64,000 nt of DNA from Gammaproteobacteria bacterium (GTDB lineage: Bacteria > Pseudomonadota > Gammaproteobacteria > Arenicellales > Arenicellaceae). The notes below the pieces were generated by a model. It worked only from the letters and a program-made list of their open reading frames with translations, made no database searches and was not told the origin of the DNA. This document shows, in pieces, positions 1-64,000 of the stretch. Location: assembly GCA_022447525.1 (NCBI GenBank), contig JAKVBA010000009.1, forward strand, positions 1 to 64,000, read 5' to 3'. Position 1 is the first letter of the stretch; each line of letters begins with the position of its first letter. Position numbers and translations under genes: made by a program.

Positions 1-2
1 TT

Positions 3-137
3 GCGAGTGAGCAAGACTTTTATGCGTATGCAGCTTGGTTAAAAGAATACGCTGAGAAGTTTAAAGTAGACATCCATGCATGGGTGTTTATGACCAATCA
101 TGTGCACCTATTGTACAAAGATGGGGTCAGGTCTTGA
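3..137 (+). pseudogene. Truncated Y1-type (IS200/RAYT-like) transposase remnant
   Basis: The frame is open from the window edge and reads ...WLKEYAEKF..HAWVFMTNHVHLL before running into a short unrelated tail and a TGA. WVFMTNHVHLL is the HxH (HUH) metal-binding signature of Y1 transposases, so this is the N-terminal half of such a gene. The part carrying the catalytic tyrosine is absent. The break falls at the left end of the neighbouring RAYT element (about base 120), and the missing half does not reappear beyond that element's right end near 1065. It is therefore a truncated relic, not a simple insertion that could be restored. The start lies outside the window. Confidence 0.6.
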
Positions 138-1064
138 ACCTTGAATCGGCTCGATTTTAGACGCGGTTTATGTAAGGATATTTATAGAACTTAAATATTA
201 ACCAAGGAGGGTTAAATGGCGAGAGCATTACGTTTGGAGTACGCTGGTGCGGTTTATCATGTGACGTCACGAGGAGACCGGAGGGAAGATATCTATGAAG
301 ATGATCGCGATCGGCTCAAATTTTTAGATCTGTTTGCTGAGGTATGCGATAGATATAATTGGGAATGTCATTGCTATTGTTTGATGAGCAATCATTATCA
401 TTTGGTGGTTGAAGCACCCGATGGAAACTTATCGCAGGGAATGCGCCAGCTCAATGGCGTTTATGCTCAAATGTTCAATAAAAGACACAACAGAGTTGGT
501 CATGTTTTTCAGGGTCGATATAAGGCAATATTGGTTGAAAAAGAGGCCTATCTTTTGGAGCTTTCTCGGTATGTGGTTCTCAATCCTGTTAGAGCGAAAA
601 TGGTGGATCAAGCAAAGCAATGGCCATGGAGCAGTTATCGAGCGAGCGTTAACGAAGCTCAAAAGCCTATTTATTTAAACACCGATTGGGTTCTCTCTCA
701 TTTTGGTTCGGATACAGAGAAAGCTATCGAGCGCTACAAAGAGTTTGTCTGCGCTGGTATTGATAAACAATCCCCATGGTCTAGAGTGATCAATCAAGCC
801 TTTTTAGGCAGCTCCGAATTTATTGAACGTGGTTTAAAAGCCATTGATACGTCGATGGATCTCAGTGAAATACCCAGAGCGCAAAGACGAGGGCCCGCAA
901 AGCCAATTAGTTACTATAGGCAACTATATGAAGTTCGAAATGAGGCGATTATTCAAGCTTATAAGAGTGGCGCTTACACAATGAAGCAGATTGGTGTTGA
1001 GTTTGATCTCAGCGATTCGATGATTAGTAGAGTGATCAAGAATTCAAGATTCAAGACGTGACCC
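124..1064. mobile_element. RAYT transposase element with imperfect inverted ends
   Basis: The left end reads GGGTCAGGTCTTGAACCTTG and the reverse complement of the right end reads GGGTCACGTCTTGAATCTTG. The match extends to about 24 bases with only a few mismatches. Together they enclose a single Y1 transposase gene whose stop codon lies inside the right repeat. Known HUH elements usually lack true terminal inverted repeats, and RAYT genes are often flanked by REP-type palindromes. These ends may be REP-like or may be recognition sequences. I saw no clear target duplication. The boundaries are inferred from the repeats. Confidence 0.55.
216..1061 (+). CDS. REP-associated tyrosine transposase (Y1_Tnp family)
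   Basis: This is an HUH single-strand transposase that cuts and joins DNA through a 5'-phosphotyrosine. The metal-binding motif H60-Y-H62 lies in SNHYHLVVE. The probable catalytic tyrosine is Y119 in SRYVVLNPVRA, aligning with the E. coli RayT DYIYINP segment. After the Y1 domain (about residues 8-150) there is a C-terminal extension ending in a helix-turn-helix-like stretch (YTMKQIGVEFDLSDSMISRVI), which probably binds DNA. A strong AAGGAGG ribosome site sits five bases before the ATG. The gene is intact at 281 residues and ends inside the element's right inverted repeat. The family is clear; activity is not known. Confidence 0.93.
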   Translation: MARALRLEYAGAVYHVTSRGDRREDIYEDDRDRLKFLDLFAEVCDRYNWECHCYCLMSNHYHLVVEAPDGNLSQGMRQLNGVYAQMFNKRHNRVGHVFQGRYKAILVEKEAYLLELSRYVVLNPVRAKMVDQAKQWPWSSYRASVNEAQKPIYLNTDWVLSHFGSDTEKAIERYKEFVCAGIDKQSPWSRVINQAFLGSSEFIERGLKAIDTSMDLSEIPRAQRRGPAKPISYYRQLYEVRNEAIIQAYKSGAYTMKQIGVEFDLSDSMISRVIKNSRFKT

Positions 1065-1120
1065 TATGTACTTTTACAGCAAACTGTAATAATTAAGGCG
1101 GATTTGAGCTAATTTGCGCG

Positions 1121-1126
1121 TATAAT
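1121..1126 (+). promoter_or_regulatory. Candidate -10 box for the LPS core genes
   Basis: A perfect TATAAT lies 29 bases upstream of the WaaG start, a sensible distance for a leader and ribosome site. No convincing -35 hexamer is seen at 16-18 bases, so this is only a candidate. Confidence 0.35.
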
Positions 1127-1154
1127 TGCGGTAATTCATTGCCGTTTTACGATT

Positions 1155-1799
1155 ATGCATTTCGCCTTTTGTCTTTATAAACATTTCCCTTATAGTGGCT
1201 TGTCCTTGGATATGCTTAGGATTGCCAACGAGTGTATCCAGCGTGGTCACAAGGCCACGGTCTACACCGGCAGCTGGGAAGGTGACGTTCCTGATGGGGT
1301 CGAGGTCATTATCATCAAGCATTTTGGCTTGACTAATCATACTCGTGCGCACTCTTTTCATCGTAAATTAAGAAAGCAGCTAGAGACCATGTCTTTTGAT
1401 GTGGTTGTGGGTTTTAACAAAATACCCGGCATGGACATCTACTACTGTGGTGACTATTGCTATGTCGGCCGTTCTTTTCTGCGTCATTCTTGGTTCTATC
1501 GTTTTACTCCCCGTTTTCTGTACTTCTCTAATTTTGAAAGAGGGGTATTCGACGCCTCATCGAAAACTAATATTCTGTCGCTTTCTGATCGAGAACGACT
1601 TATTTACCAGCAGTACTATTTAACTCAAGATTCTAGGTTCTTGTGTTTGCCACCTACTTTGGAAAAAGCTCGCTGGGCTAATCTCGATAAGCTACCGACC
1701 CGCGCGTCGTTACGAACGTCTTTGGGTATTAAAGAAGATCAAAACCTGGTGTTATTGATTGGATCGGGTTTCCAACTAAAGGTCTGGATCGCGCAATAG
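1155..1799 (+). CDS. waaG: WaaG LPS glucosyltransferase I, N-terminal part (frameshifted)
   Basis: The N-terminal half of WaaG (RfaG), a GT4-family, GT-B fold enzyme that adds the first glucose to the heptose of the LPS core on the cytoplasmic face of the inner membrane. The start MHFAFCLYKHFPYSGLSLDML resembles the WaaG acceptor domain. The match runs to LLIGSGFQLK, then the frame breaks near 1779-1781 (CTAAAGGTCTGG) and ends at a TAG. Shifting by one base gives KGLDRAIVALAALP, the expected continuation, which lies in the next ORF. No canonical slippery heptamer is seen. A real mutation or a base-calling error is more likely than programmed shifting. An intact gene would span 1155-3244. Confidence 0.8.
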   Translation: MHFAFCLYKHFPYSGLSLDMLRIANECIQRGHKATVYTGSWEGDVPDGVEVIIIKHFGLTNHTRAHSFHRKLRKQLETMSFDVVVGFNKIPGMDIYYCGDYCYVGRSFLRHSWFYRFTPRFLYFSNFERGVFDASSKTNILSLSDRERLIYQQYYLTQDSRFLCLPPTLEKARWANLDKLPTRASLRTSLGIKEDQNLVLLIGSGFQLKVWIAQ

Positions 1800-3244
1800 T
1801 GGCATTGGCCGCCTTGCCACCAGAGTTGCTGGAGAAAACTAAGTTGTTTGTCGTTGGTCAAGATAAGATCGACAATTTTCAGCGTATTGCCAAAAAGCAT
1901 GGGGTCGCTGACCAAATTCATTTTTTGGGTGGACGTAAAGACGTACCGGCACTGATGAAAGCGGGTGACATGCTGCTTCACCCTGCCTATGCAGAAACCA
2001 CAGGAGGCGTGTTGTTGGAAGCGATAGTGTCGGGTCTTCCAGTCTTGGCTACTCCAGTATGCGGTTACGCGCCTCACATAAAAATGGCGGAAGCAGGGCA
2101 TGTTCTGCGTAAACGTTTTTCGCAAGAAGAGTTAAATGAAAAGTTGCATGAGATGTTGCTTTCTGAGCAGAAGGAAGTTTGGCGCCAAAACGGTCTAAAG
2201 TATGGTCAGAACCCAAGCTTGTATGTAATGCCGCAACGGGCAGTGGATTTCATTGAACAGACTTGCGCGCAACGAAGCCTCTATTTAAGCCGCGCTGATA
2301 TGAAAACCAGTGACGAGCAACTCTACATCACTAACGAGTTAAGGCAGGCATTACGCGGCGAAGATTCGTTCTATCAAATGATGAATATCGAGGGTAAGGT
2401 TTACCGCGAAGCGCTAGGGCGCAGAACGTTACGATTTACCCGTGGTGAAAAAGATTATTTCCTGAAAATGCACACAGGTGTTGGATGGGCCGAGATCTTC
2501 AAAAACATTATCTATTTACGCGCGCCGGTGGTTGGGGCGCTGAATGAGTGGCATGGTGTCCACCGTTTACGAGATCTAGAGATAGATACTATGACTGTGT
2601 CAGCCTATGGAATTCGAGGGCGTAATCCGGCGACTAAACATTCTTTCATCGTGACCGAGGCTTTGCCGACGGAAACCAGTCTTGAGGACTTTTGCGGAGA
2701 ATGGGCTGAAACGCCGCCAAGAAGTCTAAAAGAGATACGTTTAAAACGGTGGATCTTAAACAAAGTGGTGGAGACCGCCAGAGTCATTCACGAAAACGGC
2801 GCGAATCACCGTGACTTTTATCTTTGTCACTTTTTGCTTGATGCGCACTTTGAACAAGATTATGTTTCACCGGAAAGTAAGCTGTACTTGATTGATCTAC
2901 ATCGTATTCAAATGCGACGTAAGACGCCTGAGCGATGGGCGGTCAAAGACATCGCCGGGCTATATTATTCAAGTAAAGATATTGGTTTGACGCAACGCGA
3001 CCTATTCCGCTTTATGACCTTATATCGCGGTAAGCCTCTGCGTGAAATCTTGCGTACAGAAATGTCTTTTTGGCGTAAAGTGGTCAGTCGTGGTAACAAG
3101 CTCTACGAATCGGAGAAGCGTAAAGCTCGTGCACTTGAAAGTTTGCAACGACAAAAGGCGCAAGAGCGTTTACAAGATTCGTTACCGGACGACGCTATAA
3201 AACCTAAGCAGCAAGTATTCATGCGCAATCAAATTGGTAAATAG
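1799..3244 (+). CDS. waaP: WaaG C-terminal half fused to WaaP LPS heptose kinase
   Basis: Residues 1 to about 160 are the C-terminal, nucleotide-sugar domain of WaaG, with the GT4 E-x7-E motif (ETTGGVLLE). From about residue 168 (MKTSDEQLYITNELR) the protein is WaaP/RfaP, the kinase that phosphorylates heptose I of the LPS core. Kinase features include YFLKMHTG, NHRDFYLCHFLLD and YLIDLHR. No stop separates the two, so in this lineage waaG and waaP appear to be one reading frame. The listed GTG start at 1799 is only where the frame reopens after the upstream frameshift. Translation might also start at the internal ATG at 2300, giving free WaaP. WaaG and WaaP are adjacent separate genes in pseudomonads. 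Confidence 0.85.
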   Translation: MALAALPPELLEKTKLFVVGQDKIDNFQRIAKKHGVADQIHFLGGRKDVPALMKAGDMLLHPAYAETTGGVLLEAIVSGLPVLATPVCGYAPHIKMAEAGHVLRKRFSQEELNEKLHEMLLSEQKEVWRQNGLKYGQNPSLYVMPQRAVDFIEQTCAQRSLYLSRADMKTSDEQLYITNELRQALRGEDSFYQMMNIEGKVYREALGRRTLRFTRGEKDYFLKMHTGVGWAEIFKNIIYLRAPVVGALNEWHGVHRLRDLEIDTMTVSAYGIRGRNPATKHSFIVTEALPTETSLEDFCGEWAETPPRSLKEIRLKRWILNKVVETARVIHENGANHRDFYLCHFLLDAHFEQDYVSPESKLYLIDLHRIQMRRKTPERWAVKDIAGLYYSSKDIGLTQRDLFRFMTLYRGKPLREILRTEMSFWRKVVSRGNKLYESEKRKARALESLQRQKAQERLQDSLPDDAIKPKQQVFMRNQIGK

Positions 3245-3258
3245 GCTTTTTATCACGC

Positions 3259-3963
3259 ATGAGCGACTGGAATAGTAAAGCCGTCGATGTGGTGCGTGAC
3301 GCTCGCTGCTTTGCGCGCAAAGCGCCCACCTTTCTTGCCAATGTTCCCTTAACGGTGGAGTCTCTGAACCGATTTTTCAGTGAGGCACTTCCTAGTCAGG
3401 TCCTTAAAGACGACAGAACCACCTCTGTAGTCAAGTTGGAGAATTCAAAAAATGGTGCGTCATTTGTTTTAAAACGGTATAACGCTCGCAACCGGTGGCA
3501 TACGATTAAGCGGGCTCTGAGGCAGTCTCGGGCCAGTTTATGTTGGAACATGAGTTTTGAGTTCAGGCGCGTTGGATTGAATGTATCAGAGCCTTTGATG
3601 ATGTATGAGGACCGATTTTATGGGCTGTGTAAAGACGCTTACTTTGCCAACCGATTGCTGATTGGAGATGAGTTGTTGAGTAAGTTGCCGGCCATGAATA
3701 AGGCCGAGCAAGCCTCTGTCAGAAGCGCGGTCCTGGCGGCATTCAAGGTGCTCAAGCAAGCACGTATTTCACATGGAGACATGAAAGCAACAAATCTTTT
3801 GTGGGTCGAGGGAGCGTTATTTTTTATCGATCTGGACGCCGCTAGAAAACACCCTTGGTGGTCATTGACCTGGCGTAAGGCGCACGCAAAGGATAAAAAG
3901 CGGTTTCTTAAAAATTGGCGAGACAAGCCAGAGCTATTGTCGCTGTTTACCGAGTTAACCTAA
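3259..3963 (+). CDS. Kdo/WaaP-family lipopolysaccharide kinase
   Basis: A small protein-kinase-fold sugar kinase of 234 residues. It shows a lysine strand (SFVLKRYNARN), a catalytic loop SHGDMKATNLLW (HxD....N) and a metal-binding FIDLDA. These are typical of the Kdo/WaaP/InaA group that phosphorylates LPS inner-core sugars in the cytoplasm. It starts 14 bases after the WaaG-WaaP frame, so it is almost certainly co-transcribed and acts on the same core. The exact sugar cannot be read from the sequence; Kdo (KdkA-like) or heptose II are possibilities. Confidence 0.8.
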   Translation: MSDWNSKAVDVVRDARCFARKAPTFLANVPLTVESLNRFFSEALPSQVLKDDRTTSVVKLENSKNGASFVLKRYNARNRWHTIKRALRQSRASLCWNMSFEFRRVGLNVSEPLMMYEDRFYGLCKDAYFANRLLIGDELLSKLPAMNKAEQASVRSAVLAAFKVLKQARISHGDMKATNLLWVEGALFFIDLDAARKHPWWSLTWRKAHAKDKKRFLKNWRDKPELLSLFTELT

Positions 3964-3992
3964 GGGAATTACCCTTTGTAGTCTAAGACCGG

Positions 3993-5138
3993 CTACGAAA
4001 ACGATAAGAAGTCGGCAAGTTGCTGCCGCTGATCCATGGCATCATGGTAGCCAAGCTCGATTAACTTACTGCAGAAGTGACCGTCGAACATTAAATAACT
4101 TACTAAGCGCCGACTATTGGATTTTCCCATACCAAGGAACTTAAGAGCGATACGAAAACTACGGGGCAATCTATCATAATGCGCTTGTGCAATATCAGCG
4201 ATGTCTTGTGACGGTGTGATCACTAAATAATCTATTTTTTTGAGATTTTCGGGTGCGTCATCAGGGTGATCTTCTAATACTTTGTTGGTGCGGTCCATGC
4301 GCTCAATATCCGACTGTAAGCTGTTCAAAAACAGTGTGTCTAAAACATAGCCAAATATTTGACTCAAGCTCGGGCGTGTAAGTGGCCTTCTCGCTTGTTC
4401 ATCGCCTAGAGTGATCCGTAAACCAATTATGAGTATGCGCTTGGCACCTAAGTGAATGGCCGGGCTGATTGGTGCACTTTGTCGCATCGACCCATCGCCA
4501 AAATGTTCATCGCCTATTCTCACTGACGGAAAGATTACGGGTATTGCTGATGAAGCCATTAAATGGTCGATGGATAATTTGCTACGAATGCCTTCTCGCC
4601 GATTTCGATCCCAGCTCTCAATGTGGTCTGCACCGTCGTAAAAAACCTTTGATTCACCCGACGTGTAGCTGCACGCGGTAACACTGTAGGCGCTTAAATC
4701 GCCGTTCCTGATAGCAGCATCAACCCTATCAAAGTCGACGTATTGAGTAAGCAACGCACGAAGCGGAGTATTATCTAGAATTGAACTAGGGCCCTTGCGC
4801 CAATTGCCTGGGCCAACATTACACCAAAGCCATTTTGATATGCGTTTGGCCAAGTTTTTACCATCAGCGTAAAAAACATGATCAAGTTTGAAGTTTTTCC
4901 AAACCTGAGTGATGCGCTCAACGCCTTGATGAAAGTTTGTGGCATTTGATGCCAGTGCCACAGTATTGATGGAGCCTGCTGAAGTTCCACACACAATAGG
5001 AAATGGGTTTGACGCCCCTTTCGGTACGATTTCGGCCAAGGCTTGTAGCACGCCAACTTGGTAAGCTGCGCGTGCGCCGCCACCACCCAGCAGCAGTGCG
5101 GTTTGGGCATTTACATTTTCTTTAGCCGCCTTGCTCAT
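3993..5138 (-). CDS. Patatin-like phospholipase family protein
   Basis: A patatin-fold acyl hydrolase with a Ser-Asp dyad. The oxyanion loop is LLLGGGGARAAYQVGV (residues 16-30), the nucleophile S53 lies in GTSAG, and the Asp is D215 in FGDGSMRQSAP. There is no signal peptide, so it is probably cytoplasmic or inner-face membrane associated, like RssA-type proteins. It lies 14 bases downstream of rhlB on the same strand and is probably read through from it. The C-terminal 130 residues are less typical and may set substrate. The substrate is unknown; phospholipid or lysophospholipid is the family expectation. Confidence 0.88.
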   Translation of the reverse strand: MSKAAKENVNAQTALLLGGGGARAAYQVGVLQALAEIVPKGASNPFPIVCGTSAGSINTVALASNATNFHQGVERITQVWKNFKLDHVFYADGKNLAKRISKWLWCNVGPGNWRKGPSSILDNTPLRALLTQYVDFDRVDAAIRNGDLSAYSVTACSYTSGESKVFYDGADHIESWDRNRREGIRSKLSIDHLMASSAIPVIFPSVRIGDEHFGDGSMRQSAPISPAIHLGAKRILIIGLRITLGDEQARRPLTRPSLSQIFGYVLDTLFLNSLQSDIERMDRTNKVLEDHPDDAPENLKKIDYLVITPSQDIADIAQAHYDRLPRSFRIALKFLGMGKSNSRRLVSYLMFDGHFCSKLIELGYHDAMDQRQQLADFLSFS

Positions 5139-5152
5139 ACTACAACTTGATG

Positions 5153-6637
5153 TTAACCGACCGCGGGTACCTCGATATCACGACGACCACGAAGCGGTAT
5201 GCGTCGCTTCGGCGCCGGTTGGCTCTTGCGTTTTTCAAGTGCCGCCAATTTTTCGGCTTCTCGTTGTTCGGGTGTTTTTTGTGGTGTGTTCTTTTTGCGT
5301 CGATCCTGACGAGGCATACGATTTGGGTTGCCTTGCTCACGACGTTCGCGTTCTTTTGGCTGTTTGTTTTCAGGGCCTTTCGATTTACTCTTGCTGTGTC
5401 CCTTTTTGTCTTTGCTGTCTTTTTTGCGATTCGAGCGAAGTTTACTTAGATCTGGTTTGACTGGATCTTTAAACACCAAATCGTTAATGTCGCGTTCAAC
5501 CGGAATGCTGTGCTCAATGTACTCCTCGATGTCCATGATATTCATGGCGTAGGTTTCACAAATCAAACTAATTGCAGTGCCGCTTGCTCCTGCGCGCCCG
5601 GTTCTACCGATTCTATGAACGTAGTCCTCCGCGTCAGTTGGTAGGTCAAAATTCACCACAAAGTTGACGTTCGGAATATGTAGGCCGCGTGCAGCCACAT
5701 CAGTCGCAATCAAGACATTAACGTCGCCGTCTTTGAATTTCTGTAATAACTTTTCGCGCTTTTTTTGTGGCACATCACCAGAGAGAAGTGCGCATTTGAA
5801 GCCGTTTTCTTGCAGCCAAGCTTCAATCTTTTCGGCCATATGTTTAGTGTTGATAAACACTACGCAACGCTGCTCATTAGCTTTTTGGAGAATGCCCATT
5901 AGCAGAGGAATCTTTTCCTCATTGGATGGCATGTAGGCGATTTCCTCAACTCTATCGGCCGTGACCTCGGCTTCGATTTTCACCACTTCAGGCTCGCTCA
6001 TATGTTCGTATGCGAGTTCGGCAACGCGATGCGATAACGTTGCTGAGAAAAGCAAATTCAAGCGATCTTCGGGCTTAGGCATAGCGCGAAATAGATACCG
6101 AATATCTGAGATGAAGCCTAAATCGAACATCCTATCGGCTTCGTCTAAAACGATAACTTCAAGCGCATCTAACGCGAATACGCCTTGTTTAAAGTAATCA
6201 ATAATTCTACCTGGGGTGCCAATTAAAATATCAACGCCTTTTTCGATTGTTTCCCGTTGTTTATCGTAGTCGGTGCCACCATAGGCTAAACCCATTTTTA
6301 GATCAGAGTATTTTATCAACGGTTTGGCGTCCTCGTGAATCTGTATTGCCAGTTCACGAGTGGGTGCGACTATCAAGGCGCGTATCGGGTTCTTTTTGTC
6401 GCTCTGTTTCTTTTCCTTATTTAGCAGATGATGCAGTGTCGCAATCATAAACGCGGCTGTTTTGCCAGTACCGGTTTGAGCTTGGCCGCTGATGTCTTTT
6501 CCTTGCAAGGCGACGGGTAGAGCCATTGCTTGGATTGGGGTGCAAAACTCGAAACCACTTTCAGTGATACCTTTCTGAACAGTTTCGTGTATTTCCAAGT
6601 CGGCAAACTTGGTTTCGCTTAAATGTGTTTCAGTCAT
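5153..6637 (-). CDS. rhlB: DEAD-box ATP-dependent RNA helicase RhlB
   Basis: RhlB unwinds structured RNA for the RNase E degradosome. The N-terminus MTETHLSETKFADLEIHETV closely resembles E. coli RhlB. It has the Q motif (CTPIQ), Walker A AQTGTGKT (residues 53-60), a DEAD box in VLDEADRMFDLG, SAT (LLFSATLS) and motif VI (HRIGRTGRAG). The C-terminal 90 residues are a highly basic, low-complexity tail rich in K, R, Q and E, likely for RNA or partner contacts, and longer than in E. coli (494 against about 421 residues). It is divergent from trxA, giving the familiar rhlB-trxA-rho order. Confidence 0.96.
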   Translation of the reverse strand: MTETHLSETKFADLEIHETVQKGITESGFEFCTPIQAMALPVALQGKDISGQAQTGTGKTAAFMIATLHHLLNKEKKQSDKKNPIRALIVAPTRELAIQIHEDAKPLIKYSDLKMGLAYGGTDYDKQRETIEKGVDILIGTPGRIIDYFKQGVFALDALEVIVLDEADRMFDLGFISDIRYLFRAMPKPEDRLNLLFSATLSHRVAELAYEHMSEPEVVKIEAEVTADRVEEIAYMPSNEEKIPLLMGILQKANEQRCVVFINTKHMAEKIEAWLQENGFKCALLSGDVPQKKREKLLQKFKDGDVNVLIATDVAARGLHIPNVNFVVNFDLPTDAEDYVHRIGRTGRAGASGTAISLICETYAMNIMDIEEYIEHSIPVERDINDLVFKDPVKPDLSKLRSNRKKDSKDKKGHSKSKSKGPENKQPKERERREQGNPNRMPRQDRRKKNTPQKTPEQREAEKLAALEKRKSQPAPKRRIPLRGRRDIEVPAVG

Positions 6638-6934
6638 GAAAATAGGGCCAATGATTTTTGTTGGCGTACCTGCAACATTTTTGGTCGAGTCTGGCAGGCG
6701 CTGCTAAATTAATTTACTCTTATCGAGCATTGCGGTTTATGTGTCTTGTTTGGGTACAAACTATTTTCCGATAGAGTGGTTCTCTGACGACATAGAAAAT
6801 GCATAAAACCAGACATTTGCCTATCACTTGAGAGTTCTAGAGATGGCCGCGAGCTGTATGCTAATTTTTATACTTGCAATATGCAAAATAATCCGCACAC
6901 TATACCCTAATTTAGAACTTAATAGGCGAATACT

Positions 6935-7261
6935 ATGTCTCAAAACACCGTAGAAATCACCGATGCAAGCTTTGAAACCGATGTGCTCGGTGCAGATAAG
7001 GCTGTACTAGTCGATTATTGGGCTGAGTGGTGCGGCCCATGCAAAATGTTGGCGCCAATTTTAGATGAAGTAGCCGCTGAATATGGTGACAAACTGACCA
7101 TTGCTAAGTTGGATATTGATCAAAACCCAAACACCCCACCCAAATACAGTGTTCGAGGCATTCCGACTCTTATGTTGTTCAAAGACGGTAACGTGGCAGC
7201 GCAAAAAGTGGGTGCGATGTCCAAGTCACAGTTGATGGCTTTTATCGACGAGAATCTATAG
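6935..7261 (+). CDS. trxA: Thioredoxin 1
   Basis: Small cytoplasmic dithiol carrier that reduces protein disulfides such as those of ribonucleotide reductase and is recycled by thioredoxin reductase. It has full length (108 residues), the active site [10 protein letters not shown], and the cis-proline loop RGIPTLMLF. It is divergent from rhlB across 297 bases and is followed by its own terminator, so it is probably monocistronic, with rho expressed separately downstream. RNA partners of the intergenic region are not evident. Confidence 0.97.
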
Positions 7262-7315
7262 GTGTCGCTGTGGTGTTGCTGAACTATCGATTGCGACACC
7301 AGAAACACTGCAAAG

Positions 7316-7343
7316 ACCCCGCCTATTTTTAGCGGGGTTTTTT
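7316..7343 (+). terminator. Rho-independent terminator of trxA
   Basis: Perfect 7-bp stem ACCCCGC/GCGGGGT with a nine-base loop, followed by TTTTTT. It lies 55 bases after the trxA stop. A second hairpin (GGTGTCGC...GCGACACC, 7261-7300) precedes it in the 3' untranslated region. Confidence 0.9.
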
Positions 7344-7838
7344 AATGAGCCTAAATTCTTACCGGCTAATCTACGTAAGGCTAGACACCTTTATTTAGCC
7401 ATGTTAATGTAACACCAGATTCGCAGTCGTCGAATCGTTTTTCTCACGGATATTGCCTCTTAAGCTTCTTAAGCCTCTTAAGTATCACAGTCCAAGAAAG
7501 TATCACGGTCTAGGGAAGCGTCATGGTTTAAGTGACACTCGCCATGGGCACTTCATGCTAAAAATTCCCAAGGGGTATTAATGGAGTTCTTATTTAGGGT
7601 TGAGGTATCCGCTAAGATCAAAATCGCATTTGCCTTGTAAGCAGATCTCTGCCCAAACTGTGACAGTGTTGGAACAAGAATAGGTAATGCGGAAAACTTC
7701 TCTGCTCGTTGGTACCGATAGGCGAAGGTTGCTTGACCTGGTTCGTAATAGAAACCAACTGAGCGGCTAAAAATCAATAACTACAAAACCTAAGACTGCA
7801 AAAGCAAATAGGTAAGGTCTTAAACATTCCACAAAATC
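7344..7838 (+). other. Long rho upstream leader region
   Basis: There are 495 bases between the trxA terminator and rho with no recognised gene. Its notable content is the 9-base-period tandem repeat at 7456-7532. A 42-codon open frame with a TTG start (7453-7581) crosses the repeats; it has no ribosome site and no known relatives that I can name. In other gammaproteobacteria rho has a long leader at which Rho autoregulates; the same role here is an inference from position only. Confidence 0.45.
7456..7532. repeat. 9-bp and 18-bp tandem repeats in the rho leader
   Basis: Three 9-base units (CCTCTTAAG, CTTCTTAAG, CCTCTTAAG) run directly into three degenerate 18-base units of the type AAGTATCACGGTCTAGG. 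The period of nine is kept throughout, so the array looks like one expanded tract that has decayed. It stays open in one frame. Confidence 0.6.
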
Positions 7839-9101
7839 ATGTCTACATCTTTAACTGATCTGAAAAAGAAAACCCCAACCGAATTAACTGAGATTGGGCG
7901 TTCCATGGAAATTGATGGCTTGGGCCGTATGCGCAAGCAAGATCAAATCTTCACTATTTTAAAATCGATGGCCAAGAAAGGCGAAGACATTGAGGGTGAA
8001 GGTGTTGTCGAAATATTACAAGACGGTTTTGGCTTTTTGCGTTCGTCAGACAGTTCTTACTTGGCTGGTCCAGACGATATTTACGTAAGCCCAAGCCAGA
8101 TTCGTCGTTTCAATCTACGTACGGGTGACACCGTTGCTGGGCTAATTCGTCCGCCAAAAGATTCTGAGCGTTATTTTGCACTTCTTAAGGTTTCGACGAT
8201 TAATGGCTCTTCCCCAGAGGAAGCGCGCAACAAAATTTTGTTTGAGAATTTAACGCCTCTGCACCCAAATCGCCGTTTAAAGCTAGAGCAAGAAAATGGT
8301 ACGTCTGAAGACTTGACGGGGCGCGTTATTGATTTGATAGCGCCATTAGGTAAAGGGCAGCGCGGGCTCATAGTGTCATCGCCAAAAAGTGGTAAAACGG
8401 TTATGTTGCAACAAATTGCTCAAGCCATCACCACCAATAACCCCGACGTTGAGTTGATGGTCCTGCTTATCGATGAGCGACCAGAAGAGGTGACGGAAAT
8501 GCAGCGCTCTGTGCGCGGTGAAGTAATATCTTCGACCTTTGATGAACCCGCAGCACGTCACGTTCAAGTAGCTGAGATGGTTATCGAGAAAGCAAAGCGG
8601 CTGGTTGAGCACAAAAAAGATGTGGTCATTTTACTTGATTCCATTACCCGTTTGGCTCGGGCCTACAATACGGTTGCTCCGGCTTCGGGTAAGGTGTTAA
8701 CCGGTGGTGTTGATGCTAATGCTCTGCAGCGACCAAAGCGTTTCTTTGGCGCAGCGCGTAATATTGAAGAGGGCGGTAGTCTTACTATTCTTGCAACCGC
8801 GTTGATTGAGACTGGCTCTAAAATGGATGAGGTAATTTACGAAGAGTTTAAGGGCACGGGTAATATGGAAGTGCATCTTGAGCGCAAGATCGCCGAGAAG
8901 CGTGTGTACCCGGCAATCATCGTAAACAAGTCATCAACTCGTCGCGAGGAATTGCTGATTGACCCAGAAGAGCTTCAGAAAATCTGGATTTTGCGTAAAT
9001 TGTTGCACCCAATGAATGAAGTGGAAGCGATTGAATTTTTACTTGATAAGCTCAAAGCAACGAAGGCAAATTCGGAATTCTTTGGATCCATGAAGCGTTA
9101 A
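7839..9101 (+). CDS. rho: Transcription termination factor Rho
   Basis: Hexameric RNA-DNA helicase that ends transcription at Rho-dependent sites. The typical length of 420 residues holds an N-terminal helical domain, a cold-shock-like RNA-binding domain ([38 protein letters not shown]) and a RecA-type ATPase with P-loop SPKSGKT, Walker [15 protein letters not shown] and Q/R loops around [20 protein letters not shown]. The start [16 protein letters not shown] is a common Rho N-terminus. It stands alone on the plus strand with its own terminator and a long leader. Confidence 0.98.
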
Positions 9102-9124
9102 TAGCGGCTATCCAACAGACCATA

Positions 9125-9158
9125 AAAGCCAAGCTGGTTTACCTAGCTTGGCTTTTTT
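9125..9158 (+). terminator. Rho-independent terminator after rho
   Basis: Eleven-bp stem AAAGCCAAGCT/AGCTTGGCTTT with a nine-base loop and a T tract, 23 bases past the rho stop. Confidence 0.9.
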
Positions 9159-9210
9159 ATTGCTCTTTAGTTCTATTTAAATCCAAAAAGGCTGAATATC
9201 TTAGTCATGA

Positions 9211-9522
9211 CTACCGTCGATATTTACTCAATCGATTAATCACTTTTTTCTGCGGTGTGGCAAGCTTTGGCACAATAATCGCTCGCACGACAGCAAACAC
9301 AAGTAACAGACCACCCGTTGGCCATAGTGACTGAAGGTAAATTGAAAAAGCCACGGACAGCAACAAGAGTGTGTATTCAAACCCTACAATTGCGTTCTTT
9401 TTACTTTTTGGTAACACAAAGGCGGTACCGCATTGCCGACACACAACCCTCTCGTCATGTACCATGAAGATGACTCCTATCGAGCTCAAACCATGTTGAT
9501 GGCAGTTTGGGCAACGATGCAT
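9211..9522 (-). CDS. Small zinc-ribbon membrane protein, hypothetical
   Basis: A 103-residue protein with an N-terminal zinc-ribbon pattern (CPNC about residue 4, then CRQC near residue 33), followed by one or two hydrophobic segments (YTLLLLSVAFSIYL and GGLLLVFAVVRAII) and a basic tail. I do not recognise a family with a known role. It starts one base after the stop of the DUF885 gene on the same strand, so it is probably the second gene of a two-gene unit. Confidence 0.65.
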   Translation of the reverse strand: MHRCPNCHQHGLSSIGVIFMVHDERVVCRQCGTAFVLPKSKKNAIVGFEYTLLLLSVAFSIYLQSLWPTGGLLLVFAVVRAIIVPKLATPQKKVINRLSKYRR

Positions 9523-9523
9523 T

Positions 9524-11299
9524 CTAGGATTTCTCGACGATCCAGCTATTAACGATTCGCTCTAAGACAGAGAGGGGTAATGCGCCGTTTTCCAAGACTT
9601 TGTCATGAAACTCACGGATATCGAAAGACTCACCAAGCTCTGCTTCAGCCTTGGCACGTAGTTCACGAATTTTTAGTTCGCCGATTTTGTAAGCCAGGGC
9701 TTGTCCTGGCCATGTGATATAACGATCTACTTCCGAAACCACGTTATTCATGGATAAACCGGAGTTCTCCGCCATGTAATCAATGGCCTGTTGTCTACTC
9801 CAACCTTTACTGTGTAAGCCCGTATCAACTACCAACCGACAAGCTCTCCACATCTCGTAGGACAGTCGACCGAAATTAGTATACGGAGTTTGATAAAAAC
9901 CGACTTCGAGCCCCAGCCGTTCACTGTAAAGCGCCCACCCTTCAACAAAGACAGTTTGACCGCCGTATTTTCTGAAGTTAGGTAAATCTAATTCTTGAGC
10001 GAGCGCTATCTGTAAATGATGACCAGGGACCGCTTCATGTAATGACAGCGCTTCTAATTGATAAAGCGGGCGGGTGTCTAACAGTGTGGTGTTGACAAAG
10101 TAAAAACCAGCTCGAGAACCGTCCCCAGCAGGGCGTTGGTAATATGCCGTGGTAGTTTTCTCCGCGATGTCGAGTGGAATCTCTTTTAATCCATAGGGCA
10201 TACGCGGTAACTTGCCAAACAGCTTTGGTAATTCGCCATCCATTTTTTTAGAAATGGTTGCGGCAACCTGCATGCGCTCTTCAGCTGTTTTTGGATAAAA
10301 CTCTGGGTTGGTTTTTAAATACTCTAACCACGCTTTAAAATCGCCTTCGAAGTTTGCATCTTTTATGACCTCGTCCATTTCGTCACGAATTCTGGCAACT
10401 TCACTTAAGCCAATATTATGTACCTGTTCAGCGGTTAAATTAGTGGTGGTGAAAAACTTTACTCGGTGCTGATAATAATCCTCGCCACCTGGTAATGTAT
10501 TAGTGCCAACTTTGGTATTACAGTTTGGCGCGTAGTTATTAACGTAAAACTCGCGAAACTTCACCAACGCTGGAATAACATTTTCTATGACCGTGGCGCT
10601 GGCAAGGGTCTTTATTCGATCAAAATCCTGTTGTTTTACCACGGCAGGCTTGTGCGCAAACGGCTGCATAAAAACACTACTCTGGGCATCCTCTACAATG
10701 TGGGTTTCTATGGATTTTTCATAGCCCCTCATTGGTTCACATGGTTGTACCCAACCGGCATCAAGACCACTTTGCAGCCTTGCCGTAGCACTCTCAAGAT
10801 AGCTTGGAATTGCCTCTAATCTCGTTGCGTAGCTCTGGTAATCAGCGATCGTAAAAAATGGCAGTCTGCCAACCATCGAAGTGAGGCTCAGATGAGGGCC
10901 GCCGCGGTTGGTCATGATCATATACCGCCCCCCGTGTTTAGCGGCCTCAATTTCGTTTTCTAAATCTAACTTTAAAAGCGAGTGATTTAGCTGACTCGAA
11001 CTGGATAGACTTGCGGGTGAGATTTGGTTTAGTCGTTTCAACAGTTCAGCGTTGGTGGCGACTGATAGATCATAGGCTTCTAAAGAAGGATCCGATAAGA
11101 ATGAATCGTAGTCGCGCACACCTAAGCTGGTAGCAAGGGTGGGGTTTTCGGCAAGTGTTTTGGACCAATGTTCGTCCAAGATGGACTGAAAGGTCGCCTC
11201 GGCAAGCTCGTTGGCTTTCAATTGGGTGGTAAGGGCAAGAATCAGCACTAAGCCTAAGTTGGCGAATTTGCTTGACCTATTGATGTTTTTATTATGCAT
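9524..11299 (-). CDS. DUF885 family secreted metallopeptidase-like protein
   Basis: A 591-residue DUF885 protein. The conserved motif HEAVPGHHLQ (H421, E422, H427, H428) and the later VEGWALYSERLG segment are the likely metal-binding site, resembling HExxH-type peptidases. An N-terminal signal sequence (KFANLGLVLILALTTQLKA) sends it to the periplasm or beyond. Many family members are annotated as putative peptidases or lipoproteins; the substrate is unknown. The small zinc-ribbon gene follows directly downstream. Confidence 0.88.
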   Translation of the reverse strand: MHNKNINRSSKFANLGLVLILALTTQLKANELAEATFQSILDEHWSKTLAENPTLATSLGVRDYDSFLSDPSLEAYDLSVATNAELLKRLNQISPASLSSSSQLNHSLLKLDLENEIEAAKHGGRYMIMTNRGGPHLSLTSMVGRLPFFTIADYQSYATRLEAIPSYLESATARLQSGLDAGWVQPCEPMRGYEKSIETHIVEDAQSSVFMQPFAHKPAVVKQQDFDRIKTLASATVIENVIPALVKFREFYVNNYAPNCNTKVGTNTLPGGEDYYQHRVKFFTTTNLTAEQVHNIGLSEVARIRDEMDEVIKDANFEGDFKAWLEYLKTNPEFYPKTAEERMQVAATISKKMDGELPKLFGKLPRMPYGLKEIPLDIAEKTTTAYYQRPAGDGSRAGFYFVNTTLLDTRPLYQLEALSLHEAVPGHHLQIALAQELDLPNFRKYGGQTVFVEGWALYSERLGLEVGFYQTPYTNFGRLSYEMWRACRLVVDTGLHSKGWSRQQAIDYMAENSGLSMNNVVSEVDRYITWPGQALAYKIGELKIRELRAKAEAELGESFDIREFHDKVLENGALPLSVLERIVNSWIVEKS

Positions 11300-11430
11300 T
11301 TGTGGAGCCGTGTTGTGTTGTACGGCTCCATATTATCATTGCGTAATTGATGATTGTACTGTGAAAGACCTCACTGCACGATCGGTAGACAACTGATTTG
11401 ATCAGTCACAAACCTTTGATCAAATGCGCC

Positions 11431-11622
11431 CTAGTAAATACTCGCTTGCGAACCCTGCAATATAGAGCTTGGCAGACTCTTAACAACATTAACGAGTTCT
11501 TTAAGATCTTGGTCGGCACTAAAGTTACTGCCGCAAAGGCTGACTTGCATGATCTCTACCGTCACTCCGTTTGGTAGTTCGCAAATCATCGTGTTCTCTT
11601 CTGGGTTGTTAAAAATTTTCAT
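11431..11622 (-). CDS. Small hypothetical protein
   Basis: A 63-residue frame with an acceptable ribosome site (AGGGG eight bases before ATG). It contains two cysteines and a hydrophobic-polar central part (CELPNGVTVEIMQVSLCG) but no signal peptide or membrane segment. A second in-frame ATG at MICELPNG could be the true start. I recognise no family. Palindromic TTTGATC...GATCAAA lies just downstream (11396-11426) without a T tract. Confidence 0.4.
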   Translation of the reverse strand: MKIFNNPEENTMICELPNGVTVEIMQVSLCGSNFSADQDLKELVNVVKSLPSSILQGSQASIY

Positions 11623-11849
11623 AGCTGCCCCTGACTATTGATTTTAGTTGGTGACTCGGGAGTTTGGTCAGACCGAGTCGAATTCAATTTCGATGTTGAG
11701 CATTCTACGAATACGCTACAACTTAGACTTCACCCAAACGAATGAAATTTCCAGCTGTTTGACGGTTTTTCCTTTGTTATGATGGGCTTATCGCGCTAAA
11801 AGCCCCCATTTTCAGTGTACTAAAAAATCTAATATCACTATTCTTCCTT

Positions 11850-12452
11850 ATGCACATTCCTTATTCTGAAGCGTGTGAGCGCAATAAAGATCCTATTTTG
11901 GCGGTCTTACAGCCCTATTTAAATCACACAGACAGTGTACTTGAAATTGGCTCTGGAACCGCTCAGCATGCGGTCTATTTTGCTGCGGCAAATCCTCACC
12001 TTTATTGGCAAACCAGTGACCAAACGACCTATATTGAGGGCATTAATGCTCAGTTATCTGTGGCTAAGGTAGATAATGTCAAAAAGCCGCTTGTATTGGA
12101 TGTGAACCAAAACCCATGGCTTGAGAAGTCCACTAAGTTCGATCTCGTGTACTCGGCAAACACGTTCCATATCATGAGTGCAAGTGATGTCGAGGCCTTC
12201 TTTAACGGCTTGTCTGATGTACTTAATCGTAACGGTACCCTGGTGGTATATGGGCCGTTTAATTACAGCGGCAGATTTACTAGCGATAGTAATGCATCTT
12301 TCGATCAGCGGCTTCGTGAGCGGGGCGAAGGTAGCTCAATCAAAGACTTTGAATGGGTAAACGAGTTGGCTACAAATGAAGGCCTTTCGTTGTCAGAAGA
12401 TGTACGTATGCCAGCCAATAATCAGTGTTTGATATGGTCTAAAAGCTCATAA
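11850..12452 (+). CDS. DUF938 SAM-dependent methyltransferase
   Basis: A 200-residue class I methyltransferase of the DUF938 family. The SAM-binding glycine loop is SVLEIGSGTAQHAVYFA (residues 29-45). The family-specific YSANTFHIMS and GPFNYSGRFTSDSNASFDQRLR segments are both present. The first Met is only a few residues before the conserved start (IPYSEACERNKDPIL). Its substrate is unknown in the family. It is followed after 13 bases by sseA and is likely co-transcribed with it. Confidence 0.9.
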   Translation: MHIPYSEACERNKDPILAVLQPYLNHTDSVLEIGSGTAQHAVYFAAANPHLYWQTSDQTTYIEGINAQLSVAKVDNVKKPLVLDVNQNPWLEKSTKFDLVYSANTFHIMSASDVEAFFNGLSDVLNRNGTLVVYGPFNYSGRFTSDSNASFDQRLRERGEGSSIKDFEWVNELATNEGLSLSEDVRMPANNQCLIWSKSS

Positions 12453-12465
12453 ATAGAGGGGAACT

Positions 12466-13335
12466 ATGGATTCATCTAACCTAATCTCGGCTGAAGATTT
12501 ACAAGCCTCGCTAGAAACTAGCGATTTGCATATCCTTGACGCCTCTTGGTATCTGCCGTCGGCGAACAGAGACACCCATGCCGAATTTCTACAAAAGCGC
12601 ATACCTGGGGCCATATTTTGGGACATAGACAAAATCGCTGATTTGAGTCAGGATCTACCACATATGTTGCCCACGCAGAAAGTGATGAATCAAGTTTGCT
12701 ATCAACTTGGTGTTTCACCTGAATCGCAGATAGTAGTTTATGACACTTCGGGTCTGTTTTCGGCCGCTCGAGTTTGGTGGACTTTCAAAGTGTATGGATT
12801 TGATCGAGTAAAGGTGCTCGATGGCGGCTTACCGGCCTGGCTAAGTACCAATGGAGCGATAGAGAATGGCGAACCAGTAACCACGCTTGAGGCTCACCCA
12901 TCTGAAGATTGTGAAATTTTAGTTCGCCGCAATGAAACCTTTTTGGCATCAAGACACGTCTTAATTAACAACATTGAGTCACAAGACTATTTGGTGCTCG
13001 ATGCGCGGTCACGTGGGCGCTTTGATGGTACGGCCCCTGAGCCTAGGCCAGAGTTAAGGTCTGGGCATATGCCGGGTTCTTATTCATTACCATTTGAGAC
13101 CTTAATGGCTGATGGCAGGCTCAAATCAAAAGCGGAGTTAATAACCCTATTTGCTGAGTTTGGACTGAATCCAAATTCAGATGAGAAACAAATTGTGACC
13201 TCGTGTGGTTCTGGTGTCACCGCAGCGATAATTACCTTGGCGTTGGTTGAAGCGGGTTTTTCGCACCATCGACTTTATGACGGCGCTTGGTGCGAATGGG
13301 CGTCGGCGCAAGACACCACTATTTTGTCGGTATGA
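12466..13335 (+). CDS. sseA: 3-mercaptopyruvate/thiosulfate sulfurtransferase
   Basis: A two-domain rhodanese of 289 residues. The catalytic Cys is C247 in TSCGSGVTAA; the CGSGVTA loop is the form typical of 3-mercaptopyruvate sulfurtransferase instead of the CRxGxR of rhodanese proper. The N-terminal rhodanese domain lacks the cysteine, as expected. It moves sulfur from mercaptopyruvate to thiol or cyanide acceptors in the cytoplasm. GAGGGG lies before the ATG. Its stop overlaps the start of the next gene as ATGA. Confidence 0.92.
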   Translation: MDSSNLISAEDLQASLETSDLHILDASWYLPSANRDTHAEFLQKRIPGAIFWDIDKIADLSQDLPHMLPTQKVMNQVCYQLGVSPESQIVVYDTSGLFSAARVWWTFKVYGFDRVKVLDGGLPAWLSTNGAIENGEPVTTLEAHPSEDCEILVRRNETFLASRHVLINNIESQDYLVLDARSRGRFDGTAPEPRPELRSGHMPGSYSLPFETLMADGRLKSKAELITLFAEFGLNPNSDEKQIVTSCGSGVTAAIITLALVEAGFSHHRLYDGAWCEWASAQDTTILSV

Positions 13336-13697
13336 TGAACCAAATAGAGCATGTGCTGACGGATCGTGGGTCTAAATACGCAGTCAGTGGTATGAAGGCT
13401 CAGTCTAAAAATGAAGCGCAAAAAGTGATTAAGACCTTGTGCAAGAAAAAGAAGTTTGGCAAAGCCACGCACAACACTTGGGCATTATTACTAGATGACG
13501 GTACTCAAATTAAAAACGATGACGGTGAATCAGGTGCAGGCGCAATTATTTTGCGCATGCTAGCAGAAAAGCAATTGCTGAACACCGTTGTTATTGTGAC
13601 GAGGTGGTACGGTGGGGTGCACTTAGGCGGTGATCGGTTTCGTCACGTAAAAACATGTGTGCAAGCTTATTTTAATGAATATCTACCAAGCGAATAG
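13332..13697 (+). CDS. IMPACT/YigZ family protein (short form)
   Basis: The reading frame in the track extends upstream, but the true start is almost certainly the ATG at 13332 (or 13335), which overlaps the sseA stop as ATGATGA. The 121-residue product carries the UPF0029/IMPACT N-terminal domain, with DDGESGAGAIILRML and the hallmark VTRWYGGVHLGGDRFRH. The C-terminal DUF1949 domain of full-length YigZ (about 200 residues) is missing. The role of the family is unsettled; translation-related functions are known for eukaryotic IMPACT. Translational coupling to sseA is likely. Confidence 0.82.
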   Translation: MMNQIEHVLTDRGSKYAVSGMKAQSKNEAQKVIKTLCKKKKFGKATHNTWALLLDDGTQIKNDDGESGAGAIILRMLAEKQLLNTVVIVTRWYGGVHLGGDRFRHVKTCVQAYFNEYLPSE

Positions 13698-13761
13698 TGT
13701 GTGAAGCTTTGAAGTCAAGTATTGGCTTGGATGGGAAACGAATGATAACTGAGGGTAATTT

Positions 13762-14628
13762 ATGCAAGGATCACTCATAACCGGAACAAACTTTGTTGCG
13801 GTGGATAACGTCAGCAAATGTTTTGGATCCACCATTGCGTTGGATAACGTTAGTCTCGAGATTGGTGCAGGCGAGATCGTTGGTTTGATTGGCCCAAATG
13901 GGGCCGGCAAATCAACTTTGCTGAAGGCGATGATGGGTTTAATGAAGTTCAGTGGGCGTTTATCGGTGTTCGGTCAAAATCCAATGAGCGATCGCAAAAA
14001 GTTACTGTCCAAAATGAGTTATATAGCGGACGTTGCATCGCTACCGGGCTGGATGCGCGTTGAAGAACTATTACGGTTTGTTGCTGATACTCATACTAAG
14101 TTTGATATCGCACGCGCAAAGCAGCTATTAAATGACACCCCAATACCGTTAAGTGCAAAGATAGAGGCGCTCTCAAAAGGGATGAAGACCCGTCTACATT
14201 TGTCGGTGATATTGGCTATTAATACAGACTTTTTAGTGCTTGATGAGCCAACACTCGGGCTGGATGTGTTAGTTCGTAGAGACTTCCAAGATCGTTTAAT
14301 TGAAGACTATTTCAATCAACAGCGAAGCATCCTCATAACCACACATCAAATCGATGAGATTGAAAGTATTTTGACTCGAGTTTTATTTATCAAAGACGGT
14401 CGAATTACCTTAGATATCAATAAAAGTGACTTAAAAACCAAGTATCTCAAGTTGTTGAGCACTACCAATGTGGTGTTCGCCGACCCGTCGATTAAGCCGG
14501 TATATCAGCGCCAATTACCGAATCATACGGAGCTGATTTTTGAAAATGTCGACAAGGCATTGCTTGCTGAGTATGGTGAAGTGGTATCACCCTCGCTCGA
14601 AGACTTGTTTGTCGCAACAAATTCTTAA
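13762..14628 (+). CDS. ABC transporter ATP-binding protein
   Basis: Nucleotide-binding subunit of an ABC-2 type exporter. Walker A is GPNGAGKSTLLKAM, the signature region is LSKGMKTRLHLSVILA (degenerate, as is common in this subgroup), and Walker B is FLVLDEPTLGLD followed by the H-loop TTHQIDE. A GAGGG ribosome site precedes the ATG. The C-terminal 80 residues are an accessory domain. It is followed after nine bases by its permease. The substrate is unknown; the YtrB/EcfA-like layout is compatible with lipid, peptide or drug export. Confidence 0.92.
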   Translation: MQGSLITGTNFVAVDNVSKCFGSTIALDNVSLEIGAGEIVGLIGPNGAGKSTLLKAMMGLMKFSGRLSVFGQNPMSDRKKLLSKMSYIADVASLPGWMRVEELLRFVADTHTKFDIARAKQLLNDTPIPLSAKIEALSKGMKTRLHLSVILAINTDFLVLDEPTLGLDVLVRRDFQDRLIEDYFNQQRSILITTHQIDEIESILTRVLFIKDGRITLDINKSDLKTKYLKLLSTTNVVFADPSIKPVYQRQLPNHTELIFENVDKALLAEYGEVVSPSLEDLFVATNS

Positions 14629-14637
14629 GGGGTTAAA

Positions 14638-15396
14638 ATGAATACGTTTATCGCATTAATAAAGCGAGAAGTTGCCGAGCATAATAGTCTATGGCGGGTA
14701 CCACTGGTTTTATTGGGGATCGCATTTTTAGTAAAACTAAGCTTTGTCTTTGGCAATTTATCTTTCGACTTTGACTTAGCAAGTCGGCTAAATCTAGATG
14801 CTAGCGTCGAGTCTCTTTTAAGTACCGCCGTGGGTAAAGTGCTTAAAGAAACGTCTGACTTTATTGCCTTTGTGATGTATGTCGTAGCGATATTTTATGC
14901 ACTGGCGAGTTTGTATGACGAGAGACAAGATCAAAGCGTCTTGTTTTGGCGATCACTGCCGATCTCAGATACGGAAACGATTTTAGCAAAACTAGTGGTT
15001 GCCCTGGCTGTTGTGCCAATTGTAGTGGTGGTGTTGCAGTCAATTGTGGCCGTTGTCTTTCTTGGTACTCAAAGCAGTTCTTACTTGGGGGCCTATTTTT
15101 CATACTCGTTGGGCGAACTTGGTAAAACTTTGCTGTGGTCAATGCTGCCGATAATTTCTTGGTGCTTGTTTTGCTCGCAAATAGCAAAAAAGAGCCCATT
15201 GATGATGGCGTTGGTCATTCCCTTGGTCGTTACGGTGGTCGACTGGCTTTTTTTAGATGGTGTGATAGCCGATACTTTCGTTATTAACCGCTTTACTGGC
15301 GTCGACCACTACACACCTACGGTTTTGATCATAGGGTTGATATTCTCCGCGGCTTGTTTGACAGCGACCATTGCAAAGCGTGGAGAGCGCTTTTAA
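14638..15396 (+). CDS. ABC-2 family transporter permease
   Basis: A 252-residue integral membrane protein with about six hydrophobic segments (for example VPLVLLGIAFLVKLSFVF, FVMYVVAIFYALASLY, LVVALAVVPIVVVVLQSIVAVVF). The block YDERQDQSVLFWRSLPISDTETILAKL is typical of ABC-2 permeases, linking to the ATPase. AGGGG is placed well before the ATG. It forms a two-gene exporter with the upstream ATPase. Confidence 0.88.
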   Translation: MNTFIALIKREVAEHNSLWRVPLVLLGIAFLVKLSFVFGNLSFDFDLASRLNLDASVESLLSTAVGKVLKETSDFIAFVMYVVAIFYALASLYDERQDQSVLFWRSLPISDTETILAKLVVALAVVPIVVVVLQSIVAVVFLGTQSSSYLGAYFSYSLGELGKTLLWSMLPIISWCLFCSQIAKKSPLMMALVIPLVVTVVDWLFLDGVIADTFVINRFTGVDHYTPTVLIIGLIFSAACLTATIAKRGERF

Positions 15397-15414
15397 TCTG
15401 GGTCCTTGTAGTAG

Positions 15415-16089
15415 TTAATTAAAAGCGCGTTGTTGAAGAGCAGCAACTCGTTCTTGTGCTTCGGCGTTGGTTTTGTCCAGTATCGCTTTCACTAGACTCG
15501 TGCCTTGCTCGATGGTTAGCGATCGGTCTACCAGGAGCGGTTCACCATAAACAATGACCAAATGACCAAAAAAATAGGGGACGAAAGATTGATCCCAACT
15601 CGAGAACTTTTTTACTTTGGTGGCTGAATACGCCACTGGCACAATAGGGGTGCCGGTCATTTGTGCTAATTGGATTGCGCCAGGTTTAACCTCAAACGCA
15701 GGTCCGCGAGGGCCATCGGTGGCGATAGCTAATTCGGCGCCTCCTTTTAACAGCCGAATCATTTGCTTTAACGCTTGTACCCCCTTCTTTGAACTCGAGC
15801 CTCGAATCGGTATTTTACCAAACCTGCGTACAAGCCAGGCCATATAGTCTCCATCTCGACTATCGGAGACTAAAGCGTATATATTTCGTTTTTTGCGCAG
15901 CTGAGGAAGAATGAATTGTTGATTATGCCAAAACACAAAGGTGTGCCCGATGTTGTCGTCACAGAGTTTGTCAACATGCTCCATACCAATGGTGGTAACC
16001 TTAGAAAACCTCATCAGCATTTTCAGATATAACAAGAAAAACGGTGCGATAAAGATATAAATAAAGATGGAAATGAGCTTTTTCTTCAC
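15415..16089 (-). CDS. DUF374 lysophospholipid acyltransferase family protein
   Basis: A 224-residue protein of the DUF374/LPLAT group. It has an N-terminal membrane anchor (ISIFIYIFIAPFFLLYLKML), the family motif VSDSRDGDYMAWLVRRFG, and the TDGPRGPAFEVKPGAIQLAQMTG block. FVFWHNQQFILP supplies the histidine position seen in LPLAT enzymes. It is thought to acylate lipids at the inner membrane, but the reaction is not established. Divergent from the lipid A acyltransferase gene 112 bases away, so both may serve outer membrane lipid assembly. Confidence 0.87.
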   Translation of the reverse strand: MKKKLISIFIYIFIAPFFLLYLKMLMRFSKVTTIGMEHVDKLCDDNIGHTFVFWHNQQFILPQLRKKRNIYALVSDSRDGDYMAWLVRRFGKIPIRGSSSKKGVQALKQMIRLLKGGAELAIATDGPRGPAFEVKPGAIQLAQMTGTPIVPVAYSATKVKKFSSWDQSFVPYFFGHLVIVYGEPLLVDRSLTIEQGTSLVKAILDKTNAEAQERVAALQQRAFN

Positions 16090-16201
16090 AGCCGTCTCGT
16101 AATAAGGTTCAATAGATTCGTCGCTCTAATCATACTCTATTTGCGGTCAAATAGCCGATCTGTGGTATTCTCTTCGCCTAATAAACCGTTAGATTTGATC
16201 T

Positions 16202-17125
16202 GTGCGAAACAAACAAACCCCATTCCCATATCAGCGTTTTTTAGCGCCAAAATATTGGCCCACGTGGATTGGATTGGCCATTGTGCGACTGATCACACTA
16301 TTGCCATTACGAGTGCTCGCTGCGGTTGGTCATGGAGTTGGTATGCTGGCCTATCACTTGGGCGCCTCGCGCCGAAACATCGCTTTGAAAAACATAAAGG
16401 CCTGTTTTCCAGAGATTAGTGATGAAGAAGCAAATCGCATTAACAAAGATCACTTCAGTTATGTGGGCCAATCGATTTTCACTGTGCCAGCGAATATGTG
16501 GATATCAAAAGACCGCTTCAAATCGCGCATAGAGTTAGACGGGCGCGAACATTATGATCAAGCCTTGGCCGACGGTAAGAACATAATATTATTAGCACCA
16601 CACTTTATAGGTTTAGACGCCGGCGGACTGACTTTAGGATTTGAACGGGAAGCCATGTCCATGTATCAATACGCAAAAAACACGCTAATGGACGAAATAA
16701 TCAAACGTGGCCGCAGTCGTTTTGGTTCACATTTGATCGAACGTAAAGCTCCACTGAGACAGGTGATTAAATTGATTCGCAGAGGACTCCCGTTCTATTA
16801 TCTGCCCGATCAAGATGCCGGCAGAAAAGGCATCTTTGTACCATTTTTTCACCCATTAGCCTCCACCACACCTGCGCTAGGAAAATTCGCTAAACTGTCT
16901 AAGGCCGTTGTGATACCAGTAAAAACTCGAGTCAAACCCAAAGGCGCTGGTTACCAAGTCACCTTAGGCGAGCCACTAAAAGACTTCCCATCGGGCGACG
17001 ATATAGCCGATACAACGGCTATGAACCAAGCCATTGAGACAATGGTAAGAAGCATGCCAGAACAATATTTATGGGTTCATAAACGGTTTAAAACCAGACC
17101 AGAAGGCGATGCTAAGTTTTACTGA
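16202..17125 (+). CDS. lpxL: Lipid A biosynthesis acyltransferase (LpxL/HtrB-like)
   Basis: Adds a secondary acyl chain to Kdo2-lipid IVA at the inner membrane. The 307-residue product has an N-terminal membrane segment (GLAIVRLITLLPLRVLAAVGHGVGMLAYHLG), the HX4D catalytic motif HFIGLD, and the conserved YLPDQDAGRKGIFVPFF and EQYLWVHKRFKTRP blocks. The start is a GTG. LpxL and LpxM cannot be told apart securely by reading alone; overall form fits LpxL better. Confidence 0.88.
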   Translation: MRNKQTPFPYQRFLAPKYWPTWIGLAIVRLITLLPLRVLAAVGHGVGMLAYHLGASRRNIALKNIKACFPEISDEEANRINKDHFSYVGQSIFTVPANMWISKDRFKSRIELDGREHYDQALADGKNIILLAPHFIGLDAGGLTLGFEREAMSMYQYAKNTLMDEIIKRGRSRFGSHLIERKAPLRQVIKLIRRGLPFYYLPDQDAGRKGIFVPFFHPLASTTPALGKFAKLSKAVVIPVKTRVKPKGAGYQVTLGEPLKDFPSGDDIADTTAMNQAIETMVRSMPEQYLWVHKRFKTRPEGDAKFY

Positions 17126-17628
17126 TTTGCGTCAGACAGCGATCGTCTCAATTATCCTTTTCCATGATCAGTAATCAAAGTTGAAACTGTGAACTGTTGA
17201 TTAAGTCCTCTTACACCAGCTACTGATATGTAATCAGAATTTTAAGCGTGCTTGGCTGGTCTGAGTACTAATCGATTTTACGATAGCTTCGGTAACAGCC
17301 GAGCTTATTAGACACACTTTGGCAATCGCTGTGCCCGCCGCCATTTTTCAACTGGGAGAGTCATCTTTGGGTTTGTCACATTGGTGGGGTTGCCCAGTAT
17401 TTTATCATCACAAGCAATGCGGGCTTGGGGTTATTCTATAAGCTCGTCGTTGTCGTTAACTAAATTTATACTCTAAAAGGACGACAGTCCGTGAGCGCAA
17501 GTTTGACTATTTTGCGTTTGCAGGTAGATTGATCAATACTGATCAGCTGAGGTCGTATAGCAAAGGCGCTTCTCGCTTTTGTATTACGCCCCGGTTTTGA
17601 ATTGAATCCAACAGAAATGAGGTGGAAT
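17126..17628. other. Gene-free stretch
   Basis: About 500 bases between the lipid A acyltransferase and the acylase lipoprotein. I see no ORF with family features, no RNA gene and no clear terminator. A short open segment near 17310-17440 (GESSLGLSHWWGCPVF) has no start and may be chance. Confidence 0.4.
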
Positions 17629-19920
17629 ATGCGCAGTAAGCTAATGGTGCTTTGGATGGTTTTTGGTGTGGTTTTTCTTGTTGGTTGCGCTACGCCACAA
17701 CAAACAAGTTCAGCCATTCATGCGGGTGCGAAGCCGGTGGATGTTAGCATTCGTTGGACTAGTTTTGGGATACCGCACGTCAAAGCGGATGACTGGCGAA
17801 GCTTGGGTTATGGTTTTGCATATGCGACCGCTACCGATGGGGTTTGCGTAATTGCTAAGGATGTGGTCACGGTCAACGGCAATTTGATGAAGTTTTTTGG
17901 TGAACGGTTTCGAACCAGTGATGTATTTCATCGAGCACTCATTACTGACACACGCCTAATGGAGTTCTCGAAGGCGCAATCAGACCGAGCTAAAGAGTTC
18001 AGTGCCGGATATGTTGCTGGCTATAACCGTTATCTAAAAGATAACAAAGATCAACTACCCGCTTCGTGTGCTGGTAAAGATTGGGTGCGCCCAATTAGTG
18101 ATGCAGACGTAACACGATTAACCTTGGGGGTCGGAATTCGATACGGTCTGGGACGTTACACAGGCGATATCGCAGCTGCACAACCACCTGCCGATGACGC
18201 TCAAACAACAGCCTTTGCGATAAAACCTCCGTACCAATTTGAAGACCAACCGATTGATTCTCCGTTGGCAAGTAATGCGGTGGCGTTTGGCAGTGCGGTT
18301 ACCGAGAATGGTAGGGGCTTACTATTCGGCAATCCGCACTATCCTTGGTCAGGCCCCTCTCGTTTTCATCTGATTCATATGACCTTACCCGGTGAGATTG
18401 ATGTCATGGGAGCCAGCTTACTCACCACCGCTGGCGTGTCTGTTGGCTTTAATAAGGATATTGCTTGGTCGCATACCGTTTCTACCGGAATGCGAGCTAC
18501 TTTGTATAAATTAGAACTCGATCCAAAAGATCCTACGCGTTATCGGTACGGTGACGAGTTTCGTCAAATGAGTACACAGGAAGTAACGTTGGGTCTATCT
18601 GAGGAAGGCAAGCCGGTGACAGCGATTGTCTACTTCAGCCATTATGGCCCGATTGTTGAACGCGAAGGGCTTCCTTGGAATAACCAAGTAGCCTATGCGG
18701 TAAGGGACGCAAACCTTGAAAACTATAATGCCGCTGAAACATACGATGCAATAGGCAAAGCAACCAGCGTCGATGACATAGTAAAAGCATTGAACCTAGG
18801 CGGCGTATCTTGGGTGAATACCGTAGCGGCCGATAAAGATGGTCAAGCTCTTTACGCTGATATTTCAACGGTGCCCAATGTAACCACAGAATTGGTTGAG
18901 AGCTGTAAACTGGGCGATGCTCAAGTGGGTCGTGCCAAGATGATTGTGTTAGATGGCGCTCGCCCCGATTGCGAATGGATTGAATCGACACAGGCAAAGG
19001 TGGCCGGCGCTATGCCCACCGAAGAAATGCCAATGATGATACGTGATGACTATGTTTCAAATTCTAACGACAGTTACTGGCTTACTAATCCTAATCAGCC
19101 ACTTGAGGGGTATTCTCCAATCATTGGTCCTGAAAAAACAGCTCGCACTATACGCACCCGGGCTGGAATAAAGTTTGTTGAAGAACTCCTAAAGGCGGGT
19201 CCGATAAGCATTGAGACGGCGACTAGCCTGATAAGCTCGCATCGAAACTTTGGTGCTGAACTCCTTCTCGACGATTTACTTACACTCTGCGTGCCTGAGA
19301 ATGAGTCCATCGCTGAGGCCTGCAAGGCTTTAGCGAACTGGGATCGAACTCATAATATTGAAAGTCGAGGAGCGCATGTTTGGTCTGAGATAATGAGGTC
19401 GCTATTGGGCGATAGCAGTATTTACCGAGTCCCTTTTGATCTGACTGACCCGGTGAATACACCTAATGGATTGAAGGTCGAAGATAAAGCCACAGCCGAG
19501 AAACTAATTGGTGTGATCAAAGCCGTCCAAAATACGATCGCGACAGCGGGGATTGAACTGGATGCTAAGTTGGGAGATATTCAGTACGCTGAACGCAATG
19601 GCAAAAAAATACCCGTTCCGGGCGGGGAAGGCTGGGCAGGCGCGTATTCAATGATCGTCACGCAACTTTCAAAAGTTAAGGGCGTTGGTTATTCCCCGAT
19701 CATCCATGGCAATAGCATCATTCAATTCACAACTTGGGATGACGATGGCAAACTATTACCCAAAGGCCTTCTGACTTACAGCCAATCACAAGAGCCAGAT
19801 AGTCCACATTATTCGGATCAAACAGAGCTATATGCCAAAGGCGAGTGGATCGACTTTCCGTTTTATGAACAAGACATCGTCAGCGATCCAAACCTAAGAG
19901 AGTTGAGATTGAAAGAGTAA
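17629..19920 (+). CDS. Penicillin acylase family (Ntn-hydrolase) lipoprotein
   Basis: An Ntn-hydrolase of the penicillin amidase/PvdQ group that hydrolyses amides with acyl side chains. I chose the ATG at 17629, which follows GAGGTGG and begins a lipoprotein signal with lipobox LVGC (C20), over the upstream Met in the track. The alpha part runs to about residue 214. The predicted self-cleavage point exposes S215 in SNAVAFGSAVTENG, followed by the GNPHYPWSG and GVSVGFNKDIAWSHT blocks of the beta chain. Family members act on N-acyl homoserine lactones, aculeacin or pyoverdine precursors; the substrate here is unknown. It stands alone. Confidence 0.88.
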   Translation: MRSKLMVLWMVFGVVFLVGCATPQQTSSAIHAGAKPVDVSIRWTSFGIPHVKADDWRSLGYGFAYATATDGVCVIAKDVVTVNGNLMKFFGERFRTSDVFHRALITDTRLMEFSKAQSDRAKEFSAGYVAGYNRYLKDNKDQLPASCAGKDWVRPISDADVTRLTLGVGIRYGLGRYTGDIAAAQPPADDAQTTAFAIKPPYQFEDQPIDSPLASNAVAFGSAVTENGRGLLFGNPHYPWSGPSRFHLIHMTLPGEIDVMGASLLTTAGVSVGFNKDIAWSHTVSTGMRATLYKLELDPKDPTRYRYGDEFRQMSTQEVTLGLSEEGKPVTAIVYFSHYGPIVEREGLPWNNQVAYAVRDANLENYNAAETYDAIGKATSVDDIVKALNLGGVSWVNTVAADKDGQALYADISTVPNVTTELVESCKLGDAQVGRAKMIVLDGARPDCEWIESTQAKVAGAMPTEEMPMMIRDDYVSNSNDSYWLTNPNQPLEGYSPIIGPEKTARTIRTRAGIKFVEELLKAGPISIETATSLISSHRNFGAELLLDDLLTLCVPENESIAEACKALANWDRTHNIESRGAHVWSEIMRSLLGDSSIYRVPFDLTDPVNTPNGLKVEDKATAEKLIGVIKAVQNTIATAGIELDAKLGDIQYAERNGKKIPVPGGEGWAGAYSMIVTQLSKVKGVGYSPIIHGNSIIQFTTWDDDGKLLPKGLLTYSQSQEPDSPHYSDQTELYAKGEWIDFPFYEQDIVSDPNLRELRLKE

Positions 19921-19951
19921 TAGGCCAGGCAGAGCGGAGTGTCTTTTACAG

Positions 19952-20566
19952 TTAGATGCTTGCTCTACCCCAATATTGAAAAGTGGCGATCTTAGGGCCT
20001 TTGATGTAGCCGGTATTGAGTTTGTCTAGTTTAAAGCCCGCATTTGAAAGTAAGGCCGGTATGTCGCGATTTAAGTTACAACCGCCTGCGAGCTTTTTCC
20101 AAACAGAGTTAATTCGGTGCTGCCAACGCTTAACGTTTTCATCTGGCGACACCCCGTGCTCAGAAAACACCATGATACCGTCGGGTTTGAGCACTCGCTG
20201 CATCTCAGCTAACGCCGCTTCTGGATTAGGAATTGTGCAAAGTGTATACGTTAAAACCAGAGTGTCGACTATGTCATCATCCAATGGTATGGACTCACTG
20301 GGAGAGTCTAACCATTCCAGTGGCAGATCTGACGCCTCGATATTCGCCTGTGCCTTTCTGCGCATACCTTGACTGGGCTCCAGCCCCCATAAGTGCTCTA
20401 CTTTATTGGGGTCGTAATGTTTTAGGTTTAGGCCAGATCCCATCCCTATCTCAAGAATTTTTCCTTTGGCCTCGGGCACAACAAGACCTCGTTGACGCTC
20501 TATGGCTCTCATACTGCAAGCACAATTGATCACATATGGAAGTACATACTCATCATAAAGTTTCAT
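19952..20566 (-). CDS. Class I SAM-dependent methyltransferase
   Basis: The SAM site is KILEIGMGSGLNLKHY, followed by GLEPSQGMRRKA, LVLTYTLCTIPNPEAALAEMQRVLKPDG and FSEHG, as in small methyltransferases of the Methyltransf_11 group that resemble phospholipid or METTL7-type enzymes. I prefer the start at 20566 (MKLYDEYVLPYVINCACS) because the 27 upstream residues in the track ORF look unrelated to the family. The substrate is unknown. It converges on the acylase gene. Confidence 0.82.
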   Translation of the reverse strand: MKLYDEYVLPYVINCACSMRAIERQRGLVVPEAKGKILEIGMGSGLNLKHYDPNKVEHLWGLEPSQGMRRKAQANIEASDLPLEWLDSPSESIPLDDDIVDTLVLTYTLCTIPNPEAALAEMQRVLKPDGIMVFSEHGVSPDENVKRWQHRINSVWKKLAGGCNLNRDIPALLSNAGFKLDKLNTGYIKGPKIATFQYWGRASI

Positions 20567-20870
20567 TATCACAGTTCCCGATACATAGTTCCCGGTACAG
20601 TTCCAGATAAAAGGCTTAGACAAACCGAATTCGCCGCTGCTTGGCATCGGCGCCCATCACAATGCTGTGTAATTAGTACGACCAGCCCATGACATTGACA
20701 ATACACGATATCGCAGTAACAGCACTTTTGGTGCTAAATCATACCTCGGTTTACATCAAACTAGAAAGTTGATCATGCGCACAGGGGACTATAGCTATCA
20801 AGATTTCGACCATGATCTAGCGTTGACACTTTGCTCGAAAAATGGCCGACTACTGAATTAAATACAAAGA
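20567..20870. other. Gene-free stretch
   Basis: About 300 bases between the methyltransferase and ltaE. No ORF, RNA gene or terminator that I can support; probably holds the methyltransferase promoter. Confidence 0.35.
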
Positions 20871-21890
20871 TTAAAGTAATTTGCTGGCATTTGAACTAAT
20901 AATATTCACCGCATGGGTAACACCCTGATCGTCTATGTCTCGATGCACGACTAAACGCAATATACCGTGTCCAGTGAACAACACCCCCTGTTCTTTGCAG
21001 GCTTTCAAAAATAAGTCGCTTCGCTCGGGATCGACTTCCAAGAAGATCATGTTCGTCTGAGCGCCGCCATCTCTGACACTAAGGCCAGGTATATCACAGA
21101 TAGACGACGCTATAACTTGAGCACGCTCATGGTCGTTTTTTAAACTTGCTACGTTGTTTTTTAGTGCATACAAGCCGGCGGCAGCCAGCATACCGGCTTG
21201 CCTCATACCGCCACCTACCATTTTTCGCCAGCGTCGAGCTTCCTCGATCAGGTCCCTGGTACCCACCAATACCGAACCAACTGGGCAACCTAGACCCTTA
21301 CTTAAGCATATCGATACTGAATCAAATAAACCGGTAATCTCAGAAACTGGTTTATTAATAGCCACCGCGGCATTAAATACTCGTGCACCGTCCAGATGAA
21401 ATTGTAGATTGTTAGATGTCGCAAGCGTTTTCGCCTGCCTTAAATACGACATCGGTAACACCTTACCACCGATGGTATTCTCCAATGCCAGCAGACGCGA
21501 TTTGGCAAAGTGAAAATCATCCGCTTTTATTGAAGCTTGTATCTTGTGCAGACAAATGGAGCCGTCGGATTCGTGTTCGAGAGGTTGTGGCTGAATACTG
21601 CCCAATACCGCTGCCCCACCGGCCTCATAACGATAGGTATGAGCGTTTTGACCAACGATGTACTCATCTCCACGTTGGCAGTGGCTGAGTAACGCTACCA
21701 AATTACTCTGGGTGCCGCTCGCGCAGAATAAACCGGCCTCATGGCCCGCTAATTCGGCTAGGTAGCTTTCTAATTCGCAAACCGTTGGGTCCTCACCAAA
21801 AACATCATCGCCAACTTCAGCTTTTGCCATCACTGTTCGCATAACAGAACAAGGCTTGGTCAACGTATCACTACGCAAATCAACTATCAT
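20871..21890 (-). CDS. ltaE: Low-specificity L-threonine aldolase
   Basis: PLP enzyme that cleaves L-threonine and L-allo-threonine to glycine and acetaldehyde. The start MIVDLRSDTLTKP is the family N-terminus. The PLP lysine is K198 in SICLSKGLGCPVGS, and the LDGAR (168-170) and CASGTQSNLVALLSH segments bind the cofactor. Full length at 339 residues. Single gene with long gaps on either side. Confidence 0.95.
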   Translation of the reverse strand: MIVDLRSDTLTKPCSVMRTVMAKAEVGDDVFGEDPTVCELESYLAELAGHEAGLFCASGTQSNLVALLSHCQRGDEYIVGQNAHTYRYEAGGAAVLGSIQPQPLEHESDGSICLHKIQASIKADDFHFAKSRLLALENTIGGKVLPMSYLRQAKTLATSNNLQFHLDGARVFNAAVAINKPVSEITGLFDSVSICLSKGLGCPVGSVLVGTRDLIEEARRWRKMVGGGMRQAGMLAAAGLYALKNNVASLKNDHERAQVIASSICDIPGLSVRDGGAQTNMIFLEVDPERSDLFLKACKEQGVLFTGHGILRLVVHRDIDDQGVTHAVNIISSNASKLL

Positions 21891-22566
21891 TAGATGAGTA
21901 TCTCTTCGGTTTGTTTCCTACAGGAACTGAGTGTAACGGAAGCCGAGGAATAACAACACATTGTTGATTCTGAATTAGTAACAGATCCTCACTGTTCAGC
22001 CAATAGGTAGCAATCTTAAGCGCACCCGCCCATTGTTTTTGGCACTATAAATCTAAACTTTTTACCGTTAACCACAGCACTCTCATGGTTTAGACTCGCT
22101 CACATAGCTTCAAATGGACGTTAGTTAGTTGTTAGTGGTTATCTGCTTCAGAATCTCCAATCGGTTTGATGACGGTAACCAAGACTCGTGTAAAACAAAA
22201 TCCGTTAGTGAGGCGATATCTCAGAGTCAATAAGGGATCGAATCGTTATCAGACCAGGCCAAGCAGAGAAGGGGGCATTGCGAGATCAAAAAATACGAGT
22301 ATTTAGTTTGGTACGCAGTTGTGCCAAACATAGCGATCATCGCTGCTATCGCTGAAGTCCTGCAAGCACTGGAAATACGCTTAGTACTCAGGCCAACGGT
22401 CTTCTTTGGATTTTATCTAGAGTCGTGGCCGAAATTTGTTGATCACCATAATCACAGGCAGTCATCGCCTTAATATGGATAAAGATCGATGATGTATAGG
22501 TTAGGTCAGTGCTGGCAAAGTTGTTATGGTTTGTTTTAGATTTAAGTGTCTTCGACCCTAATTAGC
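21891..22566. other. Gene-free stretch
   Basis: About 675 bases without a supportable gene. I looked for relics in all frames and for hairpins with T tracts and saw none I would defend. Confidence 0.4.
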
Positions 22567-23610
22567 CTAGTTGGGAGTACATGTGTTTGCGTAGGTATTG
22601 TAGTGTACAACCTGAAAGCATCTCAGTATTCTTGATGGGGCTTGAAGTGTTTCATTTAAGATTGAGTGCTCAATTATTACCGATTCACCGCGACCTTGAC
22701 TTTGAATAAGTTCGATGGCGTCCATCCTTGAGTTGCGGATACGGACAAAGCCGCTGCCTTGACTAAAGTCAAATCTTAACGGAGAGACAGTCCTATTTGT
22801 CGTCATGCTTGAATCATCAATCCTTACTTCTCTTGGTCGGGTAAAGTTTATAAACGTGCTTAACAAATTAAAGTAGGTTATGTTTAAGTCTTTAATCTTT
22901 GCATAATTATTTGATCCTTTCAGCAAATCAACATTTGCGCCACCAAAGTAACCAAAAAAGTTACTGCTGTTTATGGTGATTTTAGACAGGTCACTTTGAT
23001 CTATCAGTGTCATTGCTCGATCAAAATTCAGTTCTACATCTGTGAGTTCTAGCGCATTTTTTACAGCGAATATGGTTTGTGGTGTTCGTTCACTGCTGCT
23101 GAAAATACGCAAGTCTACTGCTCTTAAACTTACTGGTTCGAAAATATCGAACCTATCCTCATCCTCAGTTCGGTTTGTTTCATTTATTAAAAACAAGGAG
23201 CTGGGATTTGCTGGTGACTCGATCTGTATAGAGAGGTTATTGAGATTGACATAGCCCTCTCTCATTAATAAAGAGGGCAGTCCAATTTGATTGTCGGGGA
23301 AGAATAAGGTGGTAATACCTCGCCCCGATCCAGAGATGCTAACGTGCGCCGGGATATTCAAAGGCCCCTCTGTATAAGTGCCAGGGCCCAGCACGACAAG
23401 ATATGGATTGCTCACGCTTGCGTCGCCAGCGTTATTGATCGATGCTAGCGCCAAGTTAAGCGTTTTAAAGTCGCCATTGCTTTTACTGACCCGAATAACA
23501 TTATGCAGCGGTTCGCTGGCATCACCGCCAAGTGGAATAACAACTACGCTCTTATGTGCAAAAATAGAGCTAGAAAGGGACAACAAAATAACAAAGATTA
23601 ACTTATTCAT
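22567..23610 (-). CDS. Secreted right-handed beta-helix (pectate-lyase-like) protein
   Basis: I chose the ATG at 23610, which follows GGAGGAGG and opens a clean signal peptide (MNKLIFVILLSLSSSIFAHK), over the longer track ORF. The 347-residue product reads like a parallel beta-helix: DFKTLNLALASINNAG, YLVVLGPGTYTEGPLNIPAHVSISGSGRG resembles pectinesterase/pectate-lyase repeats, followed by short strands with regular hydrophobic spacing. No pectinase catalytic residues are obvious, so it may be a structural or binding protein instead of an enzyme. Two cysteines near the C-terminus (CFQVVHYNTYANTC) may form a disulfide. Flanked by long gaps. Confidence 0.7.
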   Translation of the reverse strand: MNKLIFVILLSLSSSIFAHKSVVVIPLGGDASEPLHNVIRVSKSNGDFKTLNLALASINNAGDASVSNPYLVVLGPGTYTEGPLNIPAHVSISGSGRGITTLFFPDNQIGLPSLLMREGYVNLNNLSIQIESPANPSSLFLINETNRTEDEDRFDIFEPVSLRAVDLRIFSSSERTPQTIFAVKNALELTDVELNFDRAMTLIDQSDLSKITINSSNFFGYFGGANVDLLKGSNNYAKIKDLNITYFNLLSTFINFTRPREVRIDDSSMTTNRTVSPLRFDFSQGSGFVRIRNSRMDAIELIQSQGRGESVIIEHSILNETLQAPSRILRCFQVVHYNTYANTCTPN

Positions 23611-24028
23611 TCCAACCTCCTCCGATTCCGGCGAATTTGAACACTTTGTGGCGAAATTGTACATACAACGTTTTGTGTATATTTGGCCAACAAACGCTGT
23701 GGCTGAGTATGAGTTATGAATTGATTGAACCCCTGATATGGGTTAAAAGTGGTCTATGGTAACCATCTGTGCATGATGGTTTTACGTTATGCTTTTGATC
23801 AAAGCTTAAGGCTAGATTGTATGTAAACCACTGATTAGCAGACCTTCGTGAGACTCACAAAAATAGCCGCGCCGACAACAGCGGGGATCAAGACGCATGC
23901 TTGTATAAGGAGCATAAACTATGTATGGATGAACCTATATGTCGGTAAATGTTGCTCGAACTCGGAAAGATAATCCCAGCGTAGTTGCATAATCGGTTTA
24001 AACAAAATGGTCAGTTAGAGGCAGCTCG
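23611..24028. other. Gene-free divergent intergenic region
   Basis: About 420 bases between the divergent beta-helix and alcohol dehydrogenase genes. It must hold both promoters, but I cannot assign boxes with confidence and see no riboswitch-like structure. Confidence 0.35.
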
Positions 24029-25186
24029 ATGAATATGAACTTTGAATTTGCATCGCCGCGACAAATCGTTTGTCAAAAAGGCGCCTGCGCGCAGTTAAAA
24101 ACCTATTGTGATTCGTTGACAATAAAAAGACCGATGATCGTGACTGATCCAGGTTTGGTGGCGACCGGAATTATTGAGCAAGTATTAAACAAGCTTAAGG
24201 ACGACGGATTGACACCCTTACTGTACAGTGATATCGAAGCCGATCCACCCGAACAGCTTATCTTAGATGTCGTCTCGTATGCGCAAGCGAATAATGTGGA
24301 TGGCGTTATTGGCTTAGGTGGAGGCAGTAGTATGGATGCAGCTAAATTAGTTGCTGTATTGACCAATTCAGCACAGTCTATCAATGAGATTTATGGAGTG
24401 GGTTTAGTCTCTGGAGCGCGTCTACCCTTGATTCTGATACCGACCACAGCGGGAACTGGTTCAGAGGTAACGCCTATTTCGATAGTGACCACGGGTGAGA
24501 CCACTAAAGCTGGAATTGTATCGCCACAACTCATTCCAGACATAGCAATATTGGATGCTGAGCTAACCTTGGCGCTGCCTGCCCATGTGACAGCCGCGAC
24601 TGGAATCGATGCGATGGTTCACGCGATCGAGGCTTACACTAGCAAGTTAAAAAAGAACCCATATTCGGATATGCTAGCAAGGCAAGCACTGAGTTTGATG
24701 GCAGCTAATCTCGAGGAGTCTGTTGCCAACGGGCAAAATATCGAAGCCCGTGAACATATGCTGTTTGGCGCCATGTTAGCTGGGCAAGCTTTTGCGAATG
24801 CGCCGGTGGCGGCAGTGCATGCACTTGCTTATCCCTTGGGAGGCAACTACCACATTCCGCATGGTTTAAGTAATTCTCTGGTCTTACCGCACGTATTGGC
24901 TTTTAACGCGCCATCGGCGTGGGAACTGTATGCCGAGTTGTTGCCTTGCGTAACTAACAGCAAAGTGATTAAGTCGTCTGAGCAAGCCGCGGATCTATTT
25001 ATTAGTTTTATGATTGACCTAATTGACCGAGTGAACTTGCCGAGCAGATTGTCTGAAGTGGGTGTGCCGAGGTCAGATCTAGATATGTTGGCTTCTGAGG
25101 CCATGCAGCAGCAACGATTATTGGTTAACAATCCGCGAGAGATGACTGTTGACGCGGCGCTAATGATTTATGAGGCCGCGTTTTAA
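24029..25186 (+). CDS. Iron-containing alcohol dehydrogenase
   Basis: A group III NAD(P)-dependent alcohol dehydrogenase of 385 residues. The nucleotide site is GLGGGSSMDAAK (96-107) and the central block is IPTTAGTGSEVTP. Metal ligands are D194, H198 (TGIDAMVHAIEAYTS), H264 and H278 (HALAYPLGGNYHIPHG). GAGG lies eight bases before the ATG. The family oxidises or forms many alcohols and aldehydes, and the substrate cannot be read here. Convergent with the gamma-glutamyltransferase gene. Confidence 0.93.
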   Translation: MNMNFEFASPRQIVCQKGACAQLKTYCDSLTIKRPMIVTDPGLVATGIIEQVLNKLKDDGLTPLLYSDIEADPPEQLILDVVSYAQANNVDGVIGLGGGSSMDAAKLVAVLTNSAQSINEIYGVGLVSGARLPLILIPTTAGTGSEVTPISIVTTGETTKAGIVSPQLIPDIAILDAELTLALPAHVTAATGIDAMVHAIEAYTSKLKKNPYSDMLARQALSLMAANLEESVANGQNIEAREHMLFGAMLAGQAFANAPVAAVHALAYPLGGNYHIPHGLSNSLVLPHVLAFNAPSAWELYAELLPCVTNSKVIKSSEQAADLFISFMIDLIDRVNLPSRLSEVGVPRSDLDMLASEAMQQQRLLVNNPREMTVDAALMIYEAAF

Positions 25187-25238
25187 GGTGAACCTGAGCT
25201 TACTCTAATAATCAGAGCGCTGAGTACCCTGATAATGC

Positions 25239-26951
25239 TTAATTTTTCTTTGTAACCCCGACAATCGATTTGCCGATAAACCTTGAATCCGATGCCGCTG
25301 AGAGCTTTCCTTCTGCGATAGTAACTAGCTGCATATTACCGAATTCAAAACCATGTGGCTCTACTTTGTAGCCCATCGATCTTAATTCCTTTTGAACGTC
25401 CTCAGCTAGCTCCTCACTTTGGCTCATGGTCACTAGATCTTTTGGTAGAAGTTGATGATGAAACCTTACCGCATCTACCGACTCTTGTGCTGACATGTTG
25501 AAATCAATCAGGTTGGTGATGACTTGAAAAACCGAGGTGAAAATCGTTGAGCCTCCCATGCCACCGACGACAGTGTGAACGCTACCGTCTTTTCGGACAA
25601 TAGTGGGAGACATAGAAGAGAGCATGCGTTTATACGGTTGTATCTCGTTCGAAACTCCACCTACGACGCCGTAAACATTTGGGACACCAGGTTTGGTGCT
25701 GAAGTCATCCATTTCGTTGTTTAATAAAAATCCAGCACCCTCCACGACTACACCACTACCGTAACTCCAATTGATGGTGTAAGTGTTTGCAACTGCATTA
25801 CCCCATTTGTCTACTATTGAAAAATGTGTGGTGTTTGGGCTATCGATTCCAGGTTTAATATTTTCGGTTTCGCTGATTGCCTTGGTGTTAATTGAATTTG
25901 CCCGCGCTCTGATGTAATTTTCGTCCATCAGTTCCTGCATTGGAATTGAAACGAAGTCAGGATCGCCGAAGTATTCGGCTCTATCAGCAAAGACTCTTTT
26001 CTCCATCTCGGCGACAAGATGGACGTACGTAGATGAATTATGTTCAGTCCTTTCAAACTGCTTGCTAAGATGCTCTTTCATCTTCAGTAAATGTATAACT
26101 GCAAATCCACCGGAGCTCGGTGGCGGTGCCGAAATTATTTCATAACCTTGCCAAGTAGCCTTTAAGGGTTGTCTCCAAACGGCTTTATAATTACTCAAGT
26201 CTTTAGCGGTAATCAGACCATCATTCTTGTTCATTTGGGCAATCAATAGCTCGGCGGTTTTGCCTTGGTAGAAGTCTTTCGGTCCATACCTTGCGATTCT
26301 TTTGAGTGTGTTTGCTAACGCCGCTTGTTTGAAAATTCCTCCATGCTGAATAGCGCCAAAATGTTCCATGAAGTTAACTTCGTTCGCAAACCAGTCATTG
26401 AGTTCACCGACGTCTTTTGCCGTTTTTGGGTGAACTTCAAAACCATCTTCGGCAAGCTTGATTGCAGGAGCGATCAAGTCGGCCCATGGTTTTGATCCAA
26501 ACTTCTGATGAGCTTCCCACAAACCTGCGACGGTGCCAGGTACGCCCGAGGCCCTAGCACCAATTAAGCTACTTCGAGGGTCAACTGAACCGTCTCGTTC
26601 AATAAACATATCGCGACTCGCTGCTGCTGGGGCAGTTTCTCGGTAATCTAGAAAGTGTGACTCTCCATTGAAATCAGTTAGCATAAAGCCACCGCCTCCA
26701 ATATTTCCTGCCGTTGGGAATGTCACAGCTAAAGTAAATCCAGCTGTGACGGCTGCATCTATCGCATTACCGCCCGATTCAAGTACCTTTGCTACCGCTA
26801 GTGCCGCATGCTTCTCAGGCAATGCCAAGGCATATTCACCCAGCTGGTTTTTGCTCGGGGATACTGTGTCTGTACTCAGCCCGGTTTCGATGGTAGTTGA
26901 TGAGCATGCCGCAAGAGTGGTCAGCGTTAAGAGCAAGATGATTGTTTTCAT
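25239..26951 (-). CDS. ggt: Gamma-glutamyltransferase lipoprotein
   Basis: Cleaves glutathione and transfers gamma-glutamyl groups in the periplasm. I trimmed the track ORF to the ATG at 26951, which follows AGGAG and begins a lipoprotein signal with lipobox LAAC (C16). The self-cleaving nucleophile is T374 in NTTHFSIVDKWGNAVANTYTIN, which starts the small subunit. The large subunit shows GNAIDAAVTAGFTLAV and GNIGGGGFM. Length (570 residues) is normal. Lipidation suggests membrane anchoring, unlike the soluble E. coli enzyme. Confidence 0.94.
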   Translation of the reverse strand: MKTIILLLTLTTLAACSSTTIETGLSTDTVSPSKNQLGEYALALPEKHAALAVAKVLESGGNAIDAAVTAGFTLAVTFPTAGNIGGGGFMLTDFNGESHFLDYRETAPAAASRDMFIERDGSVDPRSSLIGARASGVPGTVAGLWEAHQKFGSKPWADLIAPAIKLAEDGFEVHPKTAKDVGELNDWFANEVNFMEHFGAIQHGGIFKQAALANTLKRIARYGPKDFYQGKTAELLIAQMNKNDGLITAKDLSNYKAVWRQPLKATWQGYEIISAPPPSSGGFAVIHLLKMKEHLSKQFERTEHNSSTYVHLVAEMEKRVFADRAEYFGDPDFVSIPMQELMDENYIRARANSINTKAISETENIKPGIDSPNTTHFSIVDKWGNAVANTYTINWSYGSGVVVEGAGFLLNNEMDDFSTKPGVPNVYGVVGGVSNEIQPYKRMLSSMSPTIVRKDGSVHTVVGGMGGSTIFTSVFQVITNLIDFNMSAQESVDAVRFHHQLLPKDLVTMSQSEELAEDVQKELRSMGYKVEPHGFEFGNMQLVTIAEGKLSAASDSRFIGKSIVGVTKKN

Positions 26952-27418
26952 GGGTTTCTCCTTTGTTAGACAAAATCTTAACAAACCCCTATCGTTAAGA
27001 AAATTAAACTGGTTAACATTTGTCAAGAAGGTCTTTACACTTGTTGTGTAGTATGGGGGTGTTATTTTCGGTAGCGAAAAATCAATGATGAAAATCATAA
27101 GCCCTAGGTTTGGGTGGCTGGTCTTTTGTTGGTTGTTCATGCGTCTGCAGCGACGTTAGGGCAGACGGCAGACATGACTGCTGATAGTACAGTGGTTAGT
27201 GCAGTAAGGCCTCAATACTACTCGCTAATGCGATTGGTGGGGTTCTGATATTGCTGTTCATAGCTTGAAAACCAACGACCTAGTTAGCGATTTTTCGATT
27301 AAGTAATCCATTGTACGGAAAATAGCCTCGGATCGGGTCCACTTCATTGACCCTTCGAGAGCTTGAATCAATTCTGGTTTCGAGAGATTTTTAGGCCGGA
27401 TTGAAGCGTGTTGAAAAT

Positions 27419-27517
27419 TGTGGTTAATGCGTCAACCACAGGTAAAAAATTCTTTGGCACACACTATTCAGGTGCTAGCTCCCAGGTTTAAAAGCCTGGG
27501 AGCTAGCGCTTTTTTTT
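27419..27517 (+). ncRNA. Candidate small structured RNA (hairpin plus terminator)
   Basis: A perfect 7-bp hairpin (TGTGGTT/AACCACA) is followed 33 bases on by a perfect 13-bp terminator stem and eight Ts. No plus-strand gene lies upstream that would need this terminator. I could not place a convincing promoter, so the 5' end is a guess and the RNA itself is unproven. Confidence 0.3.
27474..27517 (+). terminator. Very strong Rho-independent terminator, orphan
   Basis: Perfect 13-bp stem GCTAGCTCCCAGG/CCTGGGAGCTAGC, eight-base loop, then GC and TTTTTTTT. It works on the plus strand only; the reverse direction lacks a T tract. There is no plus-strand gene in the preceding 2 kb apart from the alcohol dehydrogenase, from which it is cut off by ggt. 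Confidence 0.85.
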
Positions 27518-28174
27518 ATGCATGTCTCCGACCAGACTTCTTTTTCATAAGCTTGATCTAGCTCCGCTTCAATTGTTAATTCTCTCCTGCGGAATCAGCA
27601 TGGATCTCTCCGCTTTGGTCCCTGGTCGAGGTTTGAGTTACCAACTAGTGAATGTCTGCCTATTTTGGCGTATCGATCGTCGGTTTATGATTGGTGTCTG
27701 TGACTTCAGCAAGATCCTTAATAAAAACTCGGTTTAATTTTGATATTGAAATATTGGATCACTTCACGAATGATTCTGAGCCGTCTTTGGCAACAAATCT
27801 TGGGGATGTTTCTGAGTACTCAATAGCGCAACTAAGCAAGGGTACATTTGTACATACTATATTTAGTGTCTTTGACAAAGGACAGGTCGATTCCTAATCA
27901 TTTGCTAGCTAGTATAAACCTCGAAAACCACATGATAAAAGTAGTGAATGATCAGGTAAACTAGTCGGCGATATTTTGATGCATGAGTGATTTTTAGAGA
28001 GATTTATCGGCCAGATGTCTCGGCTGATCTGAGTTAAGAATGAACATGTTGAATACTCTTTTAACAAGGCGATTTTATGTAATAATTGACCGGTGTTGTT
28101 TATATCTAGCCTCTAGAAGACTATGAATAACGACCTCAATAGCCTGGTGATGCTTGTTTAGGTCGAGTAATCCA

Positions 28175-28408
28175 ATGGACCGCTTGAAGTTATTGTTGGC
28201 AGCACTTTTAGCCTCATCGGTGGTATCGACGTTATCTGACGAATTATCGCTATGACTAATCCGGCCTCACGCTGTCATTGAGTTTACCGCTCAAATGGTA
28301 GGTTGGCTCAAGCTAGAGTCGGTTGAAGTAGAAATGCGTTCAATAGCCATCCAAGTAAAGGATAAGCGAGCCTGTCTAAAAGAGTGTTCTAGAGATATCA
28401 ATCATTAG
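28175..28408 (+). pseudogene. Possible broken small secreted-protein gene
   Basis: A 78-codon frame starts with a signal-like stretch (MDRLKLLLAALLASSVVSTLS), meets an in-frame TGA at codon 27, and stays open in the same frame for 51 more codons (HAVIEFTAQMVGWLKLESVEVEM). One base change would restore a 77-residue secreted protein. No homologue is recognised and no good ribosome site is seen, so this may be chance. Confidence 0.25.
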
Positions 28409-28684
28409 CCAATAGCACTGACCCATGTCAAACTCTACGCTTCATTTCATCGTGTTGACGATTTTACTCAGTCATTTCATATTCGTATCTAATAAGTGCA
28501 TTGAATTGATCGAACTCTTGCTCGGCGGCTGTGACTAAAAGGTTACCTCACCAGATGACCCTAAAGTCCATAAAGAACGTATTAAACTTTATTGCTAATG
28601 AAACTTTTACTGAAATACTAGGACGCTTCTGTGACGTGTGTAGATCTCGCTAAGATAAATAAGAAAAGAATATTGGAGGTTTAA

Positions 28685-30043
28685 ATGGTAAAAATGTTGG
28701 GATGGCGTATCGCTGTTTTATTGTGTGCCGTTGTTCTTGGAGGGTGCGCGAAAACGATAAGGATGGAGAACAAAAAAATCGGCTTTATTGATTCCGATAT
28801 GCGCTACTCGATTCAAAATTTGACCAAGAAATTTTCTAACAGTGAAAACGTATTTATCGTTAATTTCTCGGGAGGAGGTACCAGAGCGGCAGCGTTGTCC
28901 TATGGCGTGCTTGAAGGTCTAAATGGCTACGCATTTGACGCCAATGCTAATAAATCGTTGTTGGATGAAATTAGTTTCATAAGCAGTGTGTCAGGTGGTA
29001 GTTTTACGGCCGCTTACTACGGATTGCATGGTAAGAAAATATTCAACCAGTTTGAGGACGAATTTCTCAATGTTGATTTTCAAGGATCGTTGTTGAGTAG
29101 ACTTTTTAGTCTTGGTAGGATTTTAAGCGACGTGGATCGAACTGAAGCCGCCATTCGTCTTTATGATAAAAATGTCTTCAAGGGCGCCACTTTTGCGGAT
29201 ATGGTTCATGACGATAGGCCGATCATAATTATCAACGCTTCAGATCTTGGTGGCGGCATCAGATTCTCGTTTATACAGCGATACTTCGACTTACTCTGTT
29301 CTGAGTTAGCTACTTTCCCAGTAGCTCGGGCTGTGGCCGCATCGTCTGCCGTTCCATTGGTTTTCAGTCCTGTTGTTTTGCGCAACCACGACCACTGCGG
29401 TGCAGAGTATACCAACTGGATACGTCATCGTAAGGTTAGAGAAGACGAGCAGCATCAACTCGAGATAAACGCCTTGTTACAATCGCTGTCATCATTGAAT
29501 GACAAACAGAGAAGGGCTTATATTCATTTGGTCGACGGCGGCATAACTGACAATTTGGGATTCCGAGCGATATTTGATTTGCTAGCCATTGCGGGTGACG
29601 CCGGAGTGATTCAAGGTATGAGACAGACGGCCATAAAACGCATGATAATCCTTTCTGTTGATGCCTCGGTGGACGCGAGAAAGGGTTTAGACCAAGCTCC
29701 GAAAGAGCCAAGTATCGCCAACACCTTGGCCGCTATGTCTAATATTCAATTGCACCGCTACAACATTGCTACTATCGAATTATTAGAAGAGCAAATTAAA
29801 ACTTGGGCGGAACAATTGTCAACACCTGAGCAACAAGTAGAACCCTTTCTTATTAATATAAGTTTGAATGACGTTCAAGACGAAGCAAGTAAAGCTCGGC
29901 TTCAGTCCATTCCGACCAGCTTGTCTTTGAGCAAAGATGACGTATCTCTACTCATTGAAACTGGTAAGAATCTGCTCCATTCAAATGCTGAAATGCAGCG
30001 CTTGCTCGACCACATTGGTTCTAAAGGTACGGTTGGCCAATAG
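28685..30043 (+). CDS. Patatin-like phospholipase lipoprotein
   Basis: A 452-residue patatin-family protein with a lipoprotein signal (lipobox LGGC, C21), so it is anchored in the envelope, unlike the cytoplasmic patatin near rhlB. The oxyanion loop is NFSGGGTRAAALSYGVLEGL (60-79). The nucleophile is S103 in SSVSGGSF, where the first Gly of GxSxG is replaced by Ser. The catalytic Asp is in HLVDGGITDNLG. An insertion of about 50 residues (RHRKVREDEQHQLEINALL) precedes the Asp motif. GGAGG lies well before the ATG. Substrate unknown; it could act on phospholipids in the envelope. Confidence 0.85.
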   Translation: MVKMLGWRIAVLLCAVVLGGCAKTIRMENKKIGFIDSDMRYSIQNLTKKFSNSENVFIVNFSGGGTRAAALSYGVLEGLNGYAFDANANKSLLDEISFISSVSGGSFTAAYYGLHGKKIFNQFEDEFLNVDFQGSLLSRLFSLGRILSDVDRTEAAIRLYDKNVFKGATFADMVHDDRPIIIINASDLGGGIRFSFIQRYFDLLCSELATFPVARAVAASSAVPLVFSPVVLRNHDHCGAEYTNWIRHRKVREDEQHQLEINALLQSLSSLNDKQRRAYIHLVDGGITDNLGFRAIFDLLAIAGDAGVIQGMRQTAIKRMIILSVDASVDARKGLDQAPKEPSIANTLAAMSNIQLHRYNIATIELLEEQIKTWAEQLSTPEQQVEPFLINISLNDVQDEASKARLQSIPTSLSLSKDDVSLLIETGKNLLHSNAEMQRLLDHIGSKGTVGQ

Positions 30044-30233
30044 TCGACGCTTGGTAAGTTGAAAATTCTCGATAACAAAACTTTAGAAAGTCGGTCGCCT
30101 TAATTGTGCATAGATATTTTGTATATTAGTCATCCAATTTTTATTGATCCTGCCATGGATTTGGAGCCTGACCAGCCGAATCCTTTGGCACTGGCGTTAG
30201 TTTGTCAGCGCTTTGATTTGGTTTAATTAAAAA

Positions 30234-31430
30234 ATGAACTCTCGTTTAACCATACTTACTTGTTTTCTAGTTCCGTTTTGTTGTAATACGCTGGCTGGTG
30301 AAACCTCTTTGGATACGCTGCGAATAGCCACGTTTAACGTCAGTATTGAAGCAACAAACTATTTACCAAGAAAGGATGTAGCGGACGATCCATCGCGCGC
30401 GATAGTAGTTTCTGAGCATTTAGCCAGTGGTAATAACGAGCAAATTAGTAACGTTGCCCAAATCATTCAAAGAGTTCGCCCTGATATAATATTGCTCAAT
30501 GAATTTGATTTCATAGCAGATAGTGAAAAAGGTATTGAGCTATTTGTTAAAAATTATTTAAACGTCTCTCAAGGCAATCAGCCCGCTTTAGACCTTCCCT
30601 ATTTCTATATTGCACCAAGTAACACTGGTCTCAGCACAGCTTTTGATTTAGATCGTAATGGTCGTAAAACTGGCGTTGCCGGAGATGCACAAGGATTCGG
30701 CTTTTACCCCGGTCAATATGGCATGGCTATTCTGTCGCGTTTTCCGATAGATTATAACCGTGCAAGAACTATGCAAAATTTTCTCTGGAAGGATATGCCA
30801 AACCATCTTAAGCCGAGAATTCCGAATGGTGAGGCATGGTATAGTGATGAACAATGGAGTCAACTTCGCTTGTCTTCAAAGTCGCATTGGGATATCCCAA
30901 TTAATACACCAAAGGGTGTCATACATATCATCGCCGCACATCCTACGCCCCCCACGTTTGACGGGTCGGAAGACAGAAATGGTAAGCGAAATCATGATGA
31001 AATACGTTTTATCAGTGATTACTTATCAAGCGAACCTTACATCTACGATGACCAAGGTCGTAAGGGTGGGATAGATCAGGGATCGAGATTTGTGGTCTTG
31101 GGTGATCTAAACTCATCTCCCACTGAGGGAGAATCTATCAAGACTGGAATCAAGGGTTTATTAGATCATGCGTTGATAGATTCATCTTGTGAACCTAAAT
31201 CAACTGCAGGTAAAAATGCGAGACCGGAGAATCAATATGCTGAGTATCATACTGCCGCATGGGGTTTAAGAGTCGACTACGCCTTGCCGTCTAGAGAAGG
31301 TTTGACGGTTGTAAATTGTGGTCTTTATTGGCCAACTAAAAGTTCACCCGAGTACAGCTTGATAGCCGACAGAAAATCATCTTCGGATCATCGTTTGGTG
31401 TGGGTCGACGTGAGGCTTACGGAGCAATAA
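30234..31430 (+). CDS. Secreted endonuclease/exonuclease/phosphatase family protein
   Basis: A 398-residue EEP-superfamily phosphoesterase with a signal peptide (LTILTCFLVPFCCNTLAGE). Motifs are LRIATFNVS, DIILLNEFDF (metal-binding Glu), AAHPTPP, VVLGDLNSSPTEG (catalytic Asp-x-Asn) and SSDHRLVW at the end. Many secreted homologues are annotated as endonuclease/exonuclease/phosphatase; a nuclease, phosphodiesterase or sphingomyelinase-like role is possible. It lies 190 bases downstream of the patatin lipoprotein on the same strand, so both may be envelope or extracellular hydrolases, though a shared transcript is not shown. Confidence 0.85.
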   Translation: MNSRLTILTCFLVPFCCNTLAGETSLDTLRIATFNVSIEATNYLPRKDVADDPSRAIVVSEHLASGNNEQISNVAQIIQRVRPDIILLNEFDFIADSEKGIELFVKNYLNVSQGNQPALDLPYFYIAPSNTGLSTAFDLDRNGRKTGVAGDAQGFGFYPGQYGMAILSRFPIDYNRARTMQNFLWKDMPNHLKPRIPNGEAWYSDEQWSQLRLSSKSHWDIPINTPKGVIHIIAAHPTPPTFDGSEDRNGKRNHDEIRFISDYLSSEPYIYDDQGRKGGIDQGSRFVVLGDLNSSPTEGESIKTGIKGLLDHALIDSSCEPKSTAGKNARPENQYAEYHTAAWGLRVDYALPSREGLTVVNCGLYWPTKSSPEYSLIADRKSSSDHRLVWVDVRLTEQ

Positions 31431-31915
31431 GAGAAGCTCTTTCGATTTCATAATAAAGTACCTTTTTCGTATTTGATGAAATTTAGCAGACAGATCCATA
31501 GAACCTTAATAAAGTAATCGTCCTCATACGCTGATTTATTTGACCTCGAGTTGGCGTCAATAGTGTGACCTGAGACAAAGAGATGACGAAGTTGCACATC
31601 GATAGTAGCTATGGAGAGCTGACGCTAGTAAGGGTATGGTTACGCTAAGGTGGGCAAGGCGAGCCTGATTGTGCACGGCGTCATTGTTAAAAAAATAACA
31701 CCCTAATTTTGCAATCCCTGAAAAATCAGAAGGTAGTGATAATCCAGCAAACAGACTTTACAAGCATAGCCATGATTGGGCGATCATGTTCAGATTCAGA
31801 TAGATTTGGTTCTCAGACCTCTTCTGATAAGATGCGGCTTTATGGTTAGAGAGGCCCTAGAGAAAACGATTGTAGTGTTATTGAAACGGTCTGAATTGAT
31901 TTGCCTTTTAAAAAT
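31431..31915. other. Gene-free stretch
   Basis: About 480 bases between the phosphoesterase and the glycosyltransferase. I see no supportable gene, RNA or terminator. Confidence 0.35.
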
Positions 31916-33061
31916 ATGCGTAAAAAGATCGCCTACTTCGTAAGTCACCCGATTCAATATCAAGCTCCGTTGTTGAGAAAAATCTCAGAGGAGTGTGGTT
32001 TTGATTTACATGTTTTTTTCTTGTCAGATCTCTCTACAGGGTCTTATTTAGACACCGGCTTTGGTCAGTCAATCGAATGGGATATCCCTTTGACCTCTGG
32101 GTATTCTCATGAATTTCTAGAATCGACATTTTTGAACGGAGATTTTTCATTGAAGAATCCCAAAGTGAAACTCCGATCCGTTTTTAAGGCAATAAGAAAA
32201 GAGTCGTGGGATGCAGTTTGGATTCATGGTTATGGCAATATGGCTCTTTTAGCTGTACTCGTATTAGCAAGGTTAAAGGGATTGCCTTATTTTTATCGAG
32301 CTGATTCGACCTTGCTCTGTTCTTCACCGTCTACTGCTAAAGACTTATTCTTAAGTTCCTTGGTGAAGAATGCACAGGCACTTCTTTGGTCCTCAACAGA
32401 TAATTTGGAGTACTACAAGCATTATGGTGCCAAAGAGTCTCAATTGTTTTTTATGCCCTTGGCGGTCGACAATGAAGCCTTTCAAAAACAACTGAAACCT
32501 AAAAAGTCAGTGACTAACGCTCCAGTGAAATTTTTGTTTGCGTCGAAGTTTGTAAGTCGAAAAAAAGCGGATTTGCTGCTGCACGCATTTGCTAATTTGC
32601 CTGACGAGTTTCGATCCAGAGCGACTCTAACTCTGGCTGGCTCGGGGCCGTTACAACATCAACTTGAAGAACAGACAGTGAATCTACAACTTGAAAATAA
32701 TATTTCGTTCGTTGGATTTGTAAATCAACAGCAGATGCCGACTCTGCTTTGCGAGCATGACGTCTTTGTACTACCTTCAGTGATGGAGCCGTTTGGGTTA
32801 ATCGTCAATGAGGCTATGAATTTGTCAAAGCCAGTGATCGTAACGGATCAAGTTGGTTGTGCAAGAGATTTGGTTGAGCACGGGCTTAATGGTTGGGTGG
32901 CTAAAGCAGACGATGTCGCTTCCATGACCTCAGTCTTACTATCGGCTTTGGAGTCTAGTGCTAACTTAGAGGATATGGGAAAACAGAGTCTTAAACGAAT
33001 AAATCAGTGGGGTTTCAATCAGAATATCGAGGGGCTTTCACGGGCGGTTGATGCACTATAA
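31916..33061 (+). CDS. Glycosyltransferase family 4 protein
   Basis: A GT-B glycosyltransferase of 381 residues. The N-terminus KKIAYFVSHPIQYQAPLLRKIS is the acceptor-domain pattern of polysaccharide-type GT4 enzymes. The C-terminal donor domain shows KFLFASKFVSRKKADLLLHAFA, LTLAGSGPL, ISFVGFVNQQQMPTLL and the E-x7-E motif EPFGLIVNEAM. I prefer the ATG at 31916; the track uses a TTG five codons earlier. Neither has a good ribosome site. It stands alone, so the sugar and acceptor are unknown; surface polysaccharide is likely. It converges on ubiB. Confidence 0.88.
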   Translation: MRKKIAYFVSHPIQYQAPLLRKISEECGFDLHVFFLSDLSTGSYLDTGFGQSIEWDIPLTSGYSHEFLESTFLNGDFSLKNPKVKLRSVFKAIRKESWDAVWIHGYGNMALLAVLVLARLKGLPYFYRADSTLLCSSPSTAKDLFLSSLVKNAQALLWSSTDNLEYYKHYGAKESQLFFMPLAVDNEAFQKQLKPKKSVTNAPVKFLFASKFVSRKKADLLLHAFANLPDEFRSRATLTLAGSGPLQHQLEEQTVNLQLENNISFVGFVNQQQMPTLLCEHDVFVLPSVMEPFGLIVNEAMNLSKPVIVTDQVGCARDLVEHGLNGWVAKADDVASMTSVLLSALESSANLEDMGKQSLKRINQWGFNQNIEGLSRAVDAL

Positions 33062-33076
33062 GTAATTTTATTGCGG

Positions 33077-34714
33077 TCAAAACTCCGATCGTCCCCAAGC
33101 CAAGATTAAGCATGTAAAGGCTGCCCAAATTGGCGCAGAGCCGAATGTTTCTAGGTTGATCAAACCATAATAGTTAGCCAGAGCTGTTGCCAGCGAAATT
33201 GCAGTTAAACCTAGCAATATTGGTCGTTTAGAAGCTACCTTGATTTGCTTATTGCTCCTGGGTTTGGTCGCAGTTTCAATAGCAGTAGGTAATTGTCTTA
33301 AAGCGCTCTGCCAAGCTGGTAGGTCTCGCTTTAGTTCCTCTAATAGCGTTTGCGGCGAGTACTGTCGTTTCATCCATTGCTCTAGAAATGGTTTAGCCGT
33401 TTCCCACAGATTAAGATCTGGGTAGAGTTGTCGGCCCAAGCCCTCAATGTTCAATAGAGTTTTGTACAACAATACCAGCTGGGGTTGTACTGGCATTTCA
33501 AAGCGACGAACCGTTTGAAAAAGCTGCATTAGAACTTTACCAAATGAAATCTCACTCAATGGCTTAGCGAAAATTGGTTCACAGACCACGCGAATTGCTT
33601 GCTCAAACTCAGTCGCTTTGGTGCCTTTTGGTACCCAGCCGGAGCGGATATGTGTTTGGGTGATAGCCCAATAATCGCGGTTAAAAAAGCCAAGGAGTAT
33701 CTCGCCTAGATATCGTTGATCAGCCTTTTCTAGAGTGCCCATGATGCCGAAATCGATCGCAATCCATTGACCTTTATCTGACACAAAAATATTGCCAGCG
33801 TGCATGTCGGCGTGAAAAAAATTGTAGTCAAATGCCTGCCGAAAGAATATGCCCACGGCGTCTTCCGACAACTTTTTAAAATCCACACCCTGAGTTTTTA
33901 AGGTTTCGAGTTCTCTTATTGAAACCCCGCTTATCTTTTCCATTACCAGCACGTTTTCAGTGGTGTAGTCCCAATAGATACGTGGCAAATAAATGAGGTC
34001 GGACTGCTCGAAATCAGCGCCCATTCTGGCGCCGTTGGCGGCTTCAATTCGCAGGTCTAATTCATCAAGAATGGTGTTTTCATACTCATTTATTACGTCT
34101 AGTGGACGGAATTGCGCACCTCGTGACCAATGAGTTTGCAGAAAGCGAGCAAAGCGGTACATCACCCTTAAATCGCTTTTAATAATCGCTTCAATACCTG
34201 GGCGTATGACTTTAATGATGACCTCATCGGTTGTCGTACGATTTTGCCCCTCTATTGCCAATCCTTCTCTCAAGGTAGCTGAATGTACTTGTGCAACAGA
34301 AGCAGATGCTAAAGGTTGAACGTCAATATTGGTAAAAATATCGTTTAGATCGTCACCATAAGCGTTACGAATGATTTGCATTGACTGCTCGGCAGGAATC
34401 GGTGCAACTTTGTCTTGCAGCAAGGCTAACTCTTGCGCTATGTCAGCTGGCAGAAGATCCGGGCGAGTTGAGAGAGCTTGTCCAAGCTTGACGAAAACGG
34501 GGCCGAGTTCTTCCAATGCTAAGCGCACTCGTTCTCCAATGGGCAGCGGGTGCTTCTTCACTCTACCCAATGCAAAGCCCGCAAAGATTTTCGCAGGGTA
34601 GGGTAGTTGCAGAGGCTCGACCAACTGATAGAGCGCATACTTTTTGAACACTTTACGGATTTGCAGAATTCGGAAAATCGAACTCACGGGTTTGGCAATA
34701 GATTGATCGCTCAT
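33077..34714 (-). CDS. ubiB: Ubiquinone biosynthesis protein UbiB (ADCK/ABC1 family)
   Basis: Atypical kinase-like ATPase needed for ubiquinone synthesis, acting at the inner membrane with the UbiJ/UbiK lipid-binding complex. It has the family KxGQ motif (FVKLGQALSTRPDLLP), catalytic loop HADMHAGNIFV, metal-binding IAIDFGIMG, and two C-terminal membrane segments (PILLGLTAISLATALANYYG and FGSAPIWAAFTCLILAWG). Length 545 is normal. Third gene of ubiE-ubiJ-ubiB with gaps of 55 and 43 bases. Confidence 0.96.
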   Translation of the reverse strand: MSDQSIAKPVSSIFRILQIRKVFKKYALYQLVEPLQLPYPAKIFAGFALGRVKKHPLPIGERVRLALEELGPVFVKLGQALSTRPDLLPADIAQELALLQDKVAPIPAEQSMQIIRNAYGDDLNDIFTNIDVQPLASASVAQVHSATLREGLAIEGQNRTTTDEVIIKVIRPGIEAIIKSDLRVMYRFARFLQTHWSRGAQFRPLDVINEYENTILDELDLRIEAANGARMGADFEQSDLIYLPRIYWDYTTENVLVMEKISGVSIRELETLKTQGVDFKKLSEDAVGIFFRQAFDYNFFHADMHAGNIFVSDKGQWIAIDFGIMGTLEKADQRYLGEILLGFFNRDYWAITQTHIRSGWVPKGTKATEFEQAIRVVCEPIFAKPLSEISFGKVLMQLFQTVRRFEMPVQPQLVLLYKTLLNIEGLGRQLYPDLNLWETAKPFLEQWMKRQYSPQTLLEELKRDLPAWQSALRQLPTAIETATKPRSNKQIKVASKRPILLGLTAISLATALANYYGLINLETFGSAPIWAAFTCLILAWGRSEF

Positions 34715-34757
34715 GTAGTTTTTGTGCTACCTCTGCTAGGTTCCAAAAAATCTCATA

Positions 34758-35354
34758 TCAATTCGTTCGATTAAGTAGGTCAGCCAAGCGAGATCCAAGC
34801 ATATCAACGTCGGCCCTAATATCTTCTACATCGTTAAGAAAATCATTAATTTGCTGTTTGTCTGCCAACACCTGCAAGTCGTTGGCAATCAAATTGGTGA
34901 CAAAGTCATGTAATTGAGATCGAGATTCTTCAACAAACTCTCTTGCTTGCCCAGCAACCGCACCAGCCGCTTTTGCTGGAGCAGAGCCAATTTGTTCTGC
35001 CAACATCGCTTCCCAATCGATGTTTAAATCGCCAATAACTTGCGCGAACCGCTGACCTATTAGGGGATCACCTTTCATCTCTAATTCGCCGGCTTTTAAA
35101 TCGGCATTATCCAAGCCATCGCGTCCAAGTTTGATGACGGCGGAGATTGTTGTGCTCAAGGTGACGTCAGAATAGTCTGGCGTTTGCGAGTCCAATTCTA
35201 TGCCGTCATCTCTTGGCGTAATTGTAAGTGATTGGTCGAAATCCTTGATGTGCAATGTCATCACCTTACCGCTAAGCTTTTCGAGTCGAGCCCGAGTCGC
35301 TTTATCGTGTTCAAGTGCTTTGTTGCTTGCTAGTTCAAGTAATCCGAAAAACAT
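34758..35354 (-). CDS. ubiJ: Ubiquinone biosynthesis accessory factor UbiJ
   Basis: SCP2-domain lipid-binding factor that holds ubiquinone intermediates for the Ubi hydroxylase/methylase complex. The 198 residues start with the typical LLELASNKALEHDKATRARLEKLSGK. The SCP2 part includes GDPLIGQRFAQVIGDLNIDWEAMLAEQIG, and a C-terminal coiled coil (LADKQQINDFLNDVEDIRADVDMLGSRLADL) is the contact region for UbiK. Its place between ubiE and ubiB is the conserved order. Confidence 0.94.
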   Translation of the reverse strand: MFFGLLELASNKALEHDKATRARLEKLSGKVMTLHIKDFDQSLTITPRDDGIELDSQTPDYSDVTLSTTISAVIKLGRDGLDNADLKAGELEMKGDPLIGQRFAQVIGDLNIDWEAMLAEQIGSAPAKAAGAVAGQAREFVEESRSQLHDFVTNLIANDLQVLADKQQINDFLNDVEDIRADVDMLGSRLADLLNRTN

Positions 35355-35409
35355 AATTCGCCCTAATGCTTATGATGCTGCGCCTAGAAAAAATCGCTAC
35401 TGTAAAAAG

Positions 35410-36156
35410 CTAGTATTTATAGCCTATATGCAATGCCACAACGCCACCGGTTAAATTATGATATCGCACACGATCAAAGCCCGCGTCCAGCATCATTTGT
35501 TTCAATTCTTCTTGAGGCGGATGCTTGCGAATGGACTCAACCAAATACTGATAGCTATCGCGGTCGTTAGCGATGACTTCACCGATCTTCGGAATTACAT
35601 TAAACGAATAGGCGTCGTAGATACTTCTGAATGTTGCGTTTGTCGGCCGAGAAAATTCCAGGATGATCGCTCGGCCACCCGGTTTTAGGCATCTGACCAT
35701 TGACTGCAATGCCACATCTTTGTGGGTAACATTTCTCAAGCCAAAGCTGATTGATATGCAATCAAATGTGTTGTCTGCAAAAGGCAGATTTTCTGCATTC
35801 ACCAAGCAATAGTCGACATTGCCTGCGATGCCAGCGTCGGTGAGTCGTTTTCGGCCCTCAGCTAACATTGCCTCATTGATGTCGGTGACAATCACCTGAC
35901 CATAAGACCCAACCTTTTTCGCAAACTTAAGAGATAGATCACCGCTACCGGCAGCAAGGTCTAGGACCTTGTCGCCTACGTTTACGCCACTTTGAGCCAC
36001 CGCAAACCATTTCCATGCTCGATGTACACCCATCGACATGGCGTCATTCATGATGTCATAATTTCCCGCTACGGAGCGAAATACCTCTCCAACCAGACCT
36101 TGTTTGTCTTGCTCGTTAACTTCTTTAAAGCCGAAATGTGTTTTTTGATCGTTCAT
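35410..36156 (-). CDS. ubiE: Ubiquinone/menaquinone C-methyltransferase UbiE
   Basis: C-methylates the ring of ubiquinone (and demethylmenaquinone where present) using SAM. The 248-residue protein has [43 protein letters not shown], the SAM loop [16 protein letters not shown], and [16 protein letters not shown], all diagnostic of UbiE. First gene of the ubiE-ubiJ-ubiB group. A MITE lies upstream between it and the DUF971 gene, so its promoter region has been altered relative to close relatives. Confidence 0.97.
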
Positions 36157-36223
36157 AATTAGGTTAGCAATTTAAGCTAGGCAGAATATCGCCGTGAGTC
36201 AATTATAGACTAGTCTGATCTAG

Positions 36224-36419
36224 GGAGCCTCTGATTAATTAAAGATGATTTCGGCAACAACGCTGATGGACGCTTAAAACCTTACCTTATGGAGCTTTGA
36301 GATTATTTCGCGGTTTGCGTTATTGTTTTTTTGCCATGACTCGCCATGGCTACAAAACAATGTCTTGAATGCAAAATAAGCACAAGGTCAGAGACCGTTG
36401 GTAATTAATCAGAGGTTCC
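36224..36419. mobile_element. MITE with 18-19 bp inverted repeats and CTAG duplication
   Basis: The left end GGAGCCTCTGATTAATTA and the reverse complement of the right end GGAACCTCTGATTAATTA differ by one base. CTAG flanks both sides (36220-36223 and 36420-36423), as expected for a 4-bp target duplication of the YTAR type made by the IS5 subgroup. The 196-base interior has no ORF but carries a GCCATG...CATGGC palindrome. A non-autonomous element is the simplest reading. Its right end supplies the last codons and stop of the DUF971 gene. Confidence 0.8.
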
Positions 36420-36792
36420 CTAGGTATTGATCGTTGTCTTGGGCTTCTCTAGATGTCCCGTTGTCGGCAAGTCGATTCAAATAGTCTTGCCATTTCTCCG
36501 TTCGTTTTTCTCCTAGTTCATAAAGATAATCCCAGGAGTAAATGCCGGAATTGTGAGCATCGGAGTAAATAAATTTCACTGCATAGTTCCCAATAGGTTC
36601 AATCGAGACAATATTGACATTTTCTTTGCCAACTTGCAGGACCTCCTGACCGGGGCCATGACCTTTGACTTCAGCGGATGGAGAATAGACCCGGAGGTAC
36701 TCGCAGGGCAACATGAATCGTTGATCCCCGAAACTGATCTCGAGGACTCTGGACTTGCTGTGTAACTTAATTTCGGTAGGTGTGTGGTTCAT
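36409..36792 (-). CDS. DUF971 protein (gamma-butyrobetaine hydroxylase N-domain-like)
   Basis: A stand-alone DUF971 domain of 127 residues: PTEIKLHSKSRVLEISFGDQRFMLPCEYLRVYSPSAEVKGHG and the ending IGNYAVKFIYSDAHNSGIYSWDYLYELG. The same fold forms the N-terminal domain of gamma-butyrobetaine dioxygenase, and is proposed to act in Fe-S or metal handling; the function is not firm. The stop codon and the last residues (LGNL) are encoded by the inserted MITE, so the native C-terminus has been replaced. DUF971 next to ubiE-ubiJ-ubiB is a known proteobacterial order. Confidence 0.9.
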   Translation of the reverse strand: MNHTPTEIKLHSKSRVLEISFGDQRFMLPCEYLRVYSPSAEVKGHGPGQEVLQVGKENVNIVSIEPIGNYAVKFIYSDAHNSGIYSWDYLYELGEKRTEKWQDYLNRLADNGTSREAQDNDQYLGNL

Positions 36793-36874
36793 GCGCAGTA
36801 GTATATCTGCTTCGATAATAAATGGCTGTTAGCTCGTATATATCCTTCATAGCATTTTAAATGGGTGGTAATAC

Positions 36875-37273
36875 ATGTGTGTGGACAAATTTCATGCTAT
36901 TTTCTGTTCAAACTCACCCTCTTTCACTTGGTATGGAACCGACTTAAATGATTATGGCAATTTGTTTGGTGGCACGCTTTTAAAATGGCTAGATGAAATA
37001 GCTTATATTCGCGTGAGCCTGGATTTTCCAGGGCGTCATTTTGTTACGATTGGCTTGGACAATGTGGAGTTTAGGCACCCTATCAGTGAGGGACAGATTT
37101 TGCGCTTTCGTTGCACTAAAATACGTCTGGGAAATACTTCCGTGACCTATAATGTGAAGGTTTACGGTGCCCGCTACGAGGTAGAGTCAGAGGCCGTACT
37201 ATTTGAGAATAATATTTCCTTCGTTTGTGTGGATGAGAATGGGCAAAAGATGGCCATACAAAAGCCCGAGTAA
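36875..37273 (+). CDS. Acyl-CoA thioesterase, hotdog fold (YciA-like)
   Basis: A 132-residue hotdog thioesterase that hydrolyses acyl-CoA. The core helix motif is GTDLNDYGNLFGGTLLKWLDEIAYIRVS, where the Asn and Asp positions correspond to those of the YciA/4HBT group; DNVEFRHPISEGQILRFRCTKIRLGNTSV follows. The chain length preference cannot be inferred. Its 3' end overlaps the start region of the downstream membrane protein gene. Confidence 0.88.
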   Translation: MCVDKFHAIFCSNSPSFTWYGTDLNDYGNLFGGTLLKWLDEIAYIRVSLDFPGRHFVTIGLDNVEFRHPISEGQILRFRCTKIRLGNTSVTYNVKVYGARYEVESEAVLFENNISFVCVDENGQKMAIQKPE

Positions 37274-38000
37274 GGTTGCTGGTACCCCAGCAAAGCAGTC
37301 GAGCGATTTGCGCCAGCTTAGCGATTTGTCTGGGAGAGCCAAACTTTCGATTGCCGCGCTGATCCTCTCTAATCTAGTGCCTCTTATAGGGGTGCTGTAC
37401 TTTGATTGGGATCACCGCTTGGTCATTGCTTTATTTTGGATAGAGAATTTAATTATCGGCGCTTTCAATATCCTCAAAATGACTGGCGCTATGGTGGTGG
37501 GTAAGAAGGTTGATTTATTTACTCCCGTTTTCTTTTTATTTCACTACGGGCTCTTTTGCACAGTGCACGGCGCTATTTTATGGGAGTTGCTCGAACTTGG
37601 TGAGGTTCCAAAGGTAGAGCAATTATTTGGTTTCGACACCTCAGGTTTTATAGGGCTCGTTGCCGACGGAGTAGGCGTGTTTTATGGTTTTGTGGATCTT
37701 TATTCGCCCGTGATCTGGTTAGGTATTGTCAGCATCGTACTGAGTAAAACCGTCTCTTTTATGGAAAACTTTATTCTAAAAGGTGAGATCCTATCGACTA
37801 CGCCGAAAGACTTAATGGGCAAGCCTTATGGCAAGATTGTTGCGATGCACATTGGGGTGATACTCGGAGCATTTGCGATTCAAAAGTTTGGATCTTCGGT
37901 GTGGATATTGGTGGTTATTATTGGGTTTAAGATGTTGGTCGATATTCTTACTCATCTGAATGACCATAAAGCGGGTGAACTCGAGACAATACAGAGTTAA
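37233..38000 (+). CDS. DUF6498-type integral membrane protein
   Basis: A membrane protein with six or so hydrophobic segments (IAALILSNLVPLIGVLYF, VIALFWIENLIIGAFNILKMTGAM, FFLFHYGLFCTVHGAILWELL, IWLGIVSIVLSKTVSFMENFIL, VAMHIGVILGAFAIQ, VWILVVIIGFKMLVDILTHLNDH). The FWIENLIIGAFNILK block is the feature of DUF6498. The start is uncertain: the track uses TTG at 37203, I prefer the ATG at 37233 (or 37239); all overlap the thioesterase, and a later start near 37315 is possible. Function unknown. Confidence 0.75.
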   Translation: MRMGKRWPYKSPSKVAGTPAKQSSDLRQLSDLSGRAKLSIAALILSNLVPLIGVLYFDWDHRLVIALFWIENLIIGAFNILKMTGAMVVGKKVDLFTPVFFLFHYGLFCTVHGAILWELLELGEVPKVEQLFGFDTSGFIGLVADGVGVFYGFVDLYSPVIWLGIVSIVLSKTVSFMENFILKGEILSTTPKDLMGKPYGKIVAMHIGVILGAFAIQKFGSSVWILVVIIGFKMLVDILTHLNDHKAGELETIQS

Positions 38001-38044
38001 TAAAACCTTCAGTTTGAGTTCAGAATAATCTGCCACAATGTAAT

Positions 38045-38317
38045 GGAATCTCTGATTTAATCGATTTTGCCTTTGGTGGCGTCTTTGCAGTAGGCAAGTA
38101 AGGCATCTGCGGATCCGTGTTAATCATTCTAAATTAATGAGTTAAAACGATGAGTGGGTAATGCGCAGCTCGACCCTGCAAGGGTTTGGACCAAAAGCCT
38201 CTCACTCTTCGTTATAATATTTGGCAGAAGAATGTCTGTTGCGCGGTACATTGTCGCCTCGATTGAGAGACGTTTGGCACTCAAACAAAGGCTAAATTCG
38301 ATTAAATCAGAATTTCC
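38045..38317. mobile_element. 273-bp inverted-repeat element (MITE-like)
   Basis: The left arm reads GGAATCTCTGATTTAATCGA and the right arm, reverse complemented, GGAAATTCTGATTTAATCGA. With a one-base gap the match continues through GCCTTTG, giving about 30 bases of inverted repeat. The ends resemble those of the MITE at 36.2 kb (GGAACCTCTGATTAATTA). There is no ORF inside and no clear target duplication. It fills the gap before the SIMPL-domain gene and contains a TATAAT (38213) that might serve that gene. Confidence 0.6.
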
Positions 38318-38393
38318 TGAGCTGTAAATTCTGACTAACTTAAATGTGACTCACTTGTCCTAGTTACATTGCATGGCTTTAAATGGAGGAAGC

Positions 38394-39095
38394 ATGAAGC
38401 GTTTAATCTGTCTTTTTTTAATCTCTCTAATCTCGGTGAGCAGCATGGCAAATGACGAAATGACCAAAGTAGGTGATACGATCCAAGTTCAAGGCAACGG
38501 TGAAGTCACCGCCGAACCCGATCAAGCTATTCTGTGGCTTTCCGTTAATGCGCTAAGTAAAGACGTAGAAGCGGCTAAACAACAAGCTGATACGAAATAC
38601 AAAGCCGTGTTGGCGGCGACAAAGAAAAATGGTATCGACCGATTAGACATCAAGTCGTCGGGAATATCAGTGCAGCCAGAGTATCAATGGCAAGATAATT
38701 CGCAAGTGCTTGTTGGCACTCGCATTACGCGTTCCGTCACTATTACGGTCAATGAAATCGATCGGGTGGCCGAGTTACTGCAAGATTTGGTCGAGGGCGA
38801 TGTCTCAACCGTCAATAATGTGCAAACTGGTTTCAAAGATAGAAAGTCGTTAGAGAGAAAGGCGCTAAAAGCGGCGATAGAAGACGCAAAAGATAAAGCT
38901 CAATTTCTCGCTGATCAGTTTGACAAGACTCTTGGATCAGCTCGCACAATCTCTGAAGCACAACGGCAGTCATCACCTCGCCAGTTTCGTGGTGGTTTGG
39001 AAATGGCTAAATCTATGGCCGCTGATCTCCCTGAAGAGTACTTTGGTACTCAGGCGGTACGTGCCACGGTAAATGTGGTGTTTCATTCCAACTAA
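38394..39095 (+). CDS. SIMPL-domain (DUF541) periplasmic protein
   Basis: I chose the ATG at 38394, preceded by GGAGGA and opening a signal peptide (KRLICLFLISLISVSSMAND), over the track Met seven codons upstream. The 233-residue product has the SIMPL/DUF541 start (IQVQGNGEVTAEPDQAILWLSVNA) and the ending EYFGTQAVRATVNVVFHSN. Related proteins include E. coli YggE, linked to oxidative stress tolerance; function is not settled. The next gene follows after 21 bases. Confidence 0.86.
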   Translation: MKRLICLFLISLISVSSMANDEMTKVGDTIQVQGNGEVTAEPDQAILWLSVNALSKDVEAAKQQADTKYKAVLAATKKNGIDRLDIKSSGISVQPEYQWQDNSQVLVGTRITRSVTITVNEIDRVAELLQDLVEGDVSTVNNVQTGFKDRKSLERKALKAAIEDAKDKAQFLADQFDKTLGSARTISEAQRQSSPRQFRGGLEMAKSMAADLPEEYFGTQAVRATVNVVFHSN

Positions 39096-39116
39096 TTAAC
39101 TATACGGTAGACGAAT

Positions 39117-39794
39117 ATGATTAAGTTCCTTTTTAAATCAGTCCTAGTAATAGCCCTATTGGTGGTGGCAGTGGGCGCTATTGGTATTTATTCAGCGCGA
39201 TCTTTGCCAAATTGGTTTGATGAAACCAAAGCCAATACTGACTTTGCTGGTGAGACGATTAGAAAGGAGCTTGGTAGTAAAAACCAAAATCAATTTCTTG
39301 CTGACAAGTCTAAAGAGATATTATCCGGTAATGTGTCGTTTGACGAAGGCGAGTTTAACGCCCTGATGTTGGCGGCAATCAAAGCCGATGCCGATGGTAG
39401 AAAACTTCTGGCAGTCAGCGATGGTGTGAAAGCCTTTTTGCGTCGCGATGAGATCGAAATCGCCGCGGTAATAAACCTTAACAAACTCGGTAAGATTGAT
39501 CCTAAAGCACGCAAGAAGATCGAAAAGTTCGACAAACTATTTTGGATTATCGATGATGGTCGAGTCGCCGTTTCGCTCTACGGAACGCCCGTCGCCCGCC
39601 GCGGAGGCCTTGGTATCAAAGACGACTTTCACCTTAAAGTTGGCCAAATTCCATTCAGCAACAACACATTAAGAAGCCTGAAAGTACCAGTAGAAAAAGC
39701 AAACAAGGAAAGGATGTCAGTAAAATACCTAAACGTTAAATCCGTTGCAGTGTCCAGAGGAAAAATCGATTTTCAGGTCCAGCCGAGGCTGTAG
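39117..39794 (+). CDS. Membrane-anchored hypothetical protein
   Basis: A 225-residue protein with one N-terminal membrane segment (SVLVIALLVVAVGAIGIYSA) and a periplasmic part with mixed alpha/beta character (VSFDEGEFNALMLAAIKADADGRKLLAVSDGVKAFLRRDEIEIAAVINLNKLGKID). I do not recognise the family. It starts 21 bases after the SIMPL-domain gene, so the two probably form one envelope-related unit. It ends 32 bases before the first 22-bp repeat copy. Confidence 0.7.
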   Translation: MIKFLFKSVLVIALLVVAVGAIGIYSARSLPNWFDETKANTDFAGETIRKELGSKNQNQFLADKSKEILSGNVSFDEGEFNALMLAAIKADADGRKLLAVSDGVKAFLRRDEIEIAAVINLNKLGKIDPKARKKIEKFDKLFWIIDDGRVAVSLYGTPVARRGGLGIKDDFHLKVGQIPFSNNTLRSLKVPVEKANKERMSVKYLNVKSVAVSRGKIDFQVQPRL

Positions 39795-39825
39795 AGAGTA
39801 GTGAAAGCTAATTCGTTAAATGCAA

Positions 39826-39847
39826 ATTTGGGGTCAGAGTAAAAACT
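39826..39847 (+). repeat. 22-bp direct repeat, copy 1
   Basis: ATTTGGGGTCAGAGTAAAAA plus CT, identical to the copy at 40821-40842 in the same orientation. It shares GGGGTCAG with the left end of the RAYT element at 124, and I recall this type of end beside RAYT genes; both links are suggestive, not shown. Confidence 0.75.
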
Positions 39848-39867
39848 AGTAGTGCACCAATATACCT

Positions 39868-40245
39868 TTACAACAAGCTCACTGCGAGGCCGAAGTTTGC
39901 CAATATCAGCAAGAAATCCGTTACTAAGATAAATCGAATCGTCCCTTTAACGTGGCAAGCACCAATACCTTTTCTGTTCTGTAGTGCTAATGGTAGATTT
40001 CCGCAAAATTGTGACCCGTGCGCGACAGCAAATAAAATTAAAAGAATTAATCTTTGTGGGTCTGATGAAAAGTTGGCGAGATTGAAAAGCAGAAGGACAT
40101 TTAAGACAGAGAGAGCTAATTTGAAGCCACTTAAAAATTTATCCGACGCGATTACAGGCTGATATGCCGGTGTATTTCGGTCTTCTTTAAGAACAATCAA
40201 TTTTGCAAATATTGCGCTTCTAATTGAGAAAACGTTAAACCCCAC
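39868..40245 (-). CDS. Hypothetical small membrane protein
   Basis: A 125-residue frame with about three hydrophobic segments (FKLALSVLNVLLLFNLANF, QRLILLILFAVAHGSQF, IRFILVTDFLLILANFGLAVSLL). No family is recognised. It lies wholly inside the segment bounded by the two 22-bp repeats. No strong ribosome site; it could be intact or the remnant of a longer gene. Confidence 0.45.
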   Translation of the reverse strand: MGFNVFSIRSAIFAKLIVLKEDRNTPAYQPVIASDKFLSGFKLALSVLNVLLLFNLANFSSDPQRLILLILFAVAHGSQFCGNLPLALQNRKGIGACHVKGTIRFILVTDFLLILANFGLAVSLL

Positions 40246-40418
40246 AGCAAACTAAATGGCATTTATGGCGAGCAAGAATGCCATTTAGTTTCGTTATGGT
40301 TAGGTTAAGACAAAAGTGCTGGGTCCTACTGCGTCAACGCTAAAAAATACCTCTTCTTAAAGGAACTTGGAACATCGTTTTATAGTATGGGCAAAAATCA
40401 ATGTCTCACTAGTAGAAT

Positions 40419-40820
40419 CTAAATAAGTAAAATAGCGGTCACGACCAGCAAAACCAGCATAATTGAAATTGCGAGCACATAGCTCAAAAATACTTTAAGA
40501 AAGCGAATAGGCCAATTACTCCGGTTGAATAGTGTTACTAATACAAAACTTGCATAGGAAACGGACACAAACAGGCTGATAGTCTCAATTAAGTCTGAAT
40601 TAGTTACTAAGATGCCTAGCAGGGCAAAAGCCGAATAAATTAGTGATTGGTGACCTGTGATATACAGATTGATAACAACATGTTCGAGATAGTTTTTATC
40701 GTCTTTGATAAAGGCGAGGTAGCTAGATAACGAAAATATAGGGATGACTAGAAGAGTGGTGATCGCATAATTATCCGCCAGCCAAGTAATACCATTGATT
40801 AATACCTTATCTGAAGTTCT
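40419..40820 (-). pseudogene. C-terminal fragment of a DUF3667-like membrane protein
   Basis: An open frame without any usable start reads NYLEHVVINLYITGHQSLIYSAFALLG, resembling the C-terminal half of DUF3667 proteins, with four membrane segments and a normal stop. The 5' side is cut exactly where the second 22-bp repeat begins; beyond it the frame has no related sequence. The ORF track misses it because no ATG remains. A 5'-truncated relic, probably cut by the repeat-bearing element. Confidence 0.55.
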
Positions 40821-40842
40821 ATTTGGGGTCAGAGTAAAAACT
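40821..40842 (+). repeat. 22-bp direct repeat, copy 2
   Basis: Identical to the copy at 39826, 995 bases away. It marks the break point of the DUF3667-like fragment. Confidence 0.75.
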
Positions 40843-40883
40843 CGAAAATATGGAAATCGATCGGCAATTTAATACTATCAATA

Positions 40884-42158
40884 TCAAAATAAAACTTTCA
40901 CGTTTACCAAAACATCGCTTCCCACCCAAGTGGGGTCTGCCCAATCACCAACTCCAATATTCCATTGATGTCTATTGAGGCTCGCGATGCCTTGTAATTC
41001 TTTGCCTTTTTCTGTGTTGGTGATTTTGAATTTTAATTCGCAGGCTTGACTGATTCCTTTCATGGACAGTGTGCCTTTCGCGATGAACTCATTATCACCA
41101 AAGTCAGGAGATTTAGGGTCGATGCTGACGAAGTCGTTCGCGTAAAAGCGTGCTATTGGAAATTCGATTACGTTGAAAAAGTCGGGGGATAAAATCGTGC
41201 TGTCTCGTTCTTCATCGTTTGATCCGACTGATCCAATTTCGATTGAAACGTCGAACACCGATTGATCTAGAGCGGCGGGATCAAACTGTAGTTTGCCTTC
41301 CCACTTGTTCCATCGACCGGTGAATGGGGCGCCAGCTTGTTCACCGGTAAAGTCGATATAGCTGTTTGAGTAGTCAATATTCCAAAGTGGTAGATTGCTG
41401 ATCTTAGCTTGTGTGTCCTCTGTTTGTTCTGACGCAGGGCTCTCTAAAGTCTCGGCTAAGGTTTGAGTTGTCACCAGCGTTTCGTCTTGTGTCGAAGAGA
41501 TAGATACAACTTTTCCCCAGATTAACACTCCAGCGAGAAGCGTAATCAAACCGATTGAAATGGTGCCTTTGCTGCTCATTCTTGTGAGTACATTGTCTTT
41601 ATCCACTACATGATGTTTTATGGCGGCGATCACATGAACTGCGGCGAGTATGATCAACGTATCGGACAATCTTAAGTGCATTGTAGCCAGCGTTTCGGCC
41701 ATGGTTTTGTTTGCGCTGATGAGGTCGGGCAGGGCAATCAGATTAAACCAGCTTACAGAGTAGGCATTCGCGGACGACATAAGCCAGCCGCTAACAGGTA
41801 AAGCGAAGAGGCAAAAATACAGCAAAAAATGAGACGTGTTAGACGCCAACTTTTGCCAACTCGGCATCGACTCAGGTAGTGTAGGAGGGGTACTGTTCAG
41901 TCGATAGACTAATCGAATAATGGCAATCACTAATATCGTAATGCCGATGGATTTATGATTAGCGATGATGGCTAGTTGTTTTACCGTTGCGTTTGTTTGT
42001 TCAGCAATATGCGCTAATTCAATGAGTACGTACTGCAGTCCGATGAGAGCGGCCACCAACCAGTGTAAGGTTTTGCCGATAGCAGAGTAGTCTGAGCGTG
42101 TCTCTGAGCTGCTCTTATTGGGACTACTACTTTGGCCATTACTAGTGGATGTTGCCAT
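40884..42158 (-). CDS. Cytochrome b561 - YceI fusion protein
   Basis: Residues about 20-215 form a cytochrome b561 domain with four membrane helices and candidate heme histidines (TLHWLVAALIGLQYVLIELAH, ANHKSIGITILVIAIIRLVYRL, TSHFLLYFCLFALPVSGWLMSS, LRLSDTLIILAAVHVIAAIKHHVVDK). Residues about 260-424 are a periplasmic YceI domain (WNIDYSNSYIDFTGEQAGAPFTGRWNKWEGKLQFDP), a lipocalin-like fold that binds isoprenoids such as polyprenols or quinones. In E. coli YceJ and YceI are separate neighbours; here they are one chain of 424 residues. Its start overlaps the xerC stop, so it is probably the last gene of dapF-DUF484-xerC. Confidence 0.88.
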   Translation of the reverse strand: MATSTSNGQSSSPNKSSSETRSDYSAIGKTLHWLVAALIGLQYVLIELAHIAEQTNATVKQLAIIANHKSIGITILVIAIIRLVYRLNSTPPTLPESMPSWQKLASNTSHFLLYFCLFALPVSGWLMSSANAYSVSWFNLIALPDLISANKTMAETLATMHLRLSDTLIILAAVHVIAAIKHHVVDKDNVLTRMSSKGTISIGLITLLAGVLIWGKVVSISSTQDETLVTTQTLAETLESPASEQTEDTQAKISNLPLWNIDYSNSYIDFTGEQAGAPFTGRWNKWEGKLQFDPAALDQSVFDVSIEIGSVGSNDEERDSTILSPDFFNVIEFPIARFYANDFVSIDPKSPDFGDNEFIAKGTLSMKGISQACELKFKITNTEKGKELQGIASLNRHQWNIGVGDWADPTWVGSDVLVNVKVLF

Positions 42159-43117
42159 TACTCTGGTTTGTTCTTTATCTCTGGTTTCGCGTTTTGACTG
42201 GATTTCCCCCGAGCCCTTGGGTGCGCGTCGTCATAAACCTGGGCTAAGTGTTGAAAATCAAGGTGAGTGTAGATTTGGGTAGTGCTGATGTTAGCGTGAC
42301 CCAGAAGCTCTTGCACGGCCCTGAGCTCACCACTTGATTCAAGAACATGACTCGCAAACGAGTGTCGAAGCATATGGGGACTCACGTGCATCTCTACGCC
42401 TTGACGTTTGGCCCAGTATTTAACGCGTTCTTGTACGTTGCGCGTGCTGATACGTTTGCCGAGCTTGCTGATAAACAAAGCCTCAAAATCTTTAATGGGA
42501 AGCGCGTTACGTTGCAGTAGCCAATTTCGAATGGCTTGATTAGCTTCACGACCGACAGGAAGGTCGCGTTCTTTGCTGCCTTTGCCGCGAACCCGTACGA
42601 TGGATTCGGCTAAGTCCAAATCATTTAAGTCGATGCCGCAAAGCTCACTCAAACGCAAACCCGAAGAGTAGAAAAGCTCAAGCATCGCCTTGTCTCGGTA
42701 GCTGAGAGGGTCATCGGCGTCCAGCTCAACCAGTGAAACGATCTGATCCACTGAGAGAGTTTTGGGTAGGCGTTTTTCACCTTTTGGTGCGCGCACATCG
42801 TCAAACGGATTGTTCTTTAAGATACCGCATTTGATTAAATAGTTTGCCAAGCCGCGCCCGCTAGACAATATTCGTTTTATGCTATTCGCGTTCATGCCTT
42901 TAGCATTTAGGCTCGCTGCAAAAAGCCTTACGTTGTGTGGGTTGATGCCTTGCCACAGTAATACGCCTTTTGAATCGAAGAAGTCTAAGAGTTTTTTGAT
43001 GTCGCGCTGATACGCCTTTAGTGTGTGATCAGAAAGGCGTCGCTCGTGTTTGAGAACAGCAAGATAATCGCCAACGTAATCGCTGGCGGTTTTATTGCTG
43101 TTTTCATTCTGAGACAT
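42158..43117 (-). CDS. xerC: Tyrosine recombinase XerC
   Basis: Site-specific recombinase that, with XerD, resolves chromosome dimers at dif. The N-terminal SAM-like domain is YLAVLKHERRLSDHTLKAYQRDIKKLLDF. The catalytic domain has Arg in SSGLRLSELCGIDL, HMLRHSFASHVLE, LLGHANISTTQIYTHL with the nucleophilic Tyr. 319 residues, slightly longer than usual with a basic tail. Third gene after dapF and DUF484, as in pseudomonads. Confidence 0.95.
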   Translation of the reverse strand: MSQNENSNKTASDYVGDYLAVLKHERRLSDHTLKAYQRDIKKLLDFFDSKGVLLWQGINPHNVRLFAASLNAKGMNANSIKRILSSGRGLANYLIKCGILKNNPFDDVRAPKGEKRLPKTLSVDQIVSLVELDADDPLSYRDKAMLELFYSSGLRLSELCGIDLNDLDLAESIVRVRGKGSKERDLPVGREANQAIRNWLLQRNALPIKDFEALFISKLGKRISTRNVQERVKYWAKRQGVEMHVSPHMLRHSFASHVLESSGELRAVQELLGHANISTTQIYTHLDFQHLAQVYDDAHPRARGKSSQNAKPEIKNKPE

Positions 43118-43120
43118 AGA

Positions 43121-43813
43121 TTAGCTATTCGAGCTGGCCTTTACCGATGATGCCACTGATTGTGGTTGCAGTCTTTTGAGGCATACTCCAGCCATCAGAC
43201 CTAGCCGGTCTAAATGAGCCGTACCAAGATCGTTGGTATACCGTTCGAGATCGCGTGAACCCAGCGCCAAAACACCCAGAGTAACATTGCTGGTGTCAGT
43301 GCTTAAAGGGACCAGTGCGGCAGACTGAATGTCGTCATTGAAGAATAATTGCATGATCTGACTTGGCCATCGGTTGTCGCACATCGAACGATTTCCATTC
43401 AACCTTCTCAAGGTTTCCTCATAGCCTTTGGTTTCGCTGGGTCTTCTCGATACGGACGCTGATGTTTTAATTGATACTTGATCTATCGCGAATGTCTGGC
43501 GTAGAACTCTAGGGAATTCCGAGGCGAACTGAGATAGATTTTCGCAGCCGATTAGTTGGCTGATGACATCGGAGAACTGGTTGCTTATTTCTTCATTTTC
43601 TCGAGCATTTTGGAAGAGCTCTGCTTGGGTCATTTTTTGCGCTGCTAGACGCTCTTTCAGGGCGGCTATCTGACGTTCTAATAATGACGATGTGCTGCGG
43701 CTGTCGGATAGTGAAACCCGCTCTAATAGCTCTGGGTACTGTTGAAAAATGCTTGGATTTTCAGCTAAAAAATCAGCAAAATCGGATAGTTTGAAGTTCT
43801 TTTCTTGGCTCAT
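43121..43813 (-). CDS. DUF484 family protein
   Basis: A 230-residue DUF484 protein: LSDFADFLAENPSIFQQYPELLERVSL at the N-terminus, a coiled coil (SLLERQIAALKERLAAQKMTQAELFQNARENEEISNQF) and a GAF-like domain (AALVPLSTDTSNVTLGVLALGSRDLERYTNDLGTAHLDRLG). Function unknown, but constantly found between dapF and xerC in gammaproteobacteria. It sits ten bases after dapF and three before xerC. Confidence 0.93.
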   Translation of the reverse strand: MSQEKNFKLSDFADFLAENPSIFQQYPELLERVSLSDSRSTSSLLERQIAALKERLAAQKMTQAELFQNARENEEISNQFSDVISQLIGCENLSQFASEFPRVLRQTFAIDQVSIKTSASVSRRPSETKGYEETLRRLNGNRSMCDNRWPSQIMQLFFNDDIQSAALVPLSTDTSNVTLGVLALGSRDLERYTNDLGTAHLDRLGLMAGVCLKRLQPQSVASSVKASSNS

Positions 43814-43823
43814 GGTTTTTTCT

Positions 43824-44666
43824 TTAACTGCGTTCTAATTCAAGAACGCCTTCAAATGTTGTTGCTGCTGGCCCGGTCATCATCACAGCATGACCATCGC
43901 CTTGCCATTCAATGATCAAATCACCACCACGTAGATGAGCGGTTACTTTGGAGTCGAGCAAGCCCCGTTGGATACCGGCAACCACCGCTGCACAGGCTCC
44001 AGAACCACAGGCGATGGTTTCGCCAGCGCCGCGTTCGAATACACGTAAATTGATCTCCGCTCTGGAGACAACTTGCATAAAACCTATGTTTGCTTTGTCT
44101 GGGAATATCGAGTGACTTTCGAGTAAGGGCCCGAGACGCTCCACCGGGGCTTTGACAGTATCTTCCACTAGTAAAACAGCATGAGGGTTGCCCATGGAAG
44201 AAGCGGAAAACTCAACGAGTTCATCATTAATCTCTAAAGAATATAGATTTTTTTTAGCTGATTCATCCAGTGGTATATCCGCAGGTTCAAATCTTGGAGG
44301 CCCCATGTCTACGGTAACTAAATTTGTGCCTTGATGCGCCTCAAGAATTAATTCGCCAGTAGAAGTCTCTACTTTGATCGGATTTTTTGAGCTCAGTCCT
44401 TTTTCGTGCACATACCTTAAGAAACAACGAGAGCCGTTGCCGCACTGACCAACCTCACTGCCATCAGCGTTGATGATGCGGTATTTAAAATCAATTCCGT
44501 CTCTGTCGGATTGTTCGACGATCAAGATTTGATCGCAGCCTACACCAAAATGACGATCGGCAATAAAGGCAGCTTGCTCAGCACTCAAGTCGACTGGGTT
44601 TTCAGTAAAATCCAAAACCACAAAGTCGTTTCCAAGGCCGTGCATTTTTGTAAAAGGTAGCTTCAT
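43824..44666 (-). CDS. dapF: Diaminopimelate epimerase
   Basis: Converts LL- to meso-diaminopimelate for lysine and peptidoglycan. The start MKLPFTKMHGLGNDFVVLDF is diagnostic. The two catalytic cysteines are in GQCGNGSRCFLRYV and TIACGSGACAAVVAG. 280 residues, normal. First gene of dapF-DUF484-xerC-b561/YceI on the minus strand; lysA and lptM, its usual upstream partners, lie 13 kb away in this window. Confidence 0.97.
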   Translation of the reverse strand: MKLPFTKMHGLGNDFVVLDFTENPVDLSAEQAAFIADRHFGVGCDQILIVEQSDRDGIDFKYRIINADGSEVGQCGNGSRCFLRYVHEKGLSSKNPIKVETSTGELILEAHQGTNLVTVDMGPPRFEPADIPLDESAKKNLYSLEINDELVEFSASSMGNPHAVLLVEDTVKAPVERLGPLLESHSIFPDKANIGFMQVVSRAEINLRVFERGAGETIACGSGACAAVVAGIQRGLLDSKVTAHLRGGDLIIEWQGDGHAVMMTGPAATTFEGVLELERS

Positions 44667-44887
44667 AAAGCGTATTTAATCACAGACATCTTTGCAGTGG
44701 ACTGTTTTTACCCAATTCCAGCGATAAAAATGTACTCGAGTGCGCATTTATTTTTACGTACACTCCGCTTTTGCCTGCATTGAGCGTGCCCTTTGGATAT
44801 TTGCCTCGGTCTTGTGTAAAAACTGTTGAATGCAAAGGTCCCTTAAAATGCAGAAGTTTCTCACTTGTCAGCAGTTATAATTAGAAT

Positions 44888-45532
44888 ATGCAAATAGACT
44901 GGAAAAATATTGATACCGTGCTGCTAGATATGGATGGCACTTTGTTGGACTTACACTTCGATAATTATTTTTGGAGTCATCATATGCCCAGAGCTTATGC
45001 TTCTAAAAACGGGCTATCGCTTGACGAGTCATATGATGTTTTAATGCCGCTTTTCAAGAAATGGGCAGGACAGTTAGAGTGGTATTGTGTTGATCATTGG
45101 TCGGACTACCTGGATCTGGACATCATGACACTCAAGCGTGAGGTTGCTGATCGCGTTGCTTATCGCCCAAAGGCACAGGAATTCCTTCAAGCCTGCAATC
45201 GCGAGACCGGTGACGTAAGGATGATCACCAATGGCCATCGGAAAGTGTTGGACCTGAAAATCGAGTACACTGCAATAGATGAATATTTTGGTGAATTATT
45301 CTGCTCTCACGAATTAGGCTATCCAAAAGAAGAGCAGGGCTTTTGGCATGAGTTGCAAAAAGTATCGCCGTTTGACCCCGCTAAAACTCTATTTATCGAC
45401 GATAACGATTCGGTTTTGACGTCGGCAGAAAAATACGGCATCGCACACATCTACAGCATCGAGCGGCCAGATTCTCAAAAACCCAGAGAGAGTCGAAGCC
45501 GTTTTATGGAGATTATTGAGTTTTGTGATTAG
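44888..45532 (+). CDS. yrfG: GMP/IMP nucleotidase YrfG (HAD family)
   Basis: HAD-superfamily nucleotidase. The beginning IDWKNIDTVLLDMDGTLLDLHFDNYFW and the blocks WYCVDHWSDYLDLDI, GYPKEEQGFWHELQK and KTLFIDDNDSVLTSAEKYGI match E. coli YrfG closely, with the DMDGT nucleophile and the DDND acid motif. It hydrolyses GMP and IMP and supports purine balance. It is divergent from dapF, in the region where other genomes have the HAD gene yigB. Confidence 0.9.
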   Translation: MQIDWKNIDTVLLDMDGTLLDLHFDNYFWSHHMPRAYASKNGLSLDESYDVLMPLFKKWAGQLEWYCVDHWSDYLDLDIMTLKREVADRVAYRPKAQEFLQACNRETGDVRMITNGHRKVLDLKIEYTAIDEYFGELFCSHELGYPKEEQGFWHELQKVSPFDPAKTLFIDDNDSVLTSAEKYGIAHIYSIERPDSQKPRESRSRFMEIIEFCD

Positions 45533-45864
45533 TATTTGGGTCAAGAAACTGGGTCTTTAAGGCTGCTATTGATCGAATATGCGCCGCGGTGCCGTTTATA
45601 CCGGCTTTGGTATGCCGGTGGTGCAAGCGTCGAGGACAATATGCGGTCAGCACTAGATTTGGGTTTTCTTTACATAATTGGTGATGAGATTTAGGCCTCT
45701 AGAGCAATAAGATAATCAACAGCAACTTGGTAAATGCGCTTGGCACTGTGGCTGTGGTGTGTTTTAGGAACGTTGGTTGAACCTTAATATGGGAGCTCGT
45801 TTTGGCGAATCATTGTGAATAGTCTCATTAAGTTAGGCCGTATTTTTGGGCGAGAGTGCCGAGG
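45533..45864. other. Gene-free stretch
   Basis: About 330 bases between the convergent yrfG and hydrolase genes. It contains a small ACCGGC/GCCGGT hairpin near 45600 without a T tract. I see nothing else. Confidence 0.35.
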
Positions 45865-46530
45865 TTAATGATTAAATTTGCCACTGATTAAGAATGCCTT
45901 CACTTGATCGATTACACTGTCTTTTTGCATCATAAACGTATGATCGAATGGCACGACTATATGATCTGTTTGCCCCTGTAAGTGGGAACGCTCTACACTC
46001 ACTTTGCCATCGTGATCACCACTTATGAGTGTGTCAAAAAAAGGATTGTTGCTCTTGCTTCCAGCGATAATCCCGACGTTGAAGTTGGAGGGGTAATCAC
46101 CGTTAGGCCGCAATGAGTTTGGCTTACTGTTAGCAGACGTGCCCAGTTGTATCCCAGCTGGACCATTAACTGTTTTAAAAATTGAAGCCAACAAAGGTTT
46201 GCTTGTGAAAAAGTCGACTAGCTCGCTACCTTGGTTTGGCGGCCCTAGCATGACGGTATTGCCGAGATTATCAATTGTATGATTACTCAGGTATTGGCGC
46301 ACTAGAATACCGCCCATGGAGTGAGTGACGAAATGCACTTTATTTGCGTCACGACACTTTTCCAAACTCGGCCTTATCGCAATTTCGGCTAGAGCTTCAA
46401 TGGAATATCGGCGCGAGGGATAGCCTGTGTTAATCACCCTATAATCGGATTTTAATGAGCTCGCTATCTTGTGTAGGGAGAACCTAGTTCTACCAAGTCC
46501 ATGCAGAAGAATAACCGCTTCTTTACCCAT
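45865..46530 (-). CDS. Alpha/beta hydrolase (lipase-like)
   Basis: A 221-residue alpha/beta hydrolase. The oxyanion HG motif is AVILLHGLGRTRFS, the nucleophile elbow is VTHSMGGILVRQYL (GxSxG with the first Gly replaced by Thr-His), the acid is probably in SGDHDGKVSVE and the His in VPFDHTFMM. It resembles PGAP1/DUF676-like lipases. No signal peptide. Its ATG shares the A of the crotonase stop (TAATG), so it is translationally coupled to it. Confidence 0.82.
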   Translation of the reverse strand: MGKEAVILLHGLGRTRFSLHKIASSLKSDYRVINTGYPSRRYSIEALAEIAIRPSLEKCRDANKVHFVTHSMGGILVRQYLSNHTIDNLGNTVMLGPPNQGSELVDFFTSKPLLASIFKTVNGPAGIQLGTSANSKPNSLRPNGDYPSNFNVGIIAGSKSNNPFFDTLISGDHDGKVSVERSHLQGQTDHIVVPFDHTFMMQKDSVIDQVKAFLISGKFNH

Positions 46531-47285
46531 TAGCTGCCAAAGCCTTTTAGGCGTGCAACGGTATCTGTAATTTCGCTAAACTCCAGCGCATTTTCACTTT
46601 GTAGTGCCTCCTCTAAGGGCAGATTTTCCTCACTGAGTTGGTATAACTTTTTGTATGCGTTTACTGCGCCGGGGCTGGCTTTAGCGATTTGTTGTGCGAG
46701 TTCTTTAGTGCGTTCCTCTAGCCCCTCTGGCGTCGCAAGAGATTCGTTAGCTAAGCCCCACGTGACGGCATCTACGCCACTAAACACCGCGGCGCTATAT
46801 GAAAGTTGCCGAGCTCTCCTTACGCCAACTGCTCTGGCTAAGTTCTGAGCCATACCCCAAGTTGGACGCAGTCCCCATTGTGCGTGCGTGTCACCAAATT
46901 TTGTGCCGTCGCAGGTAAGTATGAAATCGCAGGATAGCGCAATCTCGAGGGCGCCGGTAAAACAGGCTCCATGGACTTGAGCTATCACTGGGAAATTAAA
47001 CTGTCGCAGACTCTTGGTAATGCCGTTTGCGACGTCATCGAATATATTACCAATTTTGCCCGATTGGGGCTCAACGCCTTGCAGAACTTTTAAATCAACG
47101 CCCGCCGAAAATGCTCGCCCCTCGCCTTTAATAATCACAACGTTTACGTTTGAATCAGACTCTGCCTCGTTCAAAGCTGTCTGTAACTCGTGAAGCATTG
47201 CTGGAGTGAAAGCATTTAGTGCATCAGGTCTATTTAGAGAGATAGTGCGTACCTGACCGTTATCGTTTATTGAAATGTGGGTCAT
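46530..47285 (-). CDS. Enoyl-CoA hydratase/isomerase family (crotonase)
   Basis: I chose the ATG at 47285, with AGGAG before it (MTHISINDNGQVRTISLNRPDALNAF), over the track Met 40 codons upstream. The 251-residue crotonase has GRAFSAGVDLKVLQ (oxyanion hole) and VHGACFTGALEIALSCDFI. The second canonical Glu position is not obvious (KFGDTHAQWGLRPTWG), so it may be an isomerase or hydrolase-type member and not a true hydratase. It lies 34 bases after uvrD. Confidence 0.87.
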   Translation of the reverse strand: MTHISINDNGQVRTISLNRPDALNAFTPAMLHELQTALNEAESDSNVNVVIIKGEGRAFSAGVDLKVLQGVEPQSGKIGNIFDDVANGITKSLRQFNFPVIAQVHGACFTGALEIALSCDFILTCDGTKFGDTHAQWGLRPTWGMAQNLARAVGVRRARQLSYSAAVFSGVDAVTWGLANESLATPEGLEERTKELAQQIAKASPGAVNAYKKLYQLSEENLPLEEALQSENALEFSEITDTVARLKGFGS

Positions 47286-47319
47286 AGAATCTCCTCTTGT
47301 TACTTCGTCTGTTGTTATT

Positions 47320-49494
47320 TTAAGCGGGTGTGAGATTAGCGTAGGCAAGTACCAGCCATTTACTACCCATCTCGGTAAAATTGACCTGTATTCTTGCGTA
47401 GTCACCGTTACCCTCTAAGTTGGTGACCATGCCTTCGCCAAACTTGGCGTGCGTAACTTGCATTCCCACACAGATCCCACTCTCGTGCTGACTTTGCGGA
47501 TCTACCCAATCAGAATGTCGTTGCACTGGCGCCGAATAGCTAGGCTTGGGTTTAGCTCTAATAGCAACCAGCAACTCGTCAGGGATTTCACTGAGAAACC
47601 TTGATGGGCTGGTGTATTTTTCTGAGCCATACAGTCGCCGCATCTCTGCATGACTGAGCCAGAGTTGTTGCATGGCACGGGTCATGCCTACATAGCATAA
47701 GCGACGCTCTTCCTCGAGCCGCCCTGAACCTTCGTCCAGTGAACGTTGGTGGGGGAAGAGCCCCTCTTCTAGACCGGTTAAAAACACCAATGGAAACTCC
47801 AAACCCTTTGCAGTATGCAGGCTCATGAGTTGAACACAGTCTTCCCACTCTTCAGCTTGTCCTTCGCCAGCCTCTAACGCTGCATGGGCGAGGAAGGAGG
47901 CCATTGGTGGCAAATCGTCTTCTGTTTCTTCGATCTCATAACCTCGAGCTGCGGTAACCAATTCTTGTAAGTTCTCCACTCGAGCCTGACCTTTTTCTCC
48001 TTTTTCTTTTTGAAAATGAGGTATCAATTGACTAAGATCCAACATGATTTCGATTTGTTGAAATAAGTCTTGATCAACTATTTGCGATCTAATTTCTTGG
48101 ATTAGATTGATGAACCCTGCCAACGCAGTAGCCGCACGACTTGAAAGCTGGCTGCTGGCAATGAGTTGATTTGCTGCATTCCATAAAGATATTTGATTAG
48201 CGCGTGCATACTCACGAACTTGATCTACTGTCTTGTTGCCGATTCCTCGCGTTGGTGTGTTTACAATGCGCTCAAACGAAGGGTCGTCGTCACTGCGAGT
48301 ACATATTCTTAAATACGCCAGAGCATCTTTAATTTCAGCTCTCTCAAAGAACCTTAATCCGCCGTAAACACGATAGGGCATACCGGCTTGCATGAGTTGC
48401 TCTTCAAAGATCCGCGATTGAGCATTGGAGCGATACAAGATGGCAACTTCATTTCGGGCGCCACCTTGGTTTATCCAGTTTTGTATTTGATCGATAACAA
48501 ATCGCGCTTCATCACGCTCGTCATACGCGGTGTAGAGCTTGACCGGTTCACCTTCTTCGCCAGCCGTCCATAGATTTTTCCCAAGACGTGTGTCGTTGTT
48601 TTGTATAACCGCATTGGCGGCATCCAAAATGCTAGTAGTGGACCGATAGTTTTGCTCCAGACGAACTGTTTGCGTATCGTTATAGTCTTGCTCAAATTGC
48701 AGGATATTTTCGACTTTAGCACCACGCCAACCATAGATACTTTGATCGTCATCGCCTACCGCAAACAAGTTCTTTGATTTCGCCGTTAGTAGTCTAAGCC
48801 AAGCGTATTGAATACTATTAGTATCCTGAAACTCATCTACCAATACATGCTGAAAGCGGTCCTGGTAACGCTGACGAAGTACTTCGTTGTTTTTAAGTAA
48901 CTCGTAGGCACGAAGCAAAAGCTCGGAAAAATCGATCAAACCGAATCGCTGACACAATGATTCGTAGTGACTGTAAATTGCCAGTAAGGTTTGTTGCTGG
49001 GGATCGTTGCTTTTAGGAATGTTGTGCGGCCGACGTCCTTCCTCTTTGTGGTTACTAATAAACCATTGGACTTGCCTTGGTGGCCAGTAAGCTTCATCAA
49101 GCGCCATTTCCTTTAAACAACGTTTGATCATCCTTAGTTGGTCGTCGCTGTCTAAAATTTGAAAAGCTTGTGGCAGATTGGCTTCTTGGTAATGTTGACG
49201 TAATAGCCGATGGGCAAGGCTATGAAAGGTGCCAATCCACATTCCCCCCATTGGAAGGCCAAGCATCTGCTCAATACGTCCACGCATTTCGCGGCTGGCT
49301 TTATTAGTGAAGGTAACCGCTAAGATAGAAAGGGGCGATACTCCGTGTGCCTCTACTAAATAGGCGATTCTCGATGTAAGTACACGCGTCTTGCCACTGC
49401 CCGCGCCTGCGAGTATTAATAAAGGACCCGGGGGCGCGGCAACGGCTTCGCGTTGTGCGTCGTTGAGCTCATCAAAAATATGAGAAACGTCCAT
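47320..49494 (-). CDS. uvrD: DNA helicase II UvrD
   Basis: SF1 helicase for nucleotide excision and mismatch repair. The start MDVSHIFDELNDAQREAVAAPPGPLLILAGAGSGKTRVLTSRIAYLVE matches UvrD, with Walker A GAGSGKT (30-36). Later motifs include VDEFQDTNSIQYAWLRLL, GDDDQSIYGWRGA, LEQNYRSTTSIL, SLHTAKGLEFPLVF and VGMTRAMQQLWL. The C-terminal Tudor-like domain is present (VTHAKFGEGMVTNLEGNGDYARIQVNF). It starts three bases after the glmS stop. Confidence 0.97.
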   Translation of the reverse strand: MDVSHIFDELNDAQREAVAAPPGPLLILAGAGSGKTRVLTSRIAYLVEAHGVSPLSILAVTFTNKASREMRGRIEQMLGLPMGGMWIGTFHSLAHRLLRQHYQEANLPQAFQILDSDDQLRMIKRCLKEMALDEAYWPPRQVQWFISNHKEEGRRPHNIPKSNDPQQQTLLAIYSHYESLCQRFGLIDFSELLLRAYELLKNNEVLRQRYQDRFQHVLVDEFQDTNSIQYAWLRLLTAKSKNLFAVGDDDQSIYGWRGAKVENILQFEQDYNDTQTVRLEQNYRSTTSILDAANAVIQNNDTRLGKNLWTAGEEGEPVKLYTAYDERDEARFVIDQIQNWINQGGARNEVAILYRSNAQSRIFEEQLMQAGMPYRVYGGLRFFERAEIKDALAYLRICTRSDDDPSFERIVNTPTRGIGNKTVDQVREYARANQISLWNAANQLIASSQLSSRAATALAGFINLIQEIRSQIVDQDLFQQIEIMLDLSQLIPHFQKEKGEKGQARVENLQELVTAARGYEIEETEDDLPPMASFLAHAALEAGEGQAEEWEDCVQLMSLHTAKGLEFPLVFLTGLEEGLFPHQRSLDEGSGRLEEERRLCYVGMTRAMQQLWLSHAEMRRLYGSEKYTSPSRFLSEIPDELLVAIRAKPKPSYSAPVQRHSDWVDPQSQHESGICVGMQVTHAKFGEGMVTNLEGNGDYARIQVNFTEMGSKWLVLAYANLTPA

Positions 49495-49497
49495 ACT

Positions 49498-51333
49498 CTA
49501 CTCTACGGTAACGGATTTGGCTAGGTTACGTGGTTTATCAATATCGGTACCCTTGATCAGGGCAACATGGTAAGCAAGTAGTTGTAAGGGAACCACGTAC
49601 AGCACTGGAGCAATGTAGTTATTCACTGGGGCCACGTTAAGAACCATGGTTTCTTCATCCGATATTAAGCCAGCCTGAGAGTCCGCGAACACGAAAAGTT
49701 TGCCACCGCGCGCGCGCACCTCTTCTAAATTTGATTTCAATTTTTCTAATAGCTCATCGTTCGGGGCGACCGCTACCACAGGCATGTCCTCATCGATTAG
49801 GGCCAAGGGCCCATGCTTTAGCTCACCAGCAGCATAAGCCTCGGCGTGAATGTAAGAGATCTCCTTTAATTTAAGGGCACCCTCCATTGCAATTGGATAG
49901 TGCGCGCCGCGGCCAAGGAACAGAGCGTGTTCTTTATTGCCAAAGTGCTTTGACATGCTAATGATGTCCTCTTCTAGATCAATCACGTTATCAATCATTT
50001 GGGGTAGGCTGCGTAATTCTTTAACGATTTCCGCTTCCATTGCATCGCCGGCTCGGCCGTTGCCAACTTTGCGACGACGCAAACAAATCGCCACCATAAG
50101 AAGCGTGACTAGTTGAGTCGTGAACGCTTTAGTTGAAGCCACGCCGATTTCACGACCAGCATGAGTAAAAATTGTGAGATCACTGGCCCTAACCAGAGAG
50201 CTCTCGGGCACGTTGCAAATACAGAGAGTATTGGAGTAACCAAGCGTTTTAGCCATTTCTAGTGCGGCCATTGTGTCTAGGGTTTCGCCAGACTGAGAGA
50301 TAGTCATAAACAGAGTGCCCTCATTGACCACGTGTTTGCGATAACGATATTCGCTGGCGATCTCCACATCACATTTAATACCAAACTCTTCAAACCAGTA
50401 GCGGGCAACTGATGCAGCATAGTAAGAGGTGCCACATGCAATTATTTTGAGCTCCTTGGCGCGGTCAAATATCTCTTGAGCCTCGTCGCCAAAGGCCATC
50501 TCAATTACGGACTTGGAACCCAGTCTGTCCTCCAGAGTTTCTGTGATAGCGCGAGTTTGTTCATGAATTTCTTTTTTCATGAAATGCGCGTAGCCCTCGA
50601 GTTCTGTTTCATCGTCACTGAGTGTGCTGATGATTACTTGTCGCTCCACAGGATTTCCTTGACGATCAAAAACTTCGACGCTCGATGGGGTTATCTTCGC
50701 AATATCGCCGTCTTCCATCACCATATATTTTTGCGACACTGGTATCAGAGCTGACATATCAGAAGCGATAAAATTCTCTTTCTCACCCAAACCGATCAAC
50801 AAAGGCGAGCCATTTCGGGCAGCAATCACAACGCCAGGCTCCTTTTTGGATACAACCCCCAGACCATAGGCGCCGCTTAATTCACTGATGGTGATTTGTA
50901 CTGCATTTAAGAGATCCAAGCCTTGCTGAGTATGCCAATCTATTTGATGGACAATCACTTCGGTGTCGGTTTCAGATCTGAAAGTAAACTCTTTTTCTTT
51001 TAGTTCCTCTCGTAGTTCTTGATGGTTTTCGATAATGCCGTTGTGCACCACAGCAATAGTCTGTGATGAGATGTGAGGGTGAGCATTATGCTCGGCTGGC
51101 TTGCCATGGGTTGCCCATCGTGTGTGAGCGATGCCGGTTGAGCCATCCACTGAATCACAAATGCTCTCAAGACTGGCCACACGGCCCACACTCCGACGCA
51201 GCACTAGATCACACTTTTTATCGATGACGGCTAAGCCCGCAGAGTCATAGCCTCTGTACTCAAGTCGTTTGAGGCCGTCGATCAGGATGGGGGTTACATC
51301 ACGGCCTGATGCCGCGCCTACTATTCCACACAT
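49498..51333 (-). CDS. glmS: Glutamine-fructose-6-phosphate aminotransferase GlmS
   Basis: Makes glucosamine-6-phosphate from fructose-6-phosphate and glutamine, the first step to UDP-GlcNAc. The N-terminal Ntn glutaminase domain starts with catalytic Cys2 (MCGIVGAASGRDVTPILIDGLKRLEYRGYDSAG). Two SIS domains follow, with CGTSYYAASVARYWFEE and TISQSGETLDTMAALE, and the C-terminus KSVTVE. 611 residues. It sits eight bases after glmU, as in many proteobacteria. Confidence 0.98.
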   Translation of the reverse strand: MCGIVGAASGRDVTPILIDGLKRLEYRGYDSAGLAVIDKKCDLVLRRSVGRVASLESICDSVDGSTGIAHTRWATHGKPAEHNAHPHISSQTIAVVHNGIIENHQELREELKEKEFTFRSETDTEVIVHQIDWHTQQGLDLLNAVQITISELSGAYGLGVVSKKEPGVVIAARNGSPLLIGLGEKENFIASDMSALIPVSQKYMVMEDGDIAKITPSSVEVFDRQGNPVERQVIISTLSDDETELEGYAHFMKKEIHEQTRAITETLEDRLGSKSVIEMAFGDEAQEIFDRAKELKIIACGTSYYAASVARYWFEEFGIKCDVEIASEYRYRKHVVNEGTLFMTISQSGETLDTMAALEMAKTLGYSNTLCICNVPESSLVRASDLTIFTHAGREIGVASTKAFTTQLVTLLMVAICLRRRKVGNGRAGDAMEAEIVKELRSLPQMIDNVIDLEEDIISMSKHFGNKEHALFLGRGAHYPIAMEGALKLKEISYIHAEAYAAGELKHGPLALIDEDMPVVAVAPNDELLEKLKSNLEEVRARGGKLFVFADSQAGLISDEETMVLNVAPVNNYIAPVLYVVPLQLLAYHVALIKGTDIDKPRNLAKSVTVE

Positions 51334-51341
51334 AAAAAATC

Positions 51342-52730
51342 CTATTTATTCTTTTTGACAGGGCGTTGCCAGCCCTTAATTTCTCGTTGTTTACCACGGC
51401 TGATAGCCAATACACCTTCTGCAACATTGGAGGTTATCGTTGACCCTGCCGCAACGGTGGCCCCGTCTTCAATCTTAACTGGTGCAATCAGTTGGCAATC
51501 TGAGCCGACGAAGACATCTTTACCTATTTCAGTTTTGTGTTTATTTGCGCCATCGTAGTTGCAGGTAATAACTCCAGCTCCGATATTGGTATTTTCACCC
51601 ACCTTGGCGTCTCCAACGTAGCTTAAGTGGTTTACCTTGGTTCCAAAGGAGAGTTGCGCGTTTTTGGTTTCAACAAAATTACCAATTTTTACGCCATCAG
51701 CCAGTTTGCTTCCTGGTCTTAAACGGGCGAACGGCCCCACCTGGGAACGAGCTCCTACTACAGCGTTCTCAATTACGGTATTGGCATAGATTTGCACGCC
51801 GTCTGCAATTTCGCTGTTGATGATATGGCAGTTGGGCCCGATTTGGACATTGTTGCCTATTTGAGTTTTGCCCTCGATAACGCAATTCACATCAACAATG
51901 GTATCAGCGCCAATTGAAACTAACCCTCTTATATCTATTCGGCTTGGATCAATGATGGTGACCCCATCTCTCATCAATTGGGCAGCCAGCCTTTGCTGAT
52001 AGATTCGCTCGGCTGCTGCTAATTGGACTCTGTCGTTAATTCCATTAACTTCGTCGTTTTCATGGGGCTGCAGTGTAGTGATTGGGTCGCCAGCTTTATA
52101 GGCAATTTCAACGACGTCGGTAAGGTAATACTCCTGCTGATTATTGTTGTTTCCAACCTGTGATAGCCAATCACTTAGTCTACTCTTGCGGGCACAGATT
52201 ATTCCTGAGTTAATTTCCGTTATACGCTTTTGCTCGGCCGATGCATCTTTTTCTTCCACAATTCCAGATACGGCCTGAGATTCATCGCGAGTAATTCTGC
52301 CAAGTCCAAATGGATTTTCAACAATCGCCGTAAGAACGGTTAGGGTGTGTGATTGCATAGACTCGACAAGTTGTCTTAAAGTGTTTGTCTGTATTAGTGG
52401 CACGTCGGCTGTCAGCATTAGCACATTTGCATTAGCTGGGATGTTCGGTAGTGCATGATTTACCGCATCGCCAGTGCCTAGTTGTTCCTTTTGGGTTACA
52501 AATGTTAATGAACTACCATTCGCTATATCTGCAAACTCATCGATAACTAGTTCTTTGCCATGGCCTACCACTACATGAATCTGAGCCGGTTCGAGTTCTA
52601 ACGAAGTTGTAATTACATGGTCCAAAAGTGTGCGGCCTGCTACTTTATGAAGCACTTTGGGTGTGTTCGAATGCATCCGGCTGCCTTTGCCAGCTGCTAA
52701 AATGACCACATGCAGAGGATTGTTGCTCAT
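51342..52730 (-). CDS. glmU: Bifunctional GlmU (uridyltransferase/acetyltransferase)
   Basis: Acetylates glucosamine-1-phosphate and couples it to UTP, giving UDP-GlcNAc for peptidoglycan and LPS. The N-terminal pyrophosphorylase domain has VVILAAGKGSRMHSNTPKVLHKVAG. The C-terminal left-handed beta-helix has hexapeptide repeats (ADGVQIYANTVIENAVVGARSQVGPFARLRPG) and the NYDGANKHKTEIG active-site block. 462 residues. First gene of glmU-glmS-uvrD-crotonase-hydrolase. Confidence 0.98.
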   Translation of the reverse strand: MSNNPLHVVILAAGKGSRMHSNTPKVLHKVAGRTLLDHVITTSLELEPAQIHVVVGHGKELVIDEFADIANGSSLTFVTQKEQLGTGDAVNHALPNIPANANVLMLTADVPLIQTNTLRQLVESMQSHTLTVLTAIVENPFGLGRITRDESQAVSGIVEEKDASAEQKRITEINSGIICARKSRLSDWLSQVGNNNNQQEYYLTDVVEIAYKAGDPITTLQPHENDEVNGINDRVQLAAAERIYQQRLAAQLMRDGVTIIDPSRIDIRGLVSIGADTIVDVNCVIEGKTQIGNNVQIGPNCHIINSEIADGVQIYANTVIENAVVGARSQVGPFARLRPGSKLADGVKIGNFVETKNAQLSFGTKVNHLSYVGDAKVGENTNIGAGVITCNYDGANKHKTEIGKDVFVGSDCQLIAPVKIEDGATVAAGSTITSNVAEGVLAISRGKQREIKGWQRPVKKNK

Positions 52731-52904
52731 GAGGGTCGACTAACATTGGTTCGAGTAAACATAGATTTTATTCTAGCAAACACTGACAATTCTAAGTAGC
52801 CAAAATCCTAATCCTTTGTGTCTGTGTTACATCATATGGGTTTGCGCTAATAAATAGGATCGCATAAATGGTTTGATTGTGGTTTGGCAGGTCGCTGTTG
52901 AGGC

Positions 52905-52910
52905 TATAAT
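52905..52910 (+). promoter_or_regulatory. Candidate -10 box for pdxA-rsmA
   Basis: A perfect TATAAT lies 30 bases before the pdxA start. The -35 region (around TTTGGC) is weak, so this is a candidate only. Confidence 0.4.
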
Positions 52911-52940
52911 AACGGGATTTTAAGATTAAAGAGTTAGACC

Positions 52941-53885
52941 TTGAGACCAATTGCATACACAGTCGGAGAGCCAGCGGGTATCGGAATAGATATTTTGCTA
53001 ACCCTTGCTAAGGCTGAAGACCTCTCTGGTGTTTGTGTGCTGGGCGACAAAGATGCAATACTAGCGCGGGCAGAGCGCCTTAAGCTTCCGTTCCCAAAAG
53101 AAATTTATATTGAACACATCAGTGTAGCCAAGCCAGAGGTATGTGGGGCCCCAGCTCGAGACAATAGTCAAGGTGTGCTAAATATGCTTAATGTGGCTAT
53201 TGATGGGTGCGTCGCGGGTGATTTCTCGGCGATGGTCACTGGCCCCTTGCATAAAGGCATAATCAATGAAGCTGGAATATCCTTTTCTGGCCACACTGAA
53301 TACCTTGCAGAGCGCACCGGAGCACCGTTGCCGGTCATGCTTCTTGCTACAGAAACTTTACGGGTGGCGTTGGTAACAACGCATATTCCGTTGAGAGATG
53401 TGGCGGATGCAATTTCTGAGGGGCTCGTTGTTGATATATGCGCAATAATACATCGAGATTTGCGGGCTAAATATGGGCTTAATTCCCCTAGAATTTTAGT
53501 GTGTGGCCTTAACCCGCACGCAGGCGAGGGAGGGCATCTTGGTATGGAGGAAATCGAAGTTATCGAACCTGCTTTGGATACTCTTAGAGCGCGAGGTATA
53601 GACGTGGTGGGACCACTACCCGCCGATACACTGTTTACTCCTAAATATCTAGAGCGAGCTGATGTTGCGGTTGCGATGTATCATGATCAGGGTCTGCCAG
53701 TACTTAAATCTCATGGCTTTGGCAGAGCTGCGAATATCACGCTGGGTTTACCAATTATTAGAACGTCGGTTGATCATGGCACGGCATTTGATCTCGCTGG
53801 TACGGGCAATGTTGACACTGGAAGTCTGTTGACTGCGATAAATGTAGCCAGGCAAATGGTCGAAGCGACCAAAATATTAGGATAA
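52941..53885 (+). CDS. pdxA: 4-hydroxythreonine-4-phosphate dehydrogenase PdxA
   Basis: NAD-dependent enzyme of the deoxyxylulose-5-phosphate route to pyridoxal phosphate. The start is TTG; no ATG lies near the conserved N-terminus RPIAYTVGEPAGIGIDILL. Metal and substrate motifs include TGPLHKGIINEAGISFSGHTEYLAE, LNPHAGEGGHLGMEE and VAMYHDQGLPVLKSHGF. 314 residues. It precedes rsmA by only three bases, the standard pdxA-rsmA pairing. Confidence 0.95.
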   Translation: MRPIAYTVGEPAGIGIDILLTLAKAEDLSGVCVLGDKDAILARAERLKLPFPKEIYIEHISVAKPEVCGAPARDNSQGVLNMLNVAIDGCVAGDFSAMVTGPLHKGIINEAGISFSGHTEYLAERTGAPLPVMLLATETLRVALVTTHIPLRDVADAISEGLVVDICAIIHRDLRAKYGLNSPRILVCGLNPHAGEGGHLGMEEIEVIEPALDTLRARGIDVVGPLPADTLFTPKYLERADVAVAMYHDQGLPVLKSHGFGRAANITLGLPIIRTSVDHGTAFDLAGTGNVDTGSLLTAINVARQMVEATKILG

Positions 53886-53888
53886 AAC

Positions 53889-54683
53889 ATGACTCAATTC
53901 GCAGCTCCTAGGAAGTCTCTTGGTCAAAACTTTCTACAAGACCCCAATATAATTAATAAAATTGTGGCCGCATTGTCTGTTGGAGCGGAGGACGTTGTTT
54001 TGGAAATTGGTCCTGGGCGCGGCGCTTTAACTGAGCGGTTGTTGGACTTGACCAAAGATTTACATCTGGTGGAGTTTGATCGAGATTTAGTTGAGTATTG
54101 GCAGACACGTCAAGAGAGTTTCTCTGGGCTTGTTGTCCACGGCGCAGATATTTTGCGGTTTGATCTCAGTCAAATTACCCAAATTATTGATGCGCCTTTG
54201 AAGATCATAGGTAATCTTCCGTATAACATTTCAAGTCCGGTTTTGTTTCATCTGATGAAGTATGCGGATGATGTCGATTGTCAGGTGGTAATGTTGCAAA
54301 AAGAGGTTGTACAAAGAATGTCGGCCTCACCGGGAGGAAAGGACTATGGTCGGCTGTCGGTTATGTTGCAGCAAAGGTACGATATTGAGTACTTGTTTAC
54401 AGTACCTCCTGGTGCTTTTTTTCCTCCGCCAAAGGTGGAGTCGGCGATAGCTCGTTTAACACCCCTAACAAAAATTAACCATCCGGTCGAAGATAATATT
54501 GTGTTCGAAAAAGTGGTTAAGCAAGCATTTTCTCAGCGCCGAAAAACATTAAGAAATACACTGAAAGGAATATTGAGTGCTGATCAAATTGAGTCTCTGT
54601 CGATAAATCCTACCGCAAGAGCAGAGACCTTGTCAGTAAAAGATTTTGTGGCGCTCGCTAACCTTGCGGCTAAAGACGTTTAA
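53889..54683 (+). CDS. rsmA: 16S rRNA dimethyltransferase RsmA (KsgA)
   Basis: Dimethylates A1518 and A1519 of 16S rRNA during small-subunit maturation. Motifs are RKSLGQNFLQDPNIINKIV, VLEIGPGRGALTERLLD, HGADILRFDL, IIGNLPYNISSPVLFHL and VPPGAFFPPPKVESAIARL, with the family ending FSQRRKTLRNTLKGIL. 264 residues. Co-transcribed with pdxA. Confidence 0.97.
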   Translation: MTQFAAPRKSLGQNFLQDPNIINKIVAALSVGAEDVVLEIGPGRGALTERLLDLTKDLHLVEFDRDLVEYWQTRQESFSGLVVHGADILRFDLSQITQIIDAPLKIIGNLPYNISSPVLFHLMKYADDVDCQVVMLQKEVVQRMSASPGGKDYGRLSVMLQQRYDIEYLFTVPPGAFFPPPKVESAIARLTPLTKINHPVEDNIVFEKVVKQAFSQRRKTLRNTLKGILSADQIESLSINPTARAETLSVKDFVALANLAAKDV

Positions 54684-54708
54684 TTTTGTTTTTATCGAGT
54701 TAAAACGC

Positions 54709-54737
54709 TTGATCGTGCCACTTTTATCGCCTACTAT
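54709..54737 (+). promoter_or_regulatory. Candidate sigma-70 promoter of rpmE
   Basis: TTGATC and TACTAT are separated by exactly 17 bases, 66 bases before the rpmE ATG. Both hexamers are one or two bases off consensus. Confidence 0.55.
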
Positions 54738-54802
54738 CGCGCTCCCTGACTAATGAATTCGCGCAAAATCACGAATTCGATCTCGAAACATCGGAGAAAA
54801 TC

Positions 54803-55006
54803 ATGAAAGCAAATACTCATCCAGAGTACGACACGATAAACGTGACTTGTGCTTGCGGAAATACTTTTCAAACAGGATCAACTTTAGGAAAAGATCTTAC
54901 TGTTGAGATCTGCTCTGAATGCCACCCGTTTTATACAGGTAAGCAAAAAGTAATGGACACTGAAGGGCGCGTGGGTCGCTTCAAGTCTCGTTACGGGAAA
55001 AAATAA
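54803..55006 (+). CDS. rpmE: 50S ribosomal protein L31
   Basis: Zinc-binding form of L31, 67 residues, with cysteines C16, C18, C37 and C40 ([12 protein letters not shown] and [14 protein letters not shown]). It joins the two ribosomal subunits at bridge B1b. The cysteine-containing type suggests zinc storage; no cysteine-free paralogue lies in this window. GGAG stands before the ATG. It ends with a strong terminator. Confidence 0.97.
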
Positions 55007-55044
55007 ATCTGAGTGCTTTAGCAACAAGCTAAAATATTTAGAGC

Positions 55045-55071
55045 AAAAAGGCGCCAAAAGGCGCCTTTTTT
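55045..55071 (+). terminator. Bidirectional terminator between rpmE and xthA
   Basis: AAAAAGGCGCC, a four-base loop, GGCGCCTTTTTT. The stem and both tails are symmetric, so it can stop transcription of rpmE (plus) and xthA (minus). Confidence 0.9.
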
Positions 55072-55126
55072 GATGCTGCTTTGAATGCCCACAAATGTTT
55101 GCAGTAGTAGGGGCGAGTTGATTCTA

Positions 55127-55909
55127 TTAGACAGTGTACTCAGCGACAACAGGGGTATGGTCTGATGGTCGATCAAGTTTGCGTGGAGTCTCATCAATCC
55201 AACAGTTTTGTACTTTATTCATCATTGCAGAGGAGCTTAATATAAGGTCAATTCGTAGCCCCTCATTAGCTCGATATCCTGCCCCGCGGTAATCCCACCA
55301 GGAGTACCTGTCGCCTTCTTTGTGAAAGTGTCGAAATGTGTCAAATAGACCTTCGCTCATGAGTTTTTGTAGAATCAGTCGCTCGATGTCACTACAGTGG
55401 ATTTTGCCAGCCCATTTGAGTGGATCATGACAGTCAATATCACCTGGGGTAATATTGAAATCACCAACCAGCACCGTATTTGGATTGGTTTTTATGTCAG
55501 TCCCCATAGCATCCTGCAGCTTTCTAAACCACTCTCGTTTGTAAACGAACTTGTCCGAATCAAGTGATTGACCATTCGGGCAATATACATTGACGATACG
55601 GATAATTTCACCCTTTTCACTCTTAAAGTCGGCTGCAATATAGCGCCTCATTGGATCGTCGAAATTTGGCAGGTCGGTAATAAGGTTGGTCAACGGACGT
55701 GAACTAATAAAGGCCACGCCATTGTAGGTTTTTTGTCCGGTAAAAAGGCTGTGGTAACCGATTGATTTGAACGCTTCAATAGGAAACTCTTCGTCTGTCA
55801 TTTTGAGTTCCTGAAGACAAAGCACGTCTGGCTGATTGTTGGTGAGCCAGTCAGTGACTTGCTCTAGTCGAACGCGCAGTGAATTGACGTTCCAAGATGC
55901 AATTTTCAT
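55127..55909 (-). CDS. xthA: Exodeoxyribonuclease III
   Basis: AP endonuclease and 3'-5' exonuclease of base excision repair. 260 residues with MKIASWNVNSLRVRLEQV, LCLQELKMTDEEFP (metal Glu), VGDFNITPGDIDCHDPLKW and the C-terminal RPSDHTPVVAEY catalytic Asp-His. It follows the periplasmic glutaredoxin-like gene by 42 bases on the same strand. Confidence 0.95.
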   Translation of the reverse strand: MKIASWNVNSLRVRLEQVTDWLTNNQPDVLCLQELKMTDEEFPIEAFKSIGYHSLFTGQKTYNGVAFISSRPLTNLITDLPNFDDPMRRYIAADFKSEKGEIIRIVNVYCPNGQSLDSDKFVYKREWFRKLQDAMGTDIKTNPNTVLVGDFNITPGDIDCHDPLKWAGKIHCSDIERLILQKLMSEGLFDTFRHFHKEGDRYSWWDYRGAGYRANEGLRIDLILSSSAMMNKVQNCWIDETPRKLDRPSDHTPVVAEYTV

Positions 55910-55951
55910 GGGTTCGTAAGTACGGTATGAGGAATCTACCTGTAGTATAGA

Positions 55952-56623
55952 CTATTTAAGGTAGCCTGCTTTCTTAAGTGCGGCTGAAATCTGAGCTTTT
56001 GAGCTTCCTTGAACGATGTCAGATCCGATAAAAAGTGAGGGTACGCTGATCTGCTTCGATTCCTTGGCTAAGCGACCCCTAGCACGGCGGTCATCTCGAA
56101 TGTCTCGTTCAATAAATGGGACCTGTTTTTGCGTCAAATACAGAACCACCGACTGGCAGGGTTTACAGTTGTCGGCGGTGTAGACCATCACTGGCTGACT
56201 TCCGTCCGAAATAGGCGCAGAGATGGACGTTCTTGTTAATTCCTGTACTTTTTCTTGCTTTGGGTTTAAGTCTTTCAAGACGTCAGAATCCAGCACTTTG
56301 GCGTTTTTTGGCGGTGGAGAGTCTTGGTATGAAATACTCCCTTGTTCATCAACCCATTTGTATAGTTTCTCAGAGTGGGTGTTATTTTTTCTTGGGGCTT
56401 TTTGGCTCGGGTTGGTGGCGATAACTTTATTCGTTTGCGCCGATTCTAGTGAATCCTGTGCGGATTGAAGTGCCGACTTGGCACTTTGCAAAGCGGTCTT
56501 GGCATCTTCGATGGTCTTCGAGGCGGTAGCGTCAGCACCTTCGCTGCCGACTACCACCGAAGATAGAGCTAGAATTATCACTGCTAGCAAAGTCGTTGAA
56601 TATTGATAGATTACTTTCGCCAT
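55952..56623 (-). CDS. Periplasmic DUF4124-glutaredoxin fusion protein
   Basis: 223 residues in four parts: a signal sequence (TTLLAVIILALSSVVVGSEG), a coiled coil of near-repeats (AKTALQSAKSALQSAQDSLESAQ), a DUF4124 module (KLYKWVDEQGSISYQDSPPPKNAKV) and a C-terminal glutaredoxin-like domain with CKPC (VMVYTADNCKPCQSVVLYLTQKQVPFIERDIRDD) and the cis-Pro motif SVPSLFIG. Likely an exported thiol-disulfide protein. DUF4124-glutaredoxin pairs are known in proteobacteria, but the role is not defined. Confidence 0.83.
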   Translation of the reverse strand: MAKVIYQYSTTLLAVIILALSSVVVGSEGADATASKTIEDAKTALQSAKSALQSAQDSLESAQTNKVIATNPSQKAPRKNNTHSEKLYKWVDEQGSISYQDSPPPKNAKVLDSDVLKDLNPKQEKVQELTRTSISAPISDGSQPVMVYTADNCKPCQSVVLYLTQKQVPFIERDIRDDRRARGRLAKESKQISVPSLFIGSDIVQGSSKAQISAALKKAGYLK

Positions 56624-56690
56624 ACATTACAAATAACTGATTTTGATGAAAAACTCCAGTTTGAAAAGACCAAAAGTAATCTGGCTTTGG

Positions 56691-57950
56691 TTATTCTTCC
56701 TCGATTATCTGTTCGCCTTTGACTAAATCTTCGAATTGCTCGCGCTGTCTGACCACGTGAACTTGATCGCCGTCGACAATAACCTCTGCTGGTTTTAGGC
56801 GGGAGTTATAGTTTGCTGACATGACGAAGCCATAAGCTCCCGCAGACATAACAGAAATTAGGTCTCCAGCTTGAATCGTAAGTTCTCGGTCGTATCCCAA
56901 CACATCCGCGGATTCACATACTGGACCGACAACGTCGAACACCTCGCTTTCAATCGCCGTATTTTTAGTGACCGGCCAGATAGCGTGATGGGCCTGATAG
57001 AGTGATGGGCGGAGTAAATCGTTCATGCCAGCATCCACAATCGCAAACGCCTTTCTATCGTTACGTTTCAAGTATTCAACTTTGGTTAGTAATAACCCAG
57101 AGTTCCCAGATATATATCTTCCCGGCTCGATAGCAATAGGCAGGTCTATGCCGTGTGCCTTTGTTCCATCTAGCATTGCATCTACGTATTCCTTCGCCGT
57201 GGGAGGTGTCTCTCCTTGATAGTCGATACCAAGACCACCACCCAGATCGAGTTGCTTTATGTAGATCTGGTTATCAGCCAAACGTTTAACCATCTGCAGA
57301 ACAATCTCTAATGAATCAGAGAACGGACTGGTTTTAGTGATTTGCGAGCCGATATGGCAGGCGATGCCATGAACTTCTATATTAGGCATTGCATTTGCCT
57401 TGATGTAAGCATCAAATGCGGCTCCCATGGGTACGCCAAATTTGGCTTCATCCATGCCGGTCGAAATGTAGGGATGCGTCTCTGGGTCCACGTCTGGATT
57501 GACACGTATGGCAATTGAGGCGATTTTGCCTAGGGATTGTGCCACTTCTTGTACTCGCTCAAGCTCGGAAATTGATTCGACATTGATGCTGTTTACGCCT
57601 TGGCTGATCGCGAATTCCAGTTCGCTCCAAGATTTTGCAACGCCTGAAAACACCACTTTGGCGGGATCGCCTCCAGCTAGTAAAACGCGTCTTAGCTCGC
57701 CCTCTGAAACGACATCAAAGCCAGAGCCTAATTTTGCTAAAATGTTTAGGACAGCGATATTGCTATTAGATTTTACCGCATAGCATATGGTGTGAGGGTA
57801 GTCGCCAAATGCGCTGTCGAGTGATTGCCACTGAGTCTCAAATGCAGCGCGCGAGTAGACGTAGCACGGAGTGCCAACGGCATCTGCTATCTTGGTAAGG
57901 GAAATATTTTCGGCGTGCAAAATGCCGTTTTTATATTCGAAAAATGACAT
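56691..57950 (-). CDS. lysA: Diaminopimelate decarboxylase
   Basis: PLP enzyme converting meso-diaminopimelate to lysine. I chose the ATG at 57950 (MSFFEYKNGILHAENISLTKIADAVGTPCYVYSRAAFE), the family start, over the Met 15 codons upstream. The PLP lysine is in TICYAVKSNSNIAVLN; HIGSQITKTSPF, LDLGGGLGIDYQGE and EPGRYISGNSG follow, with CESADVLGYDRE supplying the second-subunit Cys. 419 residues. It follows lptM on the same strand. Confidence 0.96.
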   Translation of the reverse strand: MSFFEYKNGILHAENISLTKIADAVGTPCYVYSRAAFETQWQSLDSAFGDYPHTICYAVKSNSNIAVLNILAKLGSGFDVVSEGELRRVLLAGGDPAKVVFSGVAKSWSELEFAISQGVNSINVESISELERVQEVAQSLGKIASIAIRVNPDVDPETHPYISTGMDEAKFGVPMGAAFDAYIKANAMPNIEVHGIACHIGSQITKTSPFSDSLEIVLQMVKRLADNQIYIKQLDLGGGLGIDYQGETPPTAKEYVDAMLDGTKAHGIDLPIAIEPGRYISGNSGLLLTKVEYLKRNDRKAFAIVDAGMNDLLRPSLYQAHHAIWPVTKNTAIESEVFDVVGPVCESADVLGYDRELTIQAGDLISVMSAGAYGFVMSANYNSRLKPAEVIVDGDQVHVVRQREQFEDLVKGEQIIEEE

Positions 57951-58084
57951 GGATGAGAACAATATTTTGTTGACCAAACTAGCGCTGGTTAACAATTTTA
58001 AAAAGCAATCAAAAACGAACTGCAGCGTTCGGGGTTGATAAGAGACAGTGTCGTCTTATAGTCCCACTTTAGGCTTGTCAGGCG

Positions 58085-58228
58085 TTAGTTCGTTGGTGAG
58101 AGCTCTTGTTCTTGAACTGGAGCAACTTCAGGCTCAGGCGTCTCGAGCTCCAAAGGCCCTTTTTGGCCACAACCGGCAATAGTTAATAAAGCGATCATGA
58201 CAAGGCTGAAGGTGATAAGTTTTTTCAT
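58085..58228 (-). CDS. lptM: LPS translocon maturation lipoprotein LptM (YifL)
   Basis: A 47-residue lipoprotein too short for the ORF track: MKKLITFSLVMIALLTIAGC followed by GQKGPLELETPEPEV. The lipobox IAGC and the motif CGQKGPL are diagnostic of LptM/YifL, which assists oxidative maturation of the LptDE LPS translocon in E. coli. It lies 17 bases after argH and 134 bases before lysA. An lptM-lysA neighbourhood is usual in gammaproteobacteria, where dapF normally follows; here dapF is elsewhere. Confidence 0.9.
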   Translation of the reverse strand: MKKLITFSLVMIALLTIAGCGQKGPLELETPEPEVAPVQEQELSPTN

Positions 58229-58245
58229 TTTTTACAGGGCAGTTA

Positions 58246-59637
58246 TTAGTTTTCTATTCTTGCGTAAGCCTCTTGCAATGCTTCTCTGACACGCGCAGGG
58301 GCAGTGCCTCCGAAATGTGCTCTCGCTTGTATTGAGCCTTCTAGGCTCAGTACCGCGTAAACATCATCTTGAATCATTGGTCCAAATGCTTGCAATTCAT
58401 CAAGGCTCAAATCCGACAACGGTTTGTTGTTCTCAATTGCGTAGTGCACAGTGCCACCGACAATTTCGTGAGCGTCTCGAAACGGGACGTTCAAACGTAC
58501 CAGATATTCAGCTAAGTCCGTTGCCGTAGCGTAACCTTCCAATGCCGCTTTGTACATGTTTTCGCGCTGGAAGTTGATACTTGGGATCATAGCAGCGAAC
58601 ACTTGTAGGGATGTTGTTACCGTATCAATCGTGTCGAAAATAGGTTCCTTGTCTTCCTGATTGTCGCGATTGTAAGCAAGCGGTTGTGATTTCATTAAAA
58701 TAAGCAGAGCTTGCAAATTGCCAATTACTCTTGCGCTTTTGCCTCGTACGATTTCGGCGATATCGGGGTTCTTTTTCTGTGGCATGATACTTGAGCCGGT
58801 ACAAAACGCATCGCCAATTAAGATGAATTTATAGCTTTCGGATGCCCACAGAATAATCTCTTCGCACATGCGCGATAGGTGCATCATTATCAGACTGCAG
58901 GCGGATGCGACCTCGATCAGAAAATCGCGATCTGAGACGGCGTCTAAAGAGTTTCGACTGGGTCGATCAAAGTCAAGGAGTTCGCAGGTCATTTCTCGGT
59001 CAAGAGGAAAGCTGGTGCCAGCCAATGCTGCCGAGCCCAATGGCATCACGTTGATGCGTTTGCGTGCGTCTCTTAGTCTCTCGCCGTCGCGTTCTAGCAT
59101 TTCATTCCAAGCGAGTAGATGATGAGCCAGACTGATTGGTTGTGCAACCTGCAGATGGGTGAAGCCAGGCATTATTGTATCAACTTCATTGCTAGCTAAA
59201 TCTAATAAATTTGCCTGTAGCTGGTTCAGCAAAACAATGATGTCGTCGACTGCCTCACGTATATAAAGCCTTACATCCGTTGCAACTTGATCATTACGCG
59301 ATCGTCCGGTGTGAAGCTTTTTCCCGGCCTCACCAATTGCGTCGGTCAACCGAGCCTCGATATTCATGTGAATATCCTCTAGCTGCGTTGACCAATGGAA
59401 GTTGCCATCGTCGATCTGTGCGCGAATTTCAAGTAGACCAGCTTCGATTTTACTGGCCTCTTCGTGACTGATGACGTTGATCTTCGCCAGCATTTTTGCG
59501 TGCGCAATGGAACCCTGTATGTCTTGTTTATAGAGGCGGGAGTCAAAGCTAATCGATTCAGTAAAGGCTTCTACTAGCGAATTGGTTGGCTCGGTAAAGC
59601 GGCCACCCCAAGGCTTTTTTGTTGGAGATTGATTCAC
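58246..59637 (-). CDS. argH: Argininosuccinate lyase
   Basis: Last step of arginine synthesis, splitting argininosuccinate into arginine and fumarate. The start [24 protein letters not shown] is the family N-terminus. The signature [12 protein letters not shown] is intact, as are [13 protein letters not shown] and [13 protein letters not shown]. 463 residues. First gene of argH-lptM-lysA and divergent from hemCD, the argH/hemC neighbourhood known from pseudomonads. Confidence 0.97.
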
Positions 59638-59865
59638 GAAAATAACAAGACAGAAACGCGCGATTAAGCGAGTAAATTGAATGGATTTCTGGATTATAAC
59701 GTTTTGAAACCGCTGATGTTAGTGTTTGCGGTTTCATATTGAGTATTATCTGCATCATTAAGTTAACTAATGGCCATTATTTTGGAAGATTCTCAGACCA
59801 AAGTCGTAACTGCTGTGTTAAAGTCCAAATTCGCTCAAAGATAATAAAAAAATTTTAGATACTCT

Positions 59866-61557
59866 ATGAAGTCTATTCGCATAGCGACTCGAAACAGCCC
59901 ATTGGCCATGTGGCAAGCGAATTACGTAAAGCAGCGGTTGGAAGAAGAGCATCAAAATCTTTTGGTTGAAATCGTCGGTATGACGACTAAAGGGGATCAA
60001 TTACTAGATCGTAGCTTAGTTGCTGTTGGCGGTAAGGGTCTATTCCTAAAAGAACTTGAAGTTTCGTTGATGGCAAAAAAAACGGATATAGCCGTGCATT
60101 CAATGAAGGACGTGCCAGTAACTTTGCCCAAAGGTCTGGAGATTGCGGTCGTTTGCGAAAGGGAAGACGCGAGAGACGCTTTCGTTTCTAATAATTATCA
60201 AAATCTATATGCGCTACCCAAAGGGGCCAAAGTCGGAACATCCAGTTTACGCCGCATCGCTCAGTTAAAAAGCGCGTTCCCGACTTTGGAGTTTTTAGAG
60301 TTGCGTGGAAACGTCAACACTCGGCTCCGCAAACTTGATGAAGGTGATTATGACGCCATCATTTTAGCGACGGCGGGGTTAAAGAGACTAGGCTTTGAGG
60401 ACAGAATCAAACAATACATTACCCCAGAGATTTGTCTTCCTGCGGTAGGACAAGGCATTGTCGGTATTGAATGTCGCAGCGATGACGAACAAACTAAAGC
60501 TTTGTTGGCGCCACTACATAGCATTGAGAGTGAGATAGCGCTGGCTGCAGAGAGAGGTCTCAATGCGGCTTTGGAGGGTGGTTGTCAGGTGCCTGTTGGC
60601 GGCTACGCTCAAATTCAAAGTGGTAAATTAGAATTAAGAGGTATCGTTGGTAAAATCGACGGAAAAGTCATTCTTTCAGCCAGTGATGTTGCTCAGCGGC
60701 TTACTCTTGATAAAGCGGTTGATCTAGGACAGCGTGTTGCAAACAAGCTGTTGGAGCAAGGAGCAGGGGAAATACTAGAATCAGTCTATCGTGAACCACC
60801 TGTGTTCAACAAAGTACAAAAGCCTGTGGTTATTCTGACTCGTCAGAATCGTTTCTTGGGTAATACTGCGGCAATACTACAAAGGTTAGATTATCAGCCC
60901 GCTCACATTCAAACTTTGGAGATCGAGCCAGCTTTGTCTGAAGAACTGACTTCGACGTTTGCACAGCTTGAAGATTTTACTGATGTTATTTTTGTGTCCC
61001 GCAATGCCGTTGCTGTTGGCATGGATCTGATAACTCAGTTTGGTGGTCTTCCTGAGTCGACGCGGGTTCTGACGGTTGGTGGTGAGACGGCGAAACAATT
61101 GTATGCGTTTAATATCGATGCTCTTTTTCCAGAAAAAGGTAGCGGTGCTGAGGCGCTCTTAAACGTTAGTGCATTAAAGGATCTAAGTCGTCGAAAGATC
61201 TTGATTATCCGTGGTGAGGCAGGATTAGATTGGCCGGCTGATAAGATGCGCGAACGCGGCGCTGAAGTAATCGAAGCTCGTTGTTATCGACAAAAAGTTC
61301 CCGCCGCGTGTGCAGCGCGAATTAGCGAGGTGTTCGAGCAGAGTGCTAAGATCGAAGGAGTGTTTATTCACAGCTCTCACAGTCTCAAAAATTTACTCTC
61401 AGAGGCTGGCGAACACAAGATTCCATTGAAAAAAACCAGTCTCGTTGTTGGCAGCCCCAGTATCGCAGACCAGGCTAGAAAGCTTGGTTGGAGCGGAAAG
61501 ATCAAGGTGGCCGAGTCGCCGTCCAACAAACACATGATGATTGCGTTTTCAACGTAG
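59866..61557 (+). CDS. hemC: Fused porphobilinogen deaminase-uroporphyrinogen-III synthase (HemC-HemD)
   Basis: One chain of 563 residues holding both enzymes. Residues 1 to about 310 are HemC: MKSIRIATRNSPLAMWQANYVKQRL, catalytic Asp in SMKDVP (D82), and the dipyrromethane-binding C240 in LEGGCQVPVGGYA. From about residue 319 (KPVVILTRQNRFLG) the chain is HemD, with FVSRNAVAVGMDL, ILIIRGEAGLDWPADKMRERGAEVIEARCYR and FIHSSHSLKNLL. No stop or restart lies between them, so hydroxymethylbilane may be passed within one protein. hemX and hemY follow. Confidence 0.95.
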   Translation: MKSIRIATRNSPLAMWQANYVKQRLEEEHQNLLVEIVGMTTKGDQLLDRSLVAVGGKGLFLKELEVSLMAKKTDIAVHSMKDVPVTLPKGLEIAVVCEREDARDAFVSNNYQNLYALPKGAKVGTSSLRRIAQLKSAFPTLEFLELRGNVNTRLRKLDEGDYDAIILATAGLKRLGFEDRIKQYITPEICLPAVGQGIVGIECRSDDEQTKALLAPLHSIESEIALAAERGLNAALEGGCQVPVGGYAQIQSGKLELRGIVGKIDGKVILSASDVAQRLTLDKAVDLGQRVANKLLEQGAGEILESVYREPPVFNKVQKPVVILTRQNRFLGNTAAILQRLDYQPAHIQTLEIEPALSEELTSTFAQLEDFTDVIFVSRNAVAVGMDLITQFGGLPESTRVLTVGGETAKQLYAFNIDALFPEKGSGAEALLNVSALKDLSRRKILIIRGEAGLDWPADKMRERGAEVIEARCYRQKVPAACAARISEVFEQSAKIEGVFIHSSHSLKNLLSEAGEHKIPLKKTSLVVGSPSIADQARKLGWSGKIKVAESPSNKHMMIAFST

Positions 61558-61773
61558 ATATAGATGCACGTTGGATGATAGACGTTTTTTAGTCTTACTC
61601 ACTCTTAGGGTGCAATCGAACCTATATTGTTTGAAGATCTTGAATATCGCTTACATAAAGTAAGTCTACTTTAATCACAACGCTGCTGTGTTACCATCGA
61701 GAGCTACATTTGGACCAAGGCGCGACCTGATAGGCAGCATCAATCATGTGCGCCAATAAATTGGAAACTTACA

Positions 61774-62922
61774 GTGGTAGCATCTATGTCAGACCAAACT
61801 ACAACAAATGATCAAGCGGTTTCAAACACAGAATCCGTTGTACACACTCCAAGCACTGATTCAATAGTAGCCCCCTCACCCAGGGGTGGTGGAAAAGGGT
61901 TGACAATTACCGCTTTGCTAGCCTCGCTAATTGCACTTGGTGGAGCTGGTTTCACTATTTACCAAGGACAGTTAAAAGATCAAAGTCAGTCTAATAAGAT
62001 ATTGGTCGGAGTTAATTCTATAGGCAGTGATGTTAAAGTTCTCGCCGAGAGAATTGTGCAGCTTCAACGTGAGCAACAACAGCTTGCGAGCGCATCAGTA
62101 ACAAAAGAGGTCTTGCAAACTCGTTTGTTAGAGGCTGAAAACCAATCTGATCTTGCTTTTCGTGATCTGCGCGATGAGCAATCTACAATCAGAGATGCAT
62201 TTGCTAAGGTTGCAAAGCGTACTGAACGAAGCGCAGACAAACTAGCCGTTGAAGAAGTCTCACAATTATTGAAACTCGCTAACAATAGTGCAGTTTTCGC
62301 AAATGATAAAAAAGGAGCCATAAACGCATTACGCTTGGCTGACAGTCAGTTAAAACAACTGGCTGATCCTCGATTTTCTGTGGTTAGAAGAACTATTAAT
62401 GAAGAAATAGCAAGCCTTGAAGCAGTCGCATCGGCTGATATCACTACTTTGACATCCGATATTAATTTATTAGCCAAACGCATTTCACAACTTCCACTGG
62501 AGAATGAGCCTCAAGTTGTAGGTGAGTTCGCATTAGCTGAGCCGTCACAATCATCTCCGATATCAGCCGGTTCTGAGTTAAAGAAAATGTGGCTGGAGGC
62601 TTTAGACGTAGTCAAAATAAAACGAATTGATCAGCCGCCAAAGCCCTTGCTGGCACCCGAACAACGATACTTTCTCGATCAAAATATTATTCTAAAATTG
62701 AGTACTGCCGAGTTGGCTGTTCTACAATCTCGTCCCGACATATATCAAAGAAGCCTGGAGTCAGCAGTAGCTTGGTTGGAAGATTATTACGATCCAAGAG
62801 ATAAAAATGTTAGGGATGTCATCGATACGCTTCATCAACTCAAGAGACAATCGATTGGTAATGAATTGCCGCCAGTTGTGAAGTCTTACGATGCACTTCA
62901 AGGAATCAAGGGCGGTAATTAA
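61774..62922 (+). CDS. hemX: HemX-like membrane protein
   Basis: Single-pass inner membrane protein (GLTITALLASLIALGGAGFTIYQGQ) with a short charged N-terminus and a long periplasmic coiled-coil part (AERIVQLQREQQQLASASVTKEVLQTRLLEAENQ), ending with the HemX family blocks AVAWLEDYYDPRDKNVRDVIDTLHQLKRQ and LPPVVKSYDALQGIKG. Often annotated as uroporphyrinogen-III C-methyltransferase, but no methylase site is visible and the role is unclear. The start is GTG at 61774 or ATG at 61786. Between hemCD and hemY. Confidence 0.87.
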   Translation: MVASMSDQTTTNDQAVSNTESVVHTPSTDSIVAPSPRGGGKGLTITALLASLIALGGAGFTIYQGQLKDQSQSNKILVGVNSIGSDVKVLAERIVQLQREQQQLASASVTKEVLQTRLLEAENQSDLAFRDLRDEQSTIRDAFAKVAKRTERSADKLAVEEVSQLLKLANNSAVFANDKKGAINALRLADSQLKQLADPRFSVVRRTINEEIASLEAVASADITTLTSDINLLAKRISQLPLENEPQVVGEFALAEPSQSSPISAGSELKKMWLEALDVVKIKRIDQPPKPLLAPEQRYFLDQNIILKLSTAELAVLQSRPDIYQRSLESAVAWLEDYYDPRDKNVRDVIDTLHQLKRQSIGNELPPVVKSYDALQGIKGGN

Positions 62923-62924
62923 TT

Positions 62925-64000
62925 ATGCGATTAGTGCTTATCTCGACGGTGGCTATTTTAGTCGCCTTCCTATTGTTTGGTGTGGTTAATGTATACCCAG
63001 ATAATTACGTAAAGATTTACGTTGATAATTATCTAGTAGAGATGTCATTTACTGGATTTTTGATTTTGATGTTTTTACTCGGAGCTGTTATTTATTTGCT
63101 GCTTTGGTTTATAGGTTCGTCGTTTAGAGCCACCACTTTTTTTTCTCGATGGCGCCGACGTCGTGGACATCGTAAAGCTGGCGAGGCTTTGGGGTCAGGA
63201 TATCTCTCGTTAATCAAAGGTGATTGGCGTAAAGCCGAAAAGAGCTTAGTGTCGCGCAGTGATAATAGCTCGGTACCTTACATAAACTATTTGGCCGCAG
63301 CTCAAGCTGCTCAAGAGCAAAGCGAATATGCCCGCAGAGATGAATATTTAGAGGCGGCCTATCGAGCTGCGCCGAATGAGCGGTTTGCGATAGGGTTAGC
63401 TAAAGCTAGGTTATATCATCTAGCGAATCAATATGAATTAGCGCGCGCCACCTTGGACGAGATTGAATCGCAAGGCAAGAAAAACAACCAGTACTTGGCA
63501 ATGCGTCTACAGAATTATCAGGCTTTGAAGGAGTGGGATAAGGTTCATGATCTACTGCCTTTAGCCAGAAAACAAAAAGCTCTTGCGGAAGTGGTAATCA
63601 CTAATATCGATACCCAAGTACACCGGGCGATGTTGCTCGAGGCGAGCGATAAAAAGTCAGTCTGGCGTTCCTTACCAAAACCGCAACAGCAACTTTCTGA
63701 AAATACACTTATCTATGCTAAATACTTGGTGCAAAATGGCGACGTGATGACTGCTGAAAAGCTAGTGAGAAATTCCCTCAATTCGCAACCAAAGCTCGAT
63801 GAGGGTTTGGTTGTTTTCTACGGTAATTTAAAAGGAGCAAAACCAGCTAAAATGCGCAGAACGATTGAGGGCTGGCTAATGGCCAGACCTGAGAGTGCGC
63901 ATTTAAACTTGGCTGCCGGTAGACAAGCTTGTTATGAGGGCAATAAAGACTTGGCCATACAGTACCTTGAGAAGGCTATTACGATAGGAGGTTTGCCGGA
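62925..64000 (+). CDS. hemY: HemY protein (partial, runs off the window)
   Basis: The frame starts two bases after the hemX stop and stays open to the end of the window, so the ORF track omits it. It has two N-terminal membrane segments (LVLISTVAILVAFLLFGVVN and TGFLILMFLLGAVIYLLLWFI), then TPR-like helices (GSGYLSLIKGDWRKAEKSLVSRSDNSSVPYINYLAAAQAAQEQ) as in HemY of gammaproteobacteria. Its exact role in heme synthesis is not known. Completes the hemCD-hemX-hemY group. Confidence 0.9.
   Translation, partial: MRLVLISTVAILVAFLLFGVVNVYPDNYVKIYVDNYLVEMSFTGFLILMFLLGAVIYLLLWFIGSSFRATTFFSRWRRRRGHRKAGEALGSGYLSLIKGDWRKAEKSLVSRSDNSSVPYINYLAAAQAAQEQSEYARRDEYLEAAYRAAPNERFAIGLAKARLYHLANQYELARATLDEIESQGKKNNQYLAMRLQNYQALKEWDKVHDLLPLARKQKALAEVVITNIDTQVHRAMLLEASDKKSVWRSLPKPQQQLSENTLIYAKYLVQNGDVMTAEKLVRNSLNSQPKLDEGLVVFYGNLKGAKPAKMRRTIEGWLMARPESAHLNLAAGRQACYEGNKDLAIQYLEKAITIGGLP

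Follow-up and report, generated by a model that had tools for sequence, protein, structure and literature searches.

The window, i.e., the whole 64,000-nucleotide stretch of DNA analysed here (contig JAKVBA010000009.1 of assembly GCA_022447525.1, from an Arenicella-like marine bacterium of the gammaproteobacterial family Arenicellaceae), carries near one end two overlapping ORFs that together encode the lipopolysaccharide (LPS)-core enzymes WaaG and WaaP (Table 1). ORF1 comprises the acceptor-side Rossmann domain and the first strand of the donor-binding domain of WaaG, followed by a short out-of-frame tail that ends at a TAG (1797-1799); in domain searches it matches the N-terminal glycosyltransferase-4 domain. 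In ORF2 the WaaG remainder runs into WaaP without an intervening stop, with matches to Glycos_transf_1 at residues 2-132 and to the Kdo/WaaP kinase family at residues 195-409. The kinase part scores 339.3 bits against the heptose(I) kinase RfaP equivalog NF011703 (cut-off 170), and its assignment to WaaP is supported by the retained catalytic motifs FLK, NHRD, and IDLHR (DLH), the catalytic motifs of Pseudomonas aeruginosa WaaP being K51, H161-R162-D163, and D188-L189-H190 (PMC6147952). These results bear out both domain identities proposed in a sequence-only reading of this DNA, as well as its observation that WaaG and WaaP share a frame with no stop between them. The same reading suggested that a free WaaP might be made from the ATG at 2300, and this holds in part: the ATG is in frame and lies in the linker just ahead of the kinase domain, but direct reading of the bases revealed no clear Shine-Dalgarno sequence before it. 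Searches of the window against Rfam and of plasmid records returned no match.

Table 1. Features of the waaG-waaP locus and its immediate surroundings, in window coordinates
Feature	Position	Strand	Remarks
RAYT element	121-1067	+	REP-associated tyrosine transposase (216-1061); directly upstream, where relatives have waaC
ORF1	1155-1799	+	214 codons; WaaG residues 1 to ~207
G_GGT_TTC heptamer	1766-1772	+	In the ORF1 frame, exactly at the break, before the 0-frame stop
Frameshift interval	1766-1781	+	Inside the conserved GSGF-x-TKGLDRAI motif of WaaG
TAGTG	1797-1801	+	ORF1 stop overlaps the GTG opening ORF2
ORF2	1799-3244	+	481 codons; remaining WaaG donor-binding domain, linker, complete WaaP kinase domain
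WaaP (heptose I kinase) part	2300-3244	+	Possible start at the linker ATG
Second Kdo/WaaP-like kinase	3259-3963	+	Downstream; adjoins the fusion in relatives too
Patatin-like phospholipase	3993-5138	-	Adjoins the locus

Alignment of an intact protein from a relative to the window shows that the frame changes once, within 1766-1781: its residues 1-209 align to 1155-1781 in one frame and its residues 205-687 to 1766-3211 in another, in both cases with 92% identity. The single-base shift that the sequence-only reading had placed near 1780 falls within this interval. Both halves of the gene are 85% to, in the nearest case, ~92% identical to the intact proteins of genus relatives. The residues of the GSGF-x-TKGLDRAI motif are mostly invariant among relatives, and through the break the remaining donor-binding domain is lost from the WaaG frame; ORF2 itself lacks the TKGLDRAI motif. 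As read, the window contains neither one uninterrupted GT-B frame, the break lying between 1766 and 1781, nor one open frame of about 660-730 amino acids with both domains.

A homologue search across 60 relatives plus the window's own genome, with 17 members of the genus besides that genome, recovered an intact single-frame fusion of 686-732 residues, in open frames of 693-751 codons, from all 13 of these 17 genomes that match strongly. Similar single frames occur in most of the order-level relatives. Counted from the start methionine, the fusion proteins of relatives span 664-732 amino acids, and thus include the intact form of ~695 residues that the earlier reading had proposed to look for. 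Named records assign the fusion group to Arenicella/Arenicellaceae and allied marine metagenome-assembled genomes (MAGs). In Endozoicomonas and Pseudomonas, waaG and waaP are two adjacent genes, and among 369 genomes drawn evenly across the class the fusion is rare outside the order and adjacent separate genes are common. On these comparisons the WaaG-WaaP fusion is the normal state of the Arenicellales and not a strain peculiarity, and the view of the fusion itself as an oddity has to be abandoned. An assembly artefact as the source of the fusion can be dismissed, given its presence in the independent assemblies of relatives. No title or abstract found in the open-access literature describes such a fusion. 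Among distant fusion-like genes in draft genomes, three (G352:C20:7481-9004, G028:C50, and G031:C27) have stop codons inside the aligned stretch, some of which may lie only beyond the true end of the gene.

A tree of 88 WaaG+WaaP pairs groups 46 fused sequences into a single clade (support 100) that spans the Arenicellales and allied marine MAGs. The fused state requires 8 changes over the tree, of which at least 7 are forced by well-supported branches, indicating repeated events of fusion, splitting, or both; because the sequences were sampled for their similarity to the fusion, such counts are not frequencies. The waaG and waaP regions share one frame in 17 of the 33 unfused pairs, which suggests that loss of a stop codon would be a simple route to fusion. 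The waaG-waaP pair of Pseudomonas and Endozoicomonas has the same gene order as the fusion, but it is unfused, with a stop codon between the genes.

The intact protein of a relative aligns to the solved structures of Escherichia coli RfaG (2iv7) over residues 3-367 (E 2e-99) and of heptose(I) kinase (6dfl) over residues 396-653 (E 7e-70). Its AlphaFold model shows two folded domains (mean pLDDT 80.6), with the lowest confidence in the linker at residues 377-385 and in the C-terminal tail. This organization points to an N-terminal GT-B glucosyltransferase domain (WaaG, ~1-370), a probably flexible linker (~377-390), and a C-terminal WaaP kinase domain. The first 367 residues resemble WaaG (RfaG), the UDP-glucose:(heptosyl)LPS alpha-1,3-glucosyltransferase with a GT-B fold (PDB 2iv7/2iw1), including an EX7E-type spacing of the invariant glutamates E281 and E289; unlike that enzyme, the WaaG of this order is fused to a kinase, and in the window it is frameshifted. 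The kinase resembles WaaP (RfaP; PDB 6dfl; NF011703) in scoring above the model cut-off and in its FLK, HRD, and DLH motifs, but differs in being fused, as the C-terminal domain, to WaaG and in carrying an additional variable tail. By homology, the intact fusion is predicted to transfer the first hexose of the outer core onto heptose II and to phosphorylate heptose I. WaaP of E. coli acts on heptose I, and its activity largely requires earlier attachment of the first outer-core residue by WaaG (PMC6286764); given this dependence, the fusion plausibly couples successive steps of core synthesis.

The break is confined to one genome. All 86 distinct sequences of relatives carrying the GSGF-x-TKGLDRAI motif read straight through it in a single frame, the frameshifted arrangement being found in none of the relatives, and on this evidence the frameshift is private to the window's genome. 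Searches of that genome found no second copy of waaG, waaP, or waaG-waaP. Nonsynonymous divergence is not raised in either the WaaG or the WaaP part: for the window and the relative nearest to it, dN is 0.054-0.067, as against 0.032-0.072 between two intact loci (L002 and L003); the comparison is made in dN instead of dN/dS, as dS is saturated. This leaves a recent break or an artefact and rules out an old pseudogene.

The surroundings of the gene have also changed. Each of the 11 Arenicella loci compared has a waaC-type heptosyltransferase gene whose end lies 51-169 bases upstream of the fusion, and in those extending far enough waaC is in turn preceded by waaF and ilvE. In the window's genome, waaF and waaC instead lie inside another contig (C154:15193-17234). 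There (C154:14333-18209), the gene after the ilvE-waaF-waaC block is not waaGP but an unrelated one in the opposite orientation. Thus, the window's waaGP has lost its usual upstream partners and the LPS-core cluster is split, presumably by rearrangement. Neither this separation nor the mobile element now ahead of the gene was noted in the sequence-only reading. The RAYT element that takes the place of waaC is bounded by terminal inverted repeats of 26 nucleotides (121-146 and 1042-1067). Within window 3-1067, this element lies in or beside an N-terminal fragment of another Y1/REP transposase, at which the contig ends; waaGP starts 1.15 kb from this contig end, which consists of transposase sequence. 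In the stretch from the transposase to the waaGP ATG, no strong promoter could be recognised. Downstream, the second kinase evolves faster than the fusion (50-62% versus 85-92% identity to genus relatives) and scores just under the cut-off of the Pfam Kdo family. The patatin-like phospholipase is weakly similar to a CBASS phospholipase model (59 bits; cut-off 200); it is also found near the fusion in some relatives (G005 and G015) and is hence probably a housekeeping enzyme.

Taken as a whole, we interpret the locus as an order-conserved bifunctional waaG-waaP gene of LPS-core synthesis that a single-base frameshift has cut in this genome alone (probability roughly 0.85). The frameshift would truncate WaaG within its donor-binding domain, and the downstream start may still supply the kinase, in smaller amounts. 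As for the cause, we somewhat favor a recent loss-of-function indel without rescue; the indel would then be real and, as the sequence-only reading suggested for that case, active WaaG would probably be lacking. Second in likelihood, and a substantial contender, is an error in the consensus or assembly of the draft genome, with the living organism having an intact fusion. The remaining waaGP codons look fully constrained, without any sign of relaxation, which fits a very recent mutation and equally an error in an intact gene. The uniform read-through at the motif in relatives and the position of the site, ~1.8 kb from the end of one of the 222 contigs that make up the assembly, speak for an error. 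Against it, waaGP is the only frame-split gene among 70 matches to ORFs of relatives, covering 36.5 kb of the window in a census that extended to the window plus 3 kb of contig C154; this points to no general excess of indels in the assembly, and an indel-rich genome is likewise unsupported. The loss of the waaF-waaC linkage is, moreover, an independent change at the same locus. All explanations other than an unrescued mutation or a consensus error together claim only a small share of our confidence.

Among these is an unlikely proposal in which a real frameshift is partly bypassed, with a -1 slip on the G_GGT_TTC heptamer giving some full-length WaaG-WaaP beside truncated WaaG. The heptamer has the right frame at the right point, and a -1 slip at 1766-1772 yields a full-length fusion that matches relatives without a gap. 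Furthermore, mixed motifs as a rule shift poorly in E. coli, with R_RR.U_UU.Y heptamers noted as an exception, but even the best heptamers in that organism shift only ~0.3% without stimulators (PMC4066793). Several further observations weigh against the bypass: downstream folding is not significant (z-score -0.78 for pseudoknot-free folds); no relative uses a frameshift; the same xxG GGT TTY codons occur by chance in 7 of 86 intact relatives; and the ORFs of the window show no avoidance of such heptamers, with 6.0 per 1000 codons in frame versus 2.7-4.5 out of frame. A programmed -1 frameshift is unlikely given the lack of conservation and of significant downstream structure, and the heptamer at the break is probably a coincidence, with a trace of full-length protein by slippage there being possible. 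That a real and tolerated frameshift, with low levels of full-length WaaG-WaaP made via slippage, might serve as a leaky, reversible off-switch, e.g., under phage pressure, appears more improbable still. Least credible is a pair of coupled genes in which termination-reinitiation at the TAGTG yields a split WaaG in two polypeptides: the ORF1 stop and the ORF2 GTG do overlap, but neither half would then encode the TKGLDR motif in the right frame, and no relative has the arrangement.

The frameshift matters only if it is real, in which case outer-core synthesis would have been lost recently in nature. The finding of lasting value is the fusion, which joins two successive, functionally coupled LPS-core enzymes in one protein across a marine gammaproteobacterial order, with similar fusions seen more than once elsewhere in the tree. 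It fits the dependence of WaaP on WaaG in E. coli and may offer a natural construct for studying the coupling of the two.
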